Shown here one piece after another: positions 1-64,000 of a DNA stretch of 64,000 bases. The position numbers and the translations under genes are program-made. Source of the stretch: Desulfocarbo indianensis. Its GTDB lineage: Bacteria > Desulfobacterota > Desulfarculia > Desulfarculales > Desulfarculaceae. Each line of letters opens with the position of its first letter. Positions within the stretch are counted from its first letter, which is position 1. The notes beneath the pieces were generated by a model. That model was not told the DNA's origin. It saw only the letters and a program-made list of their open reading frames with translations, and did not search any database. The stretch spans positions 576,726 to 640,725 of the forward strand of contig LBMP01000002.1 in the NCBI GenBank assembly GCA_001184205.1, given 5' to 3'.

Positions 1-108
1 CGCGGCCTTTTGGTTCATCTTCCAAAGCTGGGACCACCTTCGCCGAACAGGCAATCGGCGAGGCCCTATCATGCGCCAGCCCCCCCTTGAGTTCCGGCCG
101 GCCGGTTC

Positions 109-837
109 CTAATCCAGGAGCGCGGCCACCCGCAGGGCGTCCTCGGGCCGGTCCACCTCGGGCGAGTCAAAGGGGGTCACCACGCAACGGACTGCGTAGC
201 CGGCCTCCAGCACCCGCAGCTGCTCCAGCTTTTCCAGCTCCTCCAACTGGCCGGTGGGGAGTTGGGCAAAGGTCTGCAAAAAGGAGCGCCGGAACACGTA
301 AACGCCCAGGTGCTTGTAATAGGTGACGTGCCCGCCGTCGCGGGGGTGGGGTATGGCCTGGCGGGAAAAATAAAGGGCGTCGCCATTGGCGGCCATCACC
401 ACCTTCACGTGGTTGGGGTCGCCCACCTCCTCGGGCCGGCGGATGGGCATCACCGGGGTGCTCATGACCACCTCCGGATCATCCAGAAGCGGCTTGGCGG
501 TCTGGTTGATGACCTCGGGGGGCAGCAGCGGCTGATCGCCCTGCACGTTCACCACCAGTTCGTCGGGGCCCAGGTTCAAAAGCTCGGCCGCCCTGGCCAC
601 CCGGTCGGAACCGGAGCGCAGCTCCGCCGGGGTCATGAGGGCCCGGCCGCCGAAGGCCTCCACCGCCTGGGCGATGCGTTCATCGTCGGTGGCCACGGCC
701 ACGGTTTTAACGCCGTCGGCCTTGAAGGCCCTTTCCATGACGTGCTGGATCATGGGCTTGCCCCCGATATTGACCAGGGGCTTGCCGGGAAAGCGGCTGG
801 AGCCGTAGCGGGCGGGGATGATGACGTGCAGGGCCAT
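109..837 (-). CDS. kdsB: 3-deoxy-manno-octulosonate cytidylyltransferase
   Basis: The enzyme activates Kdo, or here probably 8-amino-Kdo, with CTP to the CMP-sugar used by lipid A Kdo transferases in the cytoplasm. The 242-residue length is normal for KdsB. The nucleotide-binding start IPARYGSSRFPGKPL lies at about residues 7-21, the metal/sugar motif NVQGDQP near residue 97, and the C-terminal half carries the usual YYKHLGVYVFRR segment. It is the last gene of a minus-strand operon, 8 bases after kdnA, which in turn follows kdnB. In Shewanella the same trio makes and activates 8-amino-3,8-dideoxy-manno-octulosonate, so the true substrate may be the amino sugar. The sequence alone cannot separate the two substrates. 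Confidence 0.95.
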   Translation of the reverse strand: MALHVIIPARYGSSRFPGKPLVNIGGKPMIQHVMERAFKADGVKTVAVATDDERIAQAVEAFGGRALMTPAELRSGSDRVARAAELLNLGPDELVVNVQGDQPLLPPEVINQTAKPLLDDPEVVMSTPVMPIRRPEEVGDPNHVKVVMAANGDALYFSRQAIPHPRDGGHVTYYKHLGVYVFRRSFLQTFAQLPTGQLEELEKLEQLRVLEAGYAVRCVVTPFDSPEVDRPEDALRVAALLD

Positions 838-845
838 GTCGTTTC

Positions 846-2039
846 TTACCAGTTGGCCACGGCGTGGTTGATGGCCTGGGTCATTTGCTCCAGCTTTTCC
901 TCGCCCCAGCCCAGCATGATCTGCCAGCTCAGGCAGCGGGCGAGCAGGGCGGCGGTTTGGGGCAGGGCTTCAGGGCCGTAGCTCAGGTCTCCCTCGGGCC
1001 GCTTGAAGGGCCAGCCGCTCTTGATCGCGCTGGAGCCGGCGTGCAGGTGTTCCCAGTGGGGATAGGCGTGCCAGGTGTTCTTGCCCCAGGGAATGGCGCC
1101 GGCTCCCTCTTGGGCCAGCATGCCGGCCAGGCGCTCGGTTTCCTCGGCGCCGGGCATGAACCAGGAGAGGAAGGTGGCCGAATCGCCGGCCGGGTCCAGG
1201 ATCTCCCGGAAGCTGACGCCGGGGATGCGGGCCAGGGCCTCCTTCAGGGCCGCCTTGTTGGCCTGCTGGGTCTTCACCATATCGGGCAGCTTCTTGAGCT
1301 GGGCCAGGCCCAGGGCCCCCTGCAATTCCATCATGCGGTAGTTGAAGCCGAGGAAGCGCCGGCCCTCGTTGCCGCGGCCCACGGGCTTGTGGTCGTGGCC
1401 GTGGTCGTGATACTCGCTGGCGTTCTGGTAGAGGCCCTGGTCGTCGGTGATGATCATGCCGCCCTCGCCGGTGGTGAGGGTCTTCACCGAATCAAAGGAA
1501 AAGGTGCCCGCCGCGCCGAAGGTGCCCAGGCCCTTGCCGCCCAGGAAGCCGCCCGCCGATTGGGCGGTGTCTTCCAGCACCGGGATGCCGCGCTTGTCGG
1601 CGATGGCCTTGATCTCCTTGATGCGGGCCTGGGCCCCCATCATGTGCACCGGGACGATGCAGCGGGTCTTGTCGGTGATCTTTTTCTCCAGATCGGCCGG
1701 GTCCATGCACAGGGTCCGGTCGATCTCGCAGAACACCGGGGTGCACCCGCACTCGAAGATCGTTTCCCAGGTGGCCACGAAGGTGAAGCCCTGGGTGATG
1801 ACTTCGTCGCCGGGGCCCACGCCCAGGGCGGCCAGCGCCACCTTCAGGGCCGCGGTTCCCGAACTCACCGCCAGGGCGTAGCGGGCCCCGGCGTAGGCGG
1901 CGAAGGCCTCCTCGAACTCGCGGACCCTGAAAGCGCCTTGGCGCTGGTCTTGAAATTCATAACGGAACAGCACCCCCCGGTCCATGACGTCCAGGACCGC
2001 CTCGCGCTCCTCCTTGCCCAACCATTCGAATCCAGGCAT
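846..2039 (-). CDS. kdnA: PLP-dependent DegT/DnrJ aminotransferase, probable 8-amino-Kdo transaminase
   Basis: This 397-residue DegT/DnrJ/EryC1/StrS aminotransferase has the substrate loop SSGTAALKVALAALGVGPGD at about residues 59-78 and the PLP-lysine motif SVKTLTTGEGGMI in the middle. The start has an AAGGA element 8 bases upstream. It lies between an iron-alcohol-dehydrogenase-type gene and kdsB. That order matches the Shewanella kdnA/kdnB/kdsB set, where KdnB oxidises C8 of Kdo and KdnA transaminates it to 8-amino-Kdo. Family membership is certain; the substrate is inferred from the neighbours. Another nucleotide-sugar aminotransferase role would be the alternative. Confidence 0.82.
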   Translation of the reverse strand: MPGFEWLGKEEREAVLDVMDRGVLFRYEFQDQRQGAFRVREFEEAFAAYAGARYALAVSSGTAALKVALAALGVGPGDEVITQGFTFVATWETIFECGCTPVFCEIDRTLCMDPADLEKKITDKTRCIVPVHMMGAQARIKEIKAIADKRGIPVLEDTAQSAGGFLGGKGLGTFGAAGTFSFDSVKTLTTGEGGMIITDDQGLYQNASEYHDHGHDHKPVGRGNEGRRFLGFNYRMMELQGALGLAQLKKLPDMVKTQQANKAALKEALARIPGVSFREILDPAGDSATFLSWFMPGAEETERLAGMLAQEGAGAIPWGKNTWHAYPHWEHLHAGSSAIKSGWPFKRPEGDLSYGPEALPQTAALLARCLSWQIMLGWGEEKLEQMTQAINHAVANW

Positions 2040-2069
2040 GACGCGTTTCCTTTTCGCTTAAAGGCGATA

Positions 2070-3233
2070 TCAGCCGGCAAAGGCCTCGCGGTAGATGTTT
2101 TCCAAGTCCTCGGCGCTGACCTTGCGCGGGTTGTTGGCGATGGGCCGGGCCACGGTCATGGCCTTGGCCGCCATGGCCGGCACCTCGGACTGGGGCACGT
2201 TCAACTGATCCAGGGAGCCGGGGATGCCGATATCCTGGGAAAGCAGCATCACCTCCTCCACGCAGACCTCGGCGGCGTCGCGGGTGGTGAGATTCTCGGG
2301 CATCTCGCACAGGGCGTAGGCCATGTCCGCGAAGCGGTCCGGGCAGGCGATCAGGTTGAAGCTGAGCACATAGGGCAATAGCACCGAGTTGGCCTCGCCG
2401 TGGGGAATGTCGAAAAACGCCCCCAGGGGATAGGCCATGGCGTGCACCGCGCCCACCCCGGCCTGGGCCAGGGCCAGGCCGGCCAGATAGGAGCCCAGGA
2501 GCATGTTCTCCCGCGCCTCCAGGTTTTCGCCGTTGGTCACGGCCTGGCGCAGGTTGCCGCCGATCAGCTCGATGGCCCGCAGGGAATTCATTTCGCTCAT
2601 GGGGGTGGCGGCCAGGGAGGTATAGGCCTCCATGGCGTGGGTCAGGGCGTCCATGCCCACCACCGCCGTGATGTAGGGCGGGCAGCTCACGGTGAGAAGG
2701 GGGTCCAGGAGCGCGGTGTGTGGATAGAGCAGGCGGCCGTTCATGCCGCCCTTGAACTTATCGGCCCGGCGGGTGAAAACCGCTGTGAAGGTGACCTCGC
2801 TGCCGGTGCCGGCCGTGGTGGGCACCATGATGGAGGGCTGGGCCGGCTTCTTCAACAGATCCAGGCCCACGTAATCCACCGCGGAGCCGGGATTGTTGAT
2901 GAGCGCGGCCGCGGCCTTGGCCAAATCCAGGGCGCTGCCGCCGCCGATGCCCACCACCACCTTGGCCCCCAATTTCTTGCCCATTTCCGCCGCCGCGTCG
3001 GCCTCGGCGGGCTCGGGCTCGCGGGTGATGGCGCTATATACCTCATGCTTGAGGCCGGCCGCCTCCAGGCTTTTGAGCGCGGTTTCGGCCGCGCCGGCGG
3101 CCAGCACGTTGGGGTCCACCACCACCAGCGCCGGTCCGCCGCCTATAAGCTCCACCTCCTGCGCCAGCTTGGCGGAGGAGCCCCGGCCAAACACCGTGCG
3201 CCGCACCCCTTCAAGGCTGAATTCGGATATCAT
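2070..3233 (-). CDS. kdnB: Iron-type alcohol dehydrogenase, probable Kdo 8-oxidase
   Basis: A group III (iron-type) alcohol dehydrogenase of about 387 residues. GIGGGSALDLAKA is the NAD-binding loop. The metal ligands are visible as D and H in GMDALTHAMEAY and as two His in AVHAMAYPL...IPHGEAN. The frame stays open further upstream, but the ATG at 3233 has AAGGA about 9 bases ahead and begins MISEFSLEGVRRTVFG, so it is chosen. It is the first gene of the kdnB-kdnA-kdsB operon, 30 bases before kdnA. By analogy with Shewanella KdnB it would oxidise the C8 hydroxyl of Kdo to the aldehyde. A general alcohol dehydrogenase cannot be excluded from sequence alone. Confidence 0.82.
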   Translation of the reverse strand: MISEFSLEGVRRTVFGRGSSAKLAQEVELIGGGPALVVVDPNVLAAGAAETALKSLEAAGLKHEVYSAITREPEPAEADAAAEMGKKLGAKVVVGIGGGSALDLAKAAAALINNPGSAVDYVGLDLLKKPAQPSIMVPTTAGTGSEVTFTAVFTRRADKFKGGMNGRLLYPHTALLDPLLTVSCPPYITAVVGMDALTHAMEAYTSLAATPMSEMNSLRAIELIGGNLRQAVTNGENLEARENMLLGSYLAGLALAQAGVGAVHAMAYPLGAFFDIPHGEANSVLLPYVLSFNLIACPDRFADMAYALCEMPENLTTRDAAEVCVEEVMLLSQDIGIPGSLDQLNVPQSEVPAMAAKAMTVARPIANNPRKVSAEDLENIYREAFAG

Positions 3234-3471
3234 ATTAATCATCCTTAGGAATAGGTTTGTTGGAGGTCTGTAGCGCGGGCCCCGCTGCAAAGCGCCAGAC
3301 CCGGCGGGGAAATGGTAGCACAACCCCTTGAAAAGTAAAGGCCGCCCCCGGCCGCCCCCCGCAGGGGTAACCGGCTTGCCGCTTGACCATACCTGACGGC
3401 GATGTTAGCGTTTTTAAAAGTGACCGACTCCTGTTCCCAATTCGTGAAACCCTATGACAAGGGAGGCCCCC

Positions 3472-4815
3472 GTGCAGCATGAATCGCATACCGTGACCCC
3501 AGAGCAAACCCGCGTCCGTTCCCTGGGCGCGGCCAAGATAGCCAACCCCATGCTGGCGGTTGACAAAGGCTTCGGCGGTTGCGTGAGCGAAAACCGGCGG
3601 GTGCTCATGGACCCCTTTCCCAGCGAGCAGCCGGCCGATTCCTGCATGCTGCTGCCCGATTTCGAGATGGCCGGGCCCCGCGACCACATTTATTTCGACC
3701 CCAGCAAGCTGAAGACCGCCATCGTCACCTGCGGCGGCATGTGCCCGGGCATCAATTCGCTGGTGCGGGCCATCGTTCTGCAATTGCACTATATATACGG
3801 GGTCAAGAACGTGGTGGGCGTGCGTTTCGGCCTGCAGGGCTTCATACCCTCCTATGGCCACGACCTCATGGAACTGACCCCCACCACCGTGCTGAACGTG
3901 CATGGCCGGGGGGGGGCCTTCCTGGGCATGAGCCGGGGCTCCCAACCCATGGAGGAGATCGTGGACGCCCTGGAGCGTCTCAACGTGGGGCTCTTGTTCA
4001 TGATCGGCGGCGACGGCACCCTGCACGCGGCCAAGTTCATCACCGATGAGATCACCAGGCGCGAGCTCAAGATCGCGGTGGTGGCCATCCCCAAGACCAT
4101 TGACAACGACATTTGCTTCGTGGAGAAGACCTTCGGCTTCCAGACCGCGGTGGAGGCGGCCACCCACGCCATCCTGGGCGCCCACAACGAGGCCACCGGC
4201 GCGCCCAACGGCATCGGCCTGGTCAAGCTCATGGGCCGCATGAGCGGTTTCGTGGCCGCCCACGCCACCCTGGCCCTGACCGAGGTGAACTTCTGCCTCA
4301 TACCCGAGGTGGAGTTCGACCTGGAAGGCGAGCACGGCCTCCTGGCCGCCCTGGAAGAGCGCCTGCGCGGCCGGGGGCACGCCGTGGTGGTGGTGGCCGA
4401 GGGCGCCGGCCAGAAGTTCTTCGAGGGGGCCAACCTGGGCAGCGATCCTTCCGGCAATCCCAAGCTGGGCGACATCGGCACCATGCTCAAATCGCGGATC
4501 AATCAATTTTTCGCCGAAAAGGGCTTGGAAATAAACCTGAAATACATAGACCCCTCATACTTGATACGCTCGGTGCCGGCCAATTCCAACGACCGGGTAT
4601 ACACCGGCTTTTTGGGCCACCACGCGGTGCACGCCGGCATGGCCGGCAAGACCGGCATGATGGTGAGCCTGTGGAACAACCAGTTCGTGCACATTCCCAT
4701 AGAACTGGCCATCAGCCACCGCTCCAAGGTGGAGCCCAAGGGCAACCTTTGGCGGGCGGTGCGCGAGGCCACCGGCCAGCCCACCCTGCTGAACGAAGCC
4801 TCCACCAATTGCTGA
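3472..4815 (+). CDS. ATP-type 6-phosphofructokinase, long-clade group
   Basis: A 447-residue phosphofructokinase that phosphorylates fructose 6-phosphate in glycolysis. Visible motifs are the N-terminal glycine loop TCGGMCPGINSLVRAIV, GGDGTLHAA and PKTIDNDI, followed by MGRMSGFVAAHATLA. GGDG, rather than GGDD, points to ATP as phosphoryl donor. The lysine in PKTIDND is otherwise typical of PPi enzymes, a mix seen in the long TP0108-like group. A GTG at 3472 lies 5 bases after a strong AAGGGAGG and is preferred over the in-frame ATG at 3454, which lacks a ribosome-binding site. It is divergent from the kdn operon. Donor specificity is inferred. Confidence 0.88.
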   Translation: MQHESHTVTPEQTRVRSLGAAKIANPMLAVDKGFGGCVSENRRVLMDPFPSEQPADSCMLLPDFEMAGPRDHIYFDPSKLKTAIVTCGGMCPGINSLVRAIVLQLHYIYGVKNVVGVRFGLQGFIPSYGHDLMELTPTTVLNVHGRGGAFLGMSRGSQPMEEIVDALERLNVGLLFMIGGDGTLHAAKFITDEITRRELKIAVVAIPKTIDNDICFVEKTFGFQTAVEAATHAILGAHNEATGAPNGIGLVKLMGRMSGFVAAHATLALTEVNFCLIPEVEFDLEGEHGLLAALEERLRGRGHAVVVVAEGAGQKFFEGANLGSDPSGNPKLGDIGTMLKSRINQFFAEKGLEINLKYIDPSYLIRSVPANSNDRVYTGFLGHHAVHAGMAGKTGMMVSLWNNQFVHIPIELAISHRSKVEPKGNLWRAVREATGQPTLLNEASTNC

Positions 4816-5017
4816 GGGGGGCTCGGTCTTTTCAGGGCGGCGGCGAGGCCCTGGGCGGCGCGGCGGTCCGGCGGTAAGATTGGCGCAAAGCCGGGGGGGC
4901 GCCGGGGATGGCCTTTTGCTTGGGGGGCGTGAGCCGTCTTCTTGCCTGGCGGCCGGTTTCCTGCTAGGTTGGACAACCAATGGTGTTATTTTAAGTAGTA
5001 GCGGAGGCTTCTCGCCC

Positions 5018-5350
5018 ATGGAAATTAGCCAGAACCAAAAAAATGACGTGACCGTGGTGGCCTTGGCCGGGCGCTTCGACGCCCAGTCGGCCGGCAACGC
5101 CGAGGAGACCCTCAAAAAGGTTTTGGAAGCCGACGGGACCAAGATACTGATTGACATGTCTCAGGTTGAATACATCTCCAGCGCGGGGCTCAGGGTGCTG
5201 CTTTCCACTGCCAAAAAACTGGCCGGCGTGAGCGGCAAACTGGTGCTGTGCGGCTTGAAGCCTTACGTCCGCGAGGTTTTCGAGGTGGCCGGCTTTACCT
5301 CGATATTCATGATCTTGCCCGACGAGGCCCAAGGCCTGCAGGCGTTCTGA
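5018..5350 (+). CDS. STAS-domain anti-sigma factor antagonist
   Basis: A 110-residue single STAS domain. It starts at MEISQNQKNDV behind a GCGGAGG element, contains LAGRFDAQSAG, and has the hallmark ILIDMSQVEYISSAGLRVLL loop in which one serine (SSAG) is the usual phosphorylation site. Such proteins bind anti-sigma kinases in partner-switching pathways and are regulated by phosphorylation. No kinase or phosphatase partner lies nearby, so its target is unknown. It precedes the glycosyltransferase gene by 55 bases and may share its transcript. Confidence 0.85.
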   Translation: MEISQNQKNDVTVVALAGRFDAQSAGNAEETLKKVLEADGTKILIDMSQVEYISSAGLRVLLSTAKKLAGVSGKLVLCGLKPYVREVFEVAGFTSIFMILPDEAQGLQAF

Positions 5351-5405
5351 GGCGGTAGCGAGCCAGCCGGGGCCCTCAAGCCCCGCCGGGCGGGTGAGAG
5401 GGGGC

Positions 5406-6614
5406 ATGGCGGATTTTCACCAAAACGGCGTTATCACCACCCTGCACCGTCTGGGCGCGCCGGACAGACCGCGCCTGGAGGCGGATTTGCTGCGCTTCGC
5501 CCAGCGCCGTCCCCTGGCCCTTATCCTGCCGGCCCTGGCTTCGGAGATGGACGGCCCGGCCTTGGGCCCCATTCTCGAGGAGCTGAAGGGCGCTGAATAC
5601 ATCAACGAAATCGTGGTCACCCTGGGCAAGGCCGGCAAAAAGGAATTCAACCGGGCCCGGGAGTATTTCAAGGCCCTGAACAAGCCCTTTTCCATTGTCT
5701 GGAACGACGGCCGCCGGGCGCAGAAGCTTCTGGCCGAACTCAACGACGGCGGCATCGGCATAGGCCAGGACGGCAAGGGGCGCTCGGTGTGGCTGGCCCT
5801 GGGGCTCATCCTGGCCAGGGGGCAGAGCCGGGTGGTGGCCCTGCACGATTGCGATATCCTGGACTACAACCGCGAGCTGTTGGGGCGCTTGGCCTATCCC
5901 CTCATGAGCAGCCATCTGGCCTATGAATTCTGTAAAGGCTATTACGCCAGGGTGACCCACCGCATGTATGGCCGGGTGACGCGCCTTTTCGTGACGCCCC
6001 TCATAATGGCCCTGGAAACCGCGCTGGGTCCCTTGCCTTACCTTAGATTCATGGGCTCCTTCCGCTATCCCCTGGCCGGCGAGTTCGCCATGGACCTGGA
6101 GCTGGCCCGCATGAACCGCATTCCGGGGGATTGGGGCCTGGAGGTGGGCGTCCTGGGCGAGGTGTACCGCAACACCAGCCCCCGCCGGGTGTGCCAGGTG
6201 GACTTGGTGGACACCTACGAGCACAAGCACCAGGAGCTTTCCAGCGAGGACCCCGGCAAGGGGCTGGCCAAGATGTCCACCGACATCGCCCGCACCCTGC
6301 TGCGCGCCCTGGCGGCGGAAGGCGCGGAGCTTTCCCGGGGCATGCTGCGCGCCCTGGAGGTTTCCTACCTGCGCCGGGCCGAGGACATGATAGCCACCTA
6401 CGCGGCTGATTCGGCGGTGAACGGGCTCTCCTTCGACCGCCACGCCGAGGGCCTGGCCGTGGAGACCTTTGCCCAGGGTTTGAGCCGCGCCATCCAGCAG
6501 TTCACCGCCGACCCGCGGGGCCAGAGCGTGATAAGCAATTGGAACCGGGTCATTAGCGCCGTTCCCGATTTTCTGGAGCGTCTGGTGGAAGCCGTCGAGG
6601 CCGATAATCCATGA
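5406..6614 (+). CDS. GpgS-like glycosyltransferase (probable glucosyl-3-phosphoglycerate synthase family)
   Basis: A 402-residue GT-A type retaining glycosyltransferase. The nucleotide-binding segment VVTLGKAGKKEF is followed by ALHDCDILDYNR, whose DxD supplies the metal-binding acids. Further along come EFCKGYYARVTHRMYGRVT and FRYPLAGEFAMDLELAR, which resemble glucosyl/mannosyl-3-phosphoglycerate synthases. These make compatible-solute precursors from NDP-sugar and 3-phosphoglycerate. An ATG at 5406 is chosen; a GTG four codons upstream is possible. Its stop overlaps the next gene by ATGA. A GH13_18 sugar phosphorylase 7 kb away fits glucosylglycerate metabolism, but donor and acceptor are inferred. 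Confidence 0.75.
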   Translation: MADFHQNGVITTLHRLGAPDRPRLEADLLRFAQRRPLALILPALASEMDGPALGPILEELKGAEYINEIVVTLGKAGKKEFNRAREYFKALNKPFSIVWNDGRRAQKLLAELNDGGIGIGQDGKGRSVWLALGLILARGQSRVVALHDCDILDYNRELLGRLAYPLMSSHLAYEFCKGYYARVTHRMYGRVTRLFVTPLIMALETALGPLPYLRFMGSFRYPLAGEFAMDLELARMNRIPGDWGLEVGVLGEVYRNTSPRRVCQVDLVDTYEHKHQELSSEDPGKGLAKMSTDIARTLLRALAAEGAELSRGMLRALEVSYLRRAEDMIATYAADSAVNGLSFDRHAEGLAVETFAQGLSRAIQQFTADPRGQSVISNWNRVISAVPDFLERLVEAVEADNP

Positions 6615-7423
6615 CTTCGGCCGCCGCGCCTTTACCCGAGGATCCCAGCGAAACCCCGGCCCAGCGCCGGGCGAGGCGCAACCTCGCCCTTTGGTTGGGC
6701 CTGGGCGGCCTTTTGGCGGCGGCCCTTCTGGTCTGGCTGTACTGGGAGCCCCTCTGGCGCTGGACCTGTGAGCTGTGGGTCATCCTGCAAGACAGGGAGG
6801 CCTTCCGCCAGCGCATAGAGGCCTATGGCGTCTGGGCTCCGGCCGCTTTCATCGCCTTCCAGGTTTTCCAGGTGCTGGCCTCGCCAATACCCGGCGAGCT
6901 GGTGGGCGCGGCGGGCGGCTACGTGTTCGGCTGGCTGCCGTCCTTGATATATTCCACCATCGGCCTTTCCCTGGGCTCCTGGATCAATTTTTTCACGGCC
7001 CGCCTATTGGGCCGGGGGCTGGTGGAGCGCGTCATACCCCCGGCCTATTTGACCAAGATAGCCTTTCTCATGGAACGCCAGGGCATGGTGGCCAGCTTCA
7101 TATTTTTCGTGATACCCGGCTTTCCCAAGGATTATTTCTGTTATGCCCTGGGGCTTTCTCCCATGAACTGGCGCAGCTTCATGGTGATGAGCTCCATCGG
7201 CCGCATCCCCGGCACCTTGATGCTCAGCCTGCAGGGAGCCGCGGTTTATCATGAAAACTATTGGAGCTTCCTGGTGCTGGGCCTTTTGAGCCTGGCCTTT
7301 ATCCTGCCGGTGTATGTCTGGCGGGAAAACATCTATCAATGGCTCTACCGCCTGGAAAAGGGACGCGGCCCCTTGAACGGCCAGGCCGAGGCCGGCGGGC
7401 GGGAAGACGACGACAAGGCCTAG
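6611..7423 (+). CDS. VTT-domain (TVP38/DedA-like) inner-membrane protein
   Basis: A 270-residue polytopic membrane protein of the VTT/SNARE-associated family. A first hydrophobic helix lies near residues 27-50. The family core follows with PIPGELVGAAGGYVFGWLPS, later IPGFPKDYFCYALGLSPM, and further membrane segments before a charged tail. Members act in lipid or undecaprenyl-phosphate flipping or related membrane homeostasis; the role of this one is not known. It overlaps the preceding glycosyltransferase by ATGA, so the two are translationally coupled. The cytoplasmic ends are rich in Arg and Asp. Confidence 0.85.
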   Translation: MTSAAAPLPEDPSETPAQRRARRNLALWLGLGGLLAAALLVWLYWEPLWRWTCELWVILQDREAFRQRIEAYGVWAPAAFIAFQVFQVLASPIPGELVGAAGGYVFGWLPSLIYSTIGLSLGSWINFFTARLLGRGLVERVIPPAYLTKIAFLMERQGMVASFIFFVIPGFPKDYFCYALGLSPMNWRSFMVMSSIGRIPGTLMLSLQGAAVYHENYWSFLVLGLLSLAFILPVYVWRENIYQWLYRLEKGRGPLNGQAEAGGREDDDKA

Positions 7424-7504
7424 TCTGGAACCGGCCGCGGTCTTTTCATGAGCATCTCGAAAAACGCATGGCGTCGGCAAGATTGGCGCGGGTGGGCCCA
7501 GGTT

Positions 7505-7723
7505 GGCAAGCCGGGTTGGCGCGGCTAGGCGATCAGCGTCGGCCCACGGCGGGCGGATGGATTGTCTGGCCGGGGTAGCCGGCCGGTCTGTCGCCGGGTG
7601 GCAAGCCGGGTTGGCGCTAGGTAGCCGGCCGGTCTGTCGCTGGGTGGCAAGCCGGGTTGGCGCGGCTAGACGATCAGCGTTGGCCCACGGCGGGCAGATA
7701 GATTATCTGGCCGGGGTTGCCGG
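7505..7723. repeat. Direct repeats in a GC-rich spacer
   Basis: A segment of about 79 bases starting GGCAAGCCGGGTTGGCGCGG at 7505 recurs at 7646-7723 with few mismatches. Between them lie a 21-base partial copy (7600-7620) and two copies of a 25-base GTAGCCGGCCGGTCTGTCGC unit (7575-7599 and 7621-7645). The last copy runs into the 3' end of the small minus-strand gene at 7674-7919, so the array looks like local duplication of that gene's tail. The rest of the 7424-7673 spacer shows no gene. Confidence 0.8.
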
Positions 7724-7919
7724 TTTCCTTGGCGGGATGCCGCCGCTGCCAAAGGCTGCACAGCCGGCAGGTGAAGCCGGGCCACTTGCGGCGCACCACC
7801 ACCTCCAGGCAAATGCTGTAGCGGCCGCAGGCCAGGTTGCGGTGTTCCATCACCTCCTCGAAATCCAGGGGGCGGTTCATGGCCTGAGGGCCGTCATGGG
7901 TCATTCTGCGGCGCAGCAT
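7674..7919 (-). CDS. Small Cys-containing conserved protein
   Basis: An 81-residue product with an even protein-like core: NRPLDFEEVMEHRNLACGRY, then a basic stretch and the pair FTCRLCSLW. The three cysteines (CGRY...C, TCRLC) could bind a metal. A GGGAG sits 8 bases before the start at 7919. I recall similar short proteins in deltaproteobacterial genomes but cannot name the family. Its 3' end overlaps the local direct repeats, so the last 15 or so residues may be variable. Function unknown. Confidence 0.55.
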   Translation of the reverse strand: MLRRRMTHDGPQAMNRPLDFEEVMEHRNLACGRYSICLEVVVRRKWPGFTCRLCSLWQRRHPAKETGNPGQIIYLPAVGQR

Positions 7920-8030
7920 TTAGCAACTCCCAAACTTGTTCGCGACAGTCCCAATTTAACACATGGCGGGTTTCCAGACCAGACCGGCTTTGGCCTTGCC
8001 CCCAGGCCCGCCCCAGGTTAAGCTTGGCGG

Positions 8031-8771
8031 ATGGATCAGGTGTTTGACACAGAAGAGATAAGCCGCTACGAGCAATGGCTGGAGACCCCGGCGGGGCGGA
8101 GCTACGCCGACGCCAGTTTCGCCCTGTTGGACCGGGTGCTCGATTGGCGTCCCGGCTGGCGCGTGCTGGACGTGGGCTGCGGATTGGGAGTGCATCTCAA
8201 CCGGCTCCAGGAGCGGGGCATGCTGGTCCAGGGCCTGGAGGCCGGACCGGTGGCGGCCGGCCTGGCCGCCCGCAGGCTGGGGCCCAAGGTGGAGGTGGAG
8301 GTGGGCGACGCCCACGACCTGCCCTACGAGGACAACAGCTTCGACGCGGTCATAATGGTCAACACCCTGGAACTGGTGGAACGCCGCGCCCAGGCGCTGG
8401 CCGAGGCCTCCAGGGTGGCCGTGAGCCGCTTGTGCGTCATCTCCCTGAATTTGTTTTCACCGACGGGAATCCTGTCGCGCCTGCCGGGCTCGCGGCATCC
8501 CCTGCACCGTGGCCACCCCTTGAGCCTGGTTTCGCTGTGGCGGCTGGTGCGCGAAGTGCTGGGGCCGGTGCCCCAGACCTGGGCCGGGGCCATCTCCTGG
8601 CCTTCGGTGATGGTGGGCCGCTGGCCCTTCAGTCCGCTGGTGGGGGTTTGCGCGGCGGTTACGCCCCGTCTCATGACCACGCCCTTGGTGGTGGAGAGCC
8701 CCGCCAGGGGGCATGCCGCGCGCCCGGCCGCCATTCATGGCCGGGTGGGCGTCCTGCAGCTCATCAAGTGA
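8031..8771 (+). CDS. Class I SAM-dependent methyltransferase
   Basis: A 246-residue Rossmann methyltransferase. Motif I is VLDVGCGLGVHLNRL near residues 46-60, the acidic end of strand 2 is GLEAGP, motif post-I is EVGDAHDLPYEDNSFDAVI, and motif VVNTLEL-like follows. It resembles UbiE/type 11 enzymes that modify small molecules. The substrate cannot be told. It lies 8 bases before the FmdE-like gene and may be cotranscribed with the FmdE/molybdopterin-binding pair. Confidence 0.85.
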   Translation: MDQVFDTEEISRYEQWLETPAGRSYADASFALLDRVLDWRPGWRVLDVGCGLGVHLNRLQERGMLVQGLEAGPVAAGLAARRLGPKVEVEVGDAHDLPYEDNSFDAVIMVNTLELVERRAQALAEASRVAVSRLCVISLNLFSPTGILSRLPGSRHPLHRGHPLSLVSLWRLVREVLGPVPQTWAGAISWPSVMVGRWPFSPLVGVCAAVTPRLMTTPLVVESPARGHAARPAAIHGRVGVLQLIK

Positions 8772-8779
8772 GACAAAGC

Positions 8780-9439
8780 ATGCATTCCAGCGCCGAAAGC
8801 CAAGGCTTGATTGAATTGCCGCCGTCATCCCGCCCGCCCCTGGAGCAAGTCAACGCTTTGGTGGAGGCGGCCGCCCGCGCCCATGGGCATCTTTGCCCCG
8901 GCCAGGTGGTTGGCGTGCGCATGGCCATCCTGGGGCTCAGCCTCCTGGGTTATTCCTGCCCGCCGGGATATCCGGAAATAAAAAACCTGTTGGGATTCGT
9001 GGAGATCGAGCGCTGCCTGGCCGATGCGGTGTCCAGCGCCACGGGCCTGCGCTTTGGCCGCGGGTCCTTGAAACTGGTGGATCAGGGACTGTTGGCCGCC
9101 ACCTTCTTGGACCTGCCGTCCAAGCGCGCGGTGCGTTTGCTAAGCCGGGACGACGCCCGCGACAAGGCGGCCCAATACGCCCCTGGAGAGGAAAACGACC
9201 ATGCCGCCCAGACCGAGGCCTATCGGGTGATGCCCGACGCCGAGCTTTTCGACGCGGCGTGGGTGCAGGTGGACATGAGCCGTTTCCTGGCTCCCGGAGT
9301 CCGCCCCCCCAAGGTGCCTTGCGCCTCCTGCGGGGTGCTGGTGCGCTCCGGCCAGGTCCATAAAGGGCCGCAGGGACCCCTCTGCGCGGTCTGCGCCGGC
9401 CAAGCCTACTTCAACCCCTTGCCCCCCGAGGAAGACTGA
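8780..9439 (+). CDS. FmdE-like protein with C-terminal zinc finger
   Basis: A 219-residue protein of the formylmethanofuran dehydrogenase subunit E-like family. The family signature HGHLCPGQVVGVRMAILG lies near residues 33-50. A four-cysteine finger CASCGVLV...CAVCAG closes the protein near residues 180-208. Such proteins accompany molybdenum enzymes or their cofactor genes in anaerobes; the biochemical role is uncertain. The start at 8780 is chosen because the frame upstream only shadows the methyltransferase gene. The stop overlaps the next gene's ATG by one base (TGATG), indicating coupled translation. Confidence 0.82.
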   Translation: MHSSAESQGLIELPPSSRPPLEQVNALVEAAARAHGHLCPGQVVGVRMAILGLSLLGYSCPPGYPEIKNLLGFVEIERCLADAVSSATGLRFGRGSLKLVDQGLLAATFLDLPSKRAVRLLSRDDARDKAAQYAPGEENDHAAQTEAYRVMPDAELFDAAWVQVDMSRFLAPGVRPPKVPCASCGVLVRSGQVHKGPQGPLCAVCAGQAYFNPLPPEED

Positions 9440-10524
9440 TGGAATTCGATTGCGGAGAACAGTGCGCCGCCGGCCCGGCTGGGCGCCTGATTAAGCTGGA
9501 GGACGCCGAGGGCCTGGTGCTGGCCCACGACATCACCGAGATCGTTCCCGGCCAGAAAAAGGGCCCGGCCTTCAAGAAAGGCCACGTGGTCACCGTGGGC
9601 GACATGGAGCGCCTGGCCCGCATGGGCAAGCGGCATCTGTACGTATTGGAGATGTCGCCGGAGGTCATGCACGAGGACGAGGGCGCCACGCTCATGGCCC
9701 GGGCCCTGGCAGGTCCGGGGGTGGAAGCCGGGGGGCCGCCCGCCGAGGGCAAGATCACCCTGGTCGCCAGCCGTGACGGCCTGTTCGATCTGGACGTGGA
9801 GCGCCTCAAGGAGTTCAACCAGGTGCCGGAAGTGATGTGCGCCACCATTCACCGCCACACGCCGGTGAAAAAAGGCAAGGCCCTGGGCGCCACCAGGCCG
9901 ATTCCCCTGCTCATCCGCCGGGAAAACGTGTCCGCGGCGGTGGCCGTGGCGGAAAAAGACGGCGGCCTCCTGACGGTGCGCCCTTTGCGGCCCTTGCAGG
10001 CCGGGGTGGTGGTCACCGGCAGCGAGGTGGCCTCCGGCCTCATCGAGGACGCCTTCGCGCCCATCATCACCAAGAAGATGCAGGCCCTGGGCGGCTCGGT
10101 CATGGGGGTGCGCTACGCTCCCGACGACCGCATGGCGGTGACCGCCGCCATCCGCGAGTTGCTCAACCTGGGGGCCCAGATCATCATCACCACCGCCGGC
10201 ATGAGCGTGGACCCGGACGACGTGACCCGCCATTCCATCTCCGACGCCGGCGGCGTGGATCTGATCTACGGCCTGCCGGTGCTGCCCGGCGCCATGTTCC
10301 TTGTGGGCGAGCTCAGGGGCCCCCAAGGCCGGGTGCCCATCCTGGGCGTGCCGGCCTGCGCCCTGTTCCACGCCACCACGGTGCTGGATTTGATCCTGCC
10401 CCGGGTCATGGCCGGCGAAACCTTCGACCGCGCCAAGGTGGCCGATTTGGGGCACGGCGGCTACTGTCAGAACTGCGCCGACGGATGCCGCTTCCCGGTG
10501 TGCGGCTTCGGCCGGGGCTGCTGA
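9439..10524 (+). CDS. Molybdopterin-binding (MoeA/MoCF-like) protein with Cys-rich tail
   Basis: A 361-residue protein. The N-terminal half has MoeA-like features (EGLVLAHDITEIVPG; FKKGHVVTVGDME). The central MoCF fold carries VVTGSEVASGLIEDAFAP and TTAGMSVDPDDVT, the molybdopterin-binding turn. The C-terminus is unusual: GGYCQNCADGCRFPVCGFGRGC has five cysteines in about 21 residues and might hold a metal or cluster. It is coupled to the FmdE-like gene. It is shorter than canonical MoeA (about 400 residues) and may not be the housekeeping enzyme; a role in molybdoenzyme maturation is inferred. Confidence 0.82.
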   Translation: MEFDCGEQCAAGPAGRLIKLEDAEGLVLAHDITEIVPGQKKGPAFKKGHVVTVGDMERLARMGKRHLYVLEMSPEVMHEDEGATLMARALAGPGVEAGGPPAEGKITLVASRDGLFDLDVERLKEFNQVPEVMCATIHRHTPVKKGKALGATRPIPLLIRRENVSAAVAVAEKDGGLLTVRPLRPLQAGVVVTGSEVASGLIEDAFAPIITKKMQALGGSVMGVRYAPDDRMAVTAAIRELLNLGAQIIITTAGMSVDPDDVTRHSISDAGGVDLIYGLPVLPGAMFLVGELRGPQGRVPILGVPACALFHATTVLDLILPRVMAGETFDRAKVADLGHGGYCQNCADGCRFPVCGFGRGC

Positions 10525-10539
10525 TCCCGCGCCAAGCCG

Positions 10540-10651
10540 GGGCGGCGGCGAGTGGGCGGCGGCGAGTGGGCGGCGGCGAGTGGGCGGCGGCGAGTGGGCG
10601 GCGGCGAGTGGGCGGCGGCGAGTGGGCGGCAGCGAGTGGGCGGCAGCGGGG
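10540..10651. repeat. 14-base GC-rich tandem repeat, eight copies
   Basis: The unit GGGCGGCGGCGAGT is repeated head to tail eight times. The first six copies are identical and the last two carry GGCAGC in place of GGCGGC. It lies just after the molybdopterin-binding gene's stop, in a spacer of about 300 bases without a gene. The period is not a multiple of three, so it is not a coding repeat. Confidence 0.95.
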
Positions 10652-10678
10652 GGAGCCCAAAAGCCGAGTTGGCGATCA

Positions 10679-10737
10679 GGCCGAGGCGGTCGGGGCCGAG
10701 GCGGTCGGGGGCGAGGCGGTCGGGGGCGAGGCGGTGG
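10679..10737. repeat. 15-base tandem repeat, four copies
   Basis: Four tandem copies of about 15 bases, GGCCGAGGCGGTCGG varying to GGGCGAGGCGGTCGG; the last copy is one base short and imperfect. It is distinct from the 14-base array 27 bases upstream. Together they fill most of the 10525-10823 spacer, which holds no other recognisable element. Confidence 0.9.
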
Positions 10738-10823
10738 TGGACCAAAACGGCTGCGGCCCAGGCCGGGGCGGGCCAGCGGGCGGGACGCTGAATGAACCAA
10801 TAATAGCGGAAGCGGGGTAGGCG

Positions 10824-11435
10824 ATGCTTTGCAGGCTGTTGATGATCCTGATCTCCTCATTGGGCCTGGCCTTGGCGGGCGGTTGCGCCATTTCCCAACA
10901 GGCCAGCCAGTATTACGCGGACGAGGAGCTTAACAACGAGTCCCGCTCCCTTAACTACCAGCTCACCTACAACGGCAACGCCAACCGCTTCGAGTTCAAT
11001 GAAGGCCCGGTGGATATCGCGGTGCAGGTGTTTTTCGATGAGGACTATAACTTCGGCCTGAACATCCTCAACCAGACCAGCGATAGGGTCATCATAGACT
11101 GGAACCGCATCGAATACCTGGACGCGGCCGGCAATCCCCACTCCATGATTCATCAGGGCGTCAATTTTCTGGACCCGGTGGAAAAGCAGCGCCCCACCTA
11201 TATACCGCCCGGCGCCATGTTGCAGGACCTTTTGCGCCCGGCCGACCGCCGCACCCTGGACGGGGCCGTGCGCCTGGTCAAGCCGGCCCATACCCCCATT
11301 GTGGACAACTACTATGACCAGGTGTCCATCATCCTGCCCATGAAGGCCGAGGGCCAATGGCAGCGCTACCGGCTTTCAGTCCAGGTGGGCATGGCGGCCC
11401 CCACCGCGCCCCTGGACCCCTATTCTCCTTTTTAG
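10824..11435 (+). CDS. Predicted lipoprotein of unknown function
   Basis: A 203-residue protein with a lipoprotein signal peptide: a hydrophobic stretch from residue 4 ending in lipobox LAGG|C near residue 21. The mature part is acidic and aromatic, with NYQLTYNGNANRFEFNEGP and later beta-rich segments. It has no domain I can name. After lipidation it would sit in the inner or outer membrane facing the periplasm. A signal peptide at the very N-terminus supports the chosen start. Confidence 0.7.
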   Translation: MLCRLLMILISSLGLALAGGCAISQQASQYYADEELNNESRSLNYQLTYNGNANRFEFNEGPVDIAVQVFFDEDYNFGLNILNQTSDRVIIDWNRIEYLDAAGNPHSMIHQGVNFLDPVEKQRPTYIPPGAMLQDLLRPADRRTLDGAVRLVKPAHTPIVDNYYDQVSIILPMKAEGQWQRYRLSVQVGMAAPTAPLDPYSPF

Positions 11436-11492
11436 AAGGCCCCAGGCTGGAGGGCGGAGCGGCGCTATGCGCCGGATTCGCCTGATATGGGG

Positions 11493-12845
11493 TTAGGCTT
11501 TTCTGGTGGCGGGCAGGTCGTTGTCCGGCTCGCTCAGATCGATCTTGTAGATGACGCCCGGCGTGCGGTCGGCCTCCTGGCCGGTCTTGAGGCCGGTGCC
11601 CAGGTAGAATTCGCCGTCCACCGTGGTGGTCTTCACCGCCCATTCGCCGATGCCCGGCAGCCACAGCACCTCGTCCAGAACAATATCGTTGCCCTCGCGG
11701 CGGGCCTCGTATAGCGCGGTGCCGTCACTGCCCAGACCGGGGAAAATCATGGTGCCGGTGTCGGGGTGGATGCAGGCCTCGCCGAGCTTTTCGATCTTGT
11801 CCACCGACCCCGAGGGCTTGCTGTATTTGCATTCCTTCCAATTGTCCAGGTCGTCGAAGGATGCCCAATAGACCCGGCCCTCCTCGCTGGAAAGATAGGC
11901 CACCCGCTGGCTGTGGTCCACCTTCAGGAACCCCCAATCGCCCAATTCCATGACCTTGCGGGTGGTGCCGTCCGCCTCCACCGCGTGCACCACGGTGTGG
12001 CCGTAGGTGCCGGAAGAGACCAGGGCGGTGCCCTTGTTGGTCCCGCTGTTGATGATTCCCATGCCGGTGGGGAAGCGCATGTCCTCGGGCGCGGCGAAAA
12101 GCTCCCACCCGTCCTCGCCCTTGGTGATCACCATGCCGGGGTTGTCGGCGTTGCCAAAGCCCATGAACTCGCGGCCGGTCACCGGGCATTGGTAGGCGAA
12201 GCCCCACTTGAGGTTCTTGTACTCATGGGGCACCAGATAGGTGTAGTCGTTGGTTTCCCAGGGGCCGTCCGGGCTGGCCGCGGTGTAATCAATGACGCCG
12301 CCCCAGGATTCCGGGGTGAGGTGCAGGCCGTTGCCAAAGCTGTAGCCGGCCGAGCCCGATTCCGAGGCCCGCGGGAGGGTGCTGCGGCGGCGCACCCCGT
12401 CCTCTTCGCTGTAGGTCCAGACCGGGGTTTCGCTTATGCCGTTGCGGGTGATGCCGCTGATCACCAGCTCGCCGTCGTGCTCGAAAAAGGCCATGGGCGC
12501 CCGGTCCACCCGGCCCACTTCCTGGGCCTCGAACTCGTGGGGCGCGCCGGTGTCGGTCACCGGCGAAGTGACGCCGCCGGGCGTGCGCGCCCCCGGCAGA
12601 GTCAGGTTGGGATCGGTGGTGAGGCTGCCGGTGCCGGGCGGCCGCAGGCGCAACAGGGGGGAGTTGGAGCTGATTTGCCGGGGCTGGTAGTTCTTGGTTA
12701 TGGCCGAGGCCAAGGTTGAGGCAAAGCTATTGGAATCGCTGCCCGTCTGGTGGCTGCCGATGGTGGTGCCACTGGGAGTGCGGTAAGGGGTTATCCGCTG
12801 ACTGTAATAAAGCGATTTTAACAAACTCTTGCCCAGCCTTTGCAA
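11493..12845 (-). CDS. Unrecognised 450-residue protein, possible beta-propeller
   Basis: I do not recognise this family. There is no signal peptide. Residues 1-100 are Ser/Thr/Pro-rich and look disordered. From about residue 110 the sequence has repeated WxxxxxDxxxY, GxVYxA and GTMIFPGLGSDG-like turns, as in beta-propeller or surface proteins: GDWGFLKVDHSQRVAYLSS, EEGRVYWASFDDLDNWKE, EACIHPDTGTMIFPG. It is encoded alone between a lipoprotein gene and an AT-rich stretch (12846-12995). Gene reality rests on the long frame and protein-like composition. Confidence 0.6.
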   Translation of the reverse strand: MQRLGKSLLKSLYYSQRITPYRTPSGTTIGSHQTGSDSNSFASTLASAITKNYQPRQISSNSPLLRLRPPGTGSLTTDPNLTLPGARTPGGVTSPVTDTGAPHEFEAQEVGRVDRAPMAFFEHDGELVISGITRNGISETPVWTYSEEDGVRRRSTLPRASESGSAGYSFGNGLHLTPESWGGVIDYTAASPDGPWETNDYTYLVPHEYKNLKWGFAYQCPVTGREFMGFGNADNPGMVITKGEDGWELFAAPEDMRFPTGMGIINSGTNKGTALVSSGTYGHTVVHAVEADGTTRKVMELGDWGFLKVDHSQRVAYLSSEEGRVYWASFDDLDNWKECKYSKPSGSVDKIEKLGEACIHPDTGTMIFPGLGSDGTALYEARREGNDIVLDEVLWLPGIGEWAVKTTTVDGEFYLGTGLKTGQEADRTPGVIYKIDLSEPDNDLPATRKA

Positions 12846-12995
12846 ACATGGAATTCCGCCCAGATATCAAGCAAATTGCTTGCCATTGGCCATGTTTTGC
12901 TAAGCTGGCTATTATATTGATCAATTTGTTATAGGGCCTGGGCTGCTTTCGGGAAATAACTTCGCTTGCGGCGAAATGGGTGGAATTATTTTCCC

Positions 12996-13202
12996 TCAGG
13001 CCCTCCTTGGGGGGGCGGGCTTGGGACTGAACATGAGGCATGGCGTGCCCGATTCCCTGAGCACCACCAGCCAGGGTATCTGGCGCGATTTGAAGCCCAT
13101 GGCCCGGCAGGCATAGCCCCGCTGCCTTTCCCAGGTTATGGAAAGGTGCTTGCATTTGAAGCAGTTGGGGCGCTGGTCCTTTGGTCCGCCGCTGGGGCTC
13201 AT
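12996..13202 (-). CDS. Small Cys protein coupled to the sugar phosphorylase
   Basis: A 68-residue product. CFKCKHLSITWERQRGYACR is followed by AMGFKSRQIPWLVVL and SGTPCLMF, giving four cysteines (CxxC, C, C) that could bind zinc. I recall a widespread short family with this GFKS...SG.xC pattern, of unknown function. The ATG at 13202 overlaps the TGA of the upstream GH13 gene (ATGA on the minus strand), which strongly supports the start and shared translation. Confidence 0.75.
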   Translation of the reverse strand: MSPSGGPKDQRPNCFKCKHLSITWERQRGYACRAMGFKSRQIPWLVVLRESGTPCLMFSPKPAPPRRA

Positions 13203-15094
13203 TGCCTGAGCTCCTGGGAGGGCCTAAGCCAAAGCACCTCATAGGGCTCCAAGCGCAGGGCCAGGGAGCCCCCTTCTTGCCGGCAGACCTTGTCGCTCAA
13301 GAGGTCGCTCCATTGGGCGGCCTCGAGGCCGAGTTCTGCGCTGTCCAGGGGGAAAACGCATTCCTTTTCCGAAACGTTGGTCAGGGCCAAAAGGTGCTGG
13401 TCGCCCTCCGGCGAGGTGCGCAGCAGGCCGAAAACCTGGCCGGGCGTCTCAAGCACCTTTTGTGCGCCGCGGGGATGAAAGGCCCGTTGGGTGACCCGCG
13501 CCACGTTCAGGGGAACCAATAGTTGCGACAGCAGGCTGAGTTTGGAGTCGGGCTTGCTCATTTCCTGCTTGAGAGCGCCTATATCCACCGTGGCCCGGTT
13601 CACGTCCCGGTTGTGTTGGCTGCGGCGCTGGGCGGCCAGGTCGTTTTCGCTGCCCAGGGCGCCGTGCAGGTATTGGCCCGGCACCCCCTTCAAGGCCAGG
13701 GCTATGCTGCGCGAGGCGGCGTAGCGCTTCACCTGTTCGGCCAAGCTGCCAGGTTCCTCTCCTTCGCTCGCCGGGATGATGGCGTTCCACCAAGTGGAAT
13801 TGATCTCATAGGGCTCCTCGCCGCCGGTCTCCACGGTCTTGTATGAAATCAAGGCTCCGTTTTTCCTGGCGGTGTCAATTATAACCCCGATCTGCTCCGG
13901 GTTCAGAATGCCTTTTACGCCCATGAGGCCGATGCCGTCGTGGGTGTCCAGGATGTTGAAAAAGGCGGTGGTGGCCGAGGGGGGCTCCATGCCCGCGGCC
14001 CAGCGGGCCAATTCGCTGGCGTCCTGGGTGTAGAAAGCGTGCAGCACCATGGGCGGCAAAGCGAAATTATAGACCATGTGGGCTTCGTCGCGCCCGTCGC
14101 CGAAATAGGAGATGTTGTCCTGGTGGGGCACGTTGGTTTCGGTTATCAGGGTGACGCCGGGGGACGCCAGGTCCATGACCGTGCGCAGGAGCTTGACCAC
14201 TTCGTGGGTTTCGGGGAGGTGCACGCATTCGGTGCCCGGTTCGGCCCAGATATAGGTCACCGCGTCCAGCCGGAGCAGGTCCGCGCCGTTGCGCACGTAA
14301 AACAACAGACCATCCACCACTTCCAGAAGCACTTCGGGGTTGCGGTAGTTGAAGTCGATCTGATCGGCGGAAAAGGTGGTCCACACGTATTTGGGGCCCC
14401 GCAGGGTATCGAAGCGGGTGAGAATGTCGGTGACCCGGGGACGGAAAATCTTGGAGCGCTGATCCGGGGTCAATTCCTCCGGCGAGTCATAGGCGATGAA
14501 CTGGTCTATATAGCGGGGATTGCCGTTGAGGAATTCCTGAAAAGCCTGACTTTGGGCGGATACATGGTTGAGAACCCCATCGAACATCAGTTTGTGGCGG
14601 CGGGCCATGGTGCGGATGTCTTCCCAGGTGCCCAGCTTGGGGTCCACCTGGTCGAAATCGATGATGGCGAATCCCCGGTCCGAGGAATAGGGGAAAAAAG
14701 GCAGGATATGTATGGTGTTGGGGGCGCGAAGCTCCTGGTCGCAGATTTGGGCCAGTACGCTGAGCGGCGATCCCTCGCCGCCGGTGATCATGTCGCCGTA
14801 GGTAATGAGCACCATGTCCCTTTGGCAAAGCTGCTCCAGGGGATTGAGGCGCTTCTCATGCTCCAGCATCTCCTCTGATTTATGGGCTTGATGCACCTGC
14901 AGCAGGCGCTCCAATTCGGGCAGATGCCGCTGGGCCTCATCTTCGCCGTAGAGCAGGCTCAGATGCTTGAGCAAGTCTTGCCGGCCCTCGGCGGGCAAGC
15001 GCCAGAGGGGGCGGCTGTAGTCTGGCTTCCTTTTATAAAGGTGTTTGCCGGTCAGTTCGGGCTGGTGTCGGAAACAGGAATCCTTTGCGCTCAT
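13199..15094 (-). CDS. GH13 subfamily 18 sugar phosphorylase (sucrose/glucosylglycerate phosphorylase-like)
   Basis: A 631-residue alpha-amylase-superfamily enzyme, longer than sucrose phosphorylase. Catalytic residues are visible: the nucleophile Asp in LLRLDAVTYIW, the acid/base Glu in LITETNVPH, and the third acid in NILDTHDGIGLMG. Early strands read LITYGDMITGG and LPFFPYSSDRGFAIIDF. The family phosphorolyses sucrose, glucosylglycerate or related glucosides. The GpgS-like gene in this window favours glucosylglycerate, but that is inference. ATG at 15094 is chosen; an ATG at 15142 is also in frame, and neither has a perfect ribosome-binding site. Its stop overlaps the next small gene. Confidence 0.85.
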   Translation of the reverse strand: MSAKDSCFRHQPELTGKHLYKRKPDYSRPLWRLPAEGRQDLLKHLSLLYGEDEAQRHLPELERLLQVHQAHKSEEMLEHEKRLNPLEQLCQRDMVLITYGDMITGGEGSPLSVLAQICDQELRAPNTIHILPFFPYSSDRGFAIIDFDQVDPKLGTWEDIRTMARRHKLMFDGVLNHVSAQSQAFQEFLNGNPRYIDQFIAYDSPEELTPDQRSKIFRPRVTDILTRFDTLRGPKYVWTTFSADQIDFNYRNPEVLLEVVDGLLFYVRNGADLLRLDAVTYIWAEPGTECVHLPETHEVVKLLRTVMDLASPGVTLITETNVPHQDNISYFGDGRDEAHMVYNFALPPMVLHAFYTQDASELARWAAGMEPPSATTAFFNILDTHDGIGLMGVKGILNPEQIGVIIDTARKNGALISYKTVETGGEEPYEINSTWWNAIIPASEGEEPGSLAEQVKRYAASRSIALALKGVPGQYLHGALGSENDLAAQRRSQHNRDVNRATVDIGALKQEMSKPDSKLSLLSQLLVPLNVARVTQRAFHPRGAQKVLETPGQVFGLLRTSPEGDQHLLALTNVSEKECVFPLDSAELGLEAAQWSDLLSDKVCRQEGGSLALRLEPYEVLWLRPSQELRQ

Positions 15095-15308
15095 TTTTAT
15101 AAAGGCCTCGCCCCCGCGCGGCTTGAAAACAAGTGGCGGCATGGCCAAATCTCGCCCGCGCCGTTGTGAAACCCGGCCGCTCGTCCACCTATTGAAGATA
15201 TACCAGGCCGGCTAACCTGTTGGAAGGAATATCTTTGCTGCCGGCGGTCCCTGGCCTGTGCTATCGTGGGCAAAGGAGGGGATGGGCGTAAGGATCGGGG
15301 AGGGAGTT

Positions 15309-15509
15309 ATGACCAAATGGGAATACATGAGCGCCTGGGTCGACCGCAATTGGGAGGTCAAGACCATTGTGGGCTATGACGAGAAGCGGGAGCGCCTGCC
15401 CCAGTTCGTGGAGTTTTTGAACATCGTGGGCCTGGTGGGTTGGGAGATGGTCTGCATGGTTTCGGTGGATGTGGGGCACCGGGTTTTTTTCAAGCGCGAA
15501 AAGGAATAG
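15309..15509 (+). CDS. DUF4177-like small protein
   Basis: A 66-residue protein starting MTKWEYMSAWVDRNWEVKTI behind a strong GGGGAGGGAG. The pattern WEY...W...LxxxGxxGWEMVCM is that of the short DUF4177 family, whose function is unknown. It is a single gene with no operon partner, divergent from the GH13 gene. Confidence 0.7.
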   Translation: MTKWEYMSAWVDRNWEVKTIVGYDEKRERLPQFVEFLNIVGLVGWEMVCMVSVDVGHRVFFKREKE

Positions 15510-15861
15510 GCTCTTTCCGCCGTCGCTCCACTCCCAGGCTATCCCCGGCGCGCCCCCCTCTGGTCCAGGCAGGGGCCGCGCTTAAAGTTTCAGGCCTCTT
15601 TATTCCTCTGCATCAATGCCGCATGGGCTGGTCGCGCCTGCGATAATCGGGCCCCCGGCAAACAAACCCCACGCGCCGCCGCTGGTCGCGGTCCGCCCGA
15701 TTGAATCTCACGCACTTTTGATGATTGGTGCACCGGAAAATAAAAACCCCACGCGCCGCCGCCTCTGCAAACGTGGCGAAAGGCGACGGCGCGCAGGGCT
15801 GGGGGGCGTTGCAATGGCAGGCCTAAATAGGCCTCCTTAGGCGCCTGCGCCGAAGTCGGGT
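15510..15861. other. Intergenic spacer of 352 bases
   Basis: No gene is seen. It holds the por operon terminator and a 19-base direct repeat AAACCCCACGCGCCGCCGC at 15664-15682 and 15744-15762, 80 bases apart. The second copy forms one arm of the terminator, so the first may be a relic of a duplicated terminator. Confidence 0.6.
15737..15793 (-). terminator. Intrinsic terminator of porCDAB
   Basis: On the minus strand a 12-base stem (arms 15782-15793 and 15752-15763, one G-T wobble) has an 18-base loop, then GTGGGG, and then a T-rich tract complementary to AAAATAAAAA at 15737-15746. It lies about 70 bases after the porB stop. Confidence 0.7.
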
Positions 15862-16842
15862 TTAACCTTCCTTCGCTTCCTCGGCGGCGTCGGGATTGGT
15901 TGCCTTGACCAGCGCCAAGAGCCTTTCCCAATCCGCATCAACCCGCTTCTGGATATAGGCTATATCTTCCGGGCCCAAGTGCCTGAAACGCCTTTGGGCC
16001 TTGAAATATTCTTCGACAAGTATCGGCTTCTTTATGTCTTTTGTCAATACGAAACGCCCGTCGATCACCTCGTAGAGAGGGAACATGCGGCACTCCACCA
16101 CCTGGCGGGCGGTCTGCAGGGCCGCCTCGGGCGCGCAGCGCCAGCCGGTGGGGCAGGGGGCGAAAATATGCACATAAGCCGGGCCGGGAACGGTCACCGC
16201 CTTCTTGACCTTGTTCATCAGGTCCAGGTGCCAGGCGGGGCTGGCCGTGGCCACGTAGGGCACGTTGTGGGCCGCGGCGATCATGGGCATGTTCTTCTTC
16301 CAGGTCACCTGGCCCTTGCTCTTCTTGCCCGGAGGGCTGGTGGTGGTCATGGCGCCGTAGGGCGTGGAGCTGGAACGCTGAATGCCCGTGTTCATGTAGG
16401 CTTCGTTGTCCAGGCAGATGTAGGTGAAGTCGTGGCCGCGCTCCAAAGCGCCGCTCAGGGCCTGCAGGCCGATATCGGCGGTGCCGCCGTCGCCGGCGAA
16501 GGCCACCACCTTGGCGCCGTCGTCCTTGATGCGGCCCTTGCGGATAAGCGCCTTGCGGCCGGCCTCCACGCCGCTGGCCACGGCGGCCGCGTTTTCAAAG
16601 GCCACGTGAATCCAGGGGCACTCCCAGGCGGTCTGGGGATAGGGGCTGCTGATGATCTCCATGCAGCCCGTGGCCGAAACCGCGATCAGGCTCTCGCCCA
16701 CCGCCTTGGCCGCCAGGCGCATGGCCAGAACCTCGCCGCAGCCCTGGCAGGCGCGGTGGCCCTTGGAAACCGGCTCGATGGCCGGCATCTTCTTGGCGGT
16801 GATCTTCTCGAAATTCTCGAGTGCTTTGGCTGCTATGTTCAT
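15862..16842 (-). CDS. porB: 2-oxoacid (pyruvate):ferredoxin oxidoreductase beta subunit
   Basis: The 326-residue TPP-binding subunit of the oxygen-sensitive enzyme that decarboxylates pyruvate or a related 2-oxoacid to acyl-CoA with reduction of ferredoxin. Cys of [14 protein letters not shown] and two later cysteines would ligate the [4Fe-4S] cluster, and [18 protein letters not shown] is the TPP/Mg site. The ATG at 16842 overlaps the porA stop by ATGA, which fixes the start. It is the last gene of the porCDAB operon. Pyruvate is the likeliest substrate, but 2-ketoisovalerate is possible. Confidence 0.92.
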
Positions 16843-18014
16843 TCCTTCACCCCCCACATCTCGCAGGCCATCTGCTGGCCGGCGGATTGGGCCTCCATGG
16901 TCTTCTTCACCATGCCGGCGAAGTCGGCCCGGGTAACGTCACGGCCTCCCAGGCCGGCCACGAAGTTGGAGACGTACATCTGCTTGCCGCGGTCGAACAG
17001 GAGCGATTTGAGCTCCGTGGCCACCGGCCCGGAGGCCGAGCCGGGCTGCAGGGCCCGGTCCATGACCACCAGGCTCTTGGCGCCCTTGACAGCCGCCAGG
17101 AAATCGTCGGCCGGGAAGGGCCGCCACAAGCGGATGCGAACCTGGCCCACCTTGAGGCCGTCGGCCCGCATCTGGTCCACCGCGCTCATGCAGGTCTCGC
17201 CCAAAGAACCCATGGTGACCAGGAGTATCTCGGCGTCGTCGGCCTTATAGGTCTCGATGGGGTTGTATTGGCGGCCGAACTGCTTGGCGAAGCCGTCCCA
17301 ATGCTCCTTGATGACCCCATAGGATTCCTCCAGGGCCACCTGGCAGGCCTTTTTGGCTTCGGTGTATATCTCGGGCACGCCCACCAGGCCCATGCTGATG
17401 GGATTGGCGATATCCAGCTTCTGCTGGGGCGCGAAGGGCGGCAGATAGGCGTCGACTTCCTTTTGATCGGGCATGTCGATGGGCTCTATCACGTGGGTGA
17501 GCACGAAGCCGTCCAGATTGACCGCCACCGGCAGGGTGACCCTTTTATCCTCGGCGATCTTGAAGGCGGCGATGGTCAAATCCAGCACTTCCTGGCCGTT
17601 TTCCGCGAAATACTGAATCCAGTTGATGTCGCGCTCGGCCATGATGTCGCTGTGGTCGTTCCAGATGCTGATGGGACCGGAAAGCGACCGGTTGGCCACC
17701 GCCATGACGATGGGCAGCCTGAGCGAGCTGGCGATGAACAGTATCTCGTGCATCAGGGCCAGGCCCTGGGCGGCGCTGGATGTGAAGGTGCGCGCGCCGG
17801 CCGCCGAGGAGCCCACGCAGGCGCTCATGGCGGTGTGCTCGCTCTCCACCGGCACGAATTCGGCGTCCAGATGGCCGTCGGCCACCAGCTCCGACAGATG
17901 CTCCACGATGTGGGTCTGCGGGGTGATGGGGTAGGCGGCGATTACGTCCACGTTGGCAAGTTTCACGGCCTCGGAACAGGCCAGCGAAACCTCAAGACCC
18001 ACACGCTGGCCCAT
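16839..18014 (-). CDS. porA: 2-oxoacid (pyruvate):ferredoxin oxidoreductase alpha subunit
   Basis: A 391-residue subunit with the TPP pyrimidine-binding N-terminal domain: [17 protein letters not shown] at about residues 33-49, [20 protein letters not shown], and the transketolase C-terminal region with [15 protein letters not shown]. It overlaps porD by 23 bases and porB by 4, typical of tight cotranslation of the four-subunit enzyme. Its domains match archaeal and bacterial alpha subunits in length. Confidence 0.93.
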
Positions 18015-18321
18015 ACTTGTCCTCCTCTTTTTCTTCCTGCCAGGAAATGGCGTCCTTGGGGCACTCCACTATGCAGATGCCGCAGCCTTTGCAGTAGAAG
18101 CTGTCCCAGTTGTAAAAACCCTCGGCCTTGGGGTCCGGGGCGTAACACATGTCGGGGCACAGGATATAGCACCTGCCGCATTTGATGCAGGCCTCCCGGT
18201 CGGTGACCGGACGCCGGCGGCTGCGCCAATCGCCGGTGTTGAACCTCTTGGAGGTTCCCGGCTCGGTCATGGCGCAGCCCAGGGCCAGGCTTTTCCAAGA
18301 TTGCATGCCACTGTCGGCCAT
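17992..18321 (-). CDS. porD: 2-oxoacid:ferredoxin oxidoreductase delta (ferredoxin-type) subunit
   Basis: A 109-residue protein with two [4Fe-4S] motifs: CIKCGRCYILCPDMC near residue 45 and CKGCGICIVECP near residue 77. It passes electrons from the catalytic cluster to ferredoxin. It sits 3 bases after porC and overlaps porA. A first in-frame ATG at 18321 is used; an ATG at residue 6 or 18 is possible. Confidence 0.93.
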   Translation of the reverse strand: MADSGMQSWKSLALGCAMTEPGTSKRFNTGDWRSRRRPVTDREACIKCGRCYILCPDMCYAPDPKAEGFYNWDSFYCKGCGICIVECPKDAISWQEEKEEDKYGPACGS

Positions 18322-18324
18322 GAT

Positions 18325-18873
18325 CTACTCCTCGATCTGGGTCTCGGTAAAGGCCCTTTCCAGGGATTTAAGGTTTTTGCCGGCGATCTTGCCGAAGCGG
18401 GCGTCCAGGGGTGCCTTCAGGGAATCCAACTCCACCAGGAGCGCGGCCTTGAGCAGGGCTCCCAGCATGGTGGTGTTGGTGATGGGCACGCCCATTTCCT
18501 CTTCGGCGATCTTGGTGGCGTCCACCACCGCGGTGCGGCCGGTATATCCGCATTCGCCCCGCACGGCCTCGATGGTCTTGGAGCTGTTGGCAACCAGGGT
18601 GCCGCCGGGCTTCAAGCCGTCCCGGACGTTGCCGGTGGCCAGGAGAGCCGGGTCCAAAACCACCACGACGTCTGGTTCATAGATTTTTTCGCGCAGGCGG
18701 ATGGGCTCATCCGAGATGCGCAGAAAAGCCTGCAGAGGCGCGCCGCGCCGCTCCGGTCCGAAGGACGGGAAGGCTTGAGCGTATTTTCCCTCCGCGATGG
18801 CGGCTTGCGCCATTAGCTCGCAGGAGGTCACCGCGCCTTGGCCTCCCCGGCCATGGAAGCGAACCTCGATCAT
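18325..18873 (-). CDS. porC: 2-oxoacid:ferredoxin oxidoreductase gamma subunit
   Basis: A 182-residue gamma subunit starting MIEVRFHGRGGQGAVTSCEL, the hallmark glycine-rich start of this family, with FGPERRGAPLQAF further on. GAGGAG lies 8 bases before the ATG. First gene of the porCDAB operon; a clear promoter lies 54-82 bases upstream of the start. Confidence 0.93.
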   Translation of the reverse strand: MIEVRFHGRGGQGAVTSCELMAQAAIAEGKYAQAFPSFGPERRGAPLQAFLRISDEPIRLREKIYEPDVVVVLDPALLATGNVRDGLKPGGTLVANSSKTIEAVRGECGYTGRTAVVDATKIAEEEMGVPITNTTMLGALLKAALLVELDSLKAPLDARFGKIAGKNLKSLERAFTETQIEE

Positions 18874-18926
18874 GGGTTTCTCCTCGCAAGTTGAAAATTT
18901 AACCGCTGCTCATAAACGAGCATAGT

Positions 18927-18955
18927 ATTTTAGGGATCGCGCGGTTGGCTGTCAA
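18927..18955 (-). promoter_or_regulatory. Sigma-70 type promoter of porCDAB
   Basis: On the minus strand a perfect -35 TTGACA (18955-18950) is separated by 17 bases from TAAAAT (18932-18927). Transcription would start about 50 bases before porC. Confidence 0.8.
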
Positions 18956-19216
18956 CCGGTATCACGGCTGACGCGGCGTTTCTTGGCCCCATACAGCTCC
19001 GGCCAAATCGCCGCGCGCAAATATCTCCCTCACGCCGGAAGGATGATTATGGCTTCCGGTCCGCCTCCCCCCTACCGCGCATTGCCCTAGGGATAGTCTA
19101 TTTATACACACATTCGGGCGGAATGTCTCGCATGTATTTCACAATGCCACATTGGGGCGCCGCCGGGCTGGTCGCTTGCATTGCGGGTAAGGGGCCTTGC
19201 CATCCGGAGGTTCGAC

Positions 19217-19246
19217 AAAGGCCGGCGGCAAGCGCCGCCGGCCTTT
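19217..19246. terminator. Perfect GC-rich hairpin terminator after the Bax-inhibitor gene
   Basis: A 13-base perfect stem AAAGGCCGGCGGC / GCCGCCGGCCTTT with a 4-base loop, ending in short T runs on both strands. It lies 24 bases after the minus-strand stop at 19270 and could also work in the other direction. Confidence 0.8.
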
Positions 19247-19269
19247 TGATCAGCCAACCCTGCCGCGGC

Positions 19270-19998
19270 TCAGCGGCGGTCGCCGAACAGGCGCAGGAGG
19301 AGCAGGAACAGGTTGATGAAATCCAGGTAAAGTTGCAGCGCCCCGAAGATGGCCATCTTGCTGACGGTCACCTCGTTGGCCGCCTCCAGCACCATGGCCC
19401 TGAGCTTTTGAGTGTCATAGGCGGTAAGCCCGATGAATACCCCCACGCCCACGATGGAGATGATCCAATCCATCATGGGAGATTGCAGGAAGATGTTGAC
19501 CACCGAGGCCAGGATGACGCCGATGAGCCCCATGAACAGGAAGGAGCCCATTGACGAGAGGTCCTTCTTGGTGGTGGAGGCCCAGATGCTGGTTATGCCG
19601 AAGGTGCCGGCGGTGATGAGAAAGGCCTTGAACACGCTGGCCTGGGTGTACATGAGCAGCACCGGGGCCAGGAAGATGCCGTTCAAGGAGGCGTACAATA
19701 TGAACAGGGCCGAGGCGGTGCCCACCTGGAAGCGCCGGATGCCGGTGCCCAAGGCGATCACCAGGCCGAACTGGCCGAGCAGGACCACCCAGTAGGCCAT
19801 GGTGGGCGCGCCGGTCTGCGGGTTGATAAAAGTGAAAAAGATAGCTTCCGAACTGGTCACCAGCCAGGCGGCCAGGGCCGAGAGACCCAGGCCCACGGCC
19901 ATCCAATTATAGACCCGGCGCATGAAGGCATTGATCTGGGCCAGGGTCTGGTCCGCCGAGTAGGTGCCGTACTGAGGCTGTCTATAGGCTTGATCCAT
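19270..19998 (-). CDS. Bax inhibitor-1/YccA-family membrane protein
   Basis: A 242-residue protein with about seven hydrophobic helices from residue 30 on. The family features NAFMRRVYNWMAVGLGLSAL, then GLTAYDTQKL near residue 190, and a C-terminal FLQLYLDFINLFLLLLRLFG-like helix are visible. Members are inner-membrane proteins linked to protein quality control (YccA binds FtsH) or calcium leak. The ATG at 19998 is chosen over a TTG at 20040; GGAG lies 12 bases upstream. Confidence 0.88.
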   Translation of the reverse strand: MDQAYRQPQYGTYSADQTLAQINAFMRRVYNWMAVGLGLSALAAWLVTSSEAIFFTFINPQTGAPTMAYWVVLLGQFGLVIALGTGIRRFQVGTASALFILYASLNGIFLAPVLLMYTQASVFKAFLITAGTFGITSIWASTTKKDLSSMGSFLFMGLIGVILASVVNIFLQSPMMDWIISIVGVGVFIGLTAYDTQKLRAMVLEAANEVTVSKMAIFGALQLYLDFINLFLLLLRLFGDRR

Positions 19999-20065
19999 CG
20001 CTTTGTTCAACTCCGGTTTAAGGTATTCTCCCCCGCTCAAATTCTAGAGGGATGACACTACCCGG

Positions 20066-20374
20066 TCAACTAAAACAGGCGGCGCGCGGCGCTCCCACCC
20101 CGGCCAGATTCAGCCAGCGGAACCGCCAAAAGCCGCCCAGGGTCAGTTGCATGGCCCGTTGGTTCAAGACCAGGCCCGGCCGGTAATAAACCCATACGCC
20201 GTCCACCTCTTGGCGCAGATAGGCCTTGATGATTTTTTCGGGAGGGGACCCCGGCGCCACCTGCGCCGGCGAAGACCCGCATCAGCCCCTGGCCGGCCGC
20301 GGCGCTTCCACGGTGACCGCGCCGCCGCGCTTCTTGATGTATTCACGGGCTTCCGTGCTTATTTCAATCTGCAT
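20066..20374 (-). CDS. Candidate selenoprotein, UGA read through as Sec31
   Basis: A continuous 103-codon frame if one in-frame TGA (20284-20282) is decoded as selenocysteine. It starts MQIEISTEAREYIKKRGG after GGGGAG with 7-base spacing. It reads PARG-U-CGSSPAQVAPG around the UGA, so Sec31 is followed directly by Cys32. It continues with QEVDGVWVYYRPGLVLN and LTLGGFWRFRWLNLAGV to a TGA at 20068-20066. The residues on both sides of the TGA belong to one fold: a HesB-like opening before it and a VDG.W.YY...GFWRF end after it. This matches my recollection of the short CC/Se-motif (seleno)protein family, where the pair is Cys-Cys or Sec-Cys. A SECIS-like hairpin follows 12 bases after the UGA. 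Function unknown; redox or metal handling is plausible. A sequencing error or pseudogene is the alternative. Confidence 0.72.
20251..20269 (-). promoter_or_regulatory. Predicted bacterial SECIS hairpin in the selenoprotein mRNA
   Basis: Twelve bases after the in-frame UGA the minus-strand RNA forms a perfect 7-base stem CCGGCGC / GCGCCGG with apical loop AGGUG. The AGGU element starts 19 bases after the UGA, close to the 17 bases in E. coli fdhF, whose loop AGGUCU also begins with AGGU. This geometry is what SelB needs for UGA recoding. The high GC content raises the chance of hairpins generally. Confidence 0.6.
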
Positions 20375-20506
20375 CTCACCGCTCCCCAAACGTATGCTAA
20401 TTAAGATGTGTCTTCCAGCCCTTGGAGGCAAGGCCCGTTTTGCAAATTTATGGCAAGGGCGGCGGGGCCGGAGCGGCCCTGGCGCGGCCCCGGCCGCGGG
20501 CCGGCT

Positions 20507-21283
20507 TCAAACCAGCCTGGTGACGCCGGGCGCTATTTCGGGGAACTCCAGGCTCATGGCCAGGTCGTGGCCGGGGAAAAGCAGCTCCGGCGAGGAGGCC
20601 AGGGCCTTCAGCTTGTCCCAGGAGCGCAGGCAGGCCCGGAGATCGCAAAAGAAAATGCTGGGCCATTCCTCGGCGTAGTTGCGGAAGGTGTGCCCGCAGT
20701 CCGAGCCCATCACGGCCAGCCCCTTGGCGGTGGCGACCGCGGCGGCCATGATGCCAGGGGAGTGGCCCGGCGCGGCCACGGCGGTCAGGCCGGGCATGAT
20801 CTCCCCATCCTCGCGTATCAGGTTCAGGCGGCCCCGGGAGCGCGCGGCCTCCAGGGATTGGCTCACGCCGGGGTCGTACACCGCCTGGAAGATGGACCGC
20901 CCGGCCAGGGGATCGCCCAGCCAGAAATCATGCTCGGCCTGGTGCAGGTGCACCGTGGCCTGGGGAAACAGGCTGATTCCCAGGGCGTGATCCCAATGCA
21001 TATGGGTGAGGAAAACGTGGCGCACCTCGCCGGCCTGGAGCCCCAGCGCGCCCAGCAGGGAGGCGGGGCTTTGATAATTGGGCAGGTCGCGGCCCGCGGT
21101 GTAGCGCGGGGCCACGCCGGAATCCACCAGCACCGGCCCGCCCGGCCCCAGGAGGCACCACACGAAATAGGCCCTCTGCACGCGCTCTTCCCAGCCCTGG
21201 TTCCACATTAAAAGGGCTCGGGAGGATGTCAGGGGGCCGGCGTATCTGAGGGCGTATATCTCGAACTGTGCGTCTGCGGGCAC
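20507..21283 (-). CDS. MBL-fold metallo-hydrolase, AHL-lactonase-like
   Basis: A 258-residue metallo-beta-lactamase-fold enzyme. The dinuclear zinc site is visible as HMHWDH near residue 95, with GHSPG, GSDCGHTF and LFPGHD supplying later ligands. The order and length resemble N-acyl-homoserine lactonases and related lactone or ester hydrolases. No quorum-sensing gene is nearby, so the substrate is open. It lies 16 bases before (in genome order) the thioesterase gene on the same strand. Confidence 0.85.
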   Translation of the reverse strand: MPADAQFEIYALRYAGPLTSSRALLMWNQGWEERVQRAYFVWCLLGPGGPVLVDSGVAPRYTAGRDLPNYQSPASLLGALGLQAGEVRHVFLTHMHWDHALGISLFPQATVHLHQAEHDFWLGDPLAGRSIFQAVYDPGVSQSLEAARSRGRLNLIREDGEIMPGLTAVAAPGHSPGIMAAAVATAKGLAVMGSDCGHTFRNYAEEWPSIFFCDLRACLRSWDKLKALASSPELLFPGHDLAMSLEFPEIAPGVTRLV

Positions 21284-21299
21284 GCTCTATCTCCCCAAG

Positions 21300-21857
21300 T
21301 TAGGCGGAGGCCTTGTCCATCAAGAGGTAGTTGACCTGGGCCACGGCCACCAGCGCGCCTTGCTCGTCGAACAGCTCCACGTTGACCGGGCACATGGTGC
21401 GCCCCTTTTTTATGAGCTTGGCCGCGGCGGTGACCCCGCTGAGGCAAGGCGCCAGAAAGCGGATGTTCAGGTCGGTGGTGGCCATGGCGGCCTGGGCCCC
21501 GGTCTTGGTGAGAATGGCGAAGGCCGCCACCGAGTCGGCCAGGGTGGCCAGGATGCCGCCGTGCAGGGTGTCGAAGATGCCGTCATGGCGGCGCTGGCGC
21601 GGGATGCGTACCGTGCAGGTCCCGTCTCCCATTTCCAGCACCTCCATGCCCAGGGTGCCGAAGATGGCGATCTTCTCTATGCGGTCCAGGATGGCTTGCC
21701 GCGCCTCCGGGCCGAGGGCGGAGTTTTCTCCCCCGGCGGTCCGGCCCCGGCTGGGCAGGCCGGCCTTGCACGCGGCGGGCGCGTAGGGCGGCTGGCTGGG
21801 CGCGGTTGGGCGGGCCGGGGATTGGCGGGCCTGATCGGTCTGGGGCTTGGCCTTCAC
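21300..21857 (-). CDS. Hotdog-fold PaaI-type thioesterase
   Basis: A 185-residue protein. An extended Ala/Pro-rich N-terminus of about 45 residues precedes a single hotdog domain with the PaaI signature FDTLHGGILATLADSVAAFA and TTDLNIRFLAPCLSG. Members hydrolyse acyl- or aryl-CoA thioesters. Low-complexity residues at the N-terminus may mean that a later start is used; an ATG at codon 75 is too late to keep the domain. Upstream of the MBL hydrolase in the same direction. Confidence 0.82.
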   Translation of the reverse strand: MKAKPQTDQARQSPARPTAPSQPPYAPAACKAGLPSRGRTAGGENSALGPEARQAILDRIEKIAIFGTLGMEVLEMGDGTCTVRIPRQRRHDGIFDTLHGGILATLADSVAAFAILTKTGAQAAMATTDLNIRFLAPCLSGVTAAAKLIKKGRTMCPVNVELFDEQGALVAVAQVNYLLMDKASA

Positions 21858-21869
21858 GGGCGTCTCTCG

Positions 21870-22547
21870 TCAGGGTGTGGCCATCCGTATGGATTGCAGA
21901 ACCGGGTCTTCGTCTTTCAGGGTAACGCGAATCTGGCGCTGGGTGTCCCGGCCAAAGGTCTTGACCAGGGCCGCGATCAGATAATCCATGACCGTGCGCG
22001 GGTCATCGCTGGAGCTGCCATAAAACGCTTCGCCGATCCACACGGCCTGTTTATTGGCGGAATCGGTCACCTTGATCTTGAGCCACTGTTCGTAGACCGT
22101 GACCTGTTCCTGCACATAGCGGGTTTGCGATGGGGTCTCCACCTCGGTGTAGGTGACGTTGCCCTTTTCGTCGCGGGTCTTCACGGTTACCGGACGTCCC
22201 GGTTCGGTGATGGCGCGGCTGCGGCTCTCCGTGCCTTTATCAGTGCCAAAGGTGAAGCTGAGCGACAGGGGGACGGCCTGTCCCGAAACCACCCGCCAGC
22301 CGGAGTTGTTCAAGGCCATCTTGAGCTTGTACTCGATTTGCCGGGCCAGGATGGGATTTTCGGCCTTGTCGTTGGGCTCCACGCCGAGCGTGGCGCCCTG
22401 CGTCAATTGGTATCTGGCCTGGGGCTCGGCGTAACCGCTCACCTTGACCGTGCGCATGGCGCAGCCGGAGCCCGCCAAGAGGAGCGCCGTGAAGGCAACG
22501 GACATAGCGAATCCGGGCAAGCGCGATGAGAGTCGGTGCCAATTCAT
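21870..22547 (-). CDS. Predicted lipoprotein, DUF4136-like
   Basis: A 225-residue protein with a lipoprotein signal: a hydrophobic run after RLPGF and lipobox AGSG|C near residue 29. The mature part has KVSGYAEPQARYQLTQGAT and a C-terminal VMDYLIAALVKTFGRD helix, and it resembles DUF4136-type envelope lipoproteins. It would face the periplasm. Function unknown. Confidence 0.65.
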   Translation of the reverse strand: MNWHRLSSRLPGFAMSVAFTALLLAGSGCAMRTVKVSGYAEPQARYQLTQGATLGVEPNDKAENPILARQIEYKLKMALNNSGWRVVSGQAVPLSLSFTFGTDKGTESRSRAITEPGRPVTVKTRDEKGNVTYTEVETPSQTRYVQEQVTVYEQWLKIKVTDSANKQAVWIGEAFYGSSSDDPRTVMDYLIAALVKTFGRDTQRQIRVTLKDEDPVLQSIRMATP

Positions 22548-22681
22548 GGCCCTAGTTTAGCCCAGCTTGCCCTACCGGCGCTACGGTTGTTTTGGCTATG
22601 TTTCCCCAAGGATTACCTGGCGTCCCAAGGCGAGGCGTCGCCCATAATTGCCCCCGGCGGCGAACACCCTCAGGATGCGTA

Positions 22682-23374
22682 TCAAAGGCGCGAGGCGGGA
22701 CCCGCCGCGCGTTCCAGAAGCGCGAGGCAGGCCGGTAGATCGCTGAAATCGCTTATCACCTTGTCGGCTCCCGCCTGCCCCAGCTTCCTCGCGTTGCCGA
22801 CCCCGATGAAGGCCAGGCCCAAATCCCCGGCCGCCCGCACGTCCCAGACTCCATCGCCGATACTCACCACGCGCTGGAAGCGGCCGTGCCTGTCCCGCGC
22901 CCGGATGAGGGCGCTTCGCAGGATATCCCGCCGCGCCATGCCGTCGTCACCCGAGGCAAAGGGCAAGCCATGCCCCGGCAGGCGCGCCGCTTCCAGTTTG
23001 AAGCGCGCGGTAACGGCCCAGCCGCCCGTGGCCAGGGCGGCCTGCCAGTGCGGGCTGGCCTCCAGCCAGTCCAGGAGCGTCCCGGCTCCTTTTATTTCCC
23101 TGAACAGTTCCGGCTGCCTGCGATTCTCGTCTTTCAGATTGGCCAGAAACCTTGTTTGAAAGGCGAGGATCTCCCGCCCGGAGGGCGCTTGACCCCGGTG
23201 CCGGAGGCACAGCTCGTGCAAGATGCCGGGATCGGTGGCGTGAGGGTATCGCGACCAATCGTCGTCAACGCCTTTTATGCCGAATTCTTGTTCAACCGCC
23301 TGGAGATAACAGGCGGCGTCCACCTGATTGGTGTCGGTGAGGGTGCCGTCAATATCGAAGATCGCCAGGTTCAT
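22682..23374 (-). CDS. HAD-superfamily phosphatase
   Basis: A 230-residue haloacid-dehalogenase-like hydrolase. The nucleophile motif FDIDGTLTDT is at residues 5-14, motif II is LATGG near residue 114, and the Lys/Asp region ends with VVSIGDGVWDVRAAGDLGLAFIGVG. A four-helix cap lies between. It resembles phosphoglycolate-type phosphatases; the substrate is unknown. It ends shortly before comM on the same strand. Confidence 0.85.
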   Translation of the reverse strand: MNLAIFDIDGTLTDTNQVDAACYLQAVEQEFGIKGVDDDWSRYPHATDPGILHELCLRHRGQAPSGREILAFQTRFLANLKDENRRQPELFREIKGAGTLLDWLEASPHWQAALATGGWAVTARFKLEAARLPGHGLPFASGDDGMARRDILRSALIRARDRHGRFQRVVSIGDGVWDVRAAGDLGLAFIGVGNARKLGQAGADKVISDFSDLPACLALLERAAGPASRL

Positions 23375-23408
23375 CGCCCCATCAGGCGCCAGCCCGCCAG
23401 CCGGCCTT

Positions 23409-24938
23409 TCACAAGAGCCCCCGGTCCAGGCTGCGGTAGCTTATGGCCTCGCTCAGATGGCTGAGCCCGATGTCCTCCTGGGCGTCCAGGTCGGCGACGG
23501 TGCGGGCTATCTTGAGGATGCGGCCGTAGGCCCTGGCGGAAAGCTTGAAGCGCTCCATGGCCCGCTCCAAGAGGCTAAGGCCCTCGCGGGAGAGCCTGCA
23601 ATGCCGTCGGGTGAGGCTGGTGGTCATCTGGGCGTTGCAGAAGATGCCCGAGCCGTGCAAGCGCCGGGCTTGCAGCTCCCTGGCGGCCACCACCTGGGCG
23701 CGCAGCTCCGCCGAGGGCGGGCCCGCGGTTTCGGCGGCCAGGTCCTTGAAGGGAACCGCGGGCACCTCTATCTGCAAGTCGATGCGGTCCATGAGCGGGC
23801 CGGAAACCCGGCTCAGATAGTTGCGTATCTGCTGGGGCGAGCAACTGCACTGGCGCTTGGGGTCGCCGTAGTAGCCGCAGGGGCAGGGGTTCATGGCCGC
23901 CACCAGCATGAAGCGGGCCGGAAAATCCACCGTGGCCGCGGCCCTGGTGATGGTCACCTGGCCGGACTCCATGGGCTGCCTGAGCACCTCCAGCACGCTT
24001 TTTTTGAATTCCGGCAGCTCGTCCAAGAACAACACGCCGTGATGGGCCAGGCTCACCTCGCCGGGCCGGGGCACCGTGCCGCCGCCGATGAGGCCCGCGT
24101 CGCTCACCGTGTGATGGGGGGCCCGAAAGGGGCGTTGGGCCACCAGGGCCTGGCCCGCGGTCAAGACCCCGGCCACCGAGGCCACCTGAGTCACCTCCAC
24201 GGCCTCGGAAAAGCTGAGCGGCGGCAGGATGGTGGACAAGCGCCGCGAGAGCATGGTCTTGCCGCTGCCCGGCGGCCCGCTCATGAGCACGTTGTGCCCG
24301 CCGGCCGCCGCGATGGTCAGCGCCCGCTTCACGTGCTCCTGACCGCGGACCTCGTTCATGTCCAGCCCGGCCAGGGCCTGGGCCTTTTCCAGGAGCAGGC
24401 CGTCGGCCCCGGCCTTGGGCAAGGGCTCGCGCTCCACCAGATGAGCCACCACCTGGTCCAGGCGCTTGGCGGCCAGCACGTCCACGCCCTGCACCACCGC
24501 GGCCTCACGGGCGTTTTCATCCGGCACTATGATGGCATGGAGACCATCCTGTCCGGCGGCCACGGCCATGGGCAGCACCCCGCGCACCGGCCGGATGCTG
24601 CCGTCCAGGGCCAGCTCCCCCACCACGCCCAGGCCCAAAAGCGCCTCGGCGGGAAAAGCGCCGGCCGCGGCCAGGATGCCAAGGGCGATGGGCAGGTCGA
24701 AGCCCGCGCCTTCCTTGCGCACGTCGGCCGGGGCCAGGTTGACGGTGATGCGGTTCACGGGCAGGGCATAGCCGGAGTTGCTCAGGGCGGAGCGCACCCG
24801 CTCCTTGGATTCGCGCACCGCCTCGTTGGGCAGGCCCACCGTGGAAAAGGATGGCAGGCCGGGGGCCAGATCCACTTCCACCCGCACGGGATAGGCGCGC
24901 ACGCCCAGGACGGCCAAGGATGTGAGACGCGCCAGCAT
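23409..24938 (-). CDS. comM: YifB/ComM-family AAA ATPase (Mg-chelatase-like)
   Basis: A 509-residue protein. An N-terminal Lon-like S5 domain has ELALDGSIRPVRGVLPMA. The AAA domain carries Walker A SGPPGSGKTMLSRRLS and Walker B HGVLFLDELPEF, and a C-terminal chelatase-like domain ends it (ARAYGRILKIARTVADLD). ComM is a hexameric helicase that promotes branch migration during natural transformation; many anaerobes keep it. Length and domain order match the family. Confidence 0.92.
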   Translation of the reverse strand: MLARLTSLAVLGVRAYPVRVEVDLAPGLPSFSTVGLPNEAVRESKERVRSALSNSGYALPVNRITVNLAPADVRKEGAGFDLPIALGILAAAGAFPAEALLGLGVVGELALDGSIRPVRGVLPMAVAAGQDGLHAIIVPDENAREAAVVQGVDVLAAKRLDQVVAHLVEREPLPKAGADGLLLEKAQALAGLDMNEVRGQEHVKRALTIAAAGGHNVLMSGPPGSGKTMLSRRLSTILPPLSFSEAVEVTQVASVAGVLTAGQALVAQRPFRAPHHTVSDAGLIGGGTVPRPGEVSLAHHGVLFLDELPEFKKSVLEVLRQPMESGQVTITRAAATVDFPARFMLVAAMNPCPCGYYGDPKRQCSCSPQQIRNYLSRVSGPLMDRIDLQIEVPAVPFKDLAAETAGPPSAELRAQVVAARELQARRLHGSGIFCNAQMTTSLTRRHCRLSREGLSLLERAMERFKLSARAYGRILKIARTVADLDAQEDIGLSHLSEAISYRSLDRGLL

Positions 24939-25052
24939 ATGATTCCCCCCAGGTGAAGAGGCCCAGGTAGTCTCTTTAGCAAATGCGGGAAGCCATTACA
25001 AGCACGGCGAAAAGAAATCAGCGCCCCAGCCGCGCCGGCCGGGCATTGGGCC

Positions 25053-25083
25053 TTGACGCCGGCCGAAAGCGCATATATATAAT
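25053..25083 (+). promoter_or_regulatory. Promoter of tRNA-Phe
   Basis: TTGACG at 25053-25058 is followed by TATATA at 25076-25081 (17-base spacing); overlapping TATAAT at 25078-25083 gives 19-base spacing. It lies 48 bases before the tRNA. Confidence 0.75.
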
Positions 25084-25130
25084 GTCCTGCCGGCCGGGGA
25101 AACGATCCCCCGGTCCAGCGGAATCCCAAA

Positions 25131-25206
25131 GCCGAGGTAGCTCAGTTGGTAGAGCAGGGGACTGAAAATCCCCGTGTCGGCGGTTCAACTCCGTCCCTCG
25201 GCACCA
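25131..25206 (+). tRNA. tRNA-Phe (anticodon GAA)
   Basis: The gene is 76 bases long with the CCA end encoded. The acceptor stem GCCGAGG pairs with CCTCGGC. The D arm is GCTC..GAGC, the anticodon stem-loop is GGGGACTGAAAATCCCC with anticodon GAA, and the T loop has GGTTCAACTCC. A promoter lies upstream and a terminator just downstream. It marks the left edge of an accessory stretch. Confidence 0.97.
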
Positions 25207-25527
25207 AAGATATTAGGGCTTAGGTTGAAAGACCTGAGCCCTTTATTTTGGCAGTAAGCGCGATCAGGGACCTAAATGGGCTTTTTCTCCTCTTAGGTCT
25301 TACGCAGATTACTCCTCGACCTTGCTCGGAGTTTTAGGTTGGCTTCGTTCTGCGTCGCCTAAAGTGGCAATGTCTGATCTCATTTACCAAGACCAGACTT
25401 CAGGAACCTCTGCCCGAGGTCAAGAACTGGAAACAGGCTCCAGGGGACTCTGTGCGCCAACTTCGATTACGTTGAGCGTCAGATCAAATATTTGTTTCTA
25501 CACCCGATGGCAACCTGTGCCGGCCGG
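25207..25527. other. Spacer of 321 bases after tRNA-Phe
   Basis: It holds the tRNA terminator at its left end. I see no gene, repeat or other signal in the remainder up to the SnoaL-like gene. Confidence 0.5.
25215..25249 (+). terminator. Intrinsic terminator after tRNA-Phe
   Basis: The stem AGGGCTTAGGT / ACCTGAGCCCT (11 pairs, one wobble) has a 6-base loop and is followed by TTTATTTT, 9 bases after the tRNA end. Confidence 0.85.
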
Positions 25528-25944
25528 CTATTCGGTGGTAAGCGTCTCGCCAACAGAATCTTCATTGGGAATTCCCAAAGAAAAATGCCATTGTACGATC
25601 TTCCACCCCTCCGTCTCCTTTTGGAACACAGCAGTCAACCGTGCCGGGAGTTCAGCTCCGTCCGAGAGCTTGATGGTGGGTTTGCCGGCCACCCAGCCTA
25701 TTGAACCGTCGCTATAGGCAAGAGGGGTGTCCGCTAACACTTGAGTACCGCCAATCTCTTGTAGTTGGGCTTTGAACACCTTGGCAATGGTGTCGTATCC
25801 GGCCCACCATTCCGAGGGGTCAGTGCCGATGGCGATCACGCCATCCTTTCTGGAAAAGCATTTTTCAAATAAAGAATAATCTCCATCGCTTTGGGCTTGG
25901 CAAAGACGAACATACAAATCATTCAATTCGGCCGATTCTTGCAT
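25528..25944 (-). CDS. SnoaL-like (NTF2-fold, DUF4440-type) protein
   Basis: A 138-residue single-domain protein. It shows LNDLYVRLCQAQSDGDYSLFEKCFS, WWAGYDTIAKVFKAQLQEIGG and WKIVQWHFSLGIPNE, the usual start, middle and end of NTF2-like SnoaL/DUF4440 domains. The ATG at 25944 has GGAGG 7 bases ahead, so it is chosen over an upstream ATG at 25998. Base use is less GC-rich than the core genes. The ligand or substrate is unknown. Confidence 0.75.
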   Translation of the reverse strand: MQESAELNDLYVRLCQAQSDGDYSLFEKCFSRKDGVIAIGTDPSEWWAGYDTIAKVFKAQLQEIGGTQVLADTPLAYSDGSIGWVAGKPTIKLSDGAELPARLTAVFQKETEGWKIVQWHFSLGIPNEDSVGETLTTE

Positions 25945-26814
25945 AAACTGTCCTCCGGCTATTGGGTAGAGCCCGAAATCGCAGCAGTTGTCTTTCAATA
26001 ATTGAGCACATGGCTTGCTGTAAAAAGGCGGGCGCTACAGTGTTATCTGTAGGTCCGGTGGCGCTTGGCAGGAACTAAGGTGCAGGCCCAGGCGGGCGTC
26101 TTCTCACTCATCCCCGGTCATGGGGCAATTGCCTAGCCCTGACCCAAACGAGTGTTTAATATAGTACTGTCAAAACTCCGTTCGCATCGTTTTTTTAGAG
26201 TAATCCCATTTCGGCTTGCAGGTCAATAAGGCATGGCTTTCAGTTGGAGCCCGGGAATTCGCGGTATCGAGGCCAGGCGCAAGGCGGGTAGTCGTCTTCC
26301 CCCACTACCTGCCGGCTTCGTTTTTGGCCCCATGCCGGCTTTCTGTAAACCAGAGATGACGTGCTGGGCAGAGCTTTTGCACCCTGCCTGGCCTTCATGG
26401 TGCTACTCAAAAGCGATCCCTCCCTGTTGGCAAACCACCGCCAGGCAATCGGGACCAGGTCAAAGATGTTATCTCCGAGGCGCGAACAGCAACAAGATGG
26501 GGAAAAGTGCGGCGGTTCAACTCCAGTCCCCGGTGCCAGGATAATAAGGATTAAATGAGGATAGATAGGCCCGATAGGTAGGCCCTGAAAAGGGCGCTCC
26601 CGGTCGGGACTTTTCGCCTTTTTTCGTCTTTTTTTTGCCCAAAAACGGAGCACTGGCGGAACGTTAGTCAGCCCGCTGGTATTGCCGCAGACCTATCCCA
26701 TAATCGCCGCATGGTGAGACTAATACAAACACTGCCGGCCCCATGCTTCCCCGCAAGGAAAGACCACTTGGCATGTGCTCAGGGAGAAGCCGCTATCATG
26801 CAACCAGTTTGCCT
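25945..26814. other. Gene-free accessory stretch of about 870 bases
   Basis: No convincing gene is found on either strand; open frames here have no recognisable domain. The stretch includes a tRNA 3'-end-like fragment at 26508-26538 and leads into the decayed VOC/thiolase copy. It reads as insertion debris beside the tRNA. Confidence 0.5.
26508..26538 (+). other. tRNA 3'-end-like remnant
   Basis: CGGCGGTTCAACTCC is identical over 15 bases to the T arm of tRNA-Phe (25131-25206) and is followed by AGTCCCCGGTGCCA, resembling an acceptor 3' strand with CCA. The rest of a tRNA is missing. It may be a relic of an attachment site from an element integrated at the tRNA, or a remnant of another tRNA. 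Confidence 0.45.
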
Positions 26815-27230
26815 TTAGGGCGATAGTCTCTCGACGAACTCCCAAAGGACGTTTTCTTCGGTCTTGATGAAAAACATCTTTATCATTTCGCCGGTGGGCG
26901 TGGCATTTTCAAGGCTTGGCTTGAGCACATGCACCAGTTCAAGCGCTAATCCGCCCTTGCTCCGCAGCATTATCAACTCGGCCTCGATCTCGTCCAACCC
27001 GAAGAACGAGGCCATGGCCTTGCCGCTCAGGGGCCCCACTTGCCAAAGCTTGTCAAAGCCTAAGAGGTTCTGGAAGAGGAGCGGTGAACGATCAATATCT
27101 TTGCTGGTCAGGGAGGCGTGATCAAGTTTTGTTCTCATGGCGCTCAATTGCCGAGGATTATTACGGCGCATGATTTGGAGTCGCCGCTCATGCAATGGGC
27201 CAAAACAACGCAAGCGCCCGTTGCGCCTGG
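26771..27230. repeat. Diverged direct copy A of the VOC/thiolase-end segment
   Basis: This segment repeats 31858-32450 in the same orientation. It starts around a shared TATCATGCAACCAGTTTGCC and ends in ATGCAATGGGCCAA and beyond, the last codons of the thiolase gene. Copy A has lost about 48 codons inside the VOC gene and a few bases in the thiolase part. The two copies bracket a 4.6 kb segment holding the TonB/tetrapyrrole-methylase cassette. Confidence 0.85.
26815..27138 (-). pseudogene. Truncated VOC-family (glyoxalase-like) gene copy
   Basis: A 107-residue frame nearly identical to the first 80 and last 25 residues of the intact VOC gene at 31902-32348. It lacks the stretch between HVLKPS and TPTGEMIK, about 48 residues, which removes part of the second beta-alpha-beta module and probably a metal ligand. 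Upstream on the same strand lies a decayed copy of the last codons of the thiolase gene. It is a gene relic from a segmental duplication and is unlikely to be active. Confidence 0.75.
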
Positions 27231-27430
27231 ATTATTTCATTTGCTTGTCTGGAGCTGGCCCAGGCAAAGTGAGTCCAAGCGCCCCGCCCCCAGGCCCAGG
27301 GCGAGGGAGGGGATGGAGCCGGGGTTGATGAACAAAAACCCGATCCAGCCCACCCCAAAACCGGCTTTCGGTTTGCGAAGCCATGTGGGTCCGGCGCGCC
27401 GGACCCGTGAAGGCCCGGCGCGCCTGGGGA

Positions 27431-29083
27431 TCAGTATGGTTTGTCGTTGATCAGGGCGTCGCCCACGTAAAGCAGATATTCAAAGGGCAGCCGGCCTTCG
27501 CCTTGCTGCTCCAACACCTGGCCCAGGGTCGAGCGCACGACCCTTTCCTGGTCGGCGTAGCCGGCCTTGATGACCATGCCCACGGGCGTGTCGGGCGGGT
27601 AGTGCTTGCGCAAGGCGTCGATGAACTTCTTGAAGTCGGTGCGCATGGTGAACAGGACCATGGTGGCCTTTTGCCGGGCCATCTTCTCCACCGACCAGCC
27701 CGAGGCCAGCAGCACCGAATGAGAGGTCTTGCCCCCGGTGACGCCCACCCCCAGGGCCGCGTTGGCCGCGTTGAAGCAGCTCATGCCCGGCACCACCTCG
27801 GTGTCGATGTCCTTCAGTTCGGTCAGGCTCCAGTTGCAGGGTCCGAACACCATGGGGTCGCCGCTGTCCAGTTGGGCCACGATCTTGCCCTGGGCGACGG
27901 CCTTGCGCACCATGGCCGCGAATTCGGCCTGTTTCTGGTGATATTGCTCGCAGCTCATGCGCTCGCGGCGTCCGGGCCGTTGGTTGTTTTGCTCGGTTTT
28001 CTTGGGGCATTCGCTGCCATAAAAGGGGAACAGGCGGTGGTAGCCCTCGATGACCTCCTTGCCCTCCAACTCCTTGCCGAACAGATTCTTGAGGCGCTGG
28101 TGGACGAAGATGATGTCCGCCTTTTTAATGACCTCCCGGGCCCGCAGGGTGGCCAGGTCCGGATCGCCGGGCCCCACGCCCACCAGGTAGTATTTGCCCT
28201 TTGCTTGGCTTTTCTTCTCGGCCCGGTATTGGGAGGTGGCCAGGGCCTTGCCCACGTACACAATGGTATTGAAGCTTTTATTGCCGGTCAGCTTCTGCTT
28301 TATGTCGCCCATGGTTCCCAAAACCACTTTTTGCTTTTCGGGAAAGCCAGCCTCGATCACCGCGCCCACCGGGGTGTCGGCCGGGTACACCTTGGCCAGC
28401 CGGTCAAATACCTTGTCCGTGTCGCGGGGCATGAAGATGACCAGGGTGGCTTCCTTATGCTGGGCCAGGCTCTCCAGGGAATCCACCGCGCCCTTTTTGT
28501 CGAAGGGCGCGGTGATTATCACCTCGCCCAGGCGGGCTTGAAGGGCCGCGTTGGCCGCGTTAAAGGCGCTCAGGCCGGGAACCACCTTGGGCTTCAGCTC
28601 CTTCAGGGCCAAGACGGTCCATATGCCGGGGCTGTAAATGGTGGGGTCGCCGCTGGTGGTCATGACCACTTTCTTGCCGTCGGCCACCGCCTTTTTCACC
28701 ATGCTGACGAATTCGGCCTGCTTTTGATGGTATTCCTCGCAGGTCTTGCCGCGGCGCAGCTGTTTCTTTTCCTCGCCCTTGGGGCAGGCCTTACCATAGA
28801 AGGCGAATATGTGGTTATAACCGTCGATCACCTGCTTTTTTTCGAAATCCATCGCCGCGGAGAGCATCTTTTGGACGTTGGGCCTGCAGAATACGATGTC
28901 GGCCTCCTCGATGGCCTTCAATTGGCGCGGCGTCATAAGGTCCATCCCCGCCGGCCCCAGGCCAACCAGTTGGTAACTTCCTCCCGGGGCGGCCGCTTGC
29001 GCCGGGATCATGGTCCCCAAGGCCGCCAGGCAGGCCAGGGCCACAACGGCCAGTAACGATTTCATGCGCAACTTCGGCTTCAT
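27431..29083 (-). CDS. Exported protein with two tandem tetrapyrrole-methylase domains
   Basis: A 550-residue protein. Residues 1-31 form a Sec signal peptide (basic start, hydrophobic core, cleavage after PAQA). Two homologous tetrapyrrole (corrin/porphyrin) methylase domains follow. Domain 1 has YQLVGLGPAGMDLMTPRQL, TSGDPTIYSPG and VPGLSAFNAANAAL. Domain 2 has YYLVGVGPGDPDLATLRAR, LDSGDPMVFGPCNW and VPGMSCFNAANAALG. These are the glycine-rich SAM/tetrapyrrole motifs of the CbiL/CbiF fold. Each domain also has an extra segment, FYGxxCP...C(E)xYHQKQAEF, with two cysteines. GGAGG lies 8 bases before the ATG. It follows the TonB receptor gene by 76 bases under the same B12 riboswitch. SAM is cytoplasmic, so an exported enzyme is odd; a periplasmic corrinoid or porphyrin binding role is an inference. 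Confidence 0.88.
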   Translation of the reverse strand: MKPKLRMKSLLAVVALACLAALGTMIPAQAAAPGGSYQLVGLGPAGMDLMTPRQLKAIEEADIVFCRPNVQKMLSAAMDFEKKQVIDGYNHIFAFYGKACPKGEEKKQLRRGKTCEEYHQKQAEFVSMVKKAVADGKKVVMTTSGDPTIYSPGIWTVLALKELKPKVVPGLSAFNAANAALQARLGEVIITAPFDKKGAVDSLESLAQHKEATLVIFMPRDTDKVFDRLAKVYPADTPVGAVIEAGFPEKQKVVLGTMGDIKQKLTGNKSFNTIVYVGKALATSQYRAEKKSQAKGKYYLVGVGPGDPDLATLRAREVIKKADIIFVHQRLKNLFGKELEGKEVIEGYHRLFPFYGSECPKKTEQNNQRPGRRERMSCEQYHQKQAEFAAMVRKAVAQGKIVAQLDSGDPMVFGPCNWSLTELKDIDTEVVPGMSCFNAANAALGVGVTGGKTSHSVLLASGWSVEKMARQKATMVLFTMRTDFKKFIDALRKHYPPDTPVGMVIKAGYADQERVVRSTLGQVLEQQGEGRLPFEYLLYVGDALINDKPY

Positions 29084-29159
29084 GCGAATGTCCTCCAGTG
29101 GTCATGGTGGGAATTACGACCCGGCCCGCCCCCGTGGGGAGGCGGGCCGGGAACGCGGT

Positions 29160-31304
29160 CTAAAGGCTGAAAGAAAGGGATACGCCGAAGGTGCGATCCG
29201 TGGCGGGGTAACCCCGGCTGTCCTCATATTCGGTGTCAAACAAATTGTTGACGAAAAAGCGCAAGGAGGCGTCTTTGGCAAAGCCCCATTTTTCGAACAA
29301 CTTCTGCTGAAGGCCTATGTCAACCAAGCTGTGGGCGTCAATGGACACGCGTCTGACAATCCATTCATCCTCGGCGATTTCCTCGGAGTATTCGTTGACC
29401 TGCTTATCCTGGTACTGGTAGTCCACCAGCAGGCGGGTGCCGTCGATGATCTCGTAGCGCAGCCCGGCCTTGACCCGGTGCTTCGCCTGGTCCGACGCCG
29501 CGTCGACGCCGGCCATCTCGTCGCCCTGGTTATCCATCTTCAGATAGGCGTAGCCCAGGTAGAACGAGATCCTGTCTGTAATGTTGCCGCTAAGCTCCAC
29601 GTCCACGCCCTGGCTGATCATCTGATCCAGGTTGATCATGTAATCTTTGTATTCCATACCGGGGGCCACCGGGTTTGTCTTGCTGGGCGTGTATTTGGCA
29701 TAGGAGCTGTTGTAGGCCATGTAGTCGTCGATGATGTAGTAGTAGTAGTTGAGCTTCATCCGGACATTGCCCAGCAGTCTGCGCTGCAGGATGGCGTCCA
29801 TGCCCACGCCTTGTTCCGGGTCCAGATAGGCGCCGGTGGGGCGGCCCTGGGGGTTGTAGTTGCCGTGGTAATCCGGCGCGTGCCAAATGCGGCTGATGCC
29901 CACGCTGATGGAGGTGTCGCGCAGCCAGGCGGCCAGATCATCCATCTCATAGGTCAAGAAGCTCTTGGGCATCAGGCCGCTCCAGTCGCGCTCGATCCAG
30001 GGGCCCTCGGTGGTGATGTATCTGTTGCTGACCCAGATATTGACGTGCTCGTAACGCAGGCCCAGGGTCAGTTTCAGGCGGGGGAGGATGGTCCACTCGT
30101 GCTGGAGGCCCGCGCCCAAGATACGGAAACGCTTGTCCTTGTTGTCGCGGTCCTCGCCGCCGTCCCAGGCCTGCTGGCCGTCCAGCTCAAAGAAGGTTAC
30201 GTTGTTGCCATTCCAGGTGTATTTATCCTGCAGTTTGGCCCCGGCCTGGTACCAACGGGTGAATAAGTGGGCATAACTGCCATCGCTTATGTATTTGCGG
30301 TCCTTGTATTCTTCGCCGTAATAGGCCTCCAGGGAGACCTCGCCAATGGCCCAGGGCTGCAAATAATCCAGGCTCAGCCGCCTGCTGTCGCCGTCCCAGG
30401 ACGGGTCCTGGTCGATGGTGCGCGGGCGCGATACGCCGGGCATAACGGGATAGTCGGGGTCGTAGTCGGGCCTGCTGGGGTCGTTGACCACCGCGTCCCT
30501 GCGCTCGTTGCTGGTGTAGGATGCGGTCATGGCGAGGTGACCGCCCGAGGGAATCACATAGCCCACGCGGCCCACGCCCGTCTGAACCTCGGCCTCGGTG
30601 TTGCGCAGATAGCCGTCGGTTTTGTAGAACTGGTAGCCCGCGTCATAGGTGAACTGGCCGGCGCTGCCCCTAAGGGACAGGTTATAGTTCTGGGTATTGT
30701 AGGACCTGTAGGAACCCGAGAACTTCACCTTGGGCACGGCGCTGTCTTGCAGCTTGGGGGGCTGGCTGACCATGTTGACCACGCCGCCGATGCTCTTGGC
30801 CGGATACAGGGCCCAGTGCGGACCGGGCAATATCTCGATGCTTTTCACCAAAAAAGGCGGCAGAGTGGCAAAGTCCACGATGTTGGAGTGGTTGCGGCCG
30901 CCGGTCTTGCGCAGGTCCAATCCGTTGATGGCCATGGTGAAGCGGTTCATGGCAAACGAGCGCATGTTGAAGCTGTCCGAACCGGGCACCAGATTAGTGG
31001 TGTCGCGGTAGTCGAACATGATTATGTTTTGTAGATAGTCGCCTATGTTTTGTGGAAGGTCGATGGTCTCAAACTGGTCTAGGTTGATCACTTCCTTGGT
31101 CGGCGTCAGGTCCACCTGGGCGCCGATTTCCTGCGGGGCTTTTGGAGCGGTGACCAATACTGGTTGGATTTTGCTCGCTTTTTCCTTTGGTTGGGCGGCG
31201 GTTGCTTCTCCCTGGGCCCAACCGGGAGCCGCTAGCAACAACAGTGGCAAGATACAAACCAACAGGGCCGTGATCCGTTGCAAACGCTTTACATTACAAT
31301 TCAT
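29160..31304 (-). CDS. TonB-dependent outer-membrane receptor, B12-riboswitch controlled
   Basis: A 714-residue receptor. It has a signal peptide (hydrophobic LLVCILPLLLLAAP, cleavage after GWAQ), a TonB-box-like IQPVLVTA, and a plug domain with LPQNIGDYLQNIIMFDYR and VKSIEILPGPHWALYPAKS. A long beta-barrel ends in the aromatic terminus TFGVSLSFSL. The ATG at 31304 has AAGAAGGGG just upstream; the frame upstream only covers leader sequence. A cobalamin riboswitch and a terminator hairpin lie in the leader, so cobalamin, a corrinoid or a cobalt chelate is the likely cargo. Confidence 0.92.
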   Translation of the reverse strand: MNCNVKRLQRITALLVCILPLLLLAAPGWAQGEATAAQPKEKASKIQPVLVTAPKAPQEIGAQVDLTPTKEVINLDQFETIDLPQNIGDYLQNIIMFDYRDTTNLVPGSDSFNMRSFAMNRFTMAINGLDLRKTGGRNHSNIVDFATLPPFLVKSIEILPGPHWALYPAKSIGGVVNMVSQPPKLQDSAVPKVKFSGSYRSYNTQNYNLSLRGSAGQFTYDAGYQFYKTDGYLRNTEAEVQTGVGRVGYVIPSGGHLAMTASYTSNERRDAVVNDPSRPDYDPDYPVMPGVSRPRTIDQDPSWDGDSRRLSLDYLQPWAIGEVSLEAYYGEEYKDRKYISDGSYAHLFTRWYQAGAKLQDKYTWNGNNVTFFELDGQQAWDGGEDRDNKDKRFRILGAGLQHEWTILPRLKLTLGLRYEHVNIWVSNRYITTEGPWIERDWSGLMPKSFLTYEMDDLAAWLRDTSISVGISRIWHAPDYHGNYNPQGRPTGAYLDPEQGVGMDAILQRRLLGNVRMKLNYYYYIIDDYMAYNSSYAKYTPSKTNPVAPGMEYKDYMINLDQMISQGVDVELSGNITDRISFYLGYAYLKMDNQGDEMAGVDAASDQAKHRVKAGLRYEIIDGTRLLVDYQYQDKQVNEYSEEIAEDEWIVRRVSIDAHSLVDIGLQQKLFEKWGFAKDASLRFFVNNLFDTEYEDSRGYPATDRTFGVSLSFSL

Positions 31305-31343
31305 TTCCCCTTCTTCCCCTAATTTATTGGTTAACAGCTTCTC

Positions 31344-31411
31344 CAAAAAGCAAAACGACCATGTGAGGCCAATCCATAGAAAATGGATAAGGACCTTCAC
31401 ATGGTCGTTTT
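31344..31411 (-). terminator. Riboswitch-linked terminator hairpin in the TonB receptor leader
   Basis: A perfect 15-base inverted repeat (arms 31397-31411 and 31352-31366, ACGACCATGTGA core) encloses a second stem ATCCAT/ATGGAT. On the minus strand it is followed by TTTTGCTTTTT. It lies after the cobalamin riboswitch and before the start codon, as expected for transcription attenuation. Confidence 0.8.
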
Positions 31412-31462
31412 TACTATTTAGGCATGCCAGAGCACCGTACCTCGCGGGTAACTCATGGGCTA

Positions 31463-31632
31463 CCAACAAGGCAGGTCTCCTGGCTCTTGGGTATGACCTA
31501 CCGGCCGCGTCTTCCCATGCCCCCGGAAGGGCACAGTGGCTTACTTGCGGCTTTCGTTCCCAAATACAGTGGCGGGACCGCTGCGGCTTCTTACCGCATT
31601 CCCTCTAGGACCGTCTCCGGCCACCTTGTCGG
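31463..31632 (-). promoter_or_regulatory. Cobalamin riboswitch upstream of the TonB receptor
   Basis: The minus-strand RNA has the B12 box AGCCAGGAGACCTGCC (31485-31470), GCGGTCCCGCCACTG, GGGAACGAAAGCCGC and AAGCCACTG in the canonical order. Outer strands ACAAGG and CCTTGT close helix P1. It should shut off the TonB receptor and tetrapyrrole-methylase genes when adenosylcobalamin is abundant. Confidence 0.93.
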
Positions 31633-31653
31633 CATCACTGTAATGTCCTAAGG

Positions 31654-31682
31654 GTAATATATCTATCCATGCGACTAGTCAA
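31654..31682 (-). promoter_or_regulatory. Promoter for the riboswitch/TonB transcript
   Basis: On the minus strand TTGACT (31682-31677), 17 bases, then TATTAC (31659-31654). It lies about 20 bases upstream of riboswitch helix P1. Confidence 0.6.
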
Positions 31683-31857
31683 GCCAAATCGGGAGCCGTC
31701 TTTCCTGCGCCAAGGATCGACTAAAGCCGTTGCAGAATTTAACAGATGGATAACACACGGCTTAACAGCACGGTACGGCAGTTGAGTGGGTATGAAAAAG
31801 CGCGGCAGCGGCTGGGCGTTTTTGCGCCAAACCTTCCCGCTAGGAGAAAACGCCTTA

Positions 31858-32450
31858 CTAAATGTCCAGGGGGAAGCTGTTATCATGCAACCAGTTTGCC
31901 TTTAGGACGATAGTTTCTCGATGAACTCCAACAGGACGTTTTCTTCGGTCTTAATGCAAAACATCTTTATCATTTCGCCGGTGGGCGTGGGCATTTTGCT
32001 GATGGGGGCAAGGGGTTGCCATCCCTGCTGGACCACTTCGCGGTACAGATCTTCCAGGTGCTGAACTTCCAAGCATAAAAACGAGGGGGCGGGGAAGGGC
32101 GAAGAGGATTTTTCCGCCGCCGGGCTTGGCTTGAGAACGTGCACCAGCTCAAGCGATAAACCGCCCTTGCTCCGCAACATTATCAACTCGGCCTCGATCT
32201 CGTCCAACCCGAAGAACGAGGCCATGGCCTTGCCGCTCAGGGGCCCCACTTGCCAAAGCTTGTCAAAACCCAAAAGGTCCTGGAAGAGGAGAAGTGAACG
32301 ATCGATATCTTTGCTGATCAGGGAGACGTGATCCAGTTTGGTTTTCATGGCTCTCAATTGGTGAGGATTATTACGGTGCATGATTTGGAGTCGCCGTCCT
32401 TGTCGCCGCCCATGCAATGGGCCAAGCCAACGGAAGCGCCCGGCACCTGG
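31858..32450. repeat. Direct copy B (intact) of the VOC/thiolase-end segment
   Basis: The intact counterpart of copy A. It comprises the whole VOC gene and the last 30 or so codons of the thiolase gene, plus about 40 bases past the VOC stop. Copy A is the derived copy because it has the deletion and no full thiolase. Confidence 0.85.
31902..32348 (-). CDS. VOC-family (glyoxalase/dioxygenase-fold) protein
   Basis: A 148-residue single VOC domain. KLDHVSLISKDIDRSLLLFQ begins the first module; GEMIKMFCIKTEENVLLEFIEKL ends the second. The first-module His and the C-terminal Glu are candidate metal ligands, as in glyoxalases and methylmalonyl-CoA epimerase. It lies 5 bases after the thiolase gene as the last gene of the carboxylase operon. 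This placement suggests an epimerase, lyase or binding role for a CoA or keto intermediate, which is inference. Confidence 0.82.
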   Translation of the reverse strand: MKTKLDHVSLISKDIDRSLLLFQDLLGFDKLWQVGPLSGKAMASFFGLDEIEAELIMLRSKGGLSLELVHVLKPSPAAEKSSSPFPAPSFLCLEVQHLEDLYREVVQQGWQPLAPISKMPTPTGEMIKMFCIKTEENVLLEFIEKLSS

Positions 32451-33499
32451 CGCGGTCCCGCCTGGTGGCGCAACTGCACGGCCAATTCCCAGACCTGGGC
32501 CAGGCCGGTGGCTCCGGGAGGGTGCCCCCGGCTCAAAAGGCCTCCGGAGGGGTTGACCGGTATGGGGCCCCCCAAGGCGGTTTGCCCTTCGGCCGCCAGC
32601 CGGCCGCCTTGGCCGGGTTCGCACAACCCCAAGGCCTCGTAATGCAGAATCTCGGCGATGGTAAAGGCGTCGTGGCACTCGACCAAATCCAGGTCGCCCG
32701 GTTTCAGGCCGGCAAGCTCATAGGCCTTGGCGCAGGTGCGGTAGTCGGTTCCCCAGCGCGCCATGTCCTGGGGATTTTGGTAGTCGCCGGTGCAATAGGC
32801 CCAGGCCCGCACCCGCAGGGCCCCGGCGGTTTCCTTGGCCACCCGGGATGAGCAGAGCACCACCGCGGCGGCGCCGTCGGCTATGGGGCAGCATTGCAAA
32901 CGAGTCAGGGGATCGGCGATGGGGGGCGAGGCCAGGACGTCTTCGGCGCTGATGGGCTTGCTGAACTGGGCCATGGGGTTCAGGGCCGCGTGGCGGCGGT
33001 TCTTCACGGCCACGGCGGCCATCTGCTCCAGGGTGGTGCCGAATTCGGCCATATGGCGCGCCGCGCGCATGGCGAAGCTGGCGGGGGTCACCAGACCCAA
33101 CTGGGTGTCCAGCTCGGTGGCGCCCGAGTTCAGGAGCCCCATCTCCGGCACGCACATCTTCTCTCCGCCCACCACCATGGCCACTTCGGCCTGGCCGGCG
33201 GCAATGGCGTTGCAGGCCAGATAAATACCGGTGGAGCCGGAGGTGCAGGCGTTTTCCACGTTGAAGATGGGAATCCGATTTATCCCCAACTGCCAATACA
33301 CGTTTTGGCCCACGGTGACGTCCTTGTACAGCACGGCGGTGGTGGCGCTGGCGAAAAAGCCCATGTCCACCCGGCCGGGATCGATCCCGGAGTCTTGCAG
33401 GGCCAAGGCGGCGGCTTCGCCGGCCATGTCCACCAGGATGCGCTCTTTATGCACCCTGAAAGGGATCATGCCCACGCCCGCCAAATAAACGTCAGACAT
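32354..33499 (-). CDS. Thiolase (SCP-x/acetyl-CoA acetyltransferase-like)
   Basis: A 381-residue thiolase. The nucleophile Cys lies in ENACTSGSTG near residue 85, then ECHDAFTIAE with its catalytic His, GGLLSRGHPPGATG near the C-terminal third, and AHCMGG for the second Cys. HDAF, in place of NEAF, is typical of SCP2/archaeal-type thiolases. It overlaps the DUF35 gene by 8 bases; thiolase-DUF35 pairs act as one complex in that lineage. In this operon it could cleave a 3-ketoacyl-CoA made by carboxylation and CoA ligation. Confidence 0.9.
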   Translation of the reverse strand: MSDVYLAGVGMIPFRVHKERILVDMAGEAAALALQDSGIDPGRVDMGFFASATTAVLYKDVTVGQNVYWQLGINRIPIFNVENACTSGSTGIYLACNAIAAGQAEVAMVVGGEKMCVPEMGLLNSGATELDTQLGLVTPASFAMRAARHMAEFGTTLEQMAAVAVKNRRHAALNPMAQFSKPISAEDVLASPPIADPLTRLQCCPIADGAAAVVLCSSRVAKETAGALRVRAWAYCTGDYQNPQDMARWGTDYRTCAKAYELAGLKPGDLDLVECHDAFTIAEILHYEALGLCEPGQGGRLAAEGQTALGGPIPVNPSGGLLSRGHPPGATGLAQVWELAVQLRHQAGPRQVPGASVGLAHCMGGDKDGDSKSCTVIILTN

Positions 33500-33947
33500 C
33501 AGGTTGCATCCCTTGTGATGGGTGAGGAGGGGCCGGCTCGAAATAGGGCCGCAGGCAGGGGGCGCCCCCCACGTCGCAGCCCAACTGGCCCACCGCCAGG
33601 CGCAGGCGCATGCCGATCTCCAATTTATCCAGGCTCTCCGGCGCCAGCAGGCCGAGCACGCGCAGACCGTTGCCGTCCAGGTCCACATAGCCGAGGGCAT
33701 AGGGGCTGGGCAGCCCATAGGGCGGCCGCACCCGCACCACGGTGTAGGTGTAGAGGGTGCCCGTGGCGCCCAGGCCTTGCTCTTCGACCTGGCCCAGGCA
33801 GTAGGGGCAGCGGGGCGGACGGGGGAAATAATAGCGATGGCAGGCGGGGCAATGCCCGCCTACAAGCTCCAGCCCTTGCCCTCCGGATGACGCCCTGAAT
33901 ATCCCCGGCACCACCGGCTGGCATTGTTGGTCGCGGTCTGCTTGCAT
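33492..33947 (-). CDS. DUF35 OB-fold/zinc-ribbon partner of thiolase
   Basis: A 151-residue protein. The rubredoxin-like zinc ribbon CPACHRYYFPRPPRCPYC at about residues 33-50 is followed by an OB-fold with GTLYTYTVVRV and YALGYVDLDGNGLRVLGLL. DUF35 proteins bring acetoacetyl-CoA thiolase and HMG-CoA synthase together in archaea and partner SCP2-type thiolases in bacteria. It overlaps the thiolase gene by 8 bases. Confidence 0.9.
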   Translation of the reverse strand: MQADRDQQCQPVVPGIFRASSGGQGLELVGGHCPACHRYYFPRPPRCPYCLGQVEEQGLGATGTLYTYTVVRVRPPYGLPSPYALGYVDLDGNGLRVLGLLAPESLDKLEIGMRLRLAVGQLGCDVGGAPCLRPYFEPAPPHPSQGMQPDV

Positions 33948-34038
33948 GATTTCCTCTGGCGGGCGAACCTCAAGCCTCCGCCGGCACGGGGTTCAGTCCA
34001 CGCTTGGCAAATGGCGGCTGTCGGCCCGCCAGAAAAAC

Positions 34039-34365
34039 CTACAGCGGGAAGATGTCGTATATCTTTTGCGCCACCATCATATCGCCGGTCATTTTGAGCT
34101 GGCCGCTCATGAAGGCCTGCATGCCGTCGATCTCCATATTGACCATGCCCAGGAAAAGCTCGGTGCTGCATATCTGGGAAATGGTGGGGGAGGCGTGGCG
34201 GCCCTCGAAGAGCTGGCAGGCGCCGTCGGCCACTTTGACGTGCCAGACGCCACCGCCGTCTCCTATCACTTCCCACTGAAAGACCGCGTCCAGTCCCTCG
34301 GCGGCTTGGGGGTTGAAGTTTTCAATCATGGCGTCGAAGGCTTGGGTGGGTTGGGTAAAAGCCAT
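34039..34365 (-). CDS. SCP2 sterol-carrier-domain protein
   Basis: A 108-residue SCP2 domain starting MAFTQPTQAFDAMIENFNPQ and ending with MSGQLKMTGDMMVAQKIYDI, the typical last strand and helix that line the lipid tunnel. AAGGAG lies 8 bases before the ATG at 34365, chosen over an upstream ATG. It lies 11 bases after the alcohol dehydrogenase gene. SCP2 domains bind hydrophobic acyl or sterol ligands, which hints that the pathway substrate is bulky and hydrophobic. Confidence 0.85.
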   Translation of the reverse strand: MAFTQPTQAFDAMIENFNPQAAEGLDAVFQWEVIGDGGGVWHVKVADGACQLFEGRHASPTISQICSTELFLGMVNMEIDGMQAFMSGQLKMTGDMMVAQKIYDIFPL

Positions 34366-34376
34366 AACAATTCTCC

Positions 34377-35417
34377 TTATGGTTTCAGCATCACTTTGAT
34401 GCACTGGTCTTTTTGGTTTTCAAAAAGATCGTAGGCTTCCATGGCCTGCGACAAGGGGAAGCTGTGGGTCGTCAGGCACGACAAATCCACCTTGCCGGCG
34501 GCCAACAGGTTCATCAACTGGTCCATGTGGCTCAGACTGGCCAGCCCCATGTGGATGCGCACTCCGTACAGGCCCAGCACCGGCAGGTTAAGCTGCACCG
34601 GCGAGGCGAACAGCCCCACCACGGACAGGGTGCCGTCGCGCCGGAGCGCGGTGAGGGCCTGGTTGAAGCTTTGGGGCAAGCCCGCCGCCTCGATGGCCGC
34701 GTCCACCCCCTGCATGCCGGTGGCCGCCAAAATCTTGTTGACCGCGCCGTCGTCGCTGGCGTCGATGGGCTCGGCGCCGAGCTTTTCGGCCATGGCCAAC
34801 CGGTTGGGCAGCACATCCAGGGCGAAGACGCGTTTCAAGCCGAAAAGGCCGGCCGAGGCCACCGCGGCCAGCCCGATGGGCCCGCAGCCGAAGATGGCCA
34901 AGGTGTCGCCGGTGCCCACCTCCGCCTGCGCCACCGCGTGATATCCCGTGCTGAACACGTCGCCCACCAGGATGGCCTGCTCGTCGCTCACGTTGTTCGG
35001 AATGGGCACGGCGCACATGTCCGCGTTGAAGACCTGCACGTACTCGCTTTGGGCGCCGGGCAGCGGCCTGCCTTTGAACATGCCGCCGCCCCAAACCCCG
35101 CCCACCTGGCAGCTCTGTATCTTGCCGCGTTTGCAGGCCGGGCAGCAGCCGCACCAGAGACCCGCGGCCACGTCCACCCGGTCGCCGGGCTTGAAGCGGC
35201 GCACGTCCGGCGCGGTTTCCTCCACCACCCCCACGAATTCGTGGCCTATGGTGGAGCCGGGCGCGATGGGTATTTCACCATATTTTATGTGCAGGTCCGA
35301 TCCGCAGATGGCCGAGGTGGTGACCTTGACCAGCATCTGGCCGGGGCCGTCCACTTTGGGTTTGGGCACTTCTTCCAAGGCAAGCTCATGCCCGGGCTTG
35401 AGCACTACGGCTAGCAT
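34377..35417 (-). CDS. Zinc-dependent medium-chain alcohol dehydrogenase
   Basis: A 346-residue MDR enzyme. The catalytic zinc ligands are in ICGSDLHI and TIGHEFVGVV, the structural zinc cysteines in WCGCCPACKRGKIQSC, and the NAD(P) Rossmann loop is FGCGPIGLAAVASAG near residue 174. It probably oxidises the secondary alcohol feeding the operon's ketone carboxylase; substrate and cofactor are inferred. It lies 11 bases after the acyl-CoA ligase gene. Confidence 0.9.
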   Translation of the reverse strand: MLAVVLKPGHELALEEVPKPKVDGPGQMLVKVTTSAICGSDLHIKYGEIPIAPGSTIGHEFVGVVEETAPDVRRFKPGDRVDVAAGLWCGCCPACKRGKIQSCQVGGVWGGGMFKGRPLPGAQSEYVQVFNADMCAVPIPNNVSDEQAILVGDVFSTGYHAVAQAEVGTGDTLAIFGCGPIGLAAVASAGLFGLKRVFALDVLPNRLAMAEKLGAEPIDASDDGAVNKILAATGMQGVDAAIEAAGLPQSFNQALTALRRDGTLSVVGLFASPVQLNLPVLGLYGVRIHMGLASLSHMDQLMNLLAAGKVDLSCLTTHSFPLSQAMEAYDLFENQKDQCIKVMLKP

Positions 35418-35428
35418 TTGTCCCCTCC

Positions 35429-37021
35429 CTATCGTTTAACCTGATACCCGGCCTTGACCCGATCCCAGGTGTCCCTGGTGACGCCTTGCTTGCGCAGGTC
35501 CACCTTTTGCACCCGGAGGGTCGGGGTCTTGGGCAACGCCTCCATGAAACGCAAATAGCGCGGCACCATGAAATAGGCCATGTTGGCCTGGCAGTAGTCC
35601 AAGAGCTCCTGCGCGGCCAGTTCGTGGCCGGGCTTGAGCACCAGGCAGACCATCACCTCGTCCTCGGCCAACTCGGATTTGGCGGCCACGGCCGCGCATT
35701 CCATGACCGCCGGGTGGCTGTTGATGATGGCCTCCACCTCGAACGAGCTGATGTTCTCGCCGCCCCGGCGCAGGGCGTCCTTCTTGCGGTCCACGAACAC
35801 GTAGGAGCCGTCGCTCTTTCTGATGACGTAATCGCCGGTGCGGAACCACAGGTCGCGCCATGATTCCATGGTGGCCTGGGGCATGCGGTAATATTCCAGC
35901 ATCATGGTGAACGGGTGCTGGGGACGCACGATCAGCTCGCCGGCCACGCCGTCGCCCGCTTCCAGGTCGTTGTCGTCCACCACCTTCACCTGGTAACCCG
36001 GCGCGGCCCGTCCGATGGTGCCCTTTTTTCGATCATGGACCGAATTGACCACCGGCAGTCCCAGCTCGGACATGCCGTAGCCTTCCACCAGAACCAGGCC
36101 GAAACGTTTCTCCACCACGTCGAAAAGGTCCGGCGGGCAGCCGGCTCCGATCATGAGGCGCAGGGGATTGTCCGCGTCGTCCGCCCTGGGCTCCGCCTTG
36201 AGCAGGATGGGCACGATGCTGCCGATATAGTTGAACTCGGTGCAGGAATTGGCGCGCACCTCGTCCCAAAAGCGGGAAGCCGAAAAATGCGGAGCCAGCA
36301 CCATGCGCGCGCCGCTCATCAGGGCCGGCATGGTGGAAAGGAACTGGGCGTTGCCGTGGAAGAGGGGCAGGGCGTTGTAGAGGCAATCCTTCTCGCCGTA
36401 GTCGCCCATGGTGCTCACCATCTCGCCCATGTAAAGGGCGTAGTTCTGCGGCATCAAGGCTCCCTTGGAGGGGCCGGTGGTGCCGGAGGTGAACATGATG
36501 CCGAAGGGATCGCTCCAGATCACTTCGGCATCATCGAAATTTCCGTCGTTGTCGGCGATCTCCTGGTAGATGGCCGGGCCGGGCAGGCCGGCCGGCATTT
36601 GCTCCGGCTTATCCACCACCACCACCCGTTTCAGCTTGGTCAGCTCGGGCAGGGCGCCGGTCAGGCGCTCCAAGAGAGGCGCCTCCACCACCACCGCCGT
36701 GCAGTCGGCCTGGTCCAGCATGTAGGACAGCAGCTTGCCGCGGTGGGCGATATTTATGGGCACCTCGATGGCGCCCAGCATGCTCAGGCCGAACCAGCAG
36801 AAGAGGTACTCGGGCCGGTTGCCCATCAGGATGCCGACCTTGTCGCCCTTGCCGATTCCCAGGGCCTGCAGGCCGGCCGCGGTCTGCCGGGATTTTTGTT
36901 GCAGGTCCGCGAAGCTGAAGCTCGCCTCGCCGCAACGCAGGAACTCGCGCTGGCCATAGCGCTCGGCCTGCCGCGCCACCAGGGCGTGAATCGTGTTTTG
37001 GCGCACTACATCTAAGGACAT
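35429..37021 (-). CDS. Acyl-CoA ligase (AMP-forming)
   Basis: A 530-residue ANL-superfamily ligase. The P-loop is FTSGTTGPSKGALMP, the adenine motif GYGMSELGLP, and the hinge and C-domain carry FRTGDYVIRKSDGSYVFVDR with KDALRRGGENISSFEVE. It forms acyl-AMP and then acyl-CoA. In the operon it follows the carboxylase beta-type gene by 27 bases, where it could activate the beta-keto acid produced by carboxylation, as benzoylacetate-CoA ligase does after acetophenone carboxylase. Confidence 0.9.
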   Translation of the reverse strand: MSLDVVRQNTIHALVARQAERYGQREFLRCGEASFSFADLQQKSRQTAAGLQALGIGKGDKVGILMGNRPEYLFCWFGLSMLGAIEVPINIAHRGKLLSYMLDQADCTAVVVEAPLLERLTGALPELTKLKRVVVVDKPEQMPAGLPGPAIYQEIADNDGNFDDAEVIWSDPFGIMFTSGTTGPSKGALMPQNYALYMGEMVSTMGDYGEKDCLYNALPLFHGNAQFLSTMPALMSGARMVLAPHFSASRFWDEVRANSCTEFNYIGSIVPILLKAEPRADDADNPLRLMIGAGCPPDLFDVVEKRFGLVLVEGYGMSELGLPVVNSVHDRKKGTIGRAAPGYQVKVVDDNDLEAGDGVAGELIVRPQHPFTMMLEYYRMPQATMESWRDLWFRTGDYVIRKSDGSYVFVDRKKDALRRGGENISSFEVEAIINSHPAVMECAAVAAKSELAEDEVMVCLVLKPGHELAAQELLDYCQANMAYFMVPRYLRFMEALPKTPTLRVQKVDLRKQGVTRDTWDRVKAGYQVKR

Positions 37022-37048
37022 TGTCACGCTGCCTCCAAAGGCTGCCGG

Positions 37049-39109
37049 TCACATGGGCAGACCGAAATCCATCTTGGGCTTGGGATGAGGATATCCGCCG
37101 AAATATTTGAGAATATCGCGCGGGGGATGCTGCTTGGACCAGGTCTCCTCGAACTCTGCCATGGGCACGCCGCGCTGCTTGCGCTCCTCAAAGGCCTTTT
37201 GCCGAAGCTGCTTGGTGGCTTCAAGGTCCACCACCAGCGTCTCGGGATCAAAGGCCACCTTGTAGAGATTCTCCGCCATCCAGCGGCTGGCCAACCCGCT
37301 GCGCAGATCGTCCATCACCGCTTGGGGGTCGCGCTCCAACACGTCGCCGTAGCCGGCGCCGCCGCCCGCGGGCATGTAGAAGGTGTCGCCGTTGAGAAAC
37401 GGCTTGATGCCCATGGTGATGTTGTGCAGGGCGCGGTTGCCCTTTTCCGGATTGGCTTCCCCGTAGAGCTGATCCAGGTTCACCGGCAGGCTGCGGTCGC
37501 TGTCGGCCAGGTGCTTTTTCACGTCGCTGCCGTGCACGGTCTGGATGAAGCCCGGCGGCACCGCGTAGCCCCCGAAGATGCCCAGGGTGGCGGGATACTT
37601 GGAGCCGTAGCCCAGGCCGCCCATGGCCAGCCAGGGCACGTGGTGGATGGAAACGCCGAAGCCCACGCCGGCGCCGCCCCGGTATTTGCCCGCCCCGTAG
37701 GAATGCTTGAAGTAGTTGCGGAACAAATAGAGAAAGGGCCGGTCCGCCTCGGTGGTTTCCACGTCCGAGCAATCGCTCATGGTGGCGAAGAAGGCCCCGG
37801 CTCCGCTCACCCCGTCCATGTCCGGCCTGGCTCCGGCTCCGGTGGCGTTCAGCTCCGGACTGATGTCGGCCACCGGCTCCTCCCACTGGTTGAACCCGCC
37901 GAAATAGGGCACGCCGAATCCGCTGAACCAGGAGGCCACCGCCCGCTCGGGGTCCAGGTTGTAGGTCATGCGGGCGCCGATCAGGAATATGCCGTGCACG
38001 AAGCAGGTCTGGATGGCCGGGGCCAGGGCGGTGGGCACGTCGCCGCTGGCGTTGACCACCGTCCTGGCGGGAAACTCCCAGTCGAGGGCCTCCAGGAGCG
38101 CGTTGTTGGCCGGCAGGTCGTAAAAGAACCAGCCGCAGAAATAGACCATGGCCAAGCCGATGATGCCCTGGAAAAAGGTGTTTTGCGGATGGGCGTCCAG
38201 CATGGGGGAAACGCCGTCAAAGGTGAGCTTGAGCTTGTCGCCCTTCTTCTCCAGACAGATGCCGATCTTTATGATCTTCTCCTCGTTGCCCACGATATCC
38301 ATGAAGCGGGGCTGCCGGTAGATGCCGTCGTGCAGCAGGGAGACCTTCTTGCGCGCCGCCTTGGCCGTGGTGGTTAGTATCTTGCGCAGGGCTCCCCGGA
38401 AAAAGGCCAGGCCTTTATCGGCCACCATTTCCTGGATGCGGCGCTCGGCGATGCGGCAGGCCGCCAGGCGGGCCTTGATGTCCAGCACCATGGTGCGGGG
38501 GTCGCGGGTGGCGGTGCCCAGCATGGTCATGATGTCTTCGCGCAGGGTGTAGTTCTCGCCCACCTTGATGGGCGGCACCATGAGGCCCTCCTCATAGCGC
38601 GATTTGGCGGCGATGGGCTGGCCGCCCGGCTCGGCCGAGCCGTTTTCACCGGTGTGCACGTTGGCGCCCACGAAGCAGATCAATTCGCCCTCGGCGAACA
38701 CCGGCACGCACAGGCCCATGTCCGCCGCGTGCACGCCCGAATAAAACGGATCGTTGAAAAAGTAGGAGTCGCCGGGGCGCACGCCCACCGTCTCGTCCTT
38801 TAGCCAATGCTTGACGATGAACTTGACCGGTATCTGTCCCAGCACCGCGTGGAACCAGATGCCGGTGGCCACCACCGCCAGATCGCCCAGGCCCGTGTAG
38901 ATGCCGAAGGCCACGTCTCCCCAGCGCATGCCGGTGGAGGCGCCCAGCTTCATGGTGGTCTCCTTGCCTTCCAGGGCGATCATGTTCATCTTGTGCTGGA
39001 AGATCTCGAAGTCCAGATCGTCGATGCCCGCCAGGGCCTCCTGCTCCGCCTGGGTCATGGCTTCCGGCTTCAGCCGCTGGACTACTTCCGTATCCCTTGT
39101 GTATGGCAT
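37049..39109 (-). CDS. Hydantoinase B/acetophenone-carboxylase-like subunit
   Basis: A 686-residue HyuB-type protein. Early motifs read DIDLDFEIFQHKMNMIALEG-like text and GDSYFFNDPFYSGVHAADMG. Later it has GGAGVGFGVSIHHVPWL and a C-terminal GGGAGYGDVLERDPQAV, typical of HyuB/AcxB/ApcD subunits. In acetone and acetophenone carboxylases such a subunit works with two HyuA-type ATP-binding subunits and a small zinc subunit. All of these are in this operon, in the order A, small, A', B. Confidence 0.88.
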   Translation of the reverse strand: MPYTRDTEVVQRLKPEAMTQAEQEALAGIDDLDFEIFQHKMNMIALEGKETTMKLGASTGMRWGDVAFGIYTGLGDLAVVATGIWFHAVLGQIPVKFIVKHWLKDETVGVRPGDSYFFNDPFYSGVHAADMGLCVPVFAEGELICFVGANVHTGENGSAEPGGQPIAAKSRYEEGLMVPPIKVGENYTLREDIMTMLGTATRDPRTMVLDIKARLAACRIAERRIQEMVADKGLAFFRGALRKILTTTAKAARKKVSLLHDGIYRQPRFMDIVGNEEKIIKIGICLEKKGDKLKLTFDGVSPMLDAHPQNTFFQGIIGLAMVYFCGWFFYDLPANNALLEALDWEFPARTVVNASGDVPTALAPAIQTCFVHGIFLIGARMTYNLDPERAVASWFSGFGVPYFGGFNQWEEPVADISPELNATGAGARPDMDGVSGAGAFFATMSDCSDVETTEADRPFLYLFRNYFKHSYGAGKYRGGAGVGFGVSIHHVPWLAMGGLGYGSKYPATLGIFGGYAVPPGFIQTVHGSDVKKHLADSDRSLPVNLDQLYGEANPEKGNRALHNITMGIKPFLNGDTFYMPAGGGAGYGDVLERDPQAVMDDLRSGLASRWMAENLYKVAFDPETLVVDLEATKQLRQKAFEERKQRGVPMAEFEETWSKQHPPRDILKYFGGYPHPKPKMDFGLPM

Positions 39110-39141
39110 ATCCGCCTATCCTCCCCTTAATGGCCCCCCGC

Positions 39142-41301
39142 CTAGGCCGGTTCCAGCACCCCGTTGAAAAATCGATCCAGAGTGAAACGCCAGAAAGGCT
39201 CGATCACGAAGGTGGTGTGCCGGGCGTCCACCAGGGCCGGCCCCAGGATCACGTTGCCCGGCAGGAGCTTGTGGAAGTCATGGACCGGCGTTTCCTTGAA
39301 GCCCCCCAGGGCCCGCCAATAGGCCTTTCTGGGCTTGAGCGCGGCCTCGGCCGGCGGTTCCGGCCCGGCCAGATCGGCCGGCGTCCAAACGGCCGGGGCC
39401 TGGTCCACCGTGGCCGTGAGGTAGAAGCATTCCACGTTGATGCCGCCTTGCGGATAGGTGGCCTCCGGCGAGTACACCTTGGAATATTCCTCGGTGAAGC
39501 GGTCGCAGATGTCCTTGAACTGTTCTTGGCTCCGCACGGTGAGGTGGGGCGAGGTGACCTTGGTCAGGTTGTATTGCATGCCGTAGCGCATGTCCAATTC
39601 CAGGCGGAAGCTGACGCGGTCCTCGCTGTAGCCTTCCAGGCGCAGGTCGCGCAGGGCCAGGTCCTTGAGCCCCTCCACCACGCGGTTGAATGCGTCCAGG
39701 TCCTGGGAATAGGCCTGGTCTTTCCAGCGGAAGAGCTTCATGGTGGCCGAGTGATTCCAAACCTGCTGCACCTTCACCGTGGAGGCGCCGAAGGCCCCGG
39801 ACACCGGGGAATAGAAGGGCGCCAGCACCTTCTTCACTCCCAGGTAGGGGGCGAAGCCGCAGGCATGGGCGGGGCCGGCGCCGCCGCAGGCGAAAAGGAT
39901 GAAATTGCGGGGATCGTGGCCCTTGAGCGCCACCTCGTTGAAGGCCTCCTGTCCCATGTTGGCGTCCACCAGGGCCCGGATGCGGGCGGCGGCCTCGGCC
40001 ACTTCCAGGCCCAGGGGGGCGGCGATCTTCTTGCGGATCGCCTCCTGGCTCAAATCCGGGTCCAAGAGCATCTCGCCGCCCAGGTAGTTGTCCGCGTCCA
40101 GATAGCCCAACACCAGGTCGGCGTCGGTGACGGTGGGCTCCTCGCCGCCCTGGTCGTAGCAGGCCGGGCCCGGCATGGACCCGGCGGAAAGCGGGCCCAC
40201 GTTGAGTGCCTTGCCCATCAATTCATTGAGCCAGGCGATGGAGCCGCCGCCCGCGCCGATGGACTTCACCTCTATAGCCGCGATGTTGGTGCGCCAGCGG
40301 TCGATGACCTGGATGAAGTCGTAGGTTTTGAGCCGGCCCCCGGTGATGACGCCGATATCGAACGAGGTGCCGCCCATGTCGGTGAAGACCATGTTGCCCT
40401 GGCCGTAGGTTTCGCCCAGGGCGGCGGCGCCGTGCAGGCCCGCCACCGGTCCGGCGTTGTGGGTCAACACCGCCCTGGTGCGGGATACTTTTTTCATGCC
40501 GCCGGTGTTCTGCACCAGTTGCAAGGGGCGCTTGTAGCCGGCCGAGCGCAGATCGTGGATAAGGGCGTTCAGTTCCTCGGCCATCACGCCGTGAATGTAG
40601 GCGTTCACCGCGGTGGTGATGAAGCGGGTGTACTCGCCCTGCTTGGGCGATACCTCGCAGGAAAGCGTCACCGGCATGGAGCCCAGGTAATCCTCGGGGT
40701 ATTCTTCCTCTATGATGGATTTGATCATGTGCTCGTGAACGGGGTTGGCAAAGGACCACAACAGGCACACCACGAACCCCATGGCGCCGCGGTCCACCAA
40801 TACCTGGAGCTTTTCCAGCACCTCCTCGGCCTGCAAGGGGCTTACCACCTGGCCGGCCGAATCCACCCTTTCGCGCACGCCCACCACCATGTCGCGGGCT
40901 ATCAGGGGGGTCGGCTTGTTGATGCGGGCCAGGTCCTTGTTCTCGGTCACCGAGATGCCGTCGGCCCAGCTCCGCGCGCGGCCCAGGAAAATGGTGTCCT
41001 CGAATCCCGCGGTGGTGATGAGCCCCAGCTTGGGTCCGCTGCGCTCGATGAGGGCGTTGGTGCCCACCGTGGTGCAGTAACGCACGGCCTTGGTTTGCTC
41101 CAGGAGCTGCCGCCGGCCCAGCCCGCAGCTCTTGGCCAAATCCTTGATGCCGCGCATGAAGCCCACGGACAGATCGTAATGGGTGGTGGGCGTCTTGGTC
41201 AGAAAGGCGCCGCTGGCTTGATCATTCAGATAAAAATCAGTGAAGGTGCCTCCGACATCGATGTTAATCTCGTAACTCAAGTCTTTGCGCTCCTGTGCCA
41301 T
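39142..41301 (-). CDS. Hydantoinase A/ketone-carboxylase-like ATPase subunit (second copy)
   Basis: A 719-residue actin-fold HyuA-type protein with IDVGGTFTDFYLN at the N-terminus, TVGTNALIERSGPKLGLITT, the phosphate-2 loop FTDMGGTSFDIGVITGG, IGAGGGSIA, and GGAGPAHACGFAPYLG. These bind ATP and phosphorylated substrate in acetone and acetophenone carboxylases. The ATG at 41301 follows AAGAAGGTG; the longer upstream frame overlaps the UroD-like gene and is rejected. It is two bases from the UroD-like stop. Confidence 0.9.
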   Translation of the reverse strand: MAQERKDLSYEINIDVGGTFTDFYLNDQASGAFLTKTPTTHYDLSVGFMRGIKDLAKSCGLGRRQLLEQTKAVRYCTTVGTNALIERSGPKLGLITTAGFEDTIFLGRARSWADGISVTENKDLARINKPTPLIARDMVVGVRERVDSAGQVVSPLQAEEVLEKLQVLVDRGAMGFVVCLLWSFANPVHEHMIKSIIEEEYPEDYLGSMPVTLSCEVSPKQGEYTRFITTAVNAYIHGVMAEELNALIHDLRSAGYKRPLQLVQNTGGMKKVSRTRAVLTHNAGPVAGLHGAAALGETYGQGNMVFTDMGGTSFDIGVITGGRLKTYDFIQVIDRWRTNIAAIEVKSIGAGGGSIAWLNELMGKALNVGPLSAGSMPGPACYDQGGEEPTVTDADLVLGYLDADNYLGGEMLLDPDLSQEAIRKKIAAPLGLEVAEAAARIRALVDANMGQEAFNEVALKGHDPRNFILFACGGAGPAHACGFAPYLGVKKVLAPFYSPVSGAFGASTVKVQQVWNHSATMKLFRWKDQAYSQDLDAFNRVVEGLKDLALRDLRLEGYSEDRVSFRLELDMRYGMQYNLTKVTSPHLTVRSQEQFKDICDRFTEEYSKVYSPEATYPQGGINVECFYLTATVDQAPAVWTPADLAGPEPPAEAALKPRKAYWRALGGFKETPVHDFHKLLPGNVILGPALVDARHTTFVIEPFWRFTLDRFFNGVLEPA

Positions 41302-41303
41302 GC

Positions 41304-42278
41304 TCACCTTCTTATCTGATGGATTTGTTTGACCAGCTCGCGTTGGACCTGGGGATCGTGCCCGCTGCGCACCGGTCCCAGGCTGGTAAAAAAGAACCTG
41401 CGCTCCGGCTGTTCCCTGAAGACTCGGCCGCCGCCGTCCAGAATCTCCCGGCAGTCCTCCAGGCCCGCGGGGCAGAGCCCCAGGCCGATGCCCATGGCGT
41501 TCTCGGCCAGGGCCCATTGGGTTTCGGGTTGCGGCGGCCGGCCCTCCCGGTCCGGGCCCAGGATATAAATATCCATTTTCAGTGCGGCCAAGGCCGCCAC
41601 GTTGGCGGGATCGTAGTCTTGCACGTAGACGGCCGTGGCGATGTCATAGTAGGAGACGATTTTTTTGAGGGTGAAATATAAGCGCTTGAGGGCGGGCGGG
41701 ATCGCTCCGCCGGCCGCCGTGGCCGCCGCCACCAGGGGGCCGCTTTCCATGAACAGCACCACGTCGGGCCTGATCTTGCAGAATTCCTCGTAGACCTCCA
41801 CCAGGGCCGGCTTGAGCTCGCTCAAGCCCTCCTCGGCTTGTTGCGCCTGAAAAAGTTGGCCGGCCAGAGTAAGCGGTCCGTTGACCGCCGCCACGCAGCC
41901 CCGCTTGCATTTGGCCACCTCGAAGATGCGGCGGGTGGCTTCCAGGGCCCCGGCCAGGCGTCCCCGTCGCAAGGGCGCGGGATCGGGCTTGTCCGCCAGC
42001 GGGCTCACCACGGGGCGGTCGTCGACCCAGTCGAGCGTGCAGCCGCAGGCCTCGGCCAAAAGGCTGAAATGGAAACCCGCCACCACGCCGTCCAGGTCCA
42101 ACAGCTCGGCGGTCTTGGCCAGGCTGTTGGCCCACACGGTGGCGTCGCAGGTCAGCTCCCGGTGGGGGACCCCGCCGATTCTGGCGGTGATGCCTCTGAG
42201 GAGCGGCACGTAAGGCGGCCTGGGCAGAGGCTCTCCGCTCAGGAACTTCAGGAATATCTCGCGTCCGCTGGCGGCCAT
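41304..42278 (-). CDS. Uroporphyrinogen-decarboxylase-fold (UroD/MtaA-like) protein
   Basis: A 324-residue TIM-barrel protein of the UroD/corrinoid-methyltransferase family. It begins GREIFLKFLSGEPLPRPPYV and contains FHFSLLAEACGC, VNGPLTLAGQLF and GIGLGLCPAGLEDCREIL. The family includes URO-D and zinc methyltransferases such as MtaA/CmuA that act with corrinoids. Its position inside a ketone-carboxylase operon, two to five bases from its neighbours, suggests it works in the same pathway. No such role is known to me. The Arg pair of true UroD is not obvious. Confidence 0.75.
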   Translation of the reverse strand: MAASGREIFLKFLSGEPLPRPPYVPLLRGITARIGGVPHRELTCDATVWANSLAKTAELLDLDGVVAGFHFSLLAEACGCTLDWVDDRPVVSPLADKPDPAPLRRGRLAGALEATRRIFEVAKCKRGCVAAVNGPLTLAGQLFQAQQAEEGLSELKPALVEVYEEFCKIRPDVVLFMESGPLVAAATAAGGAIPPALKRLYFTLKKIVSYYDIATAVYVQDYDPANVAALAALKMDIYILGPDREGRPPQPETQWALAENAMGIGLGLCPAGLEDCREILDGGGRVFREQPERRFFFTSLGPVRSGHDPQVQRELVKQIHQIRR

Positions 42279-42283
42279 GCTCG

Positions 42284-42610
42284 TTACGTCGCGCTCCTTA
42301 TCAGCGCGTCCAGGTCGATCTGAATGTCATGGGTAATGGGATGGCCGGGCGGCAGATATTCGTTTTCGATCATCACGCCGCAGGCGGGACAGTAGAACTC
42401 CACGATGCGGCAGAAATTGGGGTCCGGCCGGAAACCATAGGGCTGGCCCTCGGTGAGCGCGGGATAGACTTCCTCCAGAGGCTTTTCAGCCACCAGGCAG
42501 CCCTTTTTGTAATTCTCCCTGGCATCCACCAACATCTGCCCGCAACGCTGGCAGCACCACTTTTTTTGGTCCAGGTCGATCTCCAGGTATTCCGTGATCC
42601 TTATTTTCAT
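42284..42610 (-). CDS. Acetone-carboxylase gamma-like small zinc subunit
   Basis: A 108-residue protein resembling AcxC/ApcB. MKIRITEYLEIDLDQKKWCC is followed by QRCGQML and, near the C-terminus, FYCPACGVMIENEY. The Cys pairs would bind zinc. The ATG overlaps the stop of the first HyuA-type gene by ATGA. It is a specific marker for ATP-dependent ketone carboxylase, as distinct from plain hydantoinase. Confidence 0.87.
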   Translation of the reverse strand: MKIRITEYLEIDLDQKKWCCQRCGQMLVDARENYKKGCLVAEKPLEEVYPALTEGQPYGFRPDPNFCRIVEFYCPACGVMIENEYLPPGHPITHDIQIDLDALIRSAT

Positions 42611-44658
42611 GCGCCGGCCACCTTTTCCAAAATGCAGTGGTTGTACTTATCCACCCCAAGTTTCCAATCCCCCGGCACCAGGGCCGTGGTTTCCGCGCTT
42701 TCCACCAGGGCCGGCCCTTGCAGCTCATGCCCGGGCAGGAGCTTGTCGCGGTCATACACCGGCACCTCCAGTGCGGGACCGCCGGCTTGCAGATACGCCT
42801 GCCGCGAGCCCTTGCGCGCCTCCCGGGCGCCGGCGGCCGGGGCCAGAGCTTGCTCCTTGATCCGGTAATGGGTTATGCCCGCCTGGGCGATCAGGCTCAC
42901 GGTGGAGATCATGAGACCCTTGCCGGCGTTTTCGCCGAGCGCGGCCAGGCGCTTGCCGGCCTGGGCGGCGATGTCCTTCAGTAGGCCCTCGTCGCTGAAA
43001 AAGCCGGGCTCGGCCGCGATCCGCACCTCGCGCTTGCCTCCCTTGGCCCTGACCAAAAGCTCCAACAGGTAGTCCATGGCCTGGCCGCCGAAGCCTTCCC
43101 CGCGCATGTCCTTCAGAGCTTCCGTCTGCATGGCCATTATGGGGGCGGCCAGATCGTCCAGCTTCTTGCCTTCGGCCAGTTCGCTGTCCACCCGCCGGTA
43201 GTAGACATGTCCCACGTCCAGGCTGGATGAGCCGAAAGCGGAGAACACCGCCGAATGGGGCGTGAAGATTATCTTGGCCAGGCCGGCGGTCTCGGCCACT
43301 CCGCAGGCGTGGGCCGGGCCGGCGCCTCCGTAGACCACCAGAAGCGGCTGGCCGCCCTGGGGCCAGATTTCCTGCTTCAGCCGCTCCACTTCCTGGCCCA
43401 TGGTTTTGTCCACCAGGCTCTTGATGGCCAGGGCCGCTTCCTGGACCGATACGCCCAGGGGTTCGGCTATGTTGCTTTCGATGGCCTTGGCGGCCTTGTC
43501 CAGGTGCAGCCGCATGCCGCCGCCCAGGAAGAATTCCGGGTCCAGGATTCCCAGCACCAAGTCGGCGTCGGTCACGGTGGGGTCCTGGCCGCCCAGGCCG
43601 AAGCAGGCCGGGCCGGGCAGGGACCCGGCCGACTGAGGACCCACGAAGAGCTTGCCGTTCTCCACCCTGGCGATGGAGCCGCCGCCGGCGCCTATGGCCT
43701 TGATACCCAGCATGGGCAAATTCACCCGGAAGCCTTCCACCGGCGGCTCCAACTCATAGCTGGGCGCTCCCTGGCGCACGAAACCCACGTCAAAGGAGGT
43801 GCCGCCCATGTCGGCCGAGATCAGGTCGGCGCTTTCATAGAGCCCGCCCAAGAGCTTGGCTCCCAACAGGCCGGCGGCCGGCCCGGAGTTGTAGGTGTTC
43901 AAGGCGCGGGTCTTGGCCACCCTGGCCACGTTGCCGTTGTTGTGGCCGATGAAAAGCGTCTTGCTGAAGAACCGGCGGCGCAGGTCCTCGCCGGCCTTGT
44001 AAAGCAGCCGCACCAGGGAGGCGTGGATATAGGCGTTGAGCACCGCGGCGTTGAGTCTTTCGATCTGGCCCGGCCGGCGGGTGATGTCCGAGGACAGGAA
44101 AATGGAAACCGATCCCAGATAGTCGCGGGGGTATTCCCTTTTCACCACCTTGCGCACCAGGCGCTCATTGGCCGGGTTCAGGTCCGCGTTCCTGAGGGCC
44201 ACCACCAGGCAGCGGGCCCCCCGGTCGATCAATTCCTGGGCCGCGGCGAGAATGGCTCCCTCCTGGGGCGCCCGGCGCACCTCGCCCGCCGGCGATACCT
44301 CCTCGTCCAAGCCCAGCACCATGTCGCCGAACACCAGCGGGGCATTGCCGGCGCCGTCTCTTATCATGTCGATCTCCCCCTCCAGGCCCGGGGTGACCAA
44401 CAGCCCGATTTTGCTGCCGTTGCGCTGGATGATCGTATTGGTGCCGATGGTGTTGGAAAAGCGGACGATGTCCGTCTGATAGAGCAGCTTTTCCATATCC
44501 AGACCGAAGCGGGAGGCTCCGGCCTTTATGCATTCCTGAAAACAGACCGTAAGGTCGTGGGGAGTGGTGGAGACCTTTACGGTGGCAACCTCACCGTCCT
44601 TGACAAAGAAGCCGTCAGTGAAGGTGCCGCCGGTATCGATGTCTATGGTGCAACCCAT
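42607..44658 (-). CDS. Hydantoinase A/ketone-carboxylase-like ATPase subunit (first copy)
   Basis: A 683-residue HyuA-type protein with IDIDTGGTFTDGFFVKDG at the N-terminus, NTIGTNTIIQRNGSKIGLLV, ISADMGGTSFDVGFVRQG, IGAGGGSIARVENG and YGGAGPAHACGVAE. It is a paralogue of the second HyuA-type subunit but diverged and shorter at the C-terminus, like the alpha/alpha' pair of acetophenone carboxylase. First structural gene, 35 bases after tetR. Confidence 0.9.
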   Translation of the reverse strand: MGCTIDIDTGGTFTDGFFVKDGEVATVKVSTTPHDLTVCFQECIKAGASRFGLDMEKLLYQTDIVRFSNTIGTNTIIQRNGSKIGLLVTPGLEGEIDMIRDGAGNAPLVFGDMVLGLDEEVSPAGEVRRAPQEGAILAAAQELIDRGARCLVVALRNADLNPANERLVRKVVKREYPRDYLGSVSIFLSSDITRRPGQIERLNAAVLNAYIHASLVRLLYKAGEDLRRRFFSKTLFIGHNNGNVARVAKTRALNTYNSGPAAGLLGAKLLGGLYESADLISADMGGTSFDVGFVRQGAPSYELEPPVEGFRVNLPMLGIKAIGAGGGSIARVENGKLFVGPQSAGSLPGPACFGLGGQDPTVTDADLVLGILDPEFFLGGGMRLHLDKAAKAIESNIAEPLGVSVQEAALAIKSLVDKTMGQEVERLKQEIWPQGGQPLLVVYGGAGPAHACGVAETAGLAKIIFTPHSAVFSAFGSSSLDVGHVYYRRVDSELAEGKKLDDLAAPIMAMQTEALKDMRGEGFGGQAMDYLLELLVRAKGGKREVRIAAEPGFFSDEGLLKDIAAQAGKRLAALGENAGKGLMISTVSLIAQAGITHYRIKEQALAPAAGAREARKGSRQAYLQAGGPALEVPVYDRDKLLPGHELQGPALVESAETTALVPGDWKLGVDKYNHCILEKVAGA

Positions 44659-44693
44659 ACTGATCTCCCTTGGGATAAATTGTGTGAATGGGT

Positions 44694-45320
44694 TTAGTCG
44701 GAGTTCCCACTATTTTTAGGCGCGCCGGATAGCTCCGCGTCGGGCCGTTTGATCATCCCGTACAAAACAAAATTACAGATCTTGTTTATGGTCGTTTCCA
44801 AGGCAAGAGGGCCCTCGGGCCGGTACCAACGCATGTGCCAGTTGATCACGCCGAATATGTTGAACGCCTGGATCCGCAGATTGTCCTCGCGCAACAGACC
44901 GAGTTCCGCCAGGTTGCGGAGCTCATTGGTATAGATGTCCAGTACCGCCCGCTGCACCTGACGGCTGTCGACTATCCCTTCCATCGAGAGGCGCTCATCG
45001 TCCAACAGGAATATTTTGTTTTCCCTGGGCCGGGTGCCGGCCACCCTGAGGTGGGTGCTCAAGAGCAGCCTGAAGCGCTCCAGGGGCTCCAGGTCGGCGG
45101 CCGCCGCCTCGCGGAGCTTATCGAGGAGTATCTGCGCGTAGTGTTGCAGGATGGCCCGCAGCAGGCCTTCTTTACTTCCAAAATAGTGATAGATGTTGGA
45201 AACGGTCATGTCCATCGCCATGGCGATGTCCCTGACTGACGTGGCTTGGTAACCCTTTGATGCGAAAAGCTCGATTGCGGTGGCCACCAGTTTGTCTTTG
45301 TTCTGTGGAGACCGTGCCAT
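44694..45320 (-). CDS. TetR/AcrR-family transcriptional regulator
   Basis: A 208-residue regulator. The N-terminal helix-turn-helix is ATAIELFASKGYQATSVRDI...VSNIYHYFGSKEGLL (residues 12-52). A helical ligand-binding domain follows. It lies directly upstream of the carboxylase operon on the same strand and probably represses its own promoter and the operon until the substrate or its CoA ester binds. The ATG at 45320 is chosen because the extended frame reads promoter sequence. Confidence 0.9.
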   Translation of the reverse strand: MARSPQNKDKLVATAIELFASKGYQATSVRDIAMAMDMTVSNIYHYFGSKEGLLRAILQHYAQILLDKLREAAAADLEPLERFRLLLSTHLRVAGTRPRENKIFLLDDERLSMEGIVDSRQVQRAVLDIYTNELRNLAELGLLREDNLRIQAFNIFGVINWHMRWYRPEGPLALETTINKICNFVLYGMIKRPDAELSGAPKNSGNSD

Positions 45321-45362
45321 ATTCAGGCGGCTCCTCTCACTGGCTTGTTGGAATGTGAATTT

Positions 45363-45392
45363 AACATAACGATCGCTCGATATTAATGTCAA
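45363..45392 (-). promoter_or_regulatory. Promoter with candidate operator upstream of tetR
   Basis: On the minus strand TTGACA (45392-45387), an 18-base spacer, then TATGTT (45368-45363). Inside the spacer lies a short inverted repeat ATCG-AG-CGAT (45381-45372). A TetR dimer bound there would block polymerase, so autoregulation is likely. Confidence 0.6.
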
Positions 45393-46265
45393 CCACAAAA
45401 TCGCCAGCACGGATTTTTGGCAAGTTAAAGCCGAGTCTTAGATCGGTGATTAGTGATTTTGATTAATTATATTAGATAGAAGGGTAATTAACTCAACGCC
45501 TGGGGAGGCGGGAGCCAGGCAGGTTCAGGCCTTTCCAGCGCTCCGGCGAGATCATGGCGCTCCCCGTAATGCCCCCCATTTGGCAAGCCTTTTTTCGTGG
45601 AATACCGCAGCGGAACCCTTGCTTTTCTGGCCACCACGGTGACCTGACCCGGGCCTGTAAACTGCATACGCAGCTCATGGTAAAAAACGACCGCAACAGA
45701 GTTTCTAAGACCATCATGGGCCGCATAGACATGCACGCCTAAGTTCAAGCGTGTCCTCCGGGACCTTGTCACCGAGATATCCGCTCCCGTATCAGTCAAA
45801 GTTGGGGGCGGGAGCTGACAGCACGTCCCTGCCGTCAGATAAGATGAAGGGCGCAAGCATATACTGCAACTATCATACATATGTCTCCAACCAGATCAGA
45901 TTTTTGGTCCCGCTGTCACCCCAGTGCCTGAGTTTTTTTGGAACCAGCCATCTGCTCTTGCTAATCCCGAGGGAGGCGTCAATCGAATATGATTCACCGA
46001 ACCGCTCCAAGTCCGATAAGTCAGACGTCGTGTCATGCCGACCAAAAGCGACCACGGCAGGAAAGACGGTACTGGACCACTACGTCATGCGATGTTACCA
46101 TTCCTGGCAGGATGGGCATGGTGCTAAATGTTTCCTGATGGATAAAAGCACGTGTAATTGTTTCCACCCGCTCAAAGTCAACAAAAATGTTGGGTGGACG
46201 TCTTGCTGGTAGGTAAATTGGGATCAGGGCTCTGAACGAGGGAACTTGGCGGATAGGAAAAAACG
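45393..46265. other. Gene-poor spacer of about 870 bases
   Basis: Beyond the tetR promoter I find no supported gene. Frames at 45488-45880 (minus), 45751-46212 (plus) and 46033-46308 (minus) have no recognisable domain; the minus ones read like broken coding text. The stretch is the boundary between GC-rich operon DNA and the AT-rich island that follows. Confidence 0.5.
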
Positions 46266-47375
46266 ATGATAACAGAAATATATATTGATAATTTCCGGTG
46301 TTTGACAAACTTTCGGATCAAGCCAAACAACTTTCAATTGTGGTTGGGAGACAACGGATCGGGGAAAACATCCGTGCTTGCTGCGTTGCGTTATATTCAG
46401 CGCCTAATCCGTGGCGAGCAGGTAGTCGACATTTTCAAAAAAAGCAGTTTGACAATCTGGGACCGGAGGAATGAACAAACGTTCAAATTGGGTCTGAGGA
46501 TAGATGACGAAAATTACGAATATGAATTGACGTTGGAATATGCCAAACAGGAAGATAAACTACGCATCAAGCGCGAAAGATTAACATGGAATGACTCTCA
46601 ATTCTTTTTATTCGATGGTCAAGAGGCACATCTTTATCGTATCAATTGGAATACTAAAAATGCAGAAGAAGGGGCCGTTTTCCCAGCTGATTGGCGTCGG
46701 TCAGTGATTCCGTCAATTGCTAGCCGTGACGATAATAAACCTCTTATCAGATTCAGAGAAGGACTCGACAAGTTTCTGCTAATTAATCCGGTTCCTTTGG
46801 TTATAAAAAATGCTGCTGAATCTGAGTCTAGTAATCTATCCGAACATACTGAAAATTTTGCGCAGTGGTACCGTCATCTGCTTCAAGAGTTTCCACGTAT
46901 CAGTTTTAAAGCGAAACAGCTATTGGAAGACGTTCTACCGGGGTTCGAGCAATTGAGTCTTAAAGAAATTGGCGATTACCGTAGATTGACAGCAACATTT
47001 CGCGTTTACGAAACTGACCACGATTTCGATTTCATGGATATTTCAGATGGTCAACGCCAACTGATTGTTCTCTATACTGTATTGGAAGCTTTTCGTGCGG
47101 GATCTTTTTCTACAATACTGATCGATGAACCAGACAATTTCGTTTCGCTCAGGGAAATTAATCCATGGCTCGAGAACCTTGATGAAATTTGCGACGAAAA
47201 AGATAAACAGGCGATAATAATTTCTCATCATCCTGAAATAATTAATAAAATGGCTAGGGGTGACGAATTGTGGTTCTCGCGACAAGCTGGGTCGCATGTC
47301 GTTATTAAGCCTTATCCAACGGTAGACAACTTAACTCCAGCAGAGGTTATGGCACGGGGATGGGAGAATGGGTAG
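46266..47375 (+). CDS. AAA family ATPase (ABC/OLD-like, AAA_21 type)
   Basis: A 369-residue SMC/OLD-like ATPase. It begins ITEIYIDNFRCLTNFRI, with Walker A WLGDNGSGKTSVLAAL at about residues 27-42. The signature-like MDISDGQRQLIVLYTVLEAF is near residue 260 and Walker B SFSTILIDEPDNFV near residue 283. The H-loop is AIIISHHPEII. Overlap of 8 bases with the downstream TOPRIM-like gene shows they work together. Codons are AT-rich, unlike neighbours, which suggests recent transfer. The combination resembles split OLD/PARIS/RloAB-type defence pairs; exact type uncertain. Confidence 0.88.
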   Translation: MITEIYIDNFRCLTNFRIKPNNFQLWLGDNGSGKTSVLAALRYIQRLIRGEQVVDIFKKSSLTIWDRRNEQTFKLGLRIDDENYEYELTLEYAKQEDKLRIKRERLTWNDSQFFLFDGQEAHLYRINWNTKNAEEGAVFPADWRRSVIPSIASRDDNKPLIRFREGLDKFLLINPVPLVIKNAAESESSNLSEHTENFAQWYRHLLQEFPRISFKAKQLLEDVLPGFEQLSLKEIGDYRRLTATFRVYETDHDFDFMDISDGQRQLIVLYTVLEAFRAGSFSTILIDEPDNFVSLREINPWLENLDEICDEKDKQAIIISHHPEIINKMARGDELWFSRQAGSHVVIKPYPTVDNLTPAEVMARGWENG

Positions 47376-47934
47376 GGCGTCGCAAATTGTCATACTTTGT
47401 GAAGATAAAGCGCATGAAATTTTTGTAAGCCGTTTTTTAAAGAAAGGTTGGAAGATTGACCCTCGCGTATTTAGAACTATACCTTTCCCAAGTGGAAAGG
47501 GGTCGGGTAAAAAATTTGTTGAAGATAATCTTGCTAAAGAATATCGGAGCTGCTGCAGCCGACATGCTGTAACGATTTTGATTGTTGTGCGTGATGCTGA
47601 TGAACAATCAGTCGCAAAAGTAAAAACTATCTTGGACGCAAAGCTTGATAATGCCAGATGTAGTGATAGACCGATTGTATACGTCATACCCAAATGGCAC
47701 ATAGAGACTTGGGTAGCTTATCTGGCCGGTAGGGACATAGACGAAAACGATCGTGATACCTACAAAAATAATTTTGGTTCGATTGCCAGAAGTAGAGAGG
47801 TGCACCAATTTATCGATAAACTTGCAGATTGCTGTAGCAAGAGAAAGGAACTCGATTCGCCCCCAGACTCATTGGTTGCGGCTTGTAATGAATTTGATTA
47901 CATCCGTGATATATTAAAACAAAACCTTCGCTGA
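47368..47934 (+). CDS. TOPRIM-like partner protein (DUF4276/RloB-like)
   Basis: A 188-residue protein beginning QIVILCEDKAHEIFVSRFLK, where the Glu follows the first strand as in TOPRIM nucleases. Near residue 70 is TILIVVRDADEQSVAKV, matching the DxD motif. It then has VYVIPKWHIETWVAYLAG, a segment common in DUF4276-type proteins. It overlaps the ATPase gene by 8 bases. Nuclease activity is predicted from the acidic residues, not shown. Codon use is AT-rich like its partner. Confidence 0.72.
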   Translation: MGRASQIVILCEDKAHEIFVSRFLKKGWKIDPRVFRTIPFPSGKGSGKKFVEDNLAKEYRSCCSRHAVTILIVVRDADEQSVAKVKTILDAKLDNARCSDRPIVYVIPKWHIETWVAYLAGRDIDENDRDTYKNNFGSIARSREVHQFIDKLADCCSKRKELDSPPDSLVAACNEFDYIRDILKQNLR

Positions 47935-48036
47935 GCCGAGTACATAGATTAGCCATTTTTATATCGATAACGATTCTTTTTGCTTTGATACTATTTAAGA
48001 GAAAATCCCCTATCTATCCTGAAAATTCGCGACCTT

Positions 48037-48465
48037 CTATTTGAAATAAGCCGACGGATTCTTTTTCAGTTGCCTAGCCGAGGTCCCAGGATCAACTCCC
48101 ATTTGCCGGGCGAATTGTGCCAACGATAGTCCTTGATGGATGCGGTAACGGTTCAGCCTCTCTCCCCATGTCTGGAGATGCTCCCAGGGGCAGTAGCCCA
48201 AAAAACCCATAATGGCCGGATAGAATCTCAGGTACGGTTGGCACCCATTATTTTCCCAGTTTGTGATAGTATTTGTTTTCATATGGAATAATTTAGCCAA
48301 ATCTTTCTGAAAAAGCTTAAGGTCTAGCCGTTTTTTCAGAATATGATCGCCTAGCGTTATTATCTCTCTGGGATAACAAGAATTTTTGGTTTTCTTAGCT
48401 GCCTTAACGACCGGGTTATAACAAGGCAATGAAACTGTGTCGTTGCAAAGCCTCCGGCGGCGCAT
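48037..48465 (-). CDS. Helix-turn-helix (XRE-like) DNA-binding protein
   Basis: A 142-residue protein with two helix-turn-helix segments. The first is LGDHILKKRLDLKLFQKDLA with TNTITNWENN and FLGYCPW; the second, LNRYRIHQGLSLAQFARQMG, has VDPGTSARQLKKN. This GDHI.KKRLDL...NWE...FLGY pattern is a frequent phage- or defence-associated XRE family. It is convergent with the ATPase/TOPRIM pair and could regulate the island. The ATG at 48465 is tentative. Base use is AT-rich at its 3' half. Confidence 0.7.
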   Translation of the reverse strand: MRRRRLCNDTVSLPCYNPVVKAAKKTKNSCYPREIITLGDHILKKRLDLKLFQKDLAKLFHMKTNTITNWENNGCQPYLRFYPAIMGFLGYCPWEHLQTWGERLNRYRIHQGLSLAQFARQMGVDPGTSARQLKKNPSAYFK

Positions 48466-48479
48466 ATCCCCAACGCGTA

Positions 48480-49577
48480 TTAGCGGCCGCGCTGCCGGCC
48501 AGCGCCCCAGGCGTCGGCGGCCTTTATGGCGTCCAGCACCGTCGTTGGCGAGGTTTCGCAGGGCTCGTTGTGCATGCTTTCCTCTGGCGCGCAGGCCTTT
48601 TCGGCCACCTGGCGCAGCTCCCGGTCGCTCACCCCCTGGAGGCCCAGGCCGGCCAGGGTGGTGGGGAGGCCGCTGGCTTCGCAAAAGCCGTAAACCTGGT
48701 CCATGAGCGCGGGCGGCTTGTCGGTCAAAAACAGGGAGGCCAGCACCCCGAAGGCGACTTTTTCGCCGTGATAATAAGCCCTGGTTTGGGGCAGCGCGGT
48801 AAAGCCGTTGTGCACGGAATGGGCCGCGGCCAAGCCGGCGCTTTCGAAGCCCAGGCCGCTCAGCAGGGTGTTGGCCTCCACCACGCGCTCCAGGGCCGGG
48901 GTGACCGCCTGGGCCGCGCAGGAGGCCAGGGCCGCCGCGCCGTATTCCCTTATGGTGTCCCAGCAGAGCCTGGCCAGGGCGTAGGCGGTCATGGAGCCGG
49001 TTTCGCCGGCGATGTTGGGGGCCCTTTTCAGGCGGCAGGACTCGGCCTCGAACCAGGTGGCCAGGGCGTCTCCCATGCCGGCGGCCAGGAAGCGGACCGG
49101 AGCCTCGGCCACCACCCTGGTGTCCACGATGACCGCGTCCGGATTGCGGGGCAGGTGGTCGGCCCGCGAGAAAACGCCCTGCGGCGTGTAGACCACGCAA
49201 ACCGAGCTGCATGGCGCGTCGGTGGAGGCGATGGTGGGCGCCATGACGCAAGGCTTTTGCGAGAGATGAGCCACCGCCTTGGCCGTATCCAGGGCCTTGC
49301 CGCCGCCGATGCCCACCACCATCTCGCCGCCCGCCTGCTTGCACAAGCTGAACAGCCTTTGTATCTCCTGGTCCGAGCACTCGCGGCCAAAGCTTTCCAC
49401 CGTCATGGGGCATTGCTCGGCCATGGCCGGCAGAAGGGACGGCAACAGGCTCGCCTGGGCGTGGGGCGAGGCGATCACGAATGCCTTGCGGCCCAGCCTG
49501 GCGCATTCGCTGCCCAGCCTGGCCAAGGCGCCCCGGCCCTGGATATAACGCCCCGGAAAGAGAGTGACGCTTGTCAT
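48480..49577 (-). CDS. gldA: Glycerol dehydrogenase-type iron/zinc alcohol dehydrogenase
   Basis: A 365-residue GldA-like enzyme (NAD-linked glycerol to dihydroxyacetone). GIGGGKALDTAKAVA binds NAD; IASTDAPCSSVCVVY is the GldA signature. Metal ligands are the Asp in GMGDALATWFE and His in AHSVHNGFT and YYHGEKVAFG. AAGGA lies 8 bases before the ATG at 49577. It stands alone on its strand next to the HTH gene. A related polyol or hydroxyketone substrate is possible. Confidence 0.85.
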   Translation of the reverse strand: MTSVTLFPGRYIQGRGALARLGSECARLGRKAFVIASPHAQASLLPSLLPAMAEQCPMTVESFGRECSDQEIQRLFSLCKQAGGEMVVGIGGGKALDTAKAVAHLSQKPCVMAPTIASTDAPCSSVCVVYTPQGVFSRADHLPRNPDAVIVDTRVVAEAPVRFLAAGMGDALATWFEAESCRLKRAPNIAGETGSMTAYALARLCWDTIREYGAAALASCAAQAVTPALERVVEANTLLSGLGFESAGLAAAHSVHNGFTALPQTRAYYHGEKVAFGVLASLFLTDKPPALMDQVYGFCEASGLPTTLAGLGLQGVSDRELRQVAEKACAPEESMHNEPCETSPTTVLDAIKAADAWGAGRQRGR

Positions 49578-49962
49578 GACGGCTTCCTTGGCGATGATGG
49601 ATTCAGCCCGCGGGATTATAGCAAAGCAGGCACCGCCAGACCCCAACCCACGGGGATGGCGCGCCTTGCCTTTGCATAATGAGATATATACCTGGCCGGA
49701 GCTTTTGACCCTATTTATTGGCTGTCCTCCCTTCTGAAACAAGAGGGAGAGATTATCTGCGGCTGCCGGGCCGGTAAGTGAAAGACCCCGTCCCTCTCTT
49801 CCATGAAAGCCTCGACGTCGTCCACCAGGAGCGATATCAATTTTGGGTAACCCGCCGGCCGTGGGCGACTCTGGGCACCATGGCCGGCGGGGATGCGTTT
49901 AGGTGCCTGGCCGGCTGAGGCAAGGCCGGGACAAGCCGCATGAGGGCTTATTCCTCTCACCG
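49578..49962. other. Spacer of 385 bases
   Basis: There is no supported complete gene. On the minus strand at about 49715-49870 an open tail reads KLISLLVDDVEAFMEERDGV, which looks protein-like but has no start or partner; it may be a gene relic. The rest shows nothing. Confidence 0.4.
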
Positions 49963-50712
49963 TTAGGGCTCCAGGGTGAATTCCCAGGCGCAATACCATT
50001 CCTCGGGATGGTCGCCGGGAGGACAGCCCACGCACTCGGTCTTGATGCGGGGGTCGATGGTCTTGGCGAAATAGGGGTATTCCACCTTGCCCGCCGACTG
50101 GCAGGGATAGTCGGGCAGCCCCTTGCGCTTGCGGGCCGATTGGACCCGGCAGTCGTTCATTTGGAATATGAAGCTGTTGGCATCCACCGGGTGAATGGAT
50201 TGCCGGTTGATGAGGGCGTAGTTCCTGAAGCCCAGGGCCTTTTTCAGGCCCTCCAGCCCGCTTTGCTCGCCCATATCCAGAAAGCGCTTGATGCTTTCGG
50301 CCTCGTAGGGGGAGAACTGGGTCCAGCAGGTGTCGTTGATCCGCTTGGCCGCGTCCATGTCCACCATGGTTTCCACCTTCTGGAACCAGACCCCGTCGTT
50401 GGCCAGCCAGTTGATGGCCTGGGCCTGGGCCAGTTCCAGGAGCTGCTCCTTGTTCATCTGCTTGAGGGTTTGGGGGATGCCCCTCTCGTCCACCTCGAAG
50501 CCCAGCAGCTTGGCCATGCGTTTCATGCTTATGGCCAGGCTGGTTTTGAACACCTGGCGGTCGGCCTCGGCCTGGGGCCCCGGCCCCAACTGGTGGCCCA
50601 CCTCGCGATACCACATGGCATAGTGCACCAGGGTGCGATGAAAAATATCCATAACGAATTCGACTAACTGCTCCTGGTTCAGGTCTCCCGCCGCGTTCAA
50701 CTGGCTGGACAT
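49963..50712 (-). CDS. Conserved Cys-containing protein (DUF6125-like)
   Basis: A 249-residue soluble protein with HYAMWYREVGHQLG at residues 30-43, MNDCRVQSARKRKGLPDYPC, and a C-terminal TECVGCPPGDHPEEWYCAWEF rich in cysteines. Related proteins occur in many Desulfobacterota and I believe correspond to DUF6125; function is unknown. It lies about 90 bases after the acyl-CoA dehydrogenase gene on the same strand and may share its operon. Confidence 0.7.
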   Translation of the reverse strand: MSSQLNAAGDLNQEQLVEFVMDIFHRTLVHYAMWYREVGHQLGPGPQAEADRQVFKTSLAISMKRMAKLLGFEVDERGIPQTLKQMNKEQLLELAQAQAINWLANDGVWFQKVETMVDMDAAKRINDTCWTQFSPYEAESIKRFLDMGEQSGLEGLKKALGFRNYALINRQSIHPVDANSFIFQMNDCRVQSARKRKGLPDYPCQSAGKVEYPYFAKTIDPRIKTECVGCPPGDHPEEWYCAWEFTLEP

Positions 50713-50803
50713 GCTAACCTCCCTGCAAGCTCGGGCATTCTTGGCGCCCCCCCTTTTTGAGGGCTCGGGTCCGCGGTTTTGGCGAAACGCCTCGGCCGCC
50801 GGC

Positions 50804-51952
50804 TCATTTGCCCTTCAACAGGTTGCGCGCCACGATCAAGCGCATGATCTCGTTGGTGCCTTCATAGATTTGGGTGATTTTAGCATCCCGCATGTGGCGC
50901 TCCATGGGATATTCCTTGCAGTAGCCATAGCCTCCCAGGATCTGCACCCCCTCGATGGCCGCGCTCATGGCCGCGTCGGAGGCGGCCAGCTTGGCCATGG
51001 CGGCCTGCTTTTCAAAATGTTTGTGATTGTCCTCCATCCAGGCCGCCCGGAGCAGGAGCAGCTCGGCCGCGTCCAGGCTGGTGGCCATGTCGGCCAGCTT
51101 CCATTGGATGGCCTGGAAGGCGCTTATGGGCTTGCCGAACTGAATCCGCTCCTGGGAATAGCCCAGGGCCTCCTCCAGCACCGCCCGGCCTATGCCCAGG
51201 GCCTGGGAGCCGATGCCGATGCGGCCGCTGTCCAGGGTGGTCAGCATCTGCTTGAGACCGTCGCCGGGCTTGCCCAGGAGGTTTCCCTTGGGTACGCGGG
51301 CGTCCTCGAAGACCAGTTCGGCGGTGCCCGAGGCGCAGATGCCCAGCTTGTCCTCCACCCGGCCCACGCTGAAGCCGGGGGTGTTTTGCAAATCCACGAT
51401 AAACGAGCTGATGCCCTTGTAGCCGGCCGCCTTGTCGGTGACCGCCGCCACCACGGCATAGGAAGCCACGTTGCCGTTGGTGATGAATTTCTTTTCGCCG
51501 TTCAGCACCCAGGCGTCGCCGTCCAGCACCGCCGTGGTCCGCATGGCCGAAGGATCGCTGCCCGCCCCGGCCTCGGTGAGCCCGAAACAGCCCTCGGCCT
51601 GGCCGCTGGCCACCGGGGTGAGGAAGGCTTTCTTCTGCTCATCACTGCCGAAGGTCATCACCGGGAAACAATAGAGGGAATTGTTGACGCTCATGATCAC
51701 CCCCACCGAGGCGTCGCCGCGCGATATCTGGGAGAGCGCCAGCACGTAACAGATATAATCCAGCCCGGCGCCGCCGTACTCCTCGGGCACGGCGATGCCC
51801 ATGAACCCCAGCTCGCCCAGGGCCCGGCAGGCCTCGGCGGGATGCTGGTGCTCCAGGTCCCGTTGGGCGGCCTTGGGTTTCAGCTCCTCCTCGGCAAAGC
51901 GGGCGGCGGTGTCCTTCACCATCTGTTGTACTTCGGTAAGCCCAAAATCCAT
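50804..51952 (-). CDS. Acyl-CoA dehydrogenase
   Basis: A 382-residue FAD enzyme that forms 2-enoyl-CoA. CFGLTEAGAGSDPSAMRTTA and KKFITNGNVA bind FAD; the catalytic base Glu is in QIYEGTNEIMRLIVARNLL near the C-terminus, as in short/medium-chain enzymes. The second ATG (51952) is used; one codon upstream is possible. It fits a beta-oxidation set with the transporter and ligase upstream on this strand. Confidence 0.93.
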   Translation of the reverse strand: MDFGLTEVQQMVKDTAARFAEEELKPKAAQRDLEHQHPAEACRALGELGFMGIAVPEEYGGAGLDYICYVLALSQISRGDASVGVIMSVNNSLYCFPVMTFGSDEQKKAFLTPVASGQAEGCFGLTEAGAGSDPSAMRTTAVLDGDAWVLNGEKKFITNGNVASYAVVAAVTDKAAGYKGISSFIVDLQNTPGFSVGRVEDKLGICASGTAELVFEDARVPKGNLLGKPGDGLKQMLTTLDSGRIGIGSQALGIGRAVLEEALGYSQERIQFGKPISAFQAIQWKLADMATSLDAAELLLLRAAWMEDNHKHFEKQAAMAKLAASDAAMSAAIEGVQILGGYGYCKEYPMERHMRDAKITQIYEGTNEIMRLIVARNLLKGK

Positions 51953-52200
51953 CATAGACTCCTAATTGTTTCGTTCGGCTTCGGTTGAGTGGGGCGGCGC
52001 TCTCTCCGCGCGCTCCCGGCTCTTCCCGGCCCGGCAAAGCCTCCGGGGCGGAGGCGGCCCGCCTGGTCGCACGGCGATGGCCGCGTCCGCCCCGCAGGGG
52101 AAGACGGCTGGGGGAGCCGGCCTGGGGTTTTTCTGCGCCGGCCCAGGGGAAAATCCCCATAGGCGGCGCCGCATCCCGGTTCAGGTCAATGGCCTCGCGC

Positions 52201-53571
52201 CTACTTGGTGCGCACGGTTTCCCGGGCCGTATAAACCGGGGACCACATCTTGCGCTCCAGCAGAATGTGCAGCACCACGCCGGTGCCCAGGCCCCAGGCG
52301 GCTCCGTGCATGGCCAAGACGATGGCCATGGTTCCGGCCACGCCCAGCTGGGTGGCGCTTTCTATCTGCTTGAAGGCCGTGATGATGCACAGATAGCCCG
52401 TCACCACCAGGGTGAGCGACAGGCCGATGGGCAAAAACGGCTTGAAGAAACTCACCAGGGGCAGCGCGAACAGGGCGAGGAAACCGGCGATCCAGAAGGT
52501 TCCGCTGCCGCTGAAGATGGAATCCATGGCCTCGCGGCCGTTGCGATAGCGGTCGGCCACCGTGGCGGTCACCGCGGTCCAGATGGGGCCGGCCAGTCCC
52601 GGATAAGGCGCGAGGAAGGAATGCAGCACGTTGCGCAGGCCGGTGACCAGGTGAATGCGGTCGCTGTCCACGTCCACCTTTTCGTCGGGCCGGGTCTCTT
52701 CCACCGCGTCCTTGACCAGAGTGGTGCCCACGATCACGTCGCCGAAGGCGATGATATAGGCGATGATCGCGGTGGGTATGGCCTGGAGGAACATCTCGGC
52801 CTCGGGGAAGCCCACGCTCAAGGGCAGATAATTCCACATCTCCGCGAATTGGGGGATGGTGATCCCGAACTGGATGTCGGGCAGGGGATACTCCTTGACC
52901 AGGAGGCCGATGGCGATGGACAGCAGCATGGCCGGCACCATGCCGTATTTGCCCAGGATGCGGCAAAAGGCGTTCCGTTGGCGCAGCCTCATGAACGACA
53001 CGGAAAACAGCATGTAGAAGCAGATCAAGGCGCCGAAGCCTATGGCCAGGGGCGTGGCCGGGATGCGGCCGCCCATCTTCATCTCGCCCATGAAGGCGGC
53101 CACGCCCGCGCCCAAGAGAATGCCGGCCTTGATGGAGGCCGGCACCCTTCTGACCACCTTGCTGCTCAGCTTGCTGATGCCCAGGCCCAGGAATATGACG
53201 GCCACCAGGATTTGCAGGGCCATAAGGGCCTTGATCGCCTCCGGACCCGGCTGGTATTGGCTGATGAAGAGCAGGACCACCGGTATGGCCGGAGTGATCC
53301 AGCCCGGCACCATGGGAACCCCCAGAAGCGCCGGCAGCATGAAGCCCACGCCGCAGACAAAGACGTAGGCCAGGGCCACTTCATAGGGCAAACCCAGGTA
53401 TTTTTGCAAAAGCGGGATCATGGCCAGGCTGACCACGAACAGGATCAAGGCCTGCACGAATTCCACCGGCTCCCAACGGTAGTGAATCAGGGGCAGCCTT
53501 ATCTTGAAAGGACCGAATGGCCAATATGGCTGCTCCTCGCCGTCTTTGCGTTTCAAAAGGCAAAAAGACAT
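52201..53571 (-). CDS. NCS2-like (xanthine/uracil permease fold) transporter
   Basis: A 456-residue membrane protein with about 12-14 hydrophobic segments. VPGWITPAIPVVLLF and AYIIAFGDVIVGTTLVKDA recall the NCS2/UraA fold used for nucleobases and some organic anions. It lies between an acyl-CoA ligase and an acyl-CoA dehydrogenase gene, which suggests uptake of the acid that these enzymes degrade, though a nucleobase substrate cannot be excluded. The spacer after it (51956-52200) shows no gene. Confidence 0.75.
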   Translation of the reverse strand: MSFCLLKRKDGEEQPYWPFGPFKIRLPLIHYRWEPVEFVQALILFVVSLAMIPLLQKYLGLPYEVALAYVFVCGVGFMLPALLGVPMVPGWITPAIPVVLLFISQYQPGPEAIKALMALQILVAVIFLGLGISKLSSKVVRRVPASIKAGILLGAGVAAFMGEMKMGGRIPATPLAIGFGALICFYMLFSVSFMRLRQRNAFCRILGKYGMVPAMLLSIAIGLLVKEYPLPDIQFGITIPQFAEMWNYLPLSVGFPEAEMFLQAIPTAIIAYIIAFGDVIVGTTLVKDAVEETRPDEKVDVDSDRIHLVTGLRNVLHSFLAPYPGLAGPIWTAVTATVADRYRNGREAMDSIFSGSGTFWIAGFLALFALPLVSFFKPFLPIGLSLTLVVTGYLCIITAFKQIESATQLGVAGTMAIVLAMHGAAWGLGTGVVLHILLERKMWSPVYTARETVRTK

Positions 53572-53598
53572 CGGAAAACCCTCCCTTGTAAAGGTTCG

Positions 53599-55209
53599 TT
53601 AATTGACCATGCGATCGCGGCCCTGCCATTCTTTTTCCCGCAGCTTGAACTTCTGTATCTTGCCGGTGGCGGTTTTGGGCAGTTCGCCGAATTCGACCGT
53701 TTTGGGAGCCTTGAAGCGGGCCAGGTTTTCCTTGCAAAAATCAATGATGCTGTCGGCCGTGGGCCGGGTCCCCGGCTTGGCCACCACAAAGGCCTTGGGC
53801 ACTTCCCCCCAACGCTGGTCCGGGACGGGAATCACCGCCACCTCCAGCACGTCGGGATGCTTGTAGATGGTGGATTCGATTTCCACGGTGGAGATGTTCT
53901 CGCCGCCGCTGATGATGATGTCCTTTTTGCGGTCCATGATCTGCACGTAGCCGTCGGGGTGGATCACCGCCAGATCGCCGCTGTGGAACCAGCCGCCGGC
54001 AAAGGCGGTGTCCGTGGCTTCCTTGTCCTTGTAATAGCCCAGCATTACGTTGTTGCCCCGCATGACGATCTCGCCGATGGTCTTGGCGTCCCAGGGCACC
54101 GGCTGCATGCTGACCGGGTCCACCACGTCCATGAATTGGGTGGTGACATAGGGCACGCCCTGGCGCGATTTGATCACGGCCCGCTCGTGGGGCGGCAGCG
54201 CGTCCCAATCCTTTTGCCAGGCGCAGACGCTGTGGGGCCCGTAAACCTCGGTCAGGCCGTAGACGTGAATCACGTTGGCGCCCATGGCCTCCACGTTCTG
54301 GATCACGGTGGGAGCCGGGGGCGCGCCGGCGGTGAGTATCTCAAGATTGCGTTTCAACTTAAGGTTTTTGGCGTCGGGGTATTGGGCCATGGTGATGAGC
54401 ACCGTGGGGGCGGCGCATAGATGGGAAACGTTTTCTTTTTCGATGGCCTTGAAAATTTCGTCGGCCACCACCTTGCGCAGGCAGACGTGGGTGCCGCCAA
54501 CGGCGGTCACCGCCCAGGTGAAGCACCAGCCGTTGCAATGGAACATGGGAAGGGTCCAGAGATAAATGGAATCGGGGTCCATGTGGGCCTCGATAATCTC
54601 GCCCAGGGCGTTCAGATAGGCGCCGCGGTGATGATACATGACCCCCTTGGGCAGGCCCGTGGTGCCGCTGGTGTAGTTTATGGTGGCGATTTCCCTCTCA
54701 TCCTGGATGTCCAGCTCAACGGGCCGGTCAGAGGCGGCCGCCAGGAGTTCTTCGTATTCCGGGCCCTTGAGGGGCTTTTGCCCGTCAAGGTCGCAGATGT
54801 TCACGAAATGCTTCACCGCGGGCAACTGGCCGGCGATGGGCGCCACCACCGAACCGAATTCATTGTCCACGAAAACGGCCTTGCTGTCGGAATGATTGAT
54901 GATATAGGCGATCTCGTTGCTGGAGAGGCGGATGTTCACGCTCACCAAGGCGGCGCCGATCATGGGAACCGCGTGATGGGCCTCCAGCATGGGCGGCGTG
55001 TTGGGACAAATAAAGGCGACCTTGTCTCCCTTGCCGATTCCCAGGCCGAGCAAGGCATTGGCCAGGCGGTAAACCCTTTGCTGAAACTGGGCATAGGTGC
55101 AGCGCTTATCGCCATAGATGACCGCCTCTTTGTCGGGATAGACCTGGGCGCTGCGCTTCAAAAAGGTTACAGGGCTTAACACTTCATAATTAACGCTGTT
55201 CTGGAGCAT
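53599..55209 (-). CDS. Fatty- or aromatic-acid-CoA ligase (AMP-forming)
   Basis: A 536-residue ANL-superfamily ligase. The P-loop is NYTSGTTGLPKGVMYHHRG, the adenine motif VYGLTEVYGPHSVC, and the hinge GYVQIMDRKKDIIISGGEN. The closing KTATGKIQKFKLRE supplies the catalytic lysine. It activates an acyl substrate to the CoA ester at the head of the ligase-transporter-dehydrogenase set. A perfect inverted repeat lies 56 bases upstream of its start. Confidence 0.92.
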   Translation of the reverse strand: MLQNSVNYEVLSPVTFLKRSAQVYPDKEAVIYGDKRCTYAQFQQRVYRLANALLGLGIGKGDKVAFICPNTPPMLEAHHAVPMIGAALVSVNIRLSSNEIAYIINHSDSKAVFVDNEFGSVVAPIAGQLPAVKHFVNICDLDGQKPLKGPEYEELLAAASDRPVELDIQDEREIATINYTSGTTGLPKGVMYHHRGAYLNALGEIIEAHMDPDSIYLWTLPMFHCNGWCFTWAVTAVGGTHVCLRKVVADEIFKAIEKENVSHLCAAPTVLITMAQYPDAKNLKLKRNLEILTAGAPPAPTVIQNVEAMGANVIHVYGLTEVYGPHSVCAWQKDWDALPPHERAVIKSRQGVPYVTTQFMDVVDPVSMQPVPWDAKTIGEIVMRGNNVMLGYYKDKEATDTAFAGGWFHSGDLAVIHPDGYVQIMDRKKDIIISGGENISTVEIESTIYKHPDVLEVAVIPVPDQRWGEVPKAFVVAKPGTRPTADSIIDFCKENLARFKAPKTVEFGELPKTATGKIQKFKLREKEWQGRDRMVN

Positions 55210-55561
55210 CTCCTACCTCTCCGCTGGTTGGTTGGTCACCTTGTCTTTTCAGACGATTACCCCTTTCGCTATCGGCGATAGCGAATCCCTTTTCAGAAAT
55301 ATTCGAAAGCAGTAAAGGCGGCTTGCGAGAAAAATCTATGTAGGAGCTTTTAGTGGTCGGGCCAAGTTGAATTTGGTGTGGGTGCCGCCACGCCTATTGG
55401 GGACTAAAGCAAGGCGGCAGTTCAATCGGTTTCAAGCTGAAAATTACGGTGCAGTTTTCTGACTGGTTGTAGGTTATCAACCTATGGCCGCATAGGTTGA
55501 AGGCTGAGGAGATAAGGCCGGAGTGATAAAGAGCTCGATACTCTTGGATCGCTATAATATA
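55210..55561. other. Spacer of 352 bases between ligase operon and regulator gene
   Basis: It holds the 21-base palindrome at 55265-55285 near the ligase start. The remainder toward the response regulator stop is without a visible gene or terminator. Confidence 0.55.
55265..55285. promoter_or_regulatory. Perfect 21-base inverted repeat, candidate operator
   Basis: TTCGCTATCG-G-CGATAGCGAA has two 10-base arms with a one-base centre and no T tract. It lies 56-76 bases upstream of the acyl-CoA ligase start, where an operator for a TetR or NarL-type regulator would sit. The regulator is not known; the adjacent response regulator is a candidate. Confidence 0.6.
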
Positions 55562-56224
55562 CTACTTGCGCGAAATGTCCAGCCAATACACCGCGCACTT
55601 TATCAGCTCGGTGTAGTGCTTGAGATTCAGTTTTTCCTTGATGCGCTCACGGTAGGTTCCGATGGTTTTCACGCTCAGCTTCATGCGTTCCGATATTTGT
55701 TTGGTGGATAATCCGTCGCCGATATACCTGAAAACCTCCAGCTCTCTTTCGGTGAGCAGATCAAAGGGCGTGAGCTCCAAGCCTTCCTGTTGGGAAGCGA
55801 AACGCATCAGCGCCTTTTCTTTCACCTCATCGCTGGCATATATTTTTCCTGATAATATATGGCGGATAGCTTTAACAACCACATTGATGGCCTCCTGCTT
55901 CATCATGTAGCCTTTAGCCCCGGCGGCCAGAGCGCGCTCGGCATATAATTCTTCGTCATACATGGATAGCACCAGCACGGCCAAACCGGGAAACTTGGCG
56001 TTTATTTCTTTGACCAAATCTATTCCATTGCTGTCCTTTAAGGAGACATCGACTATGGCCAAATGCGGAGCGTATTTTTCAATGGCGGCGCAGGCCTTGA
56101 CCGCGTCTTCCTCGCTGGCGCAAACCAGCATATCCTCTTCCCGATTGATCAGCTCGCTCAGCCCCAGGCAAAAGATGGGATGATCGTCAACGATCAATAT
56201 GCGCGTTTTATCCTTTTCCACCAT
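55562..56224 (-). CDS. NarL/LuxR-type response regulator
   Basis: A 220-residue regulator. The receiver domain has ILIVDDHP with the acidic pair, phospho-Asp in LAIVDVSLKD near residue 60, LVLSMYDE and the Lys in GAKGYMMKQ. The LuxR helix-turn-helix is LTERELEVFRYIGDGLSTKQ and later LSVKTIGTYRERIKEKL. It follows the histidine kinase gene by 18 bases and is its cognate output. It probably controls nearby catabolic genes. Confidence 0.95.
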   Translation of the reverse strand: MVEKDKTRILIVDDHPIFCLGLSELINREEDMLVCASEEDAVKACAAIEKYAPHLAIVDVSLKDSNGIDLVKEINAKFPGLAVLVLSMYDEELYAERALAAGAKGYMMKQEAINVVVKAIRHILSGKIYASDEVKEKALMRFASQQEGLELTPFDLLTERELEVFRYIGDGLSTKQISERMKLSVKTIGTYRERIKEKLNLKHYTELIKCAVYWLDISRK

Positions 56225-56242
56225 TTAAACAACTCCGCTGGG

Positions 56243-58426
56243 CTAAATCGTATTGCTCCTTATGAGGACTTCGACCACTGTGCCGCCATAATTTCTCGAT
56301 ATTATGTCATATTTGGCTCCGATCAGGTTGGCGCGGTATCGCATTATCTGCATGCCGATTCCATCGGCTATCTGGTTTTCCACTATGCCTATCCCGTCGT
56401 CCTCTATTATCATGCTTAGCCACTCGCCATTTTTACCCAAAGTTAATTTAACATTATCAGCCTTGGAATGCTTGATGGCATTATTGACCGCCTCACGGGC
56501 AATATAATATAGATTAGTAACCGCGGTATTGCTGAATTCCAAATCTATATCAATTCCCTCATAAGTGACCGAGGCGTCGGTAGTCTTATTCACGCTGTCG
56601 ATGTATTCCTTCAGGGCGGTATTGAGGCCATGCGATACCATATGCACCGGGCATAAACCCCTGGCCAGAATCCTGGTTTTTTCGATGGAATTCTCGATCA
56701 GCATCTTGATATTCTCAGACAGCTTCTTGACCCTGGCGTCGCTGTCGTCCAACTCGCTGTTCAACACGGTGCTCAATCCCAATATTCCGATTAATTGCGG
56801 GCAGAGGTCGTCGTGCAAGTCCTGTCCGATGGTTTGCCGCGCCATATCGCCGATCTCCATGACCCGCTTTTCCAGCTCCACCGACTTGGTAATATCCATC
56901 AAGATTATGACGCTGCCAGTTAAATTATTATTGCGATCGCGATAGGTGGCCCCGCTTATGCTGACATGTATTATATTGCCGGCCTTGGTATATCGTTTTG
57001 ATTTAACACCATACAGGGTTTCACCGGATAGAACTTTTTGTATCATTTGGTTTGTTTCCGGCCAATTTTCATCCGGAACAAAATGGTCCAGCTTCTTGCC
57101 TTTGCATTCGTCCCAGCTCCAGCCGAACACCCGGGTAAAGGCAGGATTCAGATACACGACATTGCCCACCATATCGTATACCACCACGGGATCTGGCACG
57201 GCTTCCATGACCGATCTATATCTTTCTTCACTTTCCCGCAGAGCCTCTTCCGTATTCTTGCGCACCAGTATTTGCGCTTCCATCTCGTCGTTATATACTT
57301 TAAGTTGATCCATGAATTTATCTAGATATGAGGTCAATATGCCAATCTCGTCGCTTTTTTGGGGGGGAACATTGACGGGGAAATAGCGGTGAGACATCTT
57401 TTCCACTCTGTCCATCACCTGCATAAGCGGACTGGTTATGGACGAGCTTATCTTGAGCGTGGTGGGTATGGCTAAAATAATCGACAATATGGCCGTTACG
57501 CCCACAATATTTCCGATTATGTTCAGAGGTTCATAGAGCTCGTCAAGGTAGGTGCTGGAGGCGACGATCCATTCGTACTCCGGGATATAATCGAACAATA
57601 CTAATTTGTCGCGGGGCGCGTTTTCGTTGGGGTTCTTCCATTTATATGCAATTTTGCCTTTCTTTTGTTTTATCATTTCAGTCAGGAAGCGGGTTTGCGC
57701 GTCTTTCAGTTCAAAGACGTTCGTGCCGGGTATGATCGGATGCACCACGGCATTACCATTTAAATCAGATACATATGTATAACCGCTTTTGCCAAATCTG
57801 ACCGGCATTATGCTGTTCGATATGTCATTTATATTGATCAGGTCTCTAAATTCGTTGCGATAGGCCGATACGGAAATTATCCAGTCCCAAGGTTCGAAAT
57901 ATACCATATATAATGCCTTGGGCCGCACTTTGACATCCTCGGGATTCTGCCAATCGTATTCTATGTATCCCAATTTTTGCCGTTTCATTTTTACCACGAA
58001 ACTATGATTTGAAACATCCGTATGCAACACGCCACCCCGGGGATGTACCACCACCACTCCTCTGCTGTCTAAACAATATACATATCCGGAATTGCCTATT
58101 TTTTGGTTGAGAAGAATCTCCGCGACTTTTTCTTGGGCTTCCTGCTCCGTTATTAAGTTGTTTTGCTGCTTTTCGTAATAAAATCTTGCCAGCTCCAAGT
58201 TCTTTTCCGCCACGGCTCGCAAGTAGTTTTTCATCGAGGAGCTTATGTTGGTTTTAAGCATGTTGGCGATTATCATGGTTGTATTATTCAAAGACAGCTC
58301 TATGTTTTGCTTAAGAGTTTTTTGCACAAAGTAATAGATAAAAAGGCTGCCAAGCGATATTGAGGTGACAAATACCAGAGAATAGGTTAAGAAAAGCTTG
58401 TATCGTATTTTTATATTCTTGAACAT
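56243..58426 (-). CDS. Sensor histidine kinase with two Cache modules and a PAS domain
   Basis: A 727-residue membrane kinase. TM1 is at residues 10-32. Two periplasmic Cache modules follow, each with a GYxYxxDxxGxxVVHP motif (GYVYCLDSRG.VVHP and GYTYVSDLNG.VVHP). TM2 is near residue 310, then a HAMP-like linker, a PAS domain (MEAVPDPVVVYDMVGNVVYL), and HisKA_3 with His in RQTIGQDLHDDLC. The ATPase has GIGMQIMRYRANLIGA. The ATG at 58426 is preferred because AAGGGTGG fits its spacing. Cache domains sense small acids, which suits the neighbouring catabolic genes. Confidence 0.93.
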   Translation of the reverse strand: MFKNIKIRYKLFLTYSLVFVTSISLGSLFIYYFVQKTLKQNIELSLNNTTMIIANMLKTNISSSMKNYLRAVAEKNLELARFYYEKQQNNLITEQEAQEKVAEILLNQKIGNSGYVYCLDSRGVVVVHPRGGVLHTDVSNHSFVVKMKRQKLGYIEYDWQNPEDVKVRPKALYMVYFEPWDWIISVSAYRNEFRDLININDISNSIMPVRFGKSGYTYVSDLNGNAVVHPIIPGTNVFELKDAQTRFLTEMIKQKKGKIAYKWKNPNENAPRDKLVLFDYIPEYEWIVASSTYLDELYEPLNIIGNIVGVTAILSIILAIPTTLKISSSITSPLMQVMDRVEKMSHRYFPVNVPPQKSDEIGILTSYLDKFMDQLKVYNDEMEAQILVRKNTEEALRESEERYRSVMEAVPDPVVVYDMVGNVVYLNPAFTRVFGWSWDECKGKKLDHFVPDENWPETNQMIQKVLSGETLYGVKSKRYTKAGNIIHVSISGATYRDRNNNLTGSVIILMDITKSVELEKRVMEIGDMARQTIGQDLHDDLCPQLIGILGLSTVLNSELDDSDARVKKLSENIKMLIENSIEKTRILARGLCPVHMVSHGLNTALKEYIDSVNKTTDASVTYEGIDIDLEFSNTAVTNLYYIAREAVNNAIKHSKADNVKLTLGKNGEWLSMIIEDDGIGIVENQIADGIGMQIMRYRANLIGAKYDIISRNYGGTVVEVLIRSNTI

Positions 58427-59055
58427 CACCATTCCACCCTTATACGCATCGACTCGTGCGCCGGCCTGTTGGGCTCTTTATTTGTGATTTGAGATGAGCT
58501 ATGGCAAGCTCCAGACGCAACGGGCCATCGCTGAGTCGGCAATAAACGTATCGCAAATTAACTATCCGCCCGCCTTATCTGGCATGTGGAAACTTGCAGG
58601 CGATTCTATTAAAAAAATATAATTATCACCGTATCAGCCAAAAAGTTAAAGCAAATGTAAACAAGTATGAACAAAAAAGTGTTTTAAGATTCCAGAGGGT
58701 CGAAGTCCTTATTGCTTACAGGTAATCTGTGCAATCTGTTTGGGAGCCGAGTCCTTTTTGCGCATACGTCCACGGCCGAGTTGACGCCCGCTTGACAAGC
58801 TAATCCACGGCGGCCTCGCCGGCTGTGAAATCGCCGCGACGCAGATATGGCGAGCTATCTCAGTGGCGGGTCATGCGAGGTGGAGCCGGGCCGTATCAGA
58901 CGCCATTCAATCATAAACCTCTCGGCCAGTGACAGTCATTCCGAAAGTTTCACCTTTTCGCGTCTATATGCCTGGAGCGGCTCGCGCCCAGATTGGCATA
59001 TGACTTGCCGCTTGACTTCAACCGCGTTTATTGCCAAACAACCAAGCGAAGATAA
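58427..59055. other. Intergenic region of about 630 bases between the kinase and the B12 locus
   Basis: It is AT-rich at 58610-58680, probably holding the kinase promoter on the minus strand, and GC-rich toward the first riboswitch. I see no gene, repeat or tRNA. Confidence 0.5.
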
Positions 59056-59203
59056 CGGGCGAACAGGGAATCCCGTGAAAATCGGGAGCGGGCCCGCCGC
59101 TGTAAACGGGAACCAGGGCCGCGCATGCCACTGGCCGTGAGGCAGGGAAGGGGCGGCCCAAGGGTTGATCCGTAAGCCAGAATAGTTGCCGCCGGTTCGC
59201 CAT
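59056..59203 (+). promoter_or_regulatory. Cobalamin riboswitch 1 (divergent B12 box)
   Basis: Order of conserved elements: GGCGAAC (P1, pairs with GTTCGCC at 59195-59201), AGGGAATCCCGTGAAAATCG, GCCCGCCGCTGTAA, GGGAAC and GCCACTGGCC. The B12 box is AAGCCAGAATAGTTGCC instead of AGCCAGAAGACCTGCC. The aptamer is therefore recognisable, but its box is altered and it may bind less well or other corrinoids. Confidence 0.85.
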
Positions 59204-59269
59204 AGCTCAAGGCCGCTCCGTGGAAAGAGGGGCCGCGGCAAAAGTCAAGGCTGATGAACAGGGACGCCG

Positions 59270-59297
59270 CCGGACTCGTTTTTGAGTACGGTTTTTT
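59270..59297 (+). terminator. Terminator after riboswitch 1
   Basis: CCGGACTC / GAGTACGG forms a stem (one G-A mismatch), loop GTTTTT, then TTTTTTATT. It sits 66 bases after the aptamer and overlaps the first codons of the chlI-like fragment. Confidence 0.7.
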
Positions 59298-59671
59298 ATT
59301 GCCGGGCCCTGGCCGCGATATTGCCCCAGATAGAGGCGCTGCGGGGATCGGCCTTCATGCTGTCGCCCGAGGAAGTCGACTCCGGCCTTAGGGATCATTG
59401 CCTGGGTAATAAGCCGGTGGCATGCGATCTGCGCCGGGTAGCGGTGATGGAGCTGCCGGTGAGCGACACCGAGGACCGGATGGTGGGTTACCTGGATATG
59501 GAGCAGGTCCTGACCAAAGGCGAGAAACATTACGAGCCGGGTTTGCTGGCCAGGGCCCACCGGGGCTTTCTTTACGCGGACGAAGTCAACCTCTGGGATG
59601 ACCACGTGATGGATCTGCTTCTGGATTTGGCGGCCATGAGCCAGGGCGCCGCCTGGTTAGATTGCAATTGA
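59282..59671 (+). pseudogene. ChlI/BchI-type chelatase ATPase fragment
   Basis: The reading frame gives 129 residues matching the middle of magnesium/cobalt chelatase AAA subunits. RALAAILPQIEALRG comes straight after where Walker A should be, ELPVSDTEDRMVGYLDME follows, and Walker B is GFLYADEVNLWDDHVMDLLL. The P-loop and the C-terminal half are missing; the frame begins with a TTG inside the riboswitch terminator. Without Walker A it cannot bind ATP normally. A relic fused to riboswitch 1 is the simplest reading; a short functional regulator is less likely. Confidence 0.75.
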
Positions 59672-59696
59672 CAACGCCCCGCGTTGTTGATATGGC
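59668..59696 (+). promoter_or_regulatory. Promoter for riboswitch 2/cbiK
   Basis: TTGACA at 59668-59673, 17 bases, then TATGGC at 59691-59696. The -35 is perfect; the -10 is weak. It overlaps the end of the chlI-like fragment and sits just before riboswitch 2, so this unit can be transcribed by itself. Confidence 0.55.
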
Positions 59697-59710
59697 TTCA
59701 TAACGACATA

Positions 59711-59885
59711 ATCGGGAGCGGGCGCCTCGCAGAGGCCCTGAGGGAAGCCGGTGCGAATCCGGCGTGGTCCCGCCGCTGTAACCGGGGACGAAAGCCGCCA
59801 ATAAGCCACTGCCGACTAATGAAGACGGTGGGAAGGCGGCGGCCGTAGGATGATCCGGAAGCCAGAAGACCTGCCCGCCCCTGCA
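59711..59885 (+). promoter_or_regulatory. Cobalamin riboswitch 2
   Basis: Contains AGGGAAGCCGGTGCGAATCC, GGTCCCGCCGCTGTAACCGG, GGACGAAAGCCGCCAATAAG, the GCCACTG element and a canonical B12 box AAGCCAGAAGACCTGCC at 59858-59874. It precedes an intrinsic terminator and the cbiA-like fragment/cbiK unit. Confidence 0.93.
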
Positions 59886-59946
59886 AGCCGCCCGCGCCGG
59901 GTTATGCGCATCGCGGCTGGCCAGGGATCAAGTAAGCTGGGTGCAG

Positions 59947-59981
59947 TCCCTCGGTTATCAAGAACCGGGGGATATTTTTTT
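59947..59981 (+). terminator. Terminator after riboswitch 2
   Basis: CCCTCGGTT / AACCGGGGG stem (one T-G wobble) with a 6-base loop, then ATATTTTTTT. It lies 62 bases after the aptamer and fits B12-dependent attenuation of cbiK. Confidence 0.8.
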
Positions 59982-60171
59982 GGGCAAACGCAGCAAAGCA
60001 ACCTGCATCGCACCCGCGGGCAACCGAACCGGCAAGACCATCCTGCCCCTGTCCCTGCGGACCGCGTCGCGGCGGCTCGCCCCGATGGCGCGGCCCTTCC
60101 AGCGCAGGCCCGGCTGCGCAAACTACTGTCAATATGCTTCAGGCCGGCGGCTTTCGGAGGGCTGTTCATGA
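59980..60171 (+). pseudogene. Decayed cbiA-like N-terminal fragment
   Basis: From a TTG in the terminator's T tract, 63 codons read ATCIAPAGNRTGKTILPLSL, then RPFQRRPG...YASGRR. Length and positions match the start of cobyrinate a,c-diamide synthase (IA......GKT..L.L...PFK.GPDYID...AGR). The conserved KGPDYID is lost and the rest of the gene is absent. Its stop TGA overlaps the cbiK ATG by ATGA, so if translated it would couple to cbiK. The alignment is by eye and the similarity is moderate. Confidence 0.45.
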
Positions 60172-61064
60172 AAAAGACAGCCATACTACTGGCCGCCTTT
60201 GGGGTCAGCCTGCCCGAGGCCTTGGGCGGCATCGACAACGTGGTGCGGCGGGTGCGGGAGGCCTTCCCCTGTCCGGTGGCGGTCTGTTTCACCTCCAATA
60301 TCGTCCGCCGTATCTGGCGTGAACGTCTGGCTGACGGGCAGTGGCTGCAGAGCAATCCCCACACGCCGGATTATTTGCGGCGGCTGAGGGGGATATTGGG
60401 CGCCATCGCCGATTTGCAGGAAAACGGATACAAGACCCTCATAGTGCAGCCCCTGCACATCTACGCGGGGGAGGAATACCACGACTTAAGCGGCTACGTG
60501 TCGGCCTTGGCGGGCATCCGGACCATCAAGTCCAAATGGCGGCCGTTCGAAAAAATCGTATTGAGCCGGCCGGCCTTGGGCGCTCCCGGCGTGGAGCATC
60601 CCTATCTGGACGACATCCAGCGGGCTGCGGAGGCCTTGGAAGATGACGTGCGGCTGGCCCGCCAAAAAGACGCGGCCCTGGTTTACGTGGGCCACGGCAA
60701 TCACGTGTTCTCCACCGGCGTGTATCAGGAAATGCAGCAGATGCTGGGCAAACGCCACCCGGATATGATCGTCGAGATCGGCGCGGTGGAGGGCTTGTTC
60801 GACGCCGCCTATGTGGCCCAGCGCCTGCGCGCGCGCGGCGCCAAGCGGGTTCTCTTGAAGCCCTTTATGGTGGTGGCCGGCGTGCACGCCAGGGATGACA
60901 TGGCGGGGGACGACGCCGATTCCTGGCGTTCGATCCTGAGCAAAGCCGGCTTTACGGTGGAATGCCGGTTGGAAGGCCTGGGCGAGAGCGACGCCTGGGC
61001 CGGTATTTACCTGAGCAACATAATGGAGTGCGCCGCCCGGGCGGGCATAGCACTGCCAGCATAA
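60168..61064 (+). CDS. cbiK: Sirohydrochlorin cobaltochelatase (CbiK type)
   Basis: A 298-residue class II chelatase that inserts Co2+ into sirohydrochlorin at the start of anaerobic B12 synthesis. Metal-binding histidines are visible in QPLHIYAGEEYHDL near residue 98, YVGHGNHVFS and VAGVHARDDMAGDDADSW. There is no signal peptide, so it is the cytoplasmic form; some sulfate reducers also have an exported CbiK. GGAGG lies 8 bases before the ATG. Expression should be cut by B12 through riboswitch 2. Confidence 0.9.
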   Translation: MKKTAILLAAFGVSLPEALGGIDNVVRRVREAFPCPVAVCFTSNIVRRIWRERLADGQWLQSNPHTPDYLRRLRGILGAIADLQENGYKTLIVQPLHIYAGEEYHDLSGYVSALAGIRTIKSKWRPFEKIVLSRPALGAPGVEHPYLDDIQRAAEALEDDVRLARQKDAALVYVGHGNHVFSTGVYQEMQQMLGKRHPDMIVEIGAVEGLFDAAYVAQRLRARGAKRVLLKPFMVVAGVHARDDMAGDDADSWRSILSKAGFTVECRLEGLGESDAWAGIYLSNIMECAARAGIALPA

Positions 61065-61090
61065 GCGAGGTGAGAGAGAGCGACTAAAAA

Positions 61091-61250
61091 ACGGCAGGCG
61101 CCATAAGCGCTTGATTGGGAATCCCGTGCAAATCGGGAGCGGGCCCGCCGCTGTGACCGGGGACGAAAGCCGTTAGCAAACCACTGGCCCCTGGGGCTGG
61201 GAAGGAACGGCCGGTAGGGAGAGCCGGAAGCCAGAAGACCAACCTGCCAA
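61091..61250 (+). promoter_or_regulatory. Cobalamin riboswitch 3 (B12 box with insertion)
   Basis: P1 strands GGCAGG (61093-61098) and CCTGCC (61243-61248) enclose TGGGAATCCCGTGCAAATCG, GGCCCGCCGCTGTGACCGG, GGACGAAAGCCG, the ACCACTGG element and AAGCCAGAAGACCAACCTGCC, a B12 box with four extra bases. It precedes a strong terminator and the ABC/TonB genes. Confidence 0.88.
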
Positions 61251-61321
61251 AAATTCGCTGGCGCATCCCGAGGAACGGAAGCGCGCCGGTAACGAGTTCT
61301 GAGCGTGTAACGCGGGAGATG

Positions 61322-61358
61322 CCCGGACTCTTATAACGGAGTCCGGGTTTTGCTTTTT
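61322..61358 (+). terminator. Terminator after riboswitch 3
   Basis: Perfect 9-base stem CCCGGACTC / GAGTCCGGG, an 8-base loop, then TTTTGCTTTTT. It ends 12 bases before the ABC ATPase start. Its stem sequence CCGGACTC also appears in the terminator of riboswitch 1. Confidence 0.88.
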
Positions 61359-61370
61359 GAGGTTCGTTAT

Positions 61371-62219
61371 ATGAATTCGGCAGTGATTGAGACCCGCGAC
61401 CTTACCAAGGTTTACGGCAAAACCAAGGCCCTGAACGGCCTGGACCTGGTCGTGGAGCGGGGCGAGATATTCGGTTTTCTGGGACCCAACGGGGCGGGCA
61501 AAACCACCACCTGCCGGGTGCTGACGACCCTAACCAAACCAACCTCCGGTTCGGCCGCGGTATCCGGCTTCGATGTGGTCAAGCAGGCGGTGCAGGCCAA
61601 GAGCGGCATGGGCGTGGTCGCCCAGCATACCAACGTGGACGGCGAGCTGAGCGTGTACGCCAATCTGAAACTGCACGGCATGCTGCACAAGATGCCGCCC
61701 TGGCTGCGCGAAACGCGGATAAGCGAGCTTCTGGAATTCGTGGGCTTGGCCCAGCGCCGCAACGATCCGGCCCGCCAGCTTTCCGGCGGCCTCAAACGCC
61801 GCTTGATGATCGCCCGCGCCCTTTTGCATAATCCCTCGGTTTTGTTTCTAGATGAACCCACCGTGGGGCTCGACGCCCAGACCCGCCGCCGCATCTGGGA
61901 CCTTATCCGGCGCAGCCATCAGGCCGGGGTCACCATCATGCTCACCACCCACTACATCGAAGAGGCCGAGGCCTTGTGCCACCGGGTGGGCATCATCGAT
62001 AGCGGCAAACTGATCGCTTTGGACAGCCCGGCCAATCTGCTGGCCAGCAGCGGCACCCACGTGGTGGAGGAGGTGGGCGGCCAGGGACGGAGCTGGTTTT
62101 TCGAAAGCCGCGAAAAAGCCTCCCGGCGCGCGGCGGAGATGGAGGACACGGTGATGATCCGCCGGGCCAATCTGGAGGACGTGTTCATCCGCCTGACCGG
62201 AAGGAAGGTGCGGCCATGA
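61371..62219 (+). CDS. ABC-2 type transporter ATP-binding protein
   Basis: A 282-residue ABC ATPase. Walker A GPNGAGKTTTCRVL near residue 42, the Q-loop VVAQHTNVDGELSV, signature LSGGLKRRLMIARAL, Walker B VLFLDEPTVGLDAQ and H-loop TTHYIEEAE are intact. It resembles the NodI/DrrA exporter group, not BtuD. ATGA overlap links it to the permease. Control by riboswitch 3 ties it to cobalamin status. Confidence 0.93.
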   Translation: MNSAVIETRDLTKVYGKTKALNGLDLVVERGEIFGFLGPNGAGKTTTCRVLTTLTKPTSGSAAVSGFDVVKQAVQAKSGMGVVAQHTNVDGELSVYANLKLHGMLHKMPPWLRETRISELLEFVGLAQRRNDPARQLSGGLKRRLMIARALLHNPSVLFLDEPTVGLDAQTRRRIWDLIRRSHQAGVTIMLTTHYIEEAEALCHRVGIIDSGKLIALDSPANLLASSGTHVVEEVGGQGRSWFFESREKASRRAAEMEDTVMIRRANLEDVFIRLTGRKVRP

Positions 62220-62950
62220 GCGGCGTTTGGGCGGTCTTCTACCGCGAGCTGCTAATCCTGCGCAGCCGCCTGGGGCGCCAGATGGCCAACTACGCCATAA
62301 GCCCCTTGCTCTATATCATTGCCTTCGGCTGGGGCATGGGCCGGGGCGTGACCATGGAAGGCGTTGACTATCTGGCCTACATGTTGCCGGGCCTGCTGGC
62401 GCTTTCCTCCATGAGCCGTTCTTTCAGCATATCTTCCGAGATCAACATAGCCCGTTTCTATTGGCATACCTTCGAGGAGTTCCAGACCGCTCCCCTGTCT
62501 CCGGCGGCCATTGTCCTGGGCGAGGTGCTGGGCGGGGTGGTGCGCGGGTTCTTGGCGGCGGCGGTGGTGGCCGCGCTGGCTCTCGTCAGCGGGGTCGGTT
62601 TGCATTTCGGAGCGGGCCTGTTCGCGGGGGTGTTCCTGAACTGTTTTTTGTTCGCCTCGGCCGCCGTTCTGGCGGCGATGATGGTGCGCACCCACGCCGA
62701 TCAATCCAATCTCACCGGCTTCATCATTACGCCCATGACGTTTTTATGCGGCACCTTCTTCAGCCTGGACAAGCTGCCGGGCTGGGCCTCCGCGGCCATC
62801 GAAACGCTGCCGCTCACCCACGCCAGCCATTTTATCAGGGCCTCTGCCCTGGGTCAGCCGACGCCATGGCTTTCCCTCGTCGTGCTGGCTTCCTATGGCT
62901 GCGTGTTCTTTCTTATGGCCGTGTGGCAGGTGCGCAAGGCCAGCATCTAG
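62216..62950 (+). CDS. ABC-2 type transporter permease
   Basis: A 244-residue permease with about six membrane helices and the ABC-2 signature around TGFIITPMTFLCGTFFSLDK near residue 166. An N-terminal RSRLGRQMANYAISPLLYI matches NodJ/DrrB-like permeases. It overlaps the ATPase gene by ATGA and is followed after 14 bases by a TonB receptor gene. Export-type architecture under a B12 riboswitch is unusual. Confidence 0.9.
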   Translation: MSGVWAVFYRELLILRSRLGRQMANYAISPLLYIIAFGWGMGRGVTMEGVDYLAYMLPGLLALSSMSRSFSISSEINIARFYWHTFEEFQTAPLSPAAIVLGEVLGGVVRGFLAAAVVAALALVSGVGLHFGAGLFAGVFLNCFLFASAAVLAAMMVRTHADQSNLTGFIITPMTFLCGTFFSLDKLPGWASAAIETLPLTHASHFIRASALGQPTPWLSLVVLASYGCVFFLMAVWQVRKASI

Positions 62951-62964
62951 GGAGCGGAGGTACC

Positions 62965-64000
62965 GTGAAACGATTGGGTTGGGCCATATGCGCTTTGGGG
63001 TTGGTTTTGGCGTTGGGTTCGCCTGCACTGGCCGCTGATGCGTCCAACGGCGAAACCGTACTGCTGGATGACAAGGAAATCGGCGAACTCAAGGTGCGCA
63101 CCGTGCAGGAACTGCTGAACCTGATTCCCGGCGTGAAGGCCAGCGACTCATCGGTGAGCATACGGGGCAATACTTCGGTCGCCGTGTTTCTCGACGGCAT
63201 GAGTCTGATCAACACCGCCAGCGCCCACAGAAGCGTCAAGTGGAGCCTGGTTTCCCTGGAGGACATCGCCTCGCTGAAGATAATAAAGGGCGGCGGCGCC
63301 GTGGCCTTCGGCGACAACTCCAGCGGCGGGGTGATCATCATAAAGTCGAAAAACGTGGACCGTACCAGGGCCAGCCTGGATTTCGAGGCGGGCAATCAGA
63401 ACTATTGGCGCACCCGCGCCAACGCCAGCCGCAAGGACGGCCCCTGGGGAACCGCCTTCAACGGCGAATTTTTATCCTCGGACGGTTATCGCATAAACGG
63501 CGACGAGGAGGAGGGCCGGGCCGGCTTCAAGCTTAGCTATGCGCCGGAAAGCCGGTTCCTGTGGGCCGGAGCCGATTCAGTGGCTCCCACCCTGGCCGTG
63601 GACTATGGGGAGACGCGCAAGGGCAGCGCCGGGCTTCCCAAGTACCCCACGCCCAACGCCAGGTCCCGCGACGAGGCCCTGGGCGTTTCCTTGAATTTGA
63701 CAGCGCTGGGCTGGAAAAACGCGACGTCGTTCATCCGTTTTCAAAACGACTACAACAATCCCGACTCGGATACCTACACCAAGCTGCGCAGTTGGACCCT
63801 CAAGGAAGACCTGCGTAAAAGTTTCAAGCTTCCTTTATTGGGCGCGATCAATTCGGGCCTATTGTTCGCGCACACTGAAGCCCAAGGCAACAACGTCCTG
63901 CCGGTGGATGAACAGAGCTTTGGCATCTTCGCCCAGAAAATCTACAAGATGAAGTTGTTGCCCCTGACTCTGAATCTGGGTTTGCGGGCCAACGTCTATT
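62965..64000 (+). CDS. TonB-dependent receptor (runs off the window)
   Basis: A GTG at 62965, after GGAGCGGAGG, starts a frame open to the window end (about 345 residues seen). Signal peptide: KRLGWAICALGLVLALG with cleavage after ALAA. The plug domain has VQELLNLIPGVKASDSSVSI, IRGNTSVAVFLDGM and GGGAVAFGDNSSGGVIIIKS, followed by barrel strands. The TonB box is not obvious. It lies in the riboswitch 3 operon, so corrinoid or cobalt-complex uptake is likely. The C-terminus is outside the window. Confidence 0.88.
   Translation, partial: MKRLGWAICALGLVLALGSPALAADASNGETVLLDDKEIGELKVRTVQELLNLIPGVKASDSSVSIRGNTSVAVFLDGMSLINTASAHRSVKWSLVSLEDIASLKIIKGGGAVAFGDNSSGGVIIIKSKNVDRTRASLDFEAGNQNYWRTRANASRKDGPWGTAFNGEFLSSDGYRINGDEEEGRAGFKLSYAPESRFLWAGADSVAPTLAVDYGETRKGSAGLPKYPTPNARSRDEALGVSLNLTALGWKNATSFIRFQNDYNNPDSDTYTKLRSWTLKEDLRKSFKLPLLGAINSGLLFAHTEAQGNNVLPVDEQSFGIFAQKIYKMKLLPLTLNLGLRANVY

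Follow-up and report, generated by a model that had tools for sequence, protein, structure and literature searches.

Identification of a selenoprotein gene of the CC/Se motif family

The minus-strand gene at 20069–20374 of the window (the whole 64-kb stretch of Desulfocarbo indianensis DNA analyzed here) is almost certainly a genuine selenoprotein gene, and it is a new member of the catalogued, functionally unstudied CC/Se selenoprotein family. In a 2026 review, the family appears among hypothetical selenoproteins, with Moorella thermoacetica as the species of the prediction and no function assigned (Table 1 in PMC13188914), and our literature search found no paper naming both selenoprotein and Desulfarculus. 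The present analysis adds an IscA/SufA-like predicted fold, a second copy in tandem with another selenoprotein gene and a repeated Bax1-I neighbor.

The frame starts with an ATG at 20374 and contains a single internal TGA (20282–20284), followed directly by TGC (Sec31-Cys32). The translation from 20374 to 20066 reads MQIEISTEAREYIKKRGGAVTVEAPRPARG-U-CGSSPAQVAPGSPPEKIIKAYLRQEVDGVWVYYRPGLVLNQRAMQLTLGGFWRFRWLNLAGVGAPRAACFS and ends at a second TGA (20066–20068), giving 102 residues plus the stop. The initial annotation had described a minus-strand frame with one internal TGA and Sec31 beside Cys32, broken up by a standard ORF scan, and both sequence and translation bear this out; the standard ORF list held only a 64-aa GTG fragment (20066–20260) in this frame. 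The gene thus escapes standard ORF calling, and its model is corrected here. The final TGA was followed by no SECIS-like hairpin (best, −1.9 kcal/mol), and the relatives mostly have TAG or TAA at this position; on these grounds UGA appears to be used in both senses, Sec and stop, within this one gene.

A TGA-bridged frame is weak evidence by itself and is not rare: the GC-rich window contained 74 such ATG frames running to 100 codons or more, and a bSECIS-like hairpin accompanied 10 of these. On inspection, the other frames with such hairpins look like frames on the wrong strand or like gene ends with a terminator-like hairpin behind them. What lifts the gene at 20069–20374 above chance is its match to the family HMM, a TGA in the same column in its relatives, the synonymous-recoding tests and covariation. 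The read-through protein scored 68.3 bits against NCBIfam NF041239 (CC/Se motif family (seleno)protein; curated cut-off, 40 bits), with residues 1–92 aligned to positions 1–90 of the 91 in the profile. A Pfam scan of the same protein returned no domain. As in the NF041239 family, the match is nearly full-length, the protein is of similar length, Sec lies at the motif position and a bSECIS lies downstream. The motif itself differs, being CxxU in the family according to PMC13188914, whereas in the Desulfarculaceae proteins it reads G-U-x, lacking that Cys, and in the window copy U-C.

Conservation of the UGA codon

The gene was present in 17 of 63 genomes of the class, all of them among the 20 genomes of Desulfarculaceae, the family to which the window belongs. 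Each of the 19 distinct Sec copies from Desulfarculaceae carried one TGA in the identical column, with flanks that could be aligned on both sides, and all 19 continued through the TGA; no homologue ended there. Because the same TGA occurs in separate genomes, a sequencing error at this codon is very unlikely.

Family members are expected to have either Sec or a Cys at the position of the motif, and homologues with Cys were also found here. The Cys-Cys homologues anticipated by the initial annotation were represented by L062, which has Cys-Cys at the position of Sec31 and scored 49.9 bits against NF041239, above the cut-off. L032 also has Cys-Cys at this site, with a Cys aligned with Sec31, and scored below the cut-off (35.9 bits); L033 has no Cys there. 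The non-Sec homologues grouped together in the tree, apart from the Sec members, although this grouping is tentative on account of long branches. A further family homologue, from another lineage of the phylum (L034:1474–1809, minus strand), has two consecutive UGA codons and is a possible Sec-Sec protein.

A bSECIS hairpin downstream of the UGA codon

A hairpin lies at 20251–20269 on the minus strand, with a 7-bp stem (CCGGCGC/GCGCCGG) and the loop AGGUG, as had been noted from the sequence. It starts 12 nt after the UGA, its loop starts 19 nt after the UGA, and its energy is −13.9 kcal/mol. The published rules for bSECIS elements call for a stem of 4–16 bp, a loop of 3–9 nt with G in one of the first two places, a distance of 16–37 nt from the UGA and an energy of at most −7.5 kcal/mol (PMC13188914), and the hairpin agrees with every one of them. 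An Rfam scan of the window at gathering scores gave no SECIS match.

Plain dinucleotide shuffling of this region gave an unconvincing z of only about −1, and we turned instead to recoding with synonymous codons, under which the protein stays the same. Among 1000 recodings of the same peptide, 1% reached the energy of the hairpin in the window (P = 0.01). Most Desulfarculaceae copies gave similar or stronger results, and across 14 divergent representatives the combined P was about 2e-10, a value to be read with the caveat that related sequences are not fully independent. Under a model with uninterrupted stems, the recodings were not beaten in L057 and L039, and the L027 and L034 homologues showed no strong hairpin. 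In an ungapped alignment of 18 copies, 5 of the 7 base pairs had changed on both sides, 88.9% of the stem cells were paired (versus 35–56% in slid registers), and the second loop base was G in all 18. The non-Sec homologues had no hairpin at the SECIS place; L033 has one elsewhere, 34 nt downstream (−14.6 kcal/mol).

Selenocysteine machinery of the genome

The genome contained selA (605.6 bits), selB (392.9 bits), selD (375.9 bits) and a tRNA-Sec gene (selC; 75.4 bits, anticodon tca), the complete set on which the initial annotation had made its reading depend. SelD is itself a Sec form, with an in-frame UGA in KARAAGUAAKIGPG, and the use of Sec therefore appears to extend to other genes in the genome. 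From the conserved anatomy of the gene, SelB and Sec-tRNA (anticodon UCA) would decode the UGA at codon 31 under the direction of the downstream bSECIS.

The opposite reading is that the gene is a pseudogene, or that translation ends at the TGA, leaving the frame beyond it unused. The abundance of TGA-bridged frames in this GC-rich window speaks for such a reading. However, the TGA, the protein sequence beyond it and, in most cases, the hairpin have been kept in 19 diverged copies, the family model spans the TGA, and the Sec machinery is complete; we consider this reading extremely improbable.

Predicted fold and relation to A-type carriers

An AlphaFold2 model of the protein had a mean pLDDT of 82, with values near 70 in the Sec loop. 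The top ten PDB matches (Foldseek, VIA-align) were all IscA/SufA-type proteins; these matches were moderate (best Foldseek E, 0.0065; TM, about 0.55; Z up to 8.3), and middling Z scores are common. A profile built from the IscA/HesB-family selenoproteins of this genome and of related ones matched the CC/Se family with a probability of 91.6% and an E of 8e-7, bringing the Sec columns together. In E. coli IscA, the residue aligned with the Sec of these selenoproteins is the Cys of SGCSG, its first ligand. The fold is predicted to be IscA/SufA-like (A-type carrier), and Sec31 is predicted to take the place of the first cluster-ligand Cys of the carriers. The "HesB-like" opening mentioned in the initial annotation is supported by both the predicted fold and the profile comparison.

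Direct sequence matches to these proteins were absent from the searches made: neither PF01521 nor the NCBIfam IscA models matched the protein, the NF038090 and TIGR01911 models did not match it, and the family profile gave nothing significant against the sequences of solved structures. The sole PF01521 match in the genome was a TGA-containing gene, just under the Pfam cut-off. The protein resembles the A-type carriers IscA, SufA and ErpA (PF01521) in predicted fold and in where the first ligand Cys is placed. In contrast to their three ligand Cys residues, with a C-terminal CxC, it has Sec31 in mid-chain and a single C-terminal Cys. The IscA/HesB-family selenoproteins (NF038090, IscA_HesB_Se; TIGR01911, HesB_rel_seleno) have a similar predicted fold and a Sec column that can be aligned with that of CC/Se, whereas their UxGP motif and C-terminal Cys cluster are missing from the protein encoded here. 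This protein belongs to the CC/Se family; because it has neither a direct sequence match nor the C-terminal CxC, we did not file it as an A-type carrier, although it may work like one.

The same genome has a second CC/Se family copy (C1:1308474–1308761, corresponding to L063:5975–6262, minus strand). Immediately downstream of it comes an IscA/HesB-family selenoprotein gene (L063:5633–5950, minus strand; NF038090, 92.9 bits), with 22–24 nt between the coding sequences. L063 thus carries a tandem of predicted IscA-like selenoproteins that belong to two different families. Together with the predicted fold, this arrangement gives a concrete clue to the function of the CC/Se family.

A possible carrier function and the cysteines near Sec31

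The family HMM, the complete sel machinery, the conserved TGA, the hairpin, the fold, the profile match and the tandem copy make up the case for a functional selenoprotein with an IscA/SufA fold, in which Sec31 would serve carrier chemistry as a selenolate ligand of an Fe-S cluster or of iron; we take this as the most likely reading and give it about an even chance. The product would be a small protein with the predicted A-type carrier fold. With moderate confidence, the selenolate of Sec31 may bind an Fe-S cluster or an iron ion with the aid of Cys100 near the C-terminus, and the protein could then deliver its cargo to Fe-S enzymes, or repair them, in this presumably anaerobic bacterium. Counted against such a role are the lack of a Pfam domain, the moderate structure match and the pLDDT near 70 in the Sec loop.

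The cysteines bear on this question as well. Sec31 was conserved; the Sec-Cys pair named in the initial annotation was not. The pair was limited to the window copy and the distant L027, and in close relatives Sec is mostly followed by A, G, R, K or S. Apart from this point, the initial observation was correct and its interpretation largely right. A Cys near the C-terminus was nearly invariant in Desulfarculaceae and absent from homologues outside, and both this absence and the reduction of the CxC to one Cys count against the carrier reading.

The main rival explanation is that Sec31 acts in thiol redox chemistry, forming a selenenylsulfide with Cys32 or Cys100 in a reductase-, peroxidase- or sensor-like protein that reuses the IscA fold. 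The adjacent Sec31-Cys32 in the window copy and the near invariance of the C-terminal Cys in Desulfarculaceae fit this explanation, and uncharacterized selenoproteins are mostly thought to be redox proteins (PMC13188914). However, the replacement of Cys32 in the close family argues against it, as does the finding that no thioredoxin-type fold occurred among the structure matches. We regard a redox role as possible, with a probability of something like a third.

Gene neighborhood

A gene for a Bax inhibitor-1 (Bax1-I, PF01027) family membrane protein (19270–19998, minus strand) lies just downstream of the Sec gene, and this order was conserved at 8 loci in four genera. Further downstream are the gamma-delta-alpha-beta genes of a 2-oxoacid:ferredoxin oxidoreductase (15862–18873, minus strand), which came next after Bax1-I at 5 of the 8 loci. 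A strong terminator-like hairpin after the Bax1-I gene separates these genes, which makes co-transcription doubtful; the oxidoreductase genes are probably a separate transcript. A promoter-like match was also present in the interval that separates Bax1-I from the Sec gene.

The three non-Sec homologues adjoin CstA transporter genes. In genome G089, a gene that clustering marks as CstA-like and two genes for ArsA-type ATPases are found upstream of the second Sec copy. CstA carbon-starvation transporter genes were seen near family members both with and without Sec (L080, L081, L082 and L073). Bax1-I and CstA are not Fe-S assembly genes, which counts against the carrier reading; their neighborhoods provide testable partners.

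These recurrent neighbors are membrane proteins, and an IscA/HesB-family selenoprotein gene stands alongside in the same genome. Both facts would suit a carrier or chaperone that handles selenide, persulfide or metal, perhaps tied to the neighboring membrane protein. We judge such a role unlikely, given that no linkage of the CC/Se gene to sel genes was seen and that Cys-Cys homologues exist. Returning to the carrier reading, the CC/Se family could tentatively be placed among the A-type carriers as a divergent branch with Sec for the cluster-ligand Cys, forming with the HesB-like selenoproteins a selenium-based set for iron-sulfur handling in Desulfarculaceae; we hold this wider proposal to be plausible, on less than even terms.

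Other features of the window

Four cobalamin riboswitches were found in the window. Three lie on the plus strand in a span of about 2.2 kb (59068–59184, 59703–59892 and 61079–61261), and the fourth lies on the minus strand (31453–31643). The minus-strand gene at 27191–29083 encodes a protein with a signal-peptide-like start and, as judged by eye, two tetrapyrrole methylase-like repeats, which would be unusual if the protein is exported.

Follow-up and report, generated by a model that had tools for sequence, protein, structure and literature searches.

How three cobalamin riboswitches, each followed by its own terminator, came to lie so close together was the question raised by this locus in a 64,000-nt stretch of the Desulfocarbo indianensis genome (the window; the genome, G000, is a draft of 333 contigs). 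Riboswitches of the cobalamin class are off-switches, with transcription terminating once a corrinoid is bound. We consider it very likely that the three switches are the surviving leaders of neighbouring B12-repressed units, A, B and C, and that deletion within A and B drew them together. Unit A would have comprised the chelatase subunits chlID-chlI, unit B the anaerobic corrin-ring operon cbiA...cbiH-cbiK and unit C an exporter/TonB/CobN/Btu transport operon, with most of units A and B having been deleted from the window's genome. The riboswitches would thus lie no more than 2.3 kb apart because the genes between them were lost, rather than because a sensor array was assembled. The classes of the elements, their homologies and order, the deletion scars and the terminators were read directly from the sequence.

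A covariance-model scan of the window with the Rfam cobalamin model RF00174 (gathering score of 31.5 bits) located riboswitch 1 (type A) at 59050-59205 (71.7 bits, E 1e-15, match at 59068-59184), riboswitch 2 (type B) at 59703-59892 (105.0 bits, E 3e-25) and riboswitch 3 (type C) at 61079-61261 (93.9 bits, E 5e-22), all on the + strand. All three scores exceed the cut-off, including those of riboswitches 1 and 3, for which sub-threshold values had been named as grounds for refutation, and the three serial aptamers reported in a first-pass annotation are real. Judged from sequence, all three are ordinary members of RF00174, resembling this B12-element in aptamer sequence and structure, in their terminator platforms and in the B12 genes downstream. 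Riboswitches 2 and 3 match the model over its full length; riboswitch 1 matches only at model positions 48-166, and its P1/P2 part misfits the model. The P2 hairpin of riboswitch 1 is absent and P1 is poorly paired in the canonical register, with a shifted 7-bp stem (GGCGAAC/GTTCGCC) being possible as P1. Riboswitch 1 and its two relatives differ from the family in this lack of P2, and riboswitch 1 also in heading a broken gene. A chance match was ruled out for riboswitch 1 by its score and E value and by the existence of relatives that share its leader and terminator. Decay was dropped as the cause of the missing P2 because the P2 region is reduced in both relatives, one of which has intact genes. 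Box 1 of riboswitch 1, which had been described as altered, reads GCCAGAATA and recurs in both closest relatives. The four extra bases noted in box 3 of riboswitch 3 are a genuine feature of its spacing but no peculiar insertion, as the same spacing is found in both orthologues and the pair column adjoining the box covaries (UGG/CCA, CGG/CCG and AGG/CCU in an alignment inspected by eye).

The absence of P2 from the type-A aptamers could indicate different tuning of the three switches, whether to the kind of corrinoid or to the B12 level, as other cobalamin riboswitches changed in corrinoid selectivity when P2-L2 was swapped (PMC9600662). In the same study, however, selectivity was set by no single element and each of the 38 switches tested responded to more than one corrinoid, and we regard differential tuning as unlikely.

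Intrinsic terminators had been annotated behind each aptamer, and a hairpin with a T-run is present in all three positions (+ strand), the first in a weakened form. Terminator 1 (59269-59300; hairpin 59269-59292) has a CCGGACTC stem with one G.A mismatch and was missed by a strict hairpin scan, being detected once one mismatch was allowed. Terminator 2 (59946-59982) is formed by a GTCCCTCGGTT/AACCGGGGGAT hairpin at 59946-59973 and is of the same type as in the B leaders of genomes G018 and G019, while terminator 3 (61321-61355) is formed by a GCCCGGACTC/GAGTCCGGGT hairpin at 61321-61348. Hairpin energies are -10.0, -17.4 and -20.2 kcal/mol for terminators 1, 2 and 3, respectively, and the first of these compares with -16.8 and -13.4 kcal/mol in the two relatives of riboswitch 1. 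As predicted from their class, binding of a corrinoid would close each aptamer and allow its terminator to form, such that expression would be off when B12 is plentiful.

The CCGGACTC stem is common to terminators 1 and 3, as had been annotated, and duplication of a regulatory cassette had been offered as one explanation of the cluster. A tree was built from 95 aptamers of the family. Riboswitch 1 forms a clade in it with the A element of G019 and with a paralogue from the window's own genome, on contig C290 (support 100), and riboswitch 3 forms one with the C elements of G019 and G003 (support 74). Riboswitch 2 falls together with the B elements of G018 and G019; the B leader of G003 is nearby and that of G002 is placed elsewhere. 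(A regular expression for the aptamer core caught 62 of the 95 known aptamers and was left out of counts in the wider collection.) As each aptamer groups by position across genera, the three were distinct before these genera split. Descent of the three cassettes from one another within the lineage is therefore highly improbable and was rejected: riboswitches 1 and 3 share their terminator stem and a near-identical P3-P4 stretch, and the tree joins their clades as sisters with 41% support, but every aptamer resembles those at the same position in other genera more closely than it does the other two in the window, and riboswitch 2 lies on a different branch with a terminator of a different type. 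The sister clades and the shared stem do make an old common origin of A and C possible, with riboswitches 1 and 3 perhaps being ancient paralogues. The idea of a duplicated cassette thus survives in a distant sense only, with similarity beyond the family core present between riboswitches 1 and 3 in the terminator stem and none with riboswitch 2. The other suggestion of the first-pass annotation, separate units, holds by origin, as each riboswitch heads, or once headed, its own B12-related unit.

The family of the window's genome includes Dethiosulfatarculus sandiegensis and a Desulfarculaceae bin, and evidence for the ancestral arrangement comes from gene order in relatives. G019 (Desulfarculaceae) carries the three riboswitches in the same order as the window, in the arrangement A, broken chelatase gene, B, cbiA-C-L-D-ET-F-G-H-K, C, abcA, abcM, tonB receptor, cobN and Btu genes, where the cbi gene names were read by eye from the sequences. 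Riboswitch B of this genome heads a nine-gene cbi operon ending in cbiK, and C lies behind cbiK. In G003, B is followed by cbi genes, cbiK, C and the same transport genes as in G019, and in G018 by cbi genes and cbiK.

The leader of riboswitch 2 aligns to the B leaders of G019, G018 and G003 through the aptamer, the terminator and cbiA as far as codon ~45-55, past which homology is lost until it resumes at cbiK. The cbiA remnant (59980-60171, +) is a TTG-started frame of 63 codons, about 45 of them alignable to CbiA, and its stop overlaps the start of cbiK in what constitutes a deletion scar. This remnant scored 83 against G019 cbiA at the DNA level (shuffles: mean 29, maximum 42) and 81 against the G018 CbiA protein (shuffles: maximum 46). 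Between the remnant and cbiK, some 7.5 kb of cbi genes have been lost. Shortening by deletion has left remnants of the deleted genes, namely the 5' remnant of cbiA and a middle fragment of chlI. The reverse order of events, in which the cbi genes were inserted later in other genera, is disfavoured by the presence of the cbiA remnant in the window. The surviving cbiK (60168-61064, +; sirohydrochlorin cobaltochelatase, PF06180, E 6e-63) has 70% identity to its G019 orthologue, and no obvious signal peptide was found in its product; riboswitch 2 would control this gene via the short cbiA remnant. The sole cbiD of the genome is in a separate cbi/Btu operon on contig C1, which is headed by its own riboswitch. 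This operon also carries cbiA, other cbi genes, Btu genes and a second CbiK, which looks exported, its N-terminus being signal-like (L018:5468-6505, -).

The chelatase fragment behind riboswitch 1 (59303-59671, +) is a 129-codon frame whose match to cobalt/magnesium-chelatase ATPase subunits of the chlI/bchI type is confined to their middle (positions 42-153 of 641 in TIGR02442 and 42-157 of 337 in TIGR02030), with 50-53% identity to intact ChlI proteins. Homology begins at RALAAILP, just past the Walker A segment and directly 3' of terminator 1, and the C-terminal part is absent, such that both ends are missing. Riboswitch 1 is thus an orphan, preceding a mere middle piece of a chlI-type gene. 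An intact chlID-chlI pair is found on contig C290 behind the sister riboswitch, whose aptamer core has 88% identity to that of riboswitch 1. In G019, the gene behind riboswitch A starts like a 668-residue ChlID and ends like a 372-residue ChlI, and contains an internal deletion and an in-frame stop. As they are broken differently in the window and in G019, the chelatase genes decayed independently in two lineages. The simplest ancestor would be a riboswitch A heading chlID-chlI, later eroded twice. We infer this intact ancestral unit from the C290 paralogue and the two different remnants; the type-A locus was found in two genomes only, which counts against the favoured explanation, as does the draft state of the genome assembly.

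Present activity of riboswitch 1 is putative; its -10 hexamer is poor and its terminator weakened. Unique changes in its core number 4, versus 5 in the intact-gene paralogue and 10 in the remaining core compared, and hence show no excess. This conserved core, without relaxed constraint, is a poor fit with a long-dead element. Alternatively, riboswitch 1 may have been kept by selection without its gene and might act under B12 control, either as an attenuator that lets transcription into riboswitch 2 or blocks it, or as a short RNA. The basis for this proposal is that the core is conserved like that of the intact-gene paralogue while the gene behind it is broken in two genera; we hold it to be quite improbable.

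Riboswitch 3 starts 14 nt past the cbiK stop, and type C lies 14-42 nt behind cbiK across the genera compared. No conserved promoter was recognised before type C in leaders of three genera, and riboswitch 3 probably acts inside an operon. The genes of its unit are an ABC-2 exporter ATPase (61371-62219, +; PF00005, 83% identical in G019), an ABC-2 permease (62216-62950, +; PF01061) and a TonB-dependent receptor (62965-64000, +; PF07715) that continues past the end of the window, where it is followed by CobN, BtuF-like, BtuC-like and BtuD-like genes (locus L017). Most likely, a single transcript passes two gates, riboswitch 2 ahead of cbiK and then riboswitch 3 ahead of the transport genes, which would subject the transport genes to a second round of control on an RNA already gated by riboswitch 2.

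This arrangement leads to a broader proposal, that transcription from riboswitch 1 (and 2) crosses all three elements as a functional serial gate in which some transcripts are lost at every terminator, giving the transport genes a multiplicative, steep B12 response. Such a gate would be consistent with the tight gaps (about 30 nt from the end of the chlI remnant to riboswitch 2 and 14 nt from cbiK to riboswitch 3), with the lack of a conserved promoter before C and with the conserved core of riboswitch 1. However, riboswitch 2 has its own conserved promoter-like site (59668-59696, +; TTGACA, 17 nt, TATGGC). Six leaders were compared, those of four riboswitch-B counterparts, of G002 C77 and of the window's riboswitch 2; TTGACA occurs in every one, and four of them combine a spacing of 17 with a TAT-type second hexamer. 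Riboswitch 1 itself has a poor -10 hexamer and a weak terminator. The evidence thus favours the step from 2 to 3 and not the passage from 1 to 2 to 3, and a gate spanning all three is doubtful. A tandem riboswitch, with one leader, a shared target and no gene between aptamers, was rejected, as the chelatase remnant separates riboswitches 1 and 2 and cbiK separates 2 and 3.

Clusters of cobalamin switches and loss of riboswitch-led corrinoid operons are already on record (PMC9481103, PMC4285132, PMC545781); what this locus appears to add, under the favoured explanation of deletion, is a traceable formation of a cluster through loss of the genes between leaders. In Desulfobacca acetoxidans, seven riboswitches occur in 7 kb, three of them for AdoCbl (PMC9481103). 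This deltaproteobacterium resembles the window in having several cobalamin riboswitches with their own terminators within a few kb, but each is there coupled to a c-di-GMP/c-AMP-GMP switch to form a logic gate, whereas those of the window are all cobalamin riboswitches that gene loss would have gathered. Dehalobacter has five cobalamin-riboswitch corrinoid operons, and strain E1 has lost operon-2 through a deletion starting in the first gene (PMC4285132). Here too a riboswitch-led corrinoid operon was lost with a break within the first gene, but the Dehalobacter operon went as a whole block, while the window has kept the riboswitch, the beginning of cbiA and the operon's final gene, cbiK. In D. 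psychrophila, a B12-element lies inside a B12 cluster before cbiK-cbiL, and delta-proteobacterial elements share with the window a position within a B12 gene cluster and the targets cbiK and btu; the genomes of that study held one to four elements each, compared with a total of 16 in the window's genome (PMC545781). Our literature search found no cobalamin riboswitches described in Desulfarculus.

The locus would be a clear case of a dense riboswitch array arising by loss rather than design, in which leaders outlive the genes they controlled and the operon-terminal cbiK has come under a leader formerly 8 kb upstream. This urges caution, as clustered riboswitches do not amount to a logic device until relatives have been checked. 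An orphan aptamer with comparable relatives also offers a handle on how long a riboswitch survives its gene.

Cobalamin riboswitches are unusually many in these genomes (16 in G000 and 17 in G002), several of them before TonB receptors. One of those in G000 (C312:106809-107000) precedes a ThiC/BzaF-like gene (L021:6005-7423, +; assigned by eye), possibly for lower-ligand synthesis. True tandem cobalamin riboswitches occur in a sister genus (L073-L079, in G004, G008, G014, G017, G012, G010 and G018), where a full aptamer with a terminator is followed ~150 nt later by a divergent second aptamer that lacks a terminator and ends beside the start of an apparent TonB receptor gene. Finally, the scan detected a fourth cobalamin riboswitch in the window (31453-31643, -; 103.8 bits), which was absent from the first-pass annotation. 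It is followed by a TonB receptor (29160-31469, -) and then by a gene (27431-29083, -) for a 550-aa protein that combines a signal-like N-terminus with two tetrapyrrole-methylase domains; a single-domain, signal-bearing version lies beside another TonB receptor (L025:8508-9383, -). It is odd to find exported corrin-methylase folds next to corrinoid receptors, and these proteins are perhaps periplasmic corrinoid binders.
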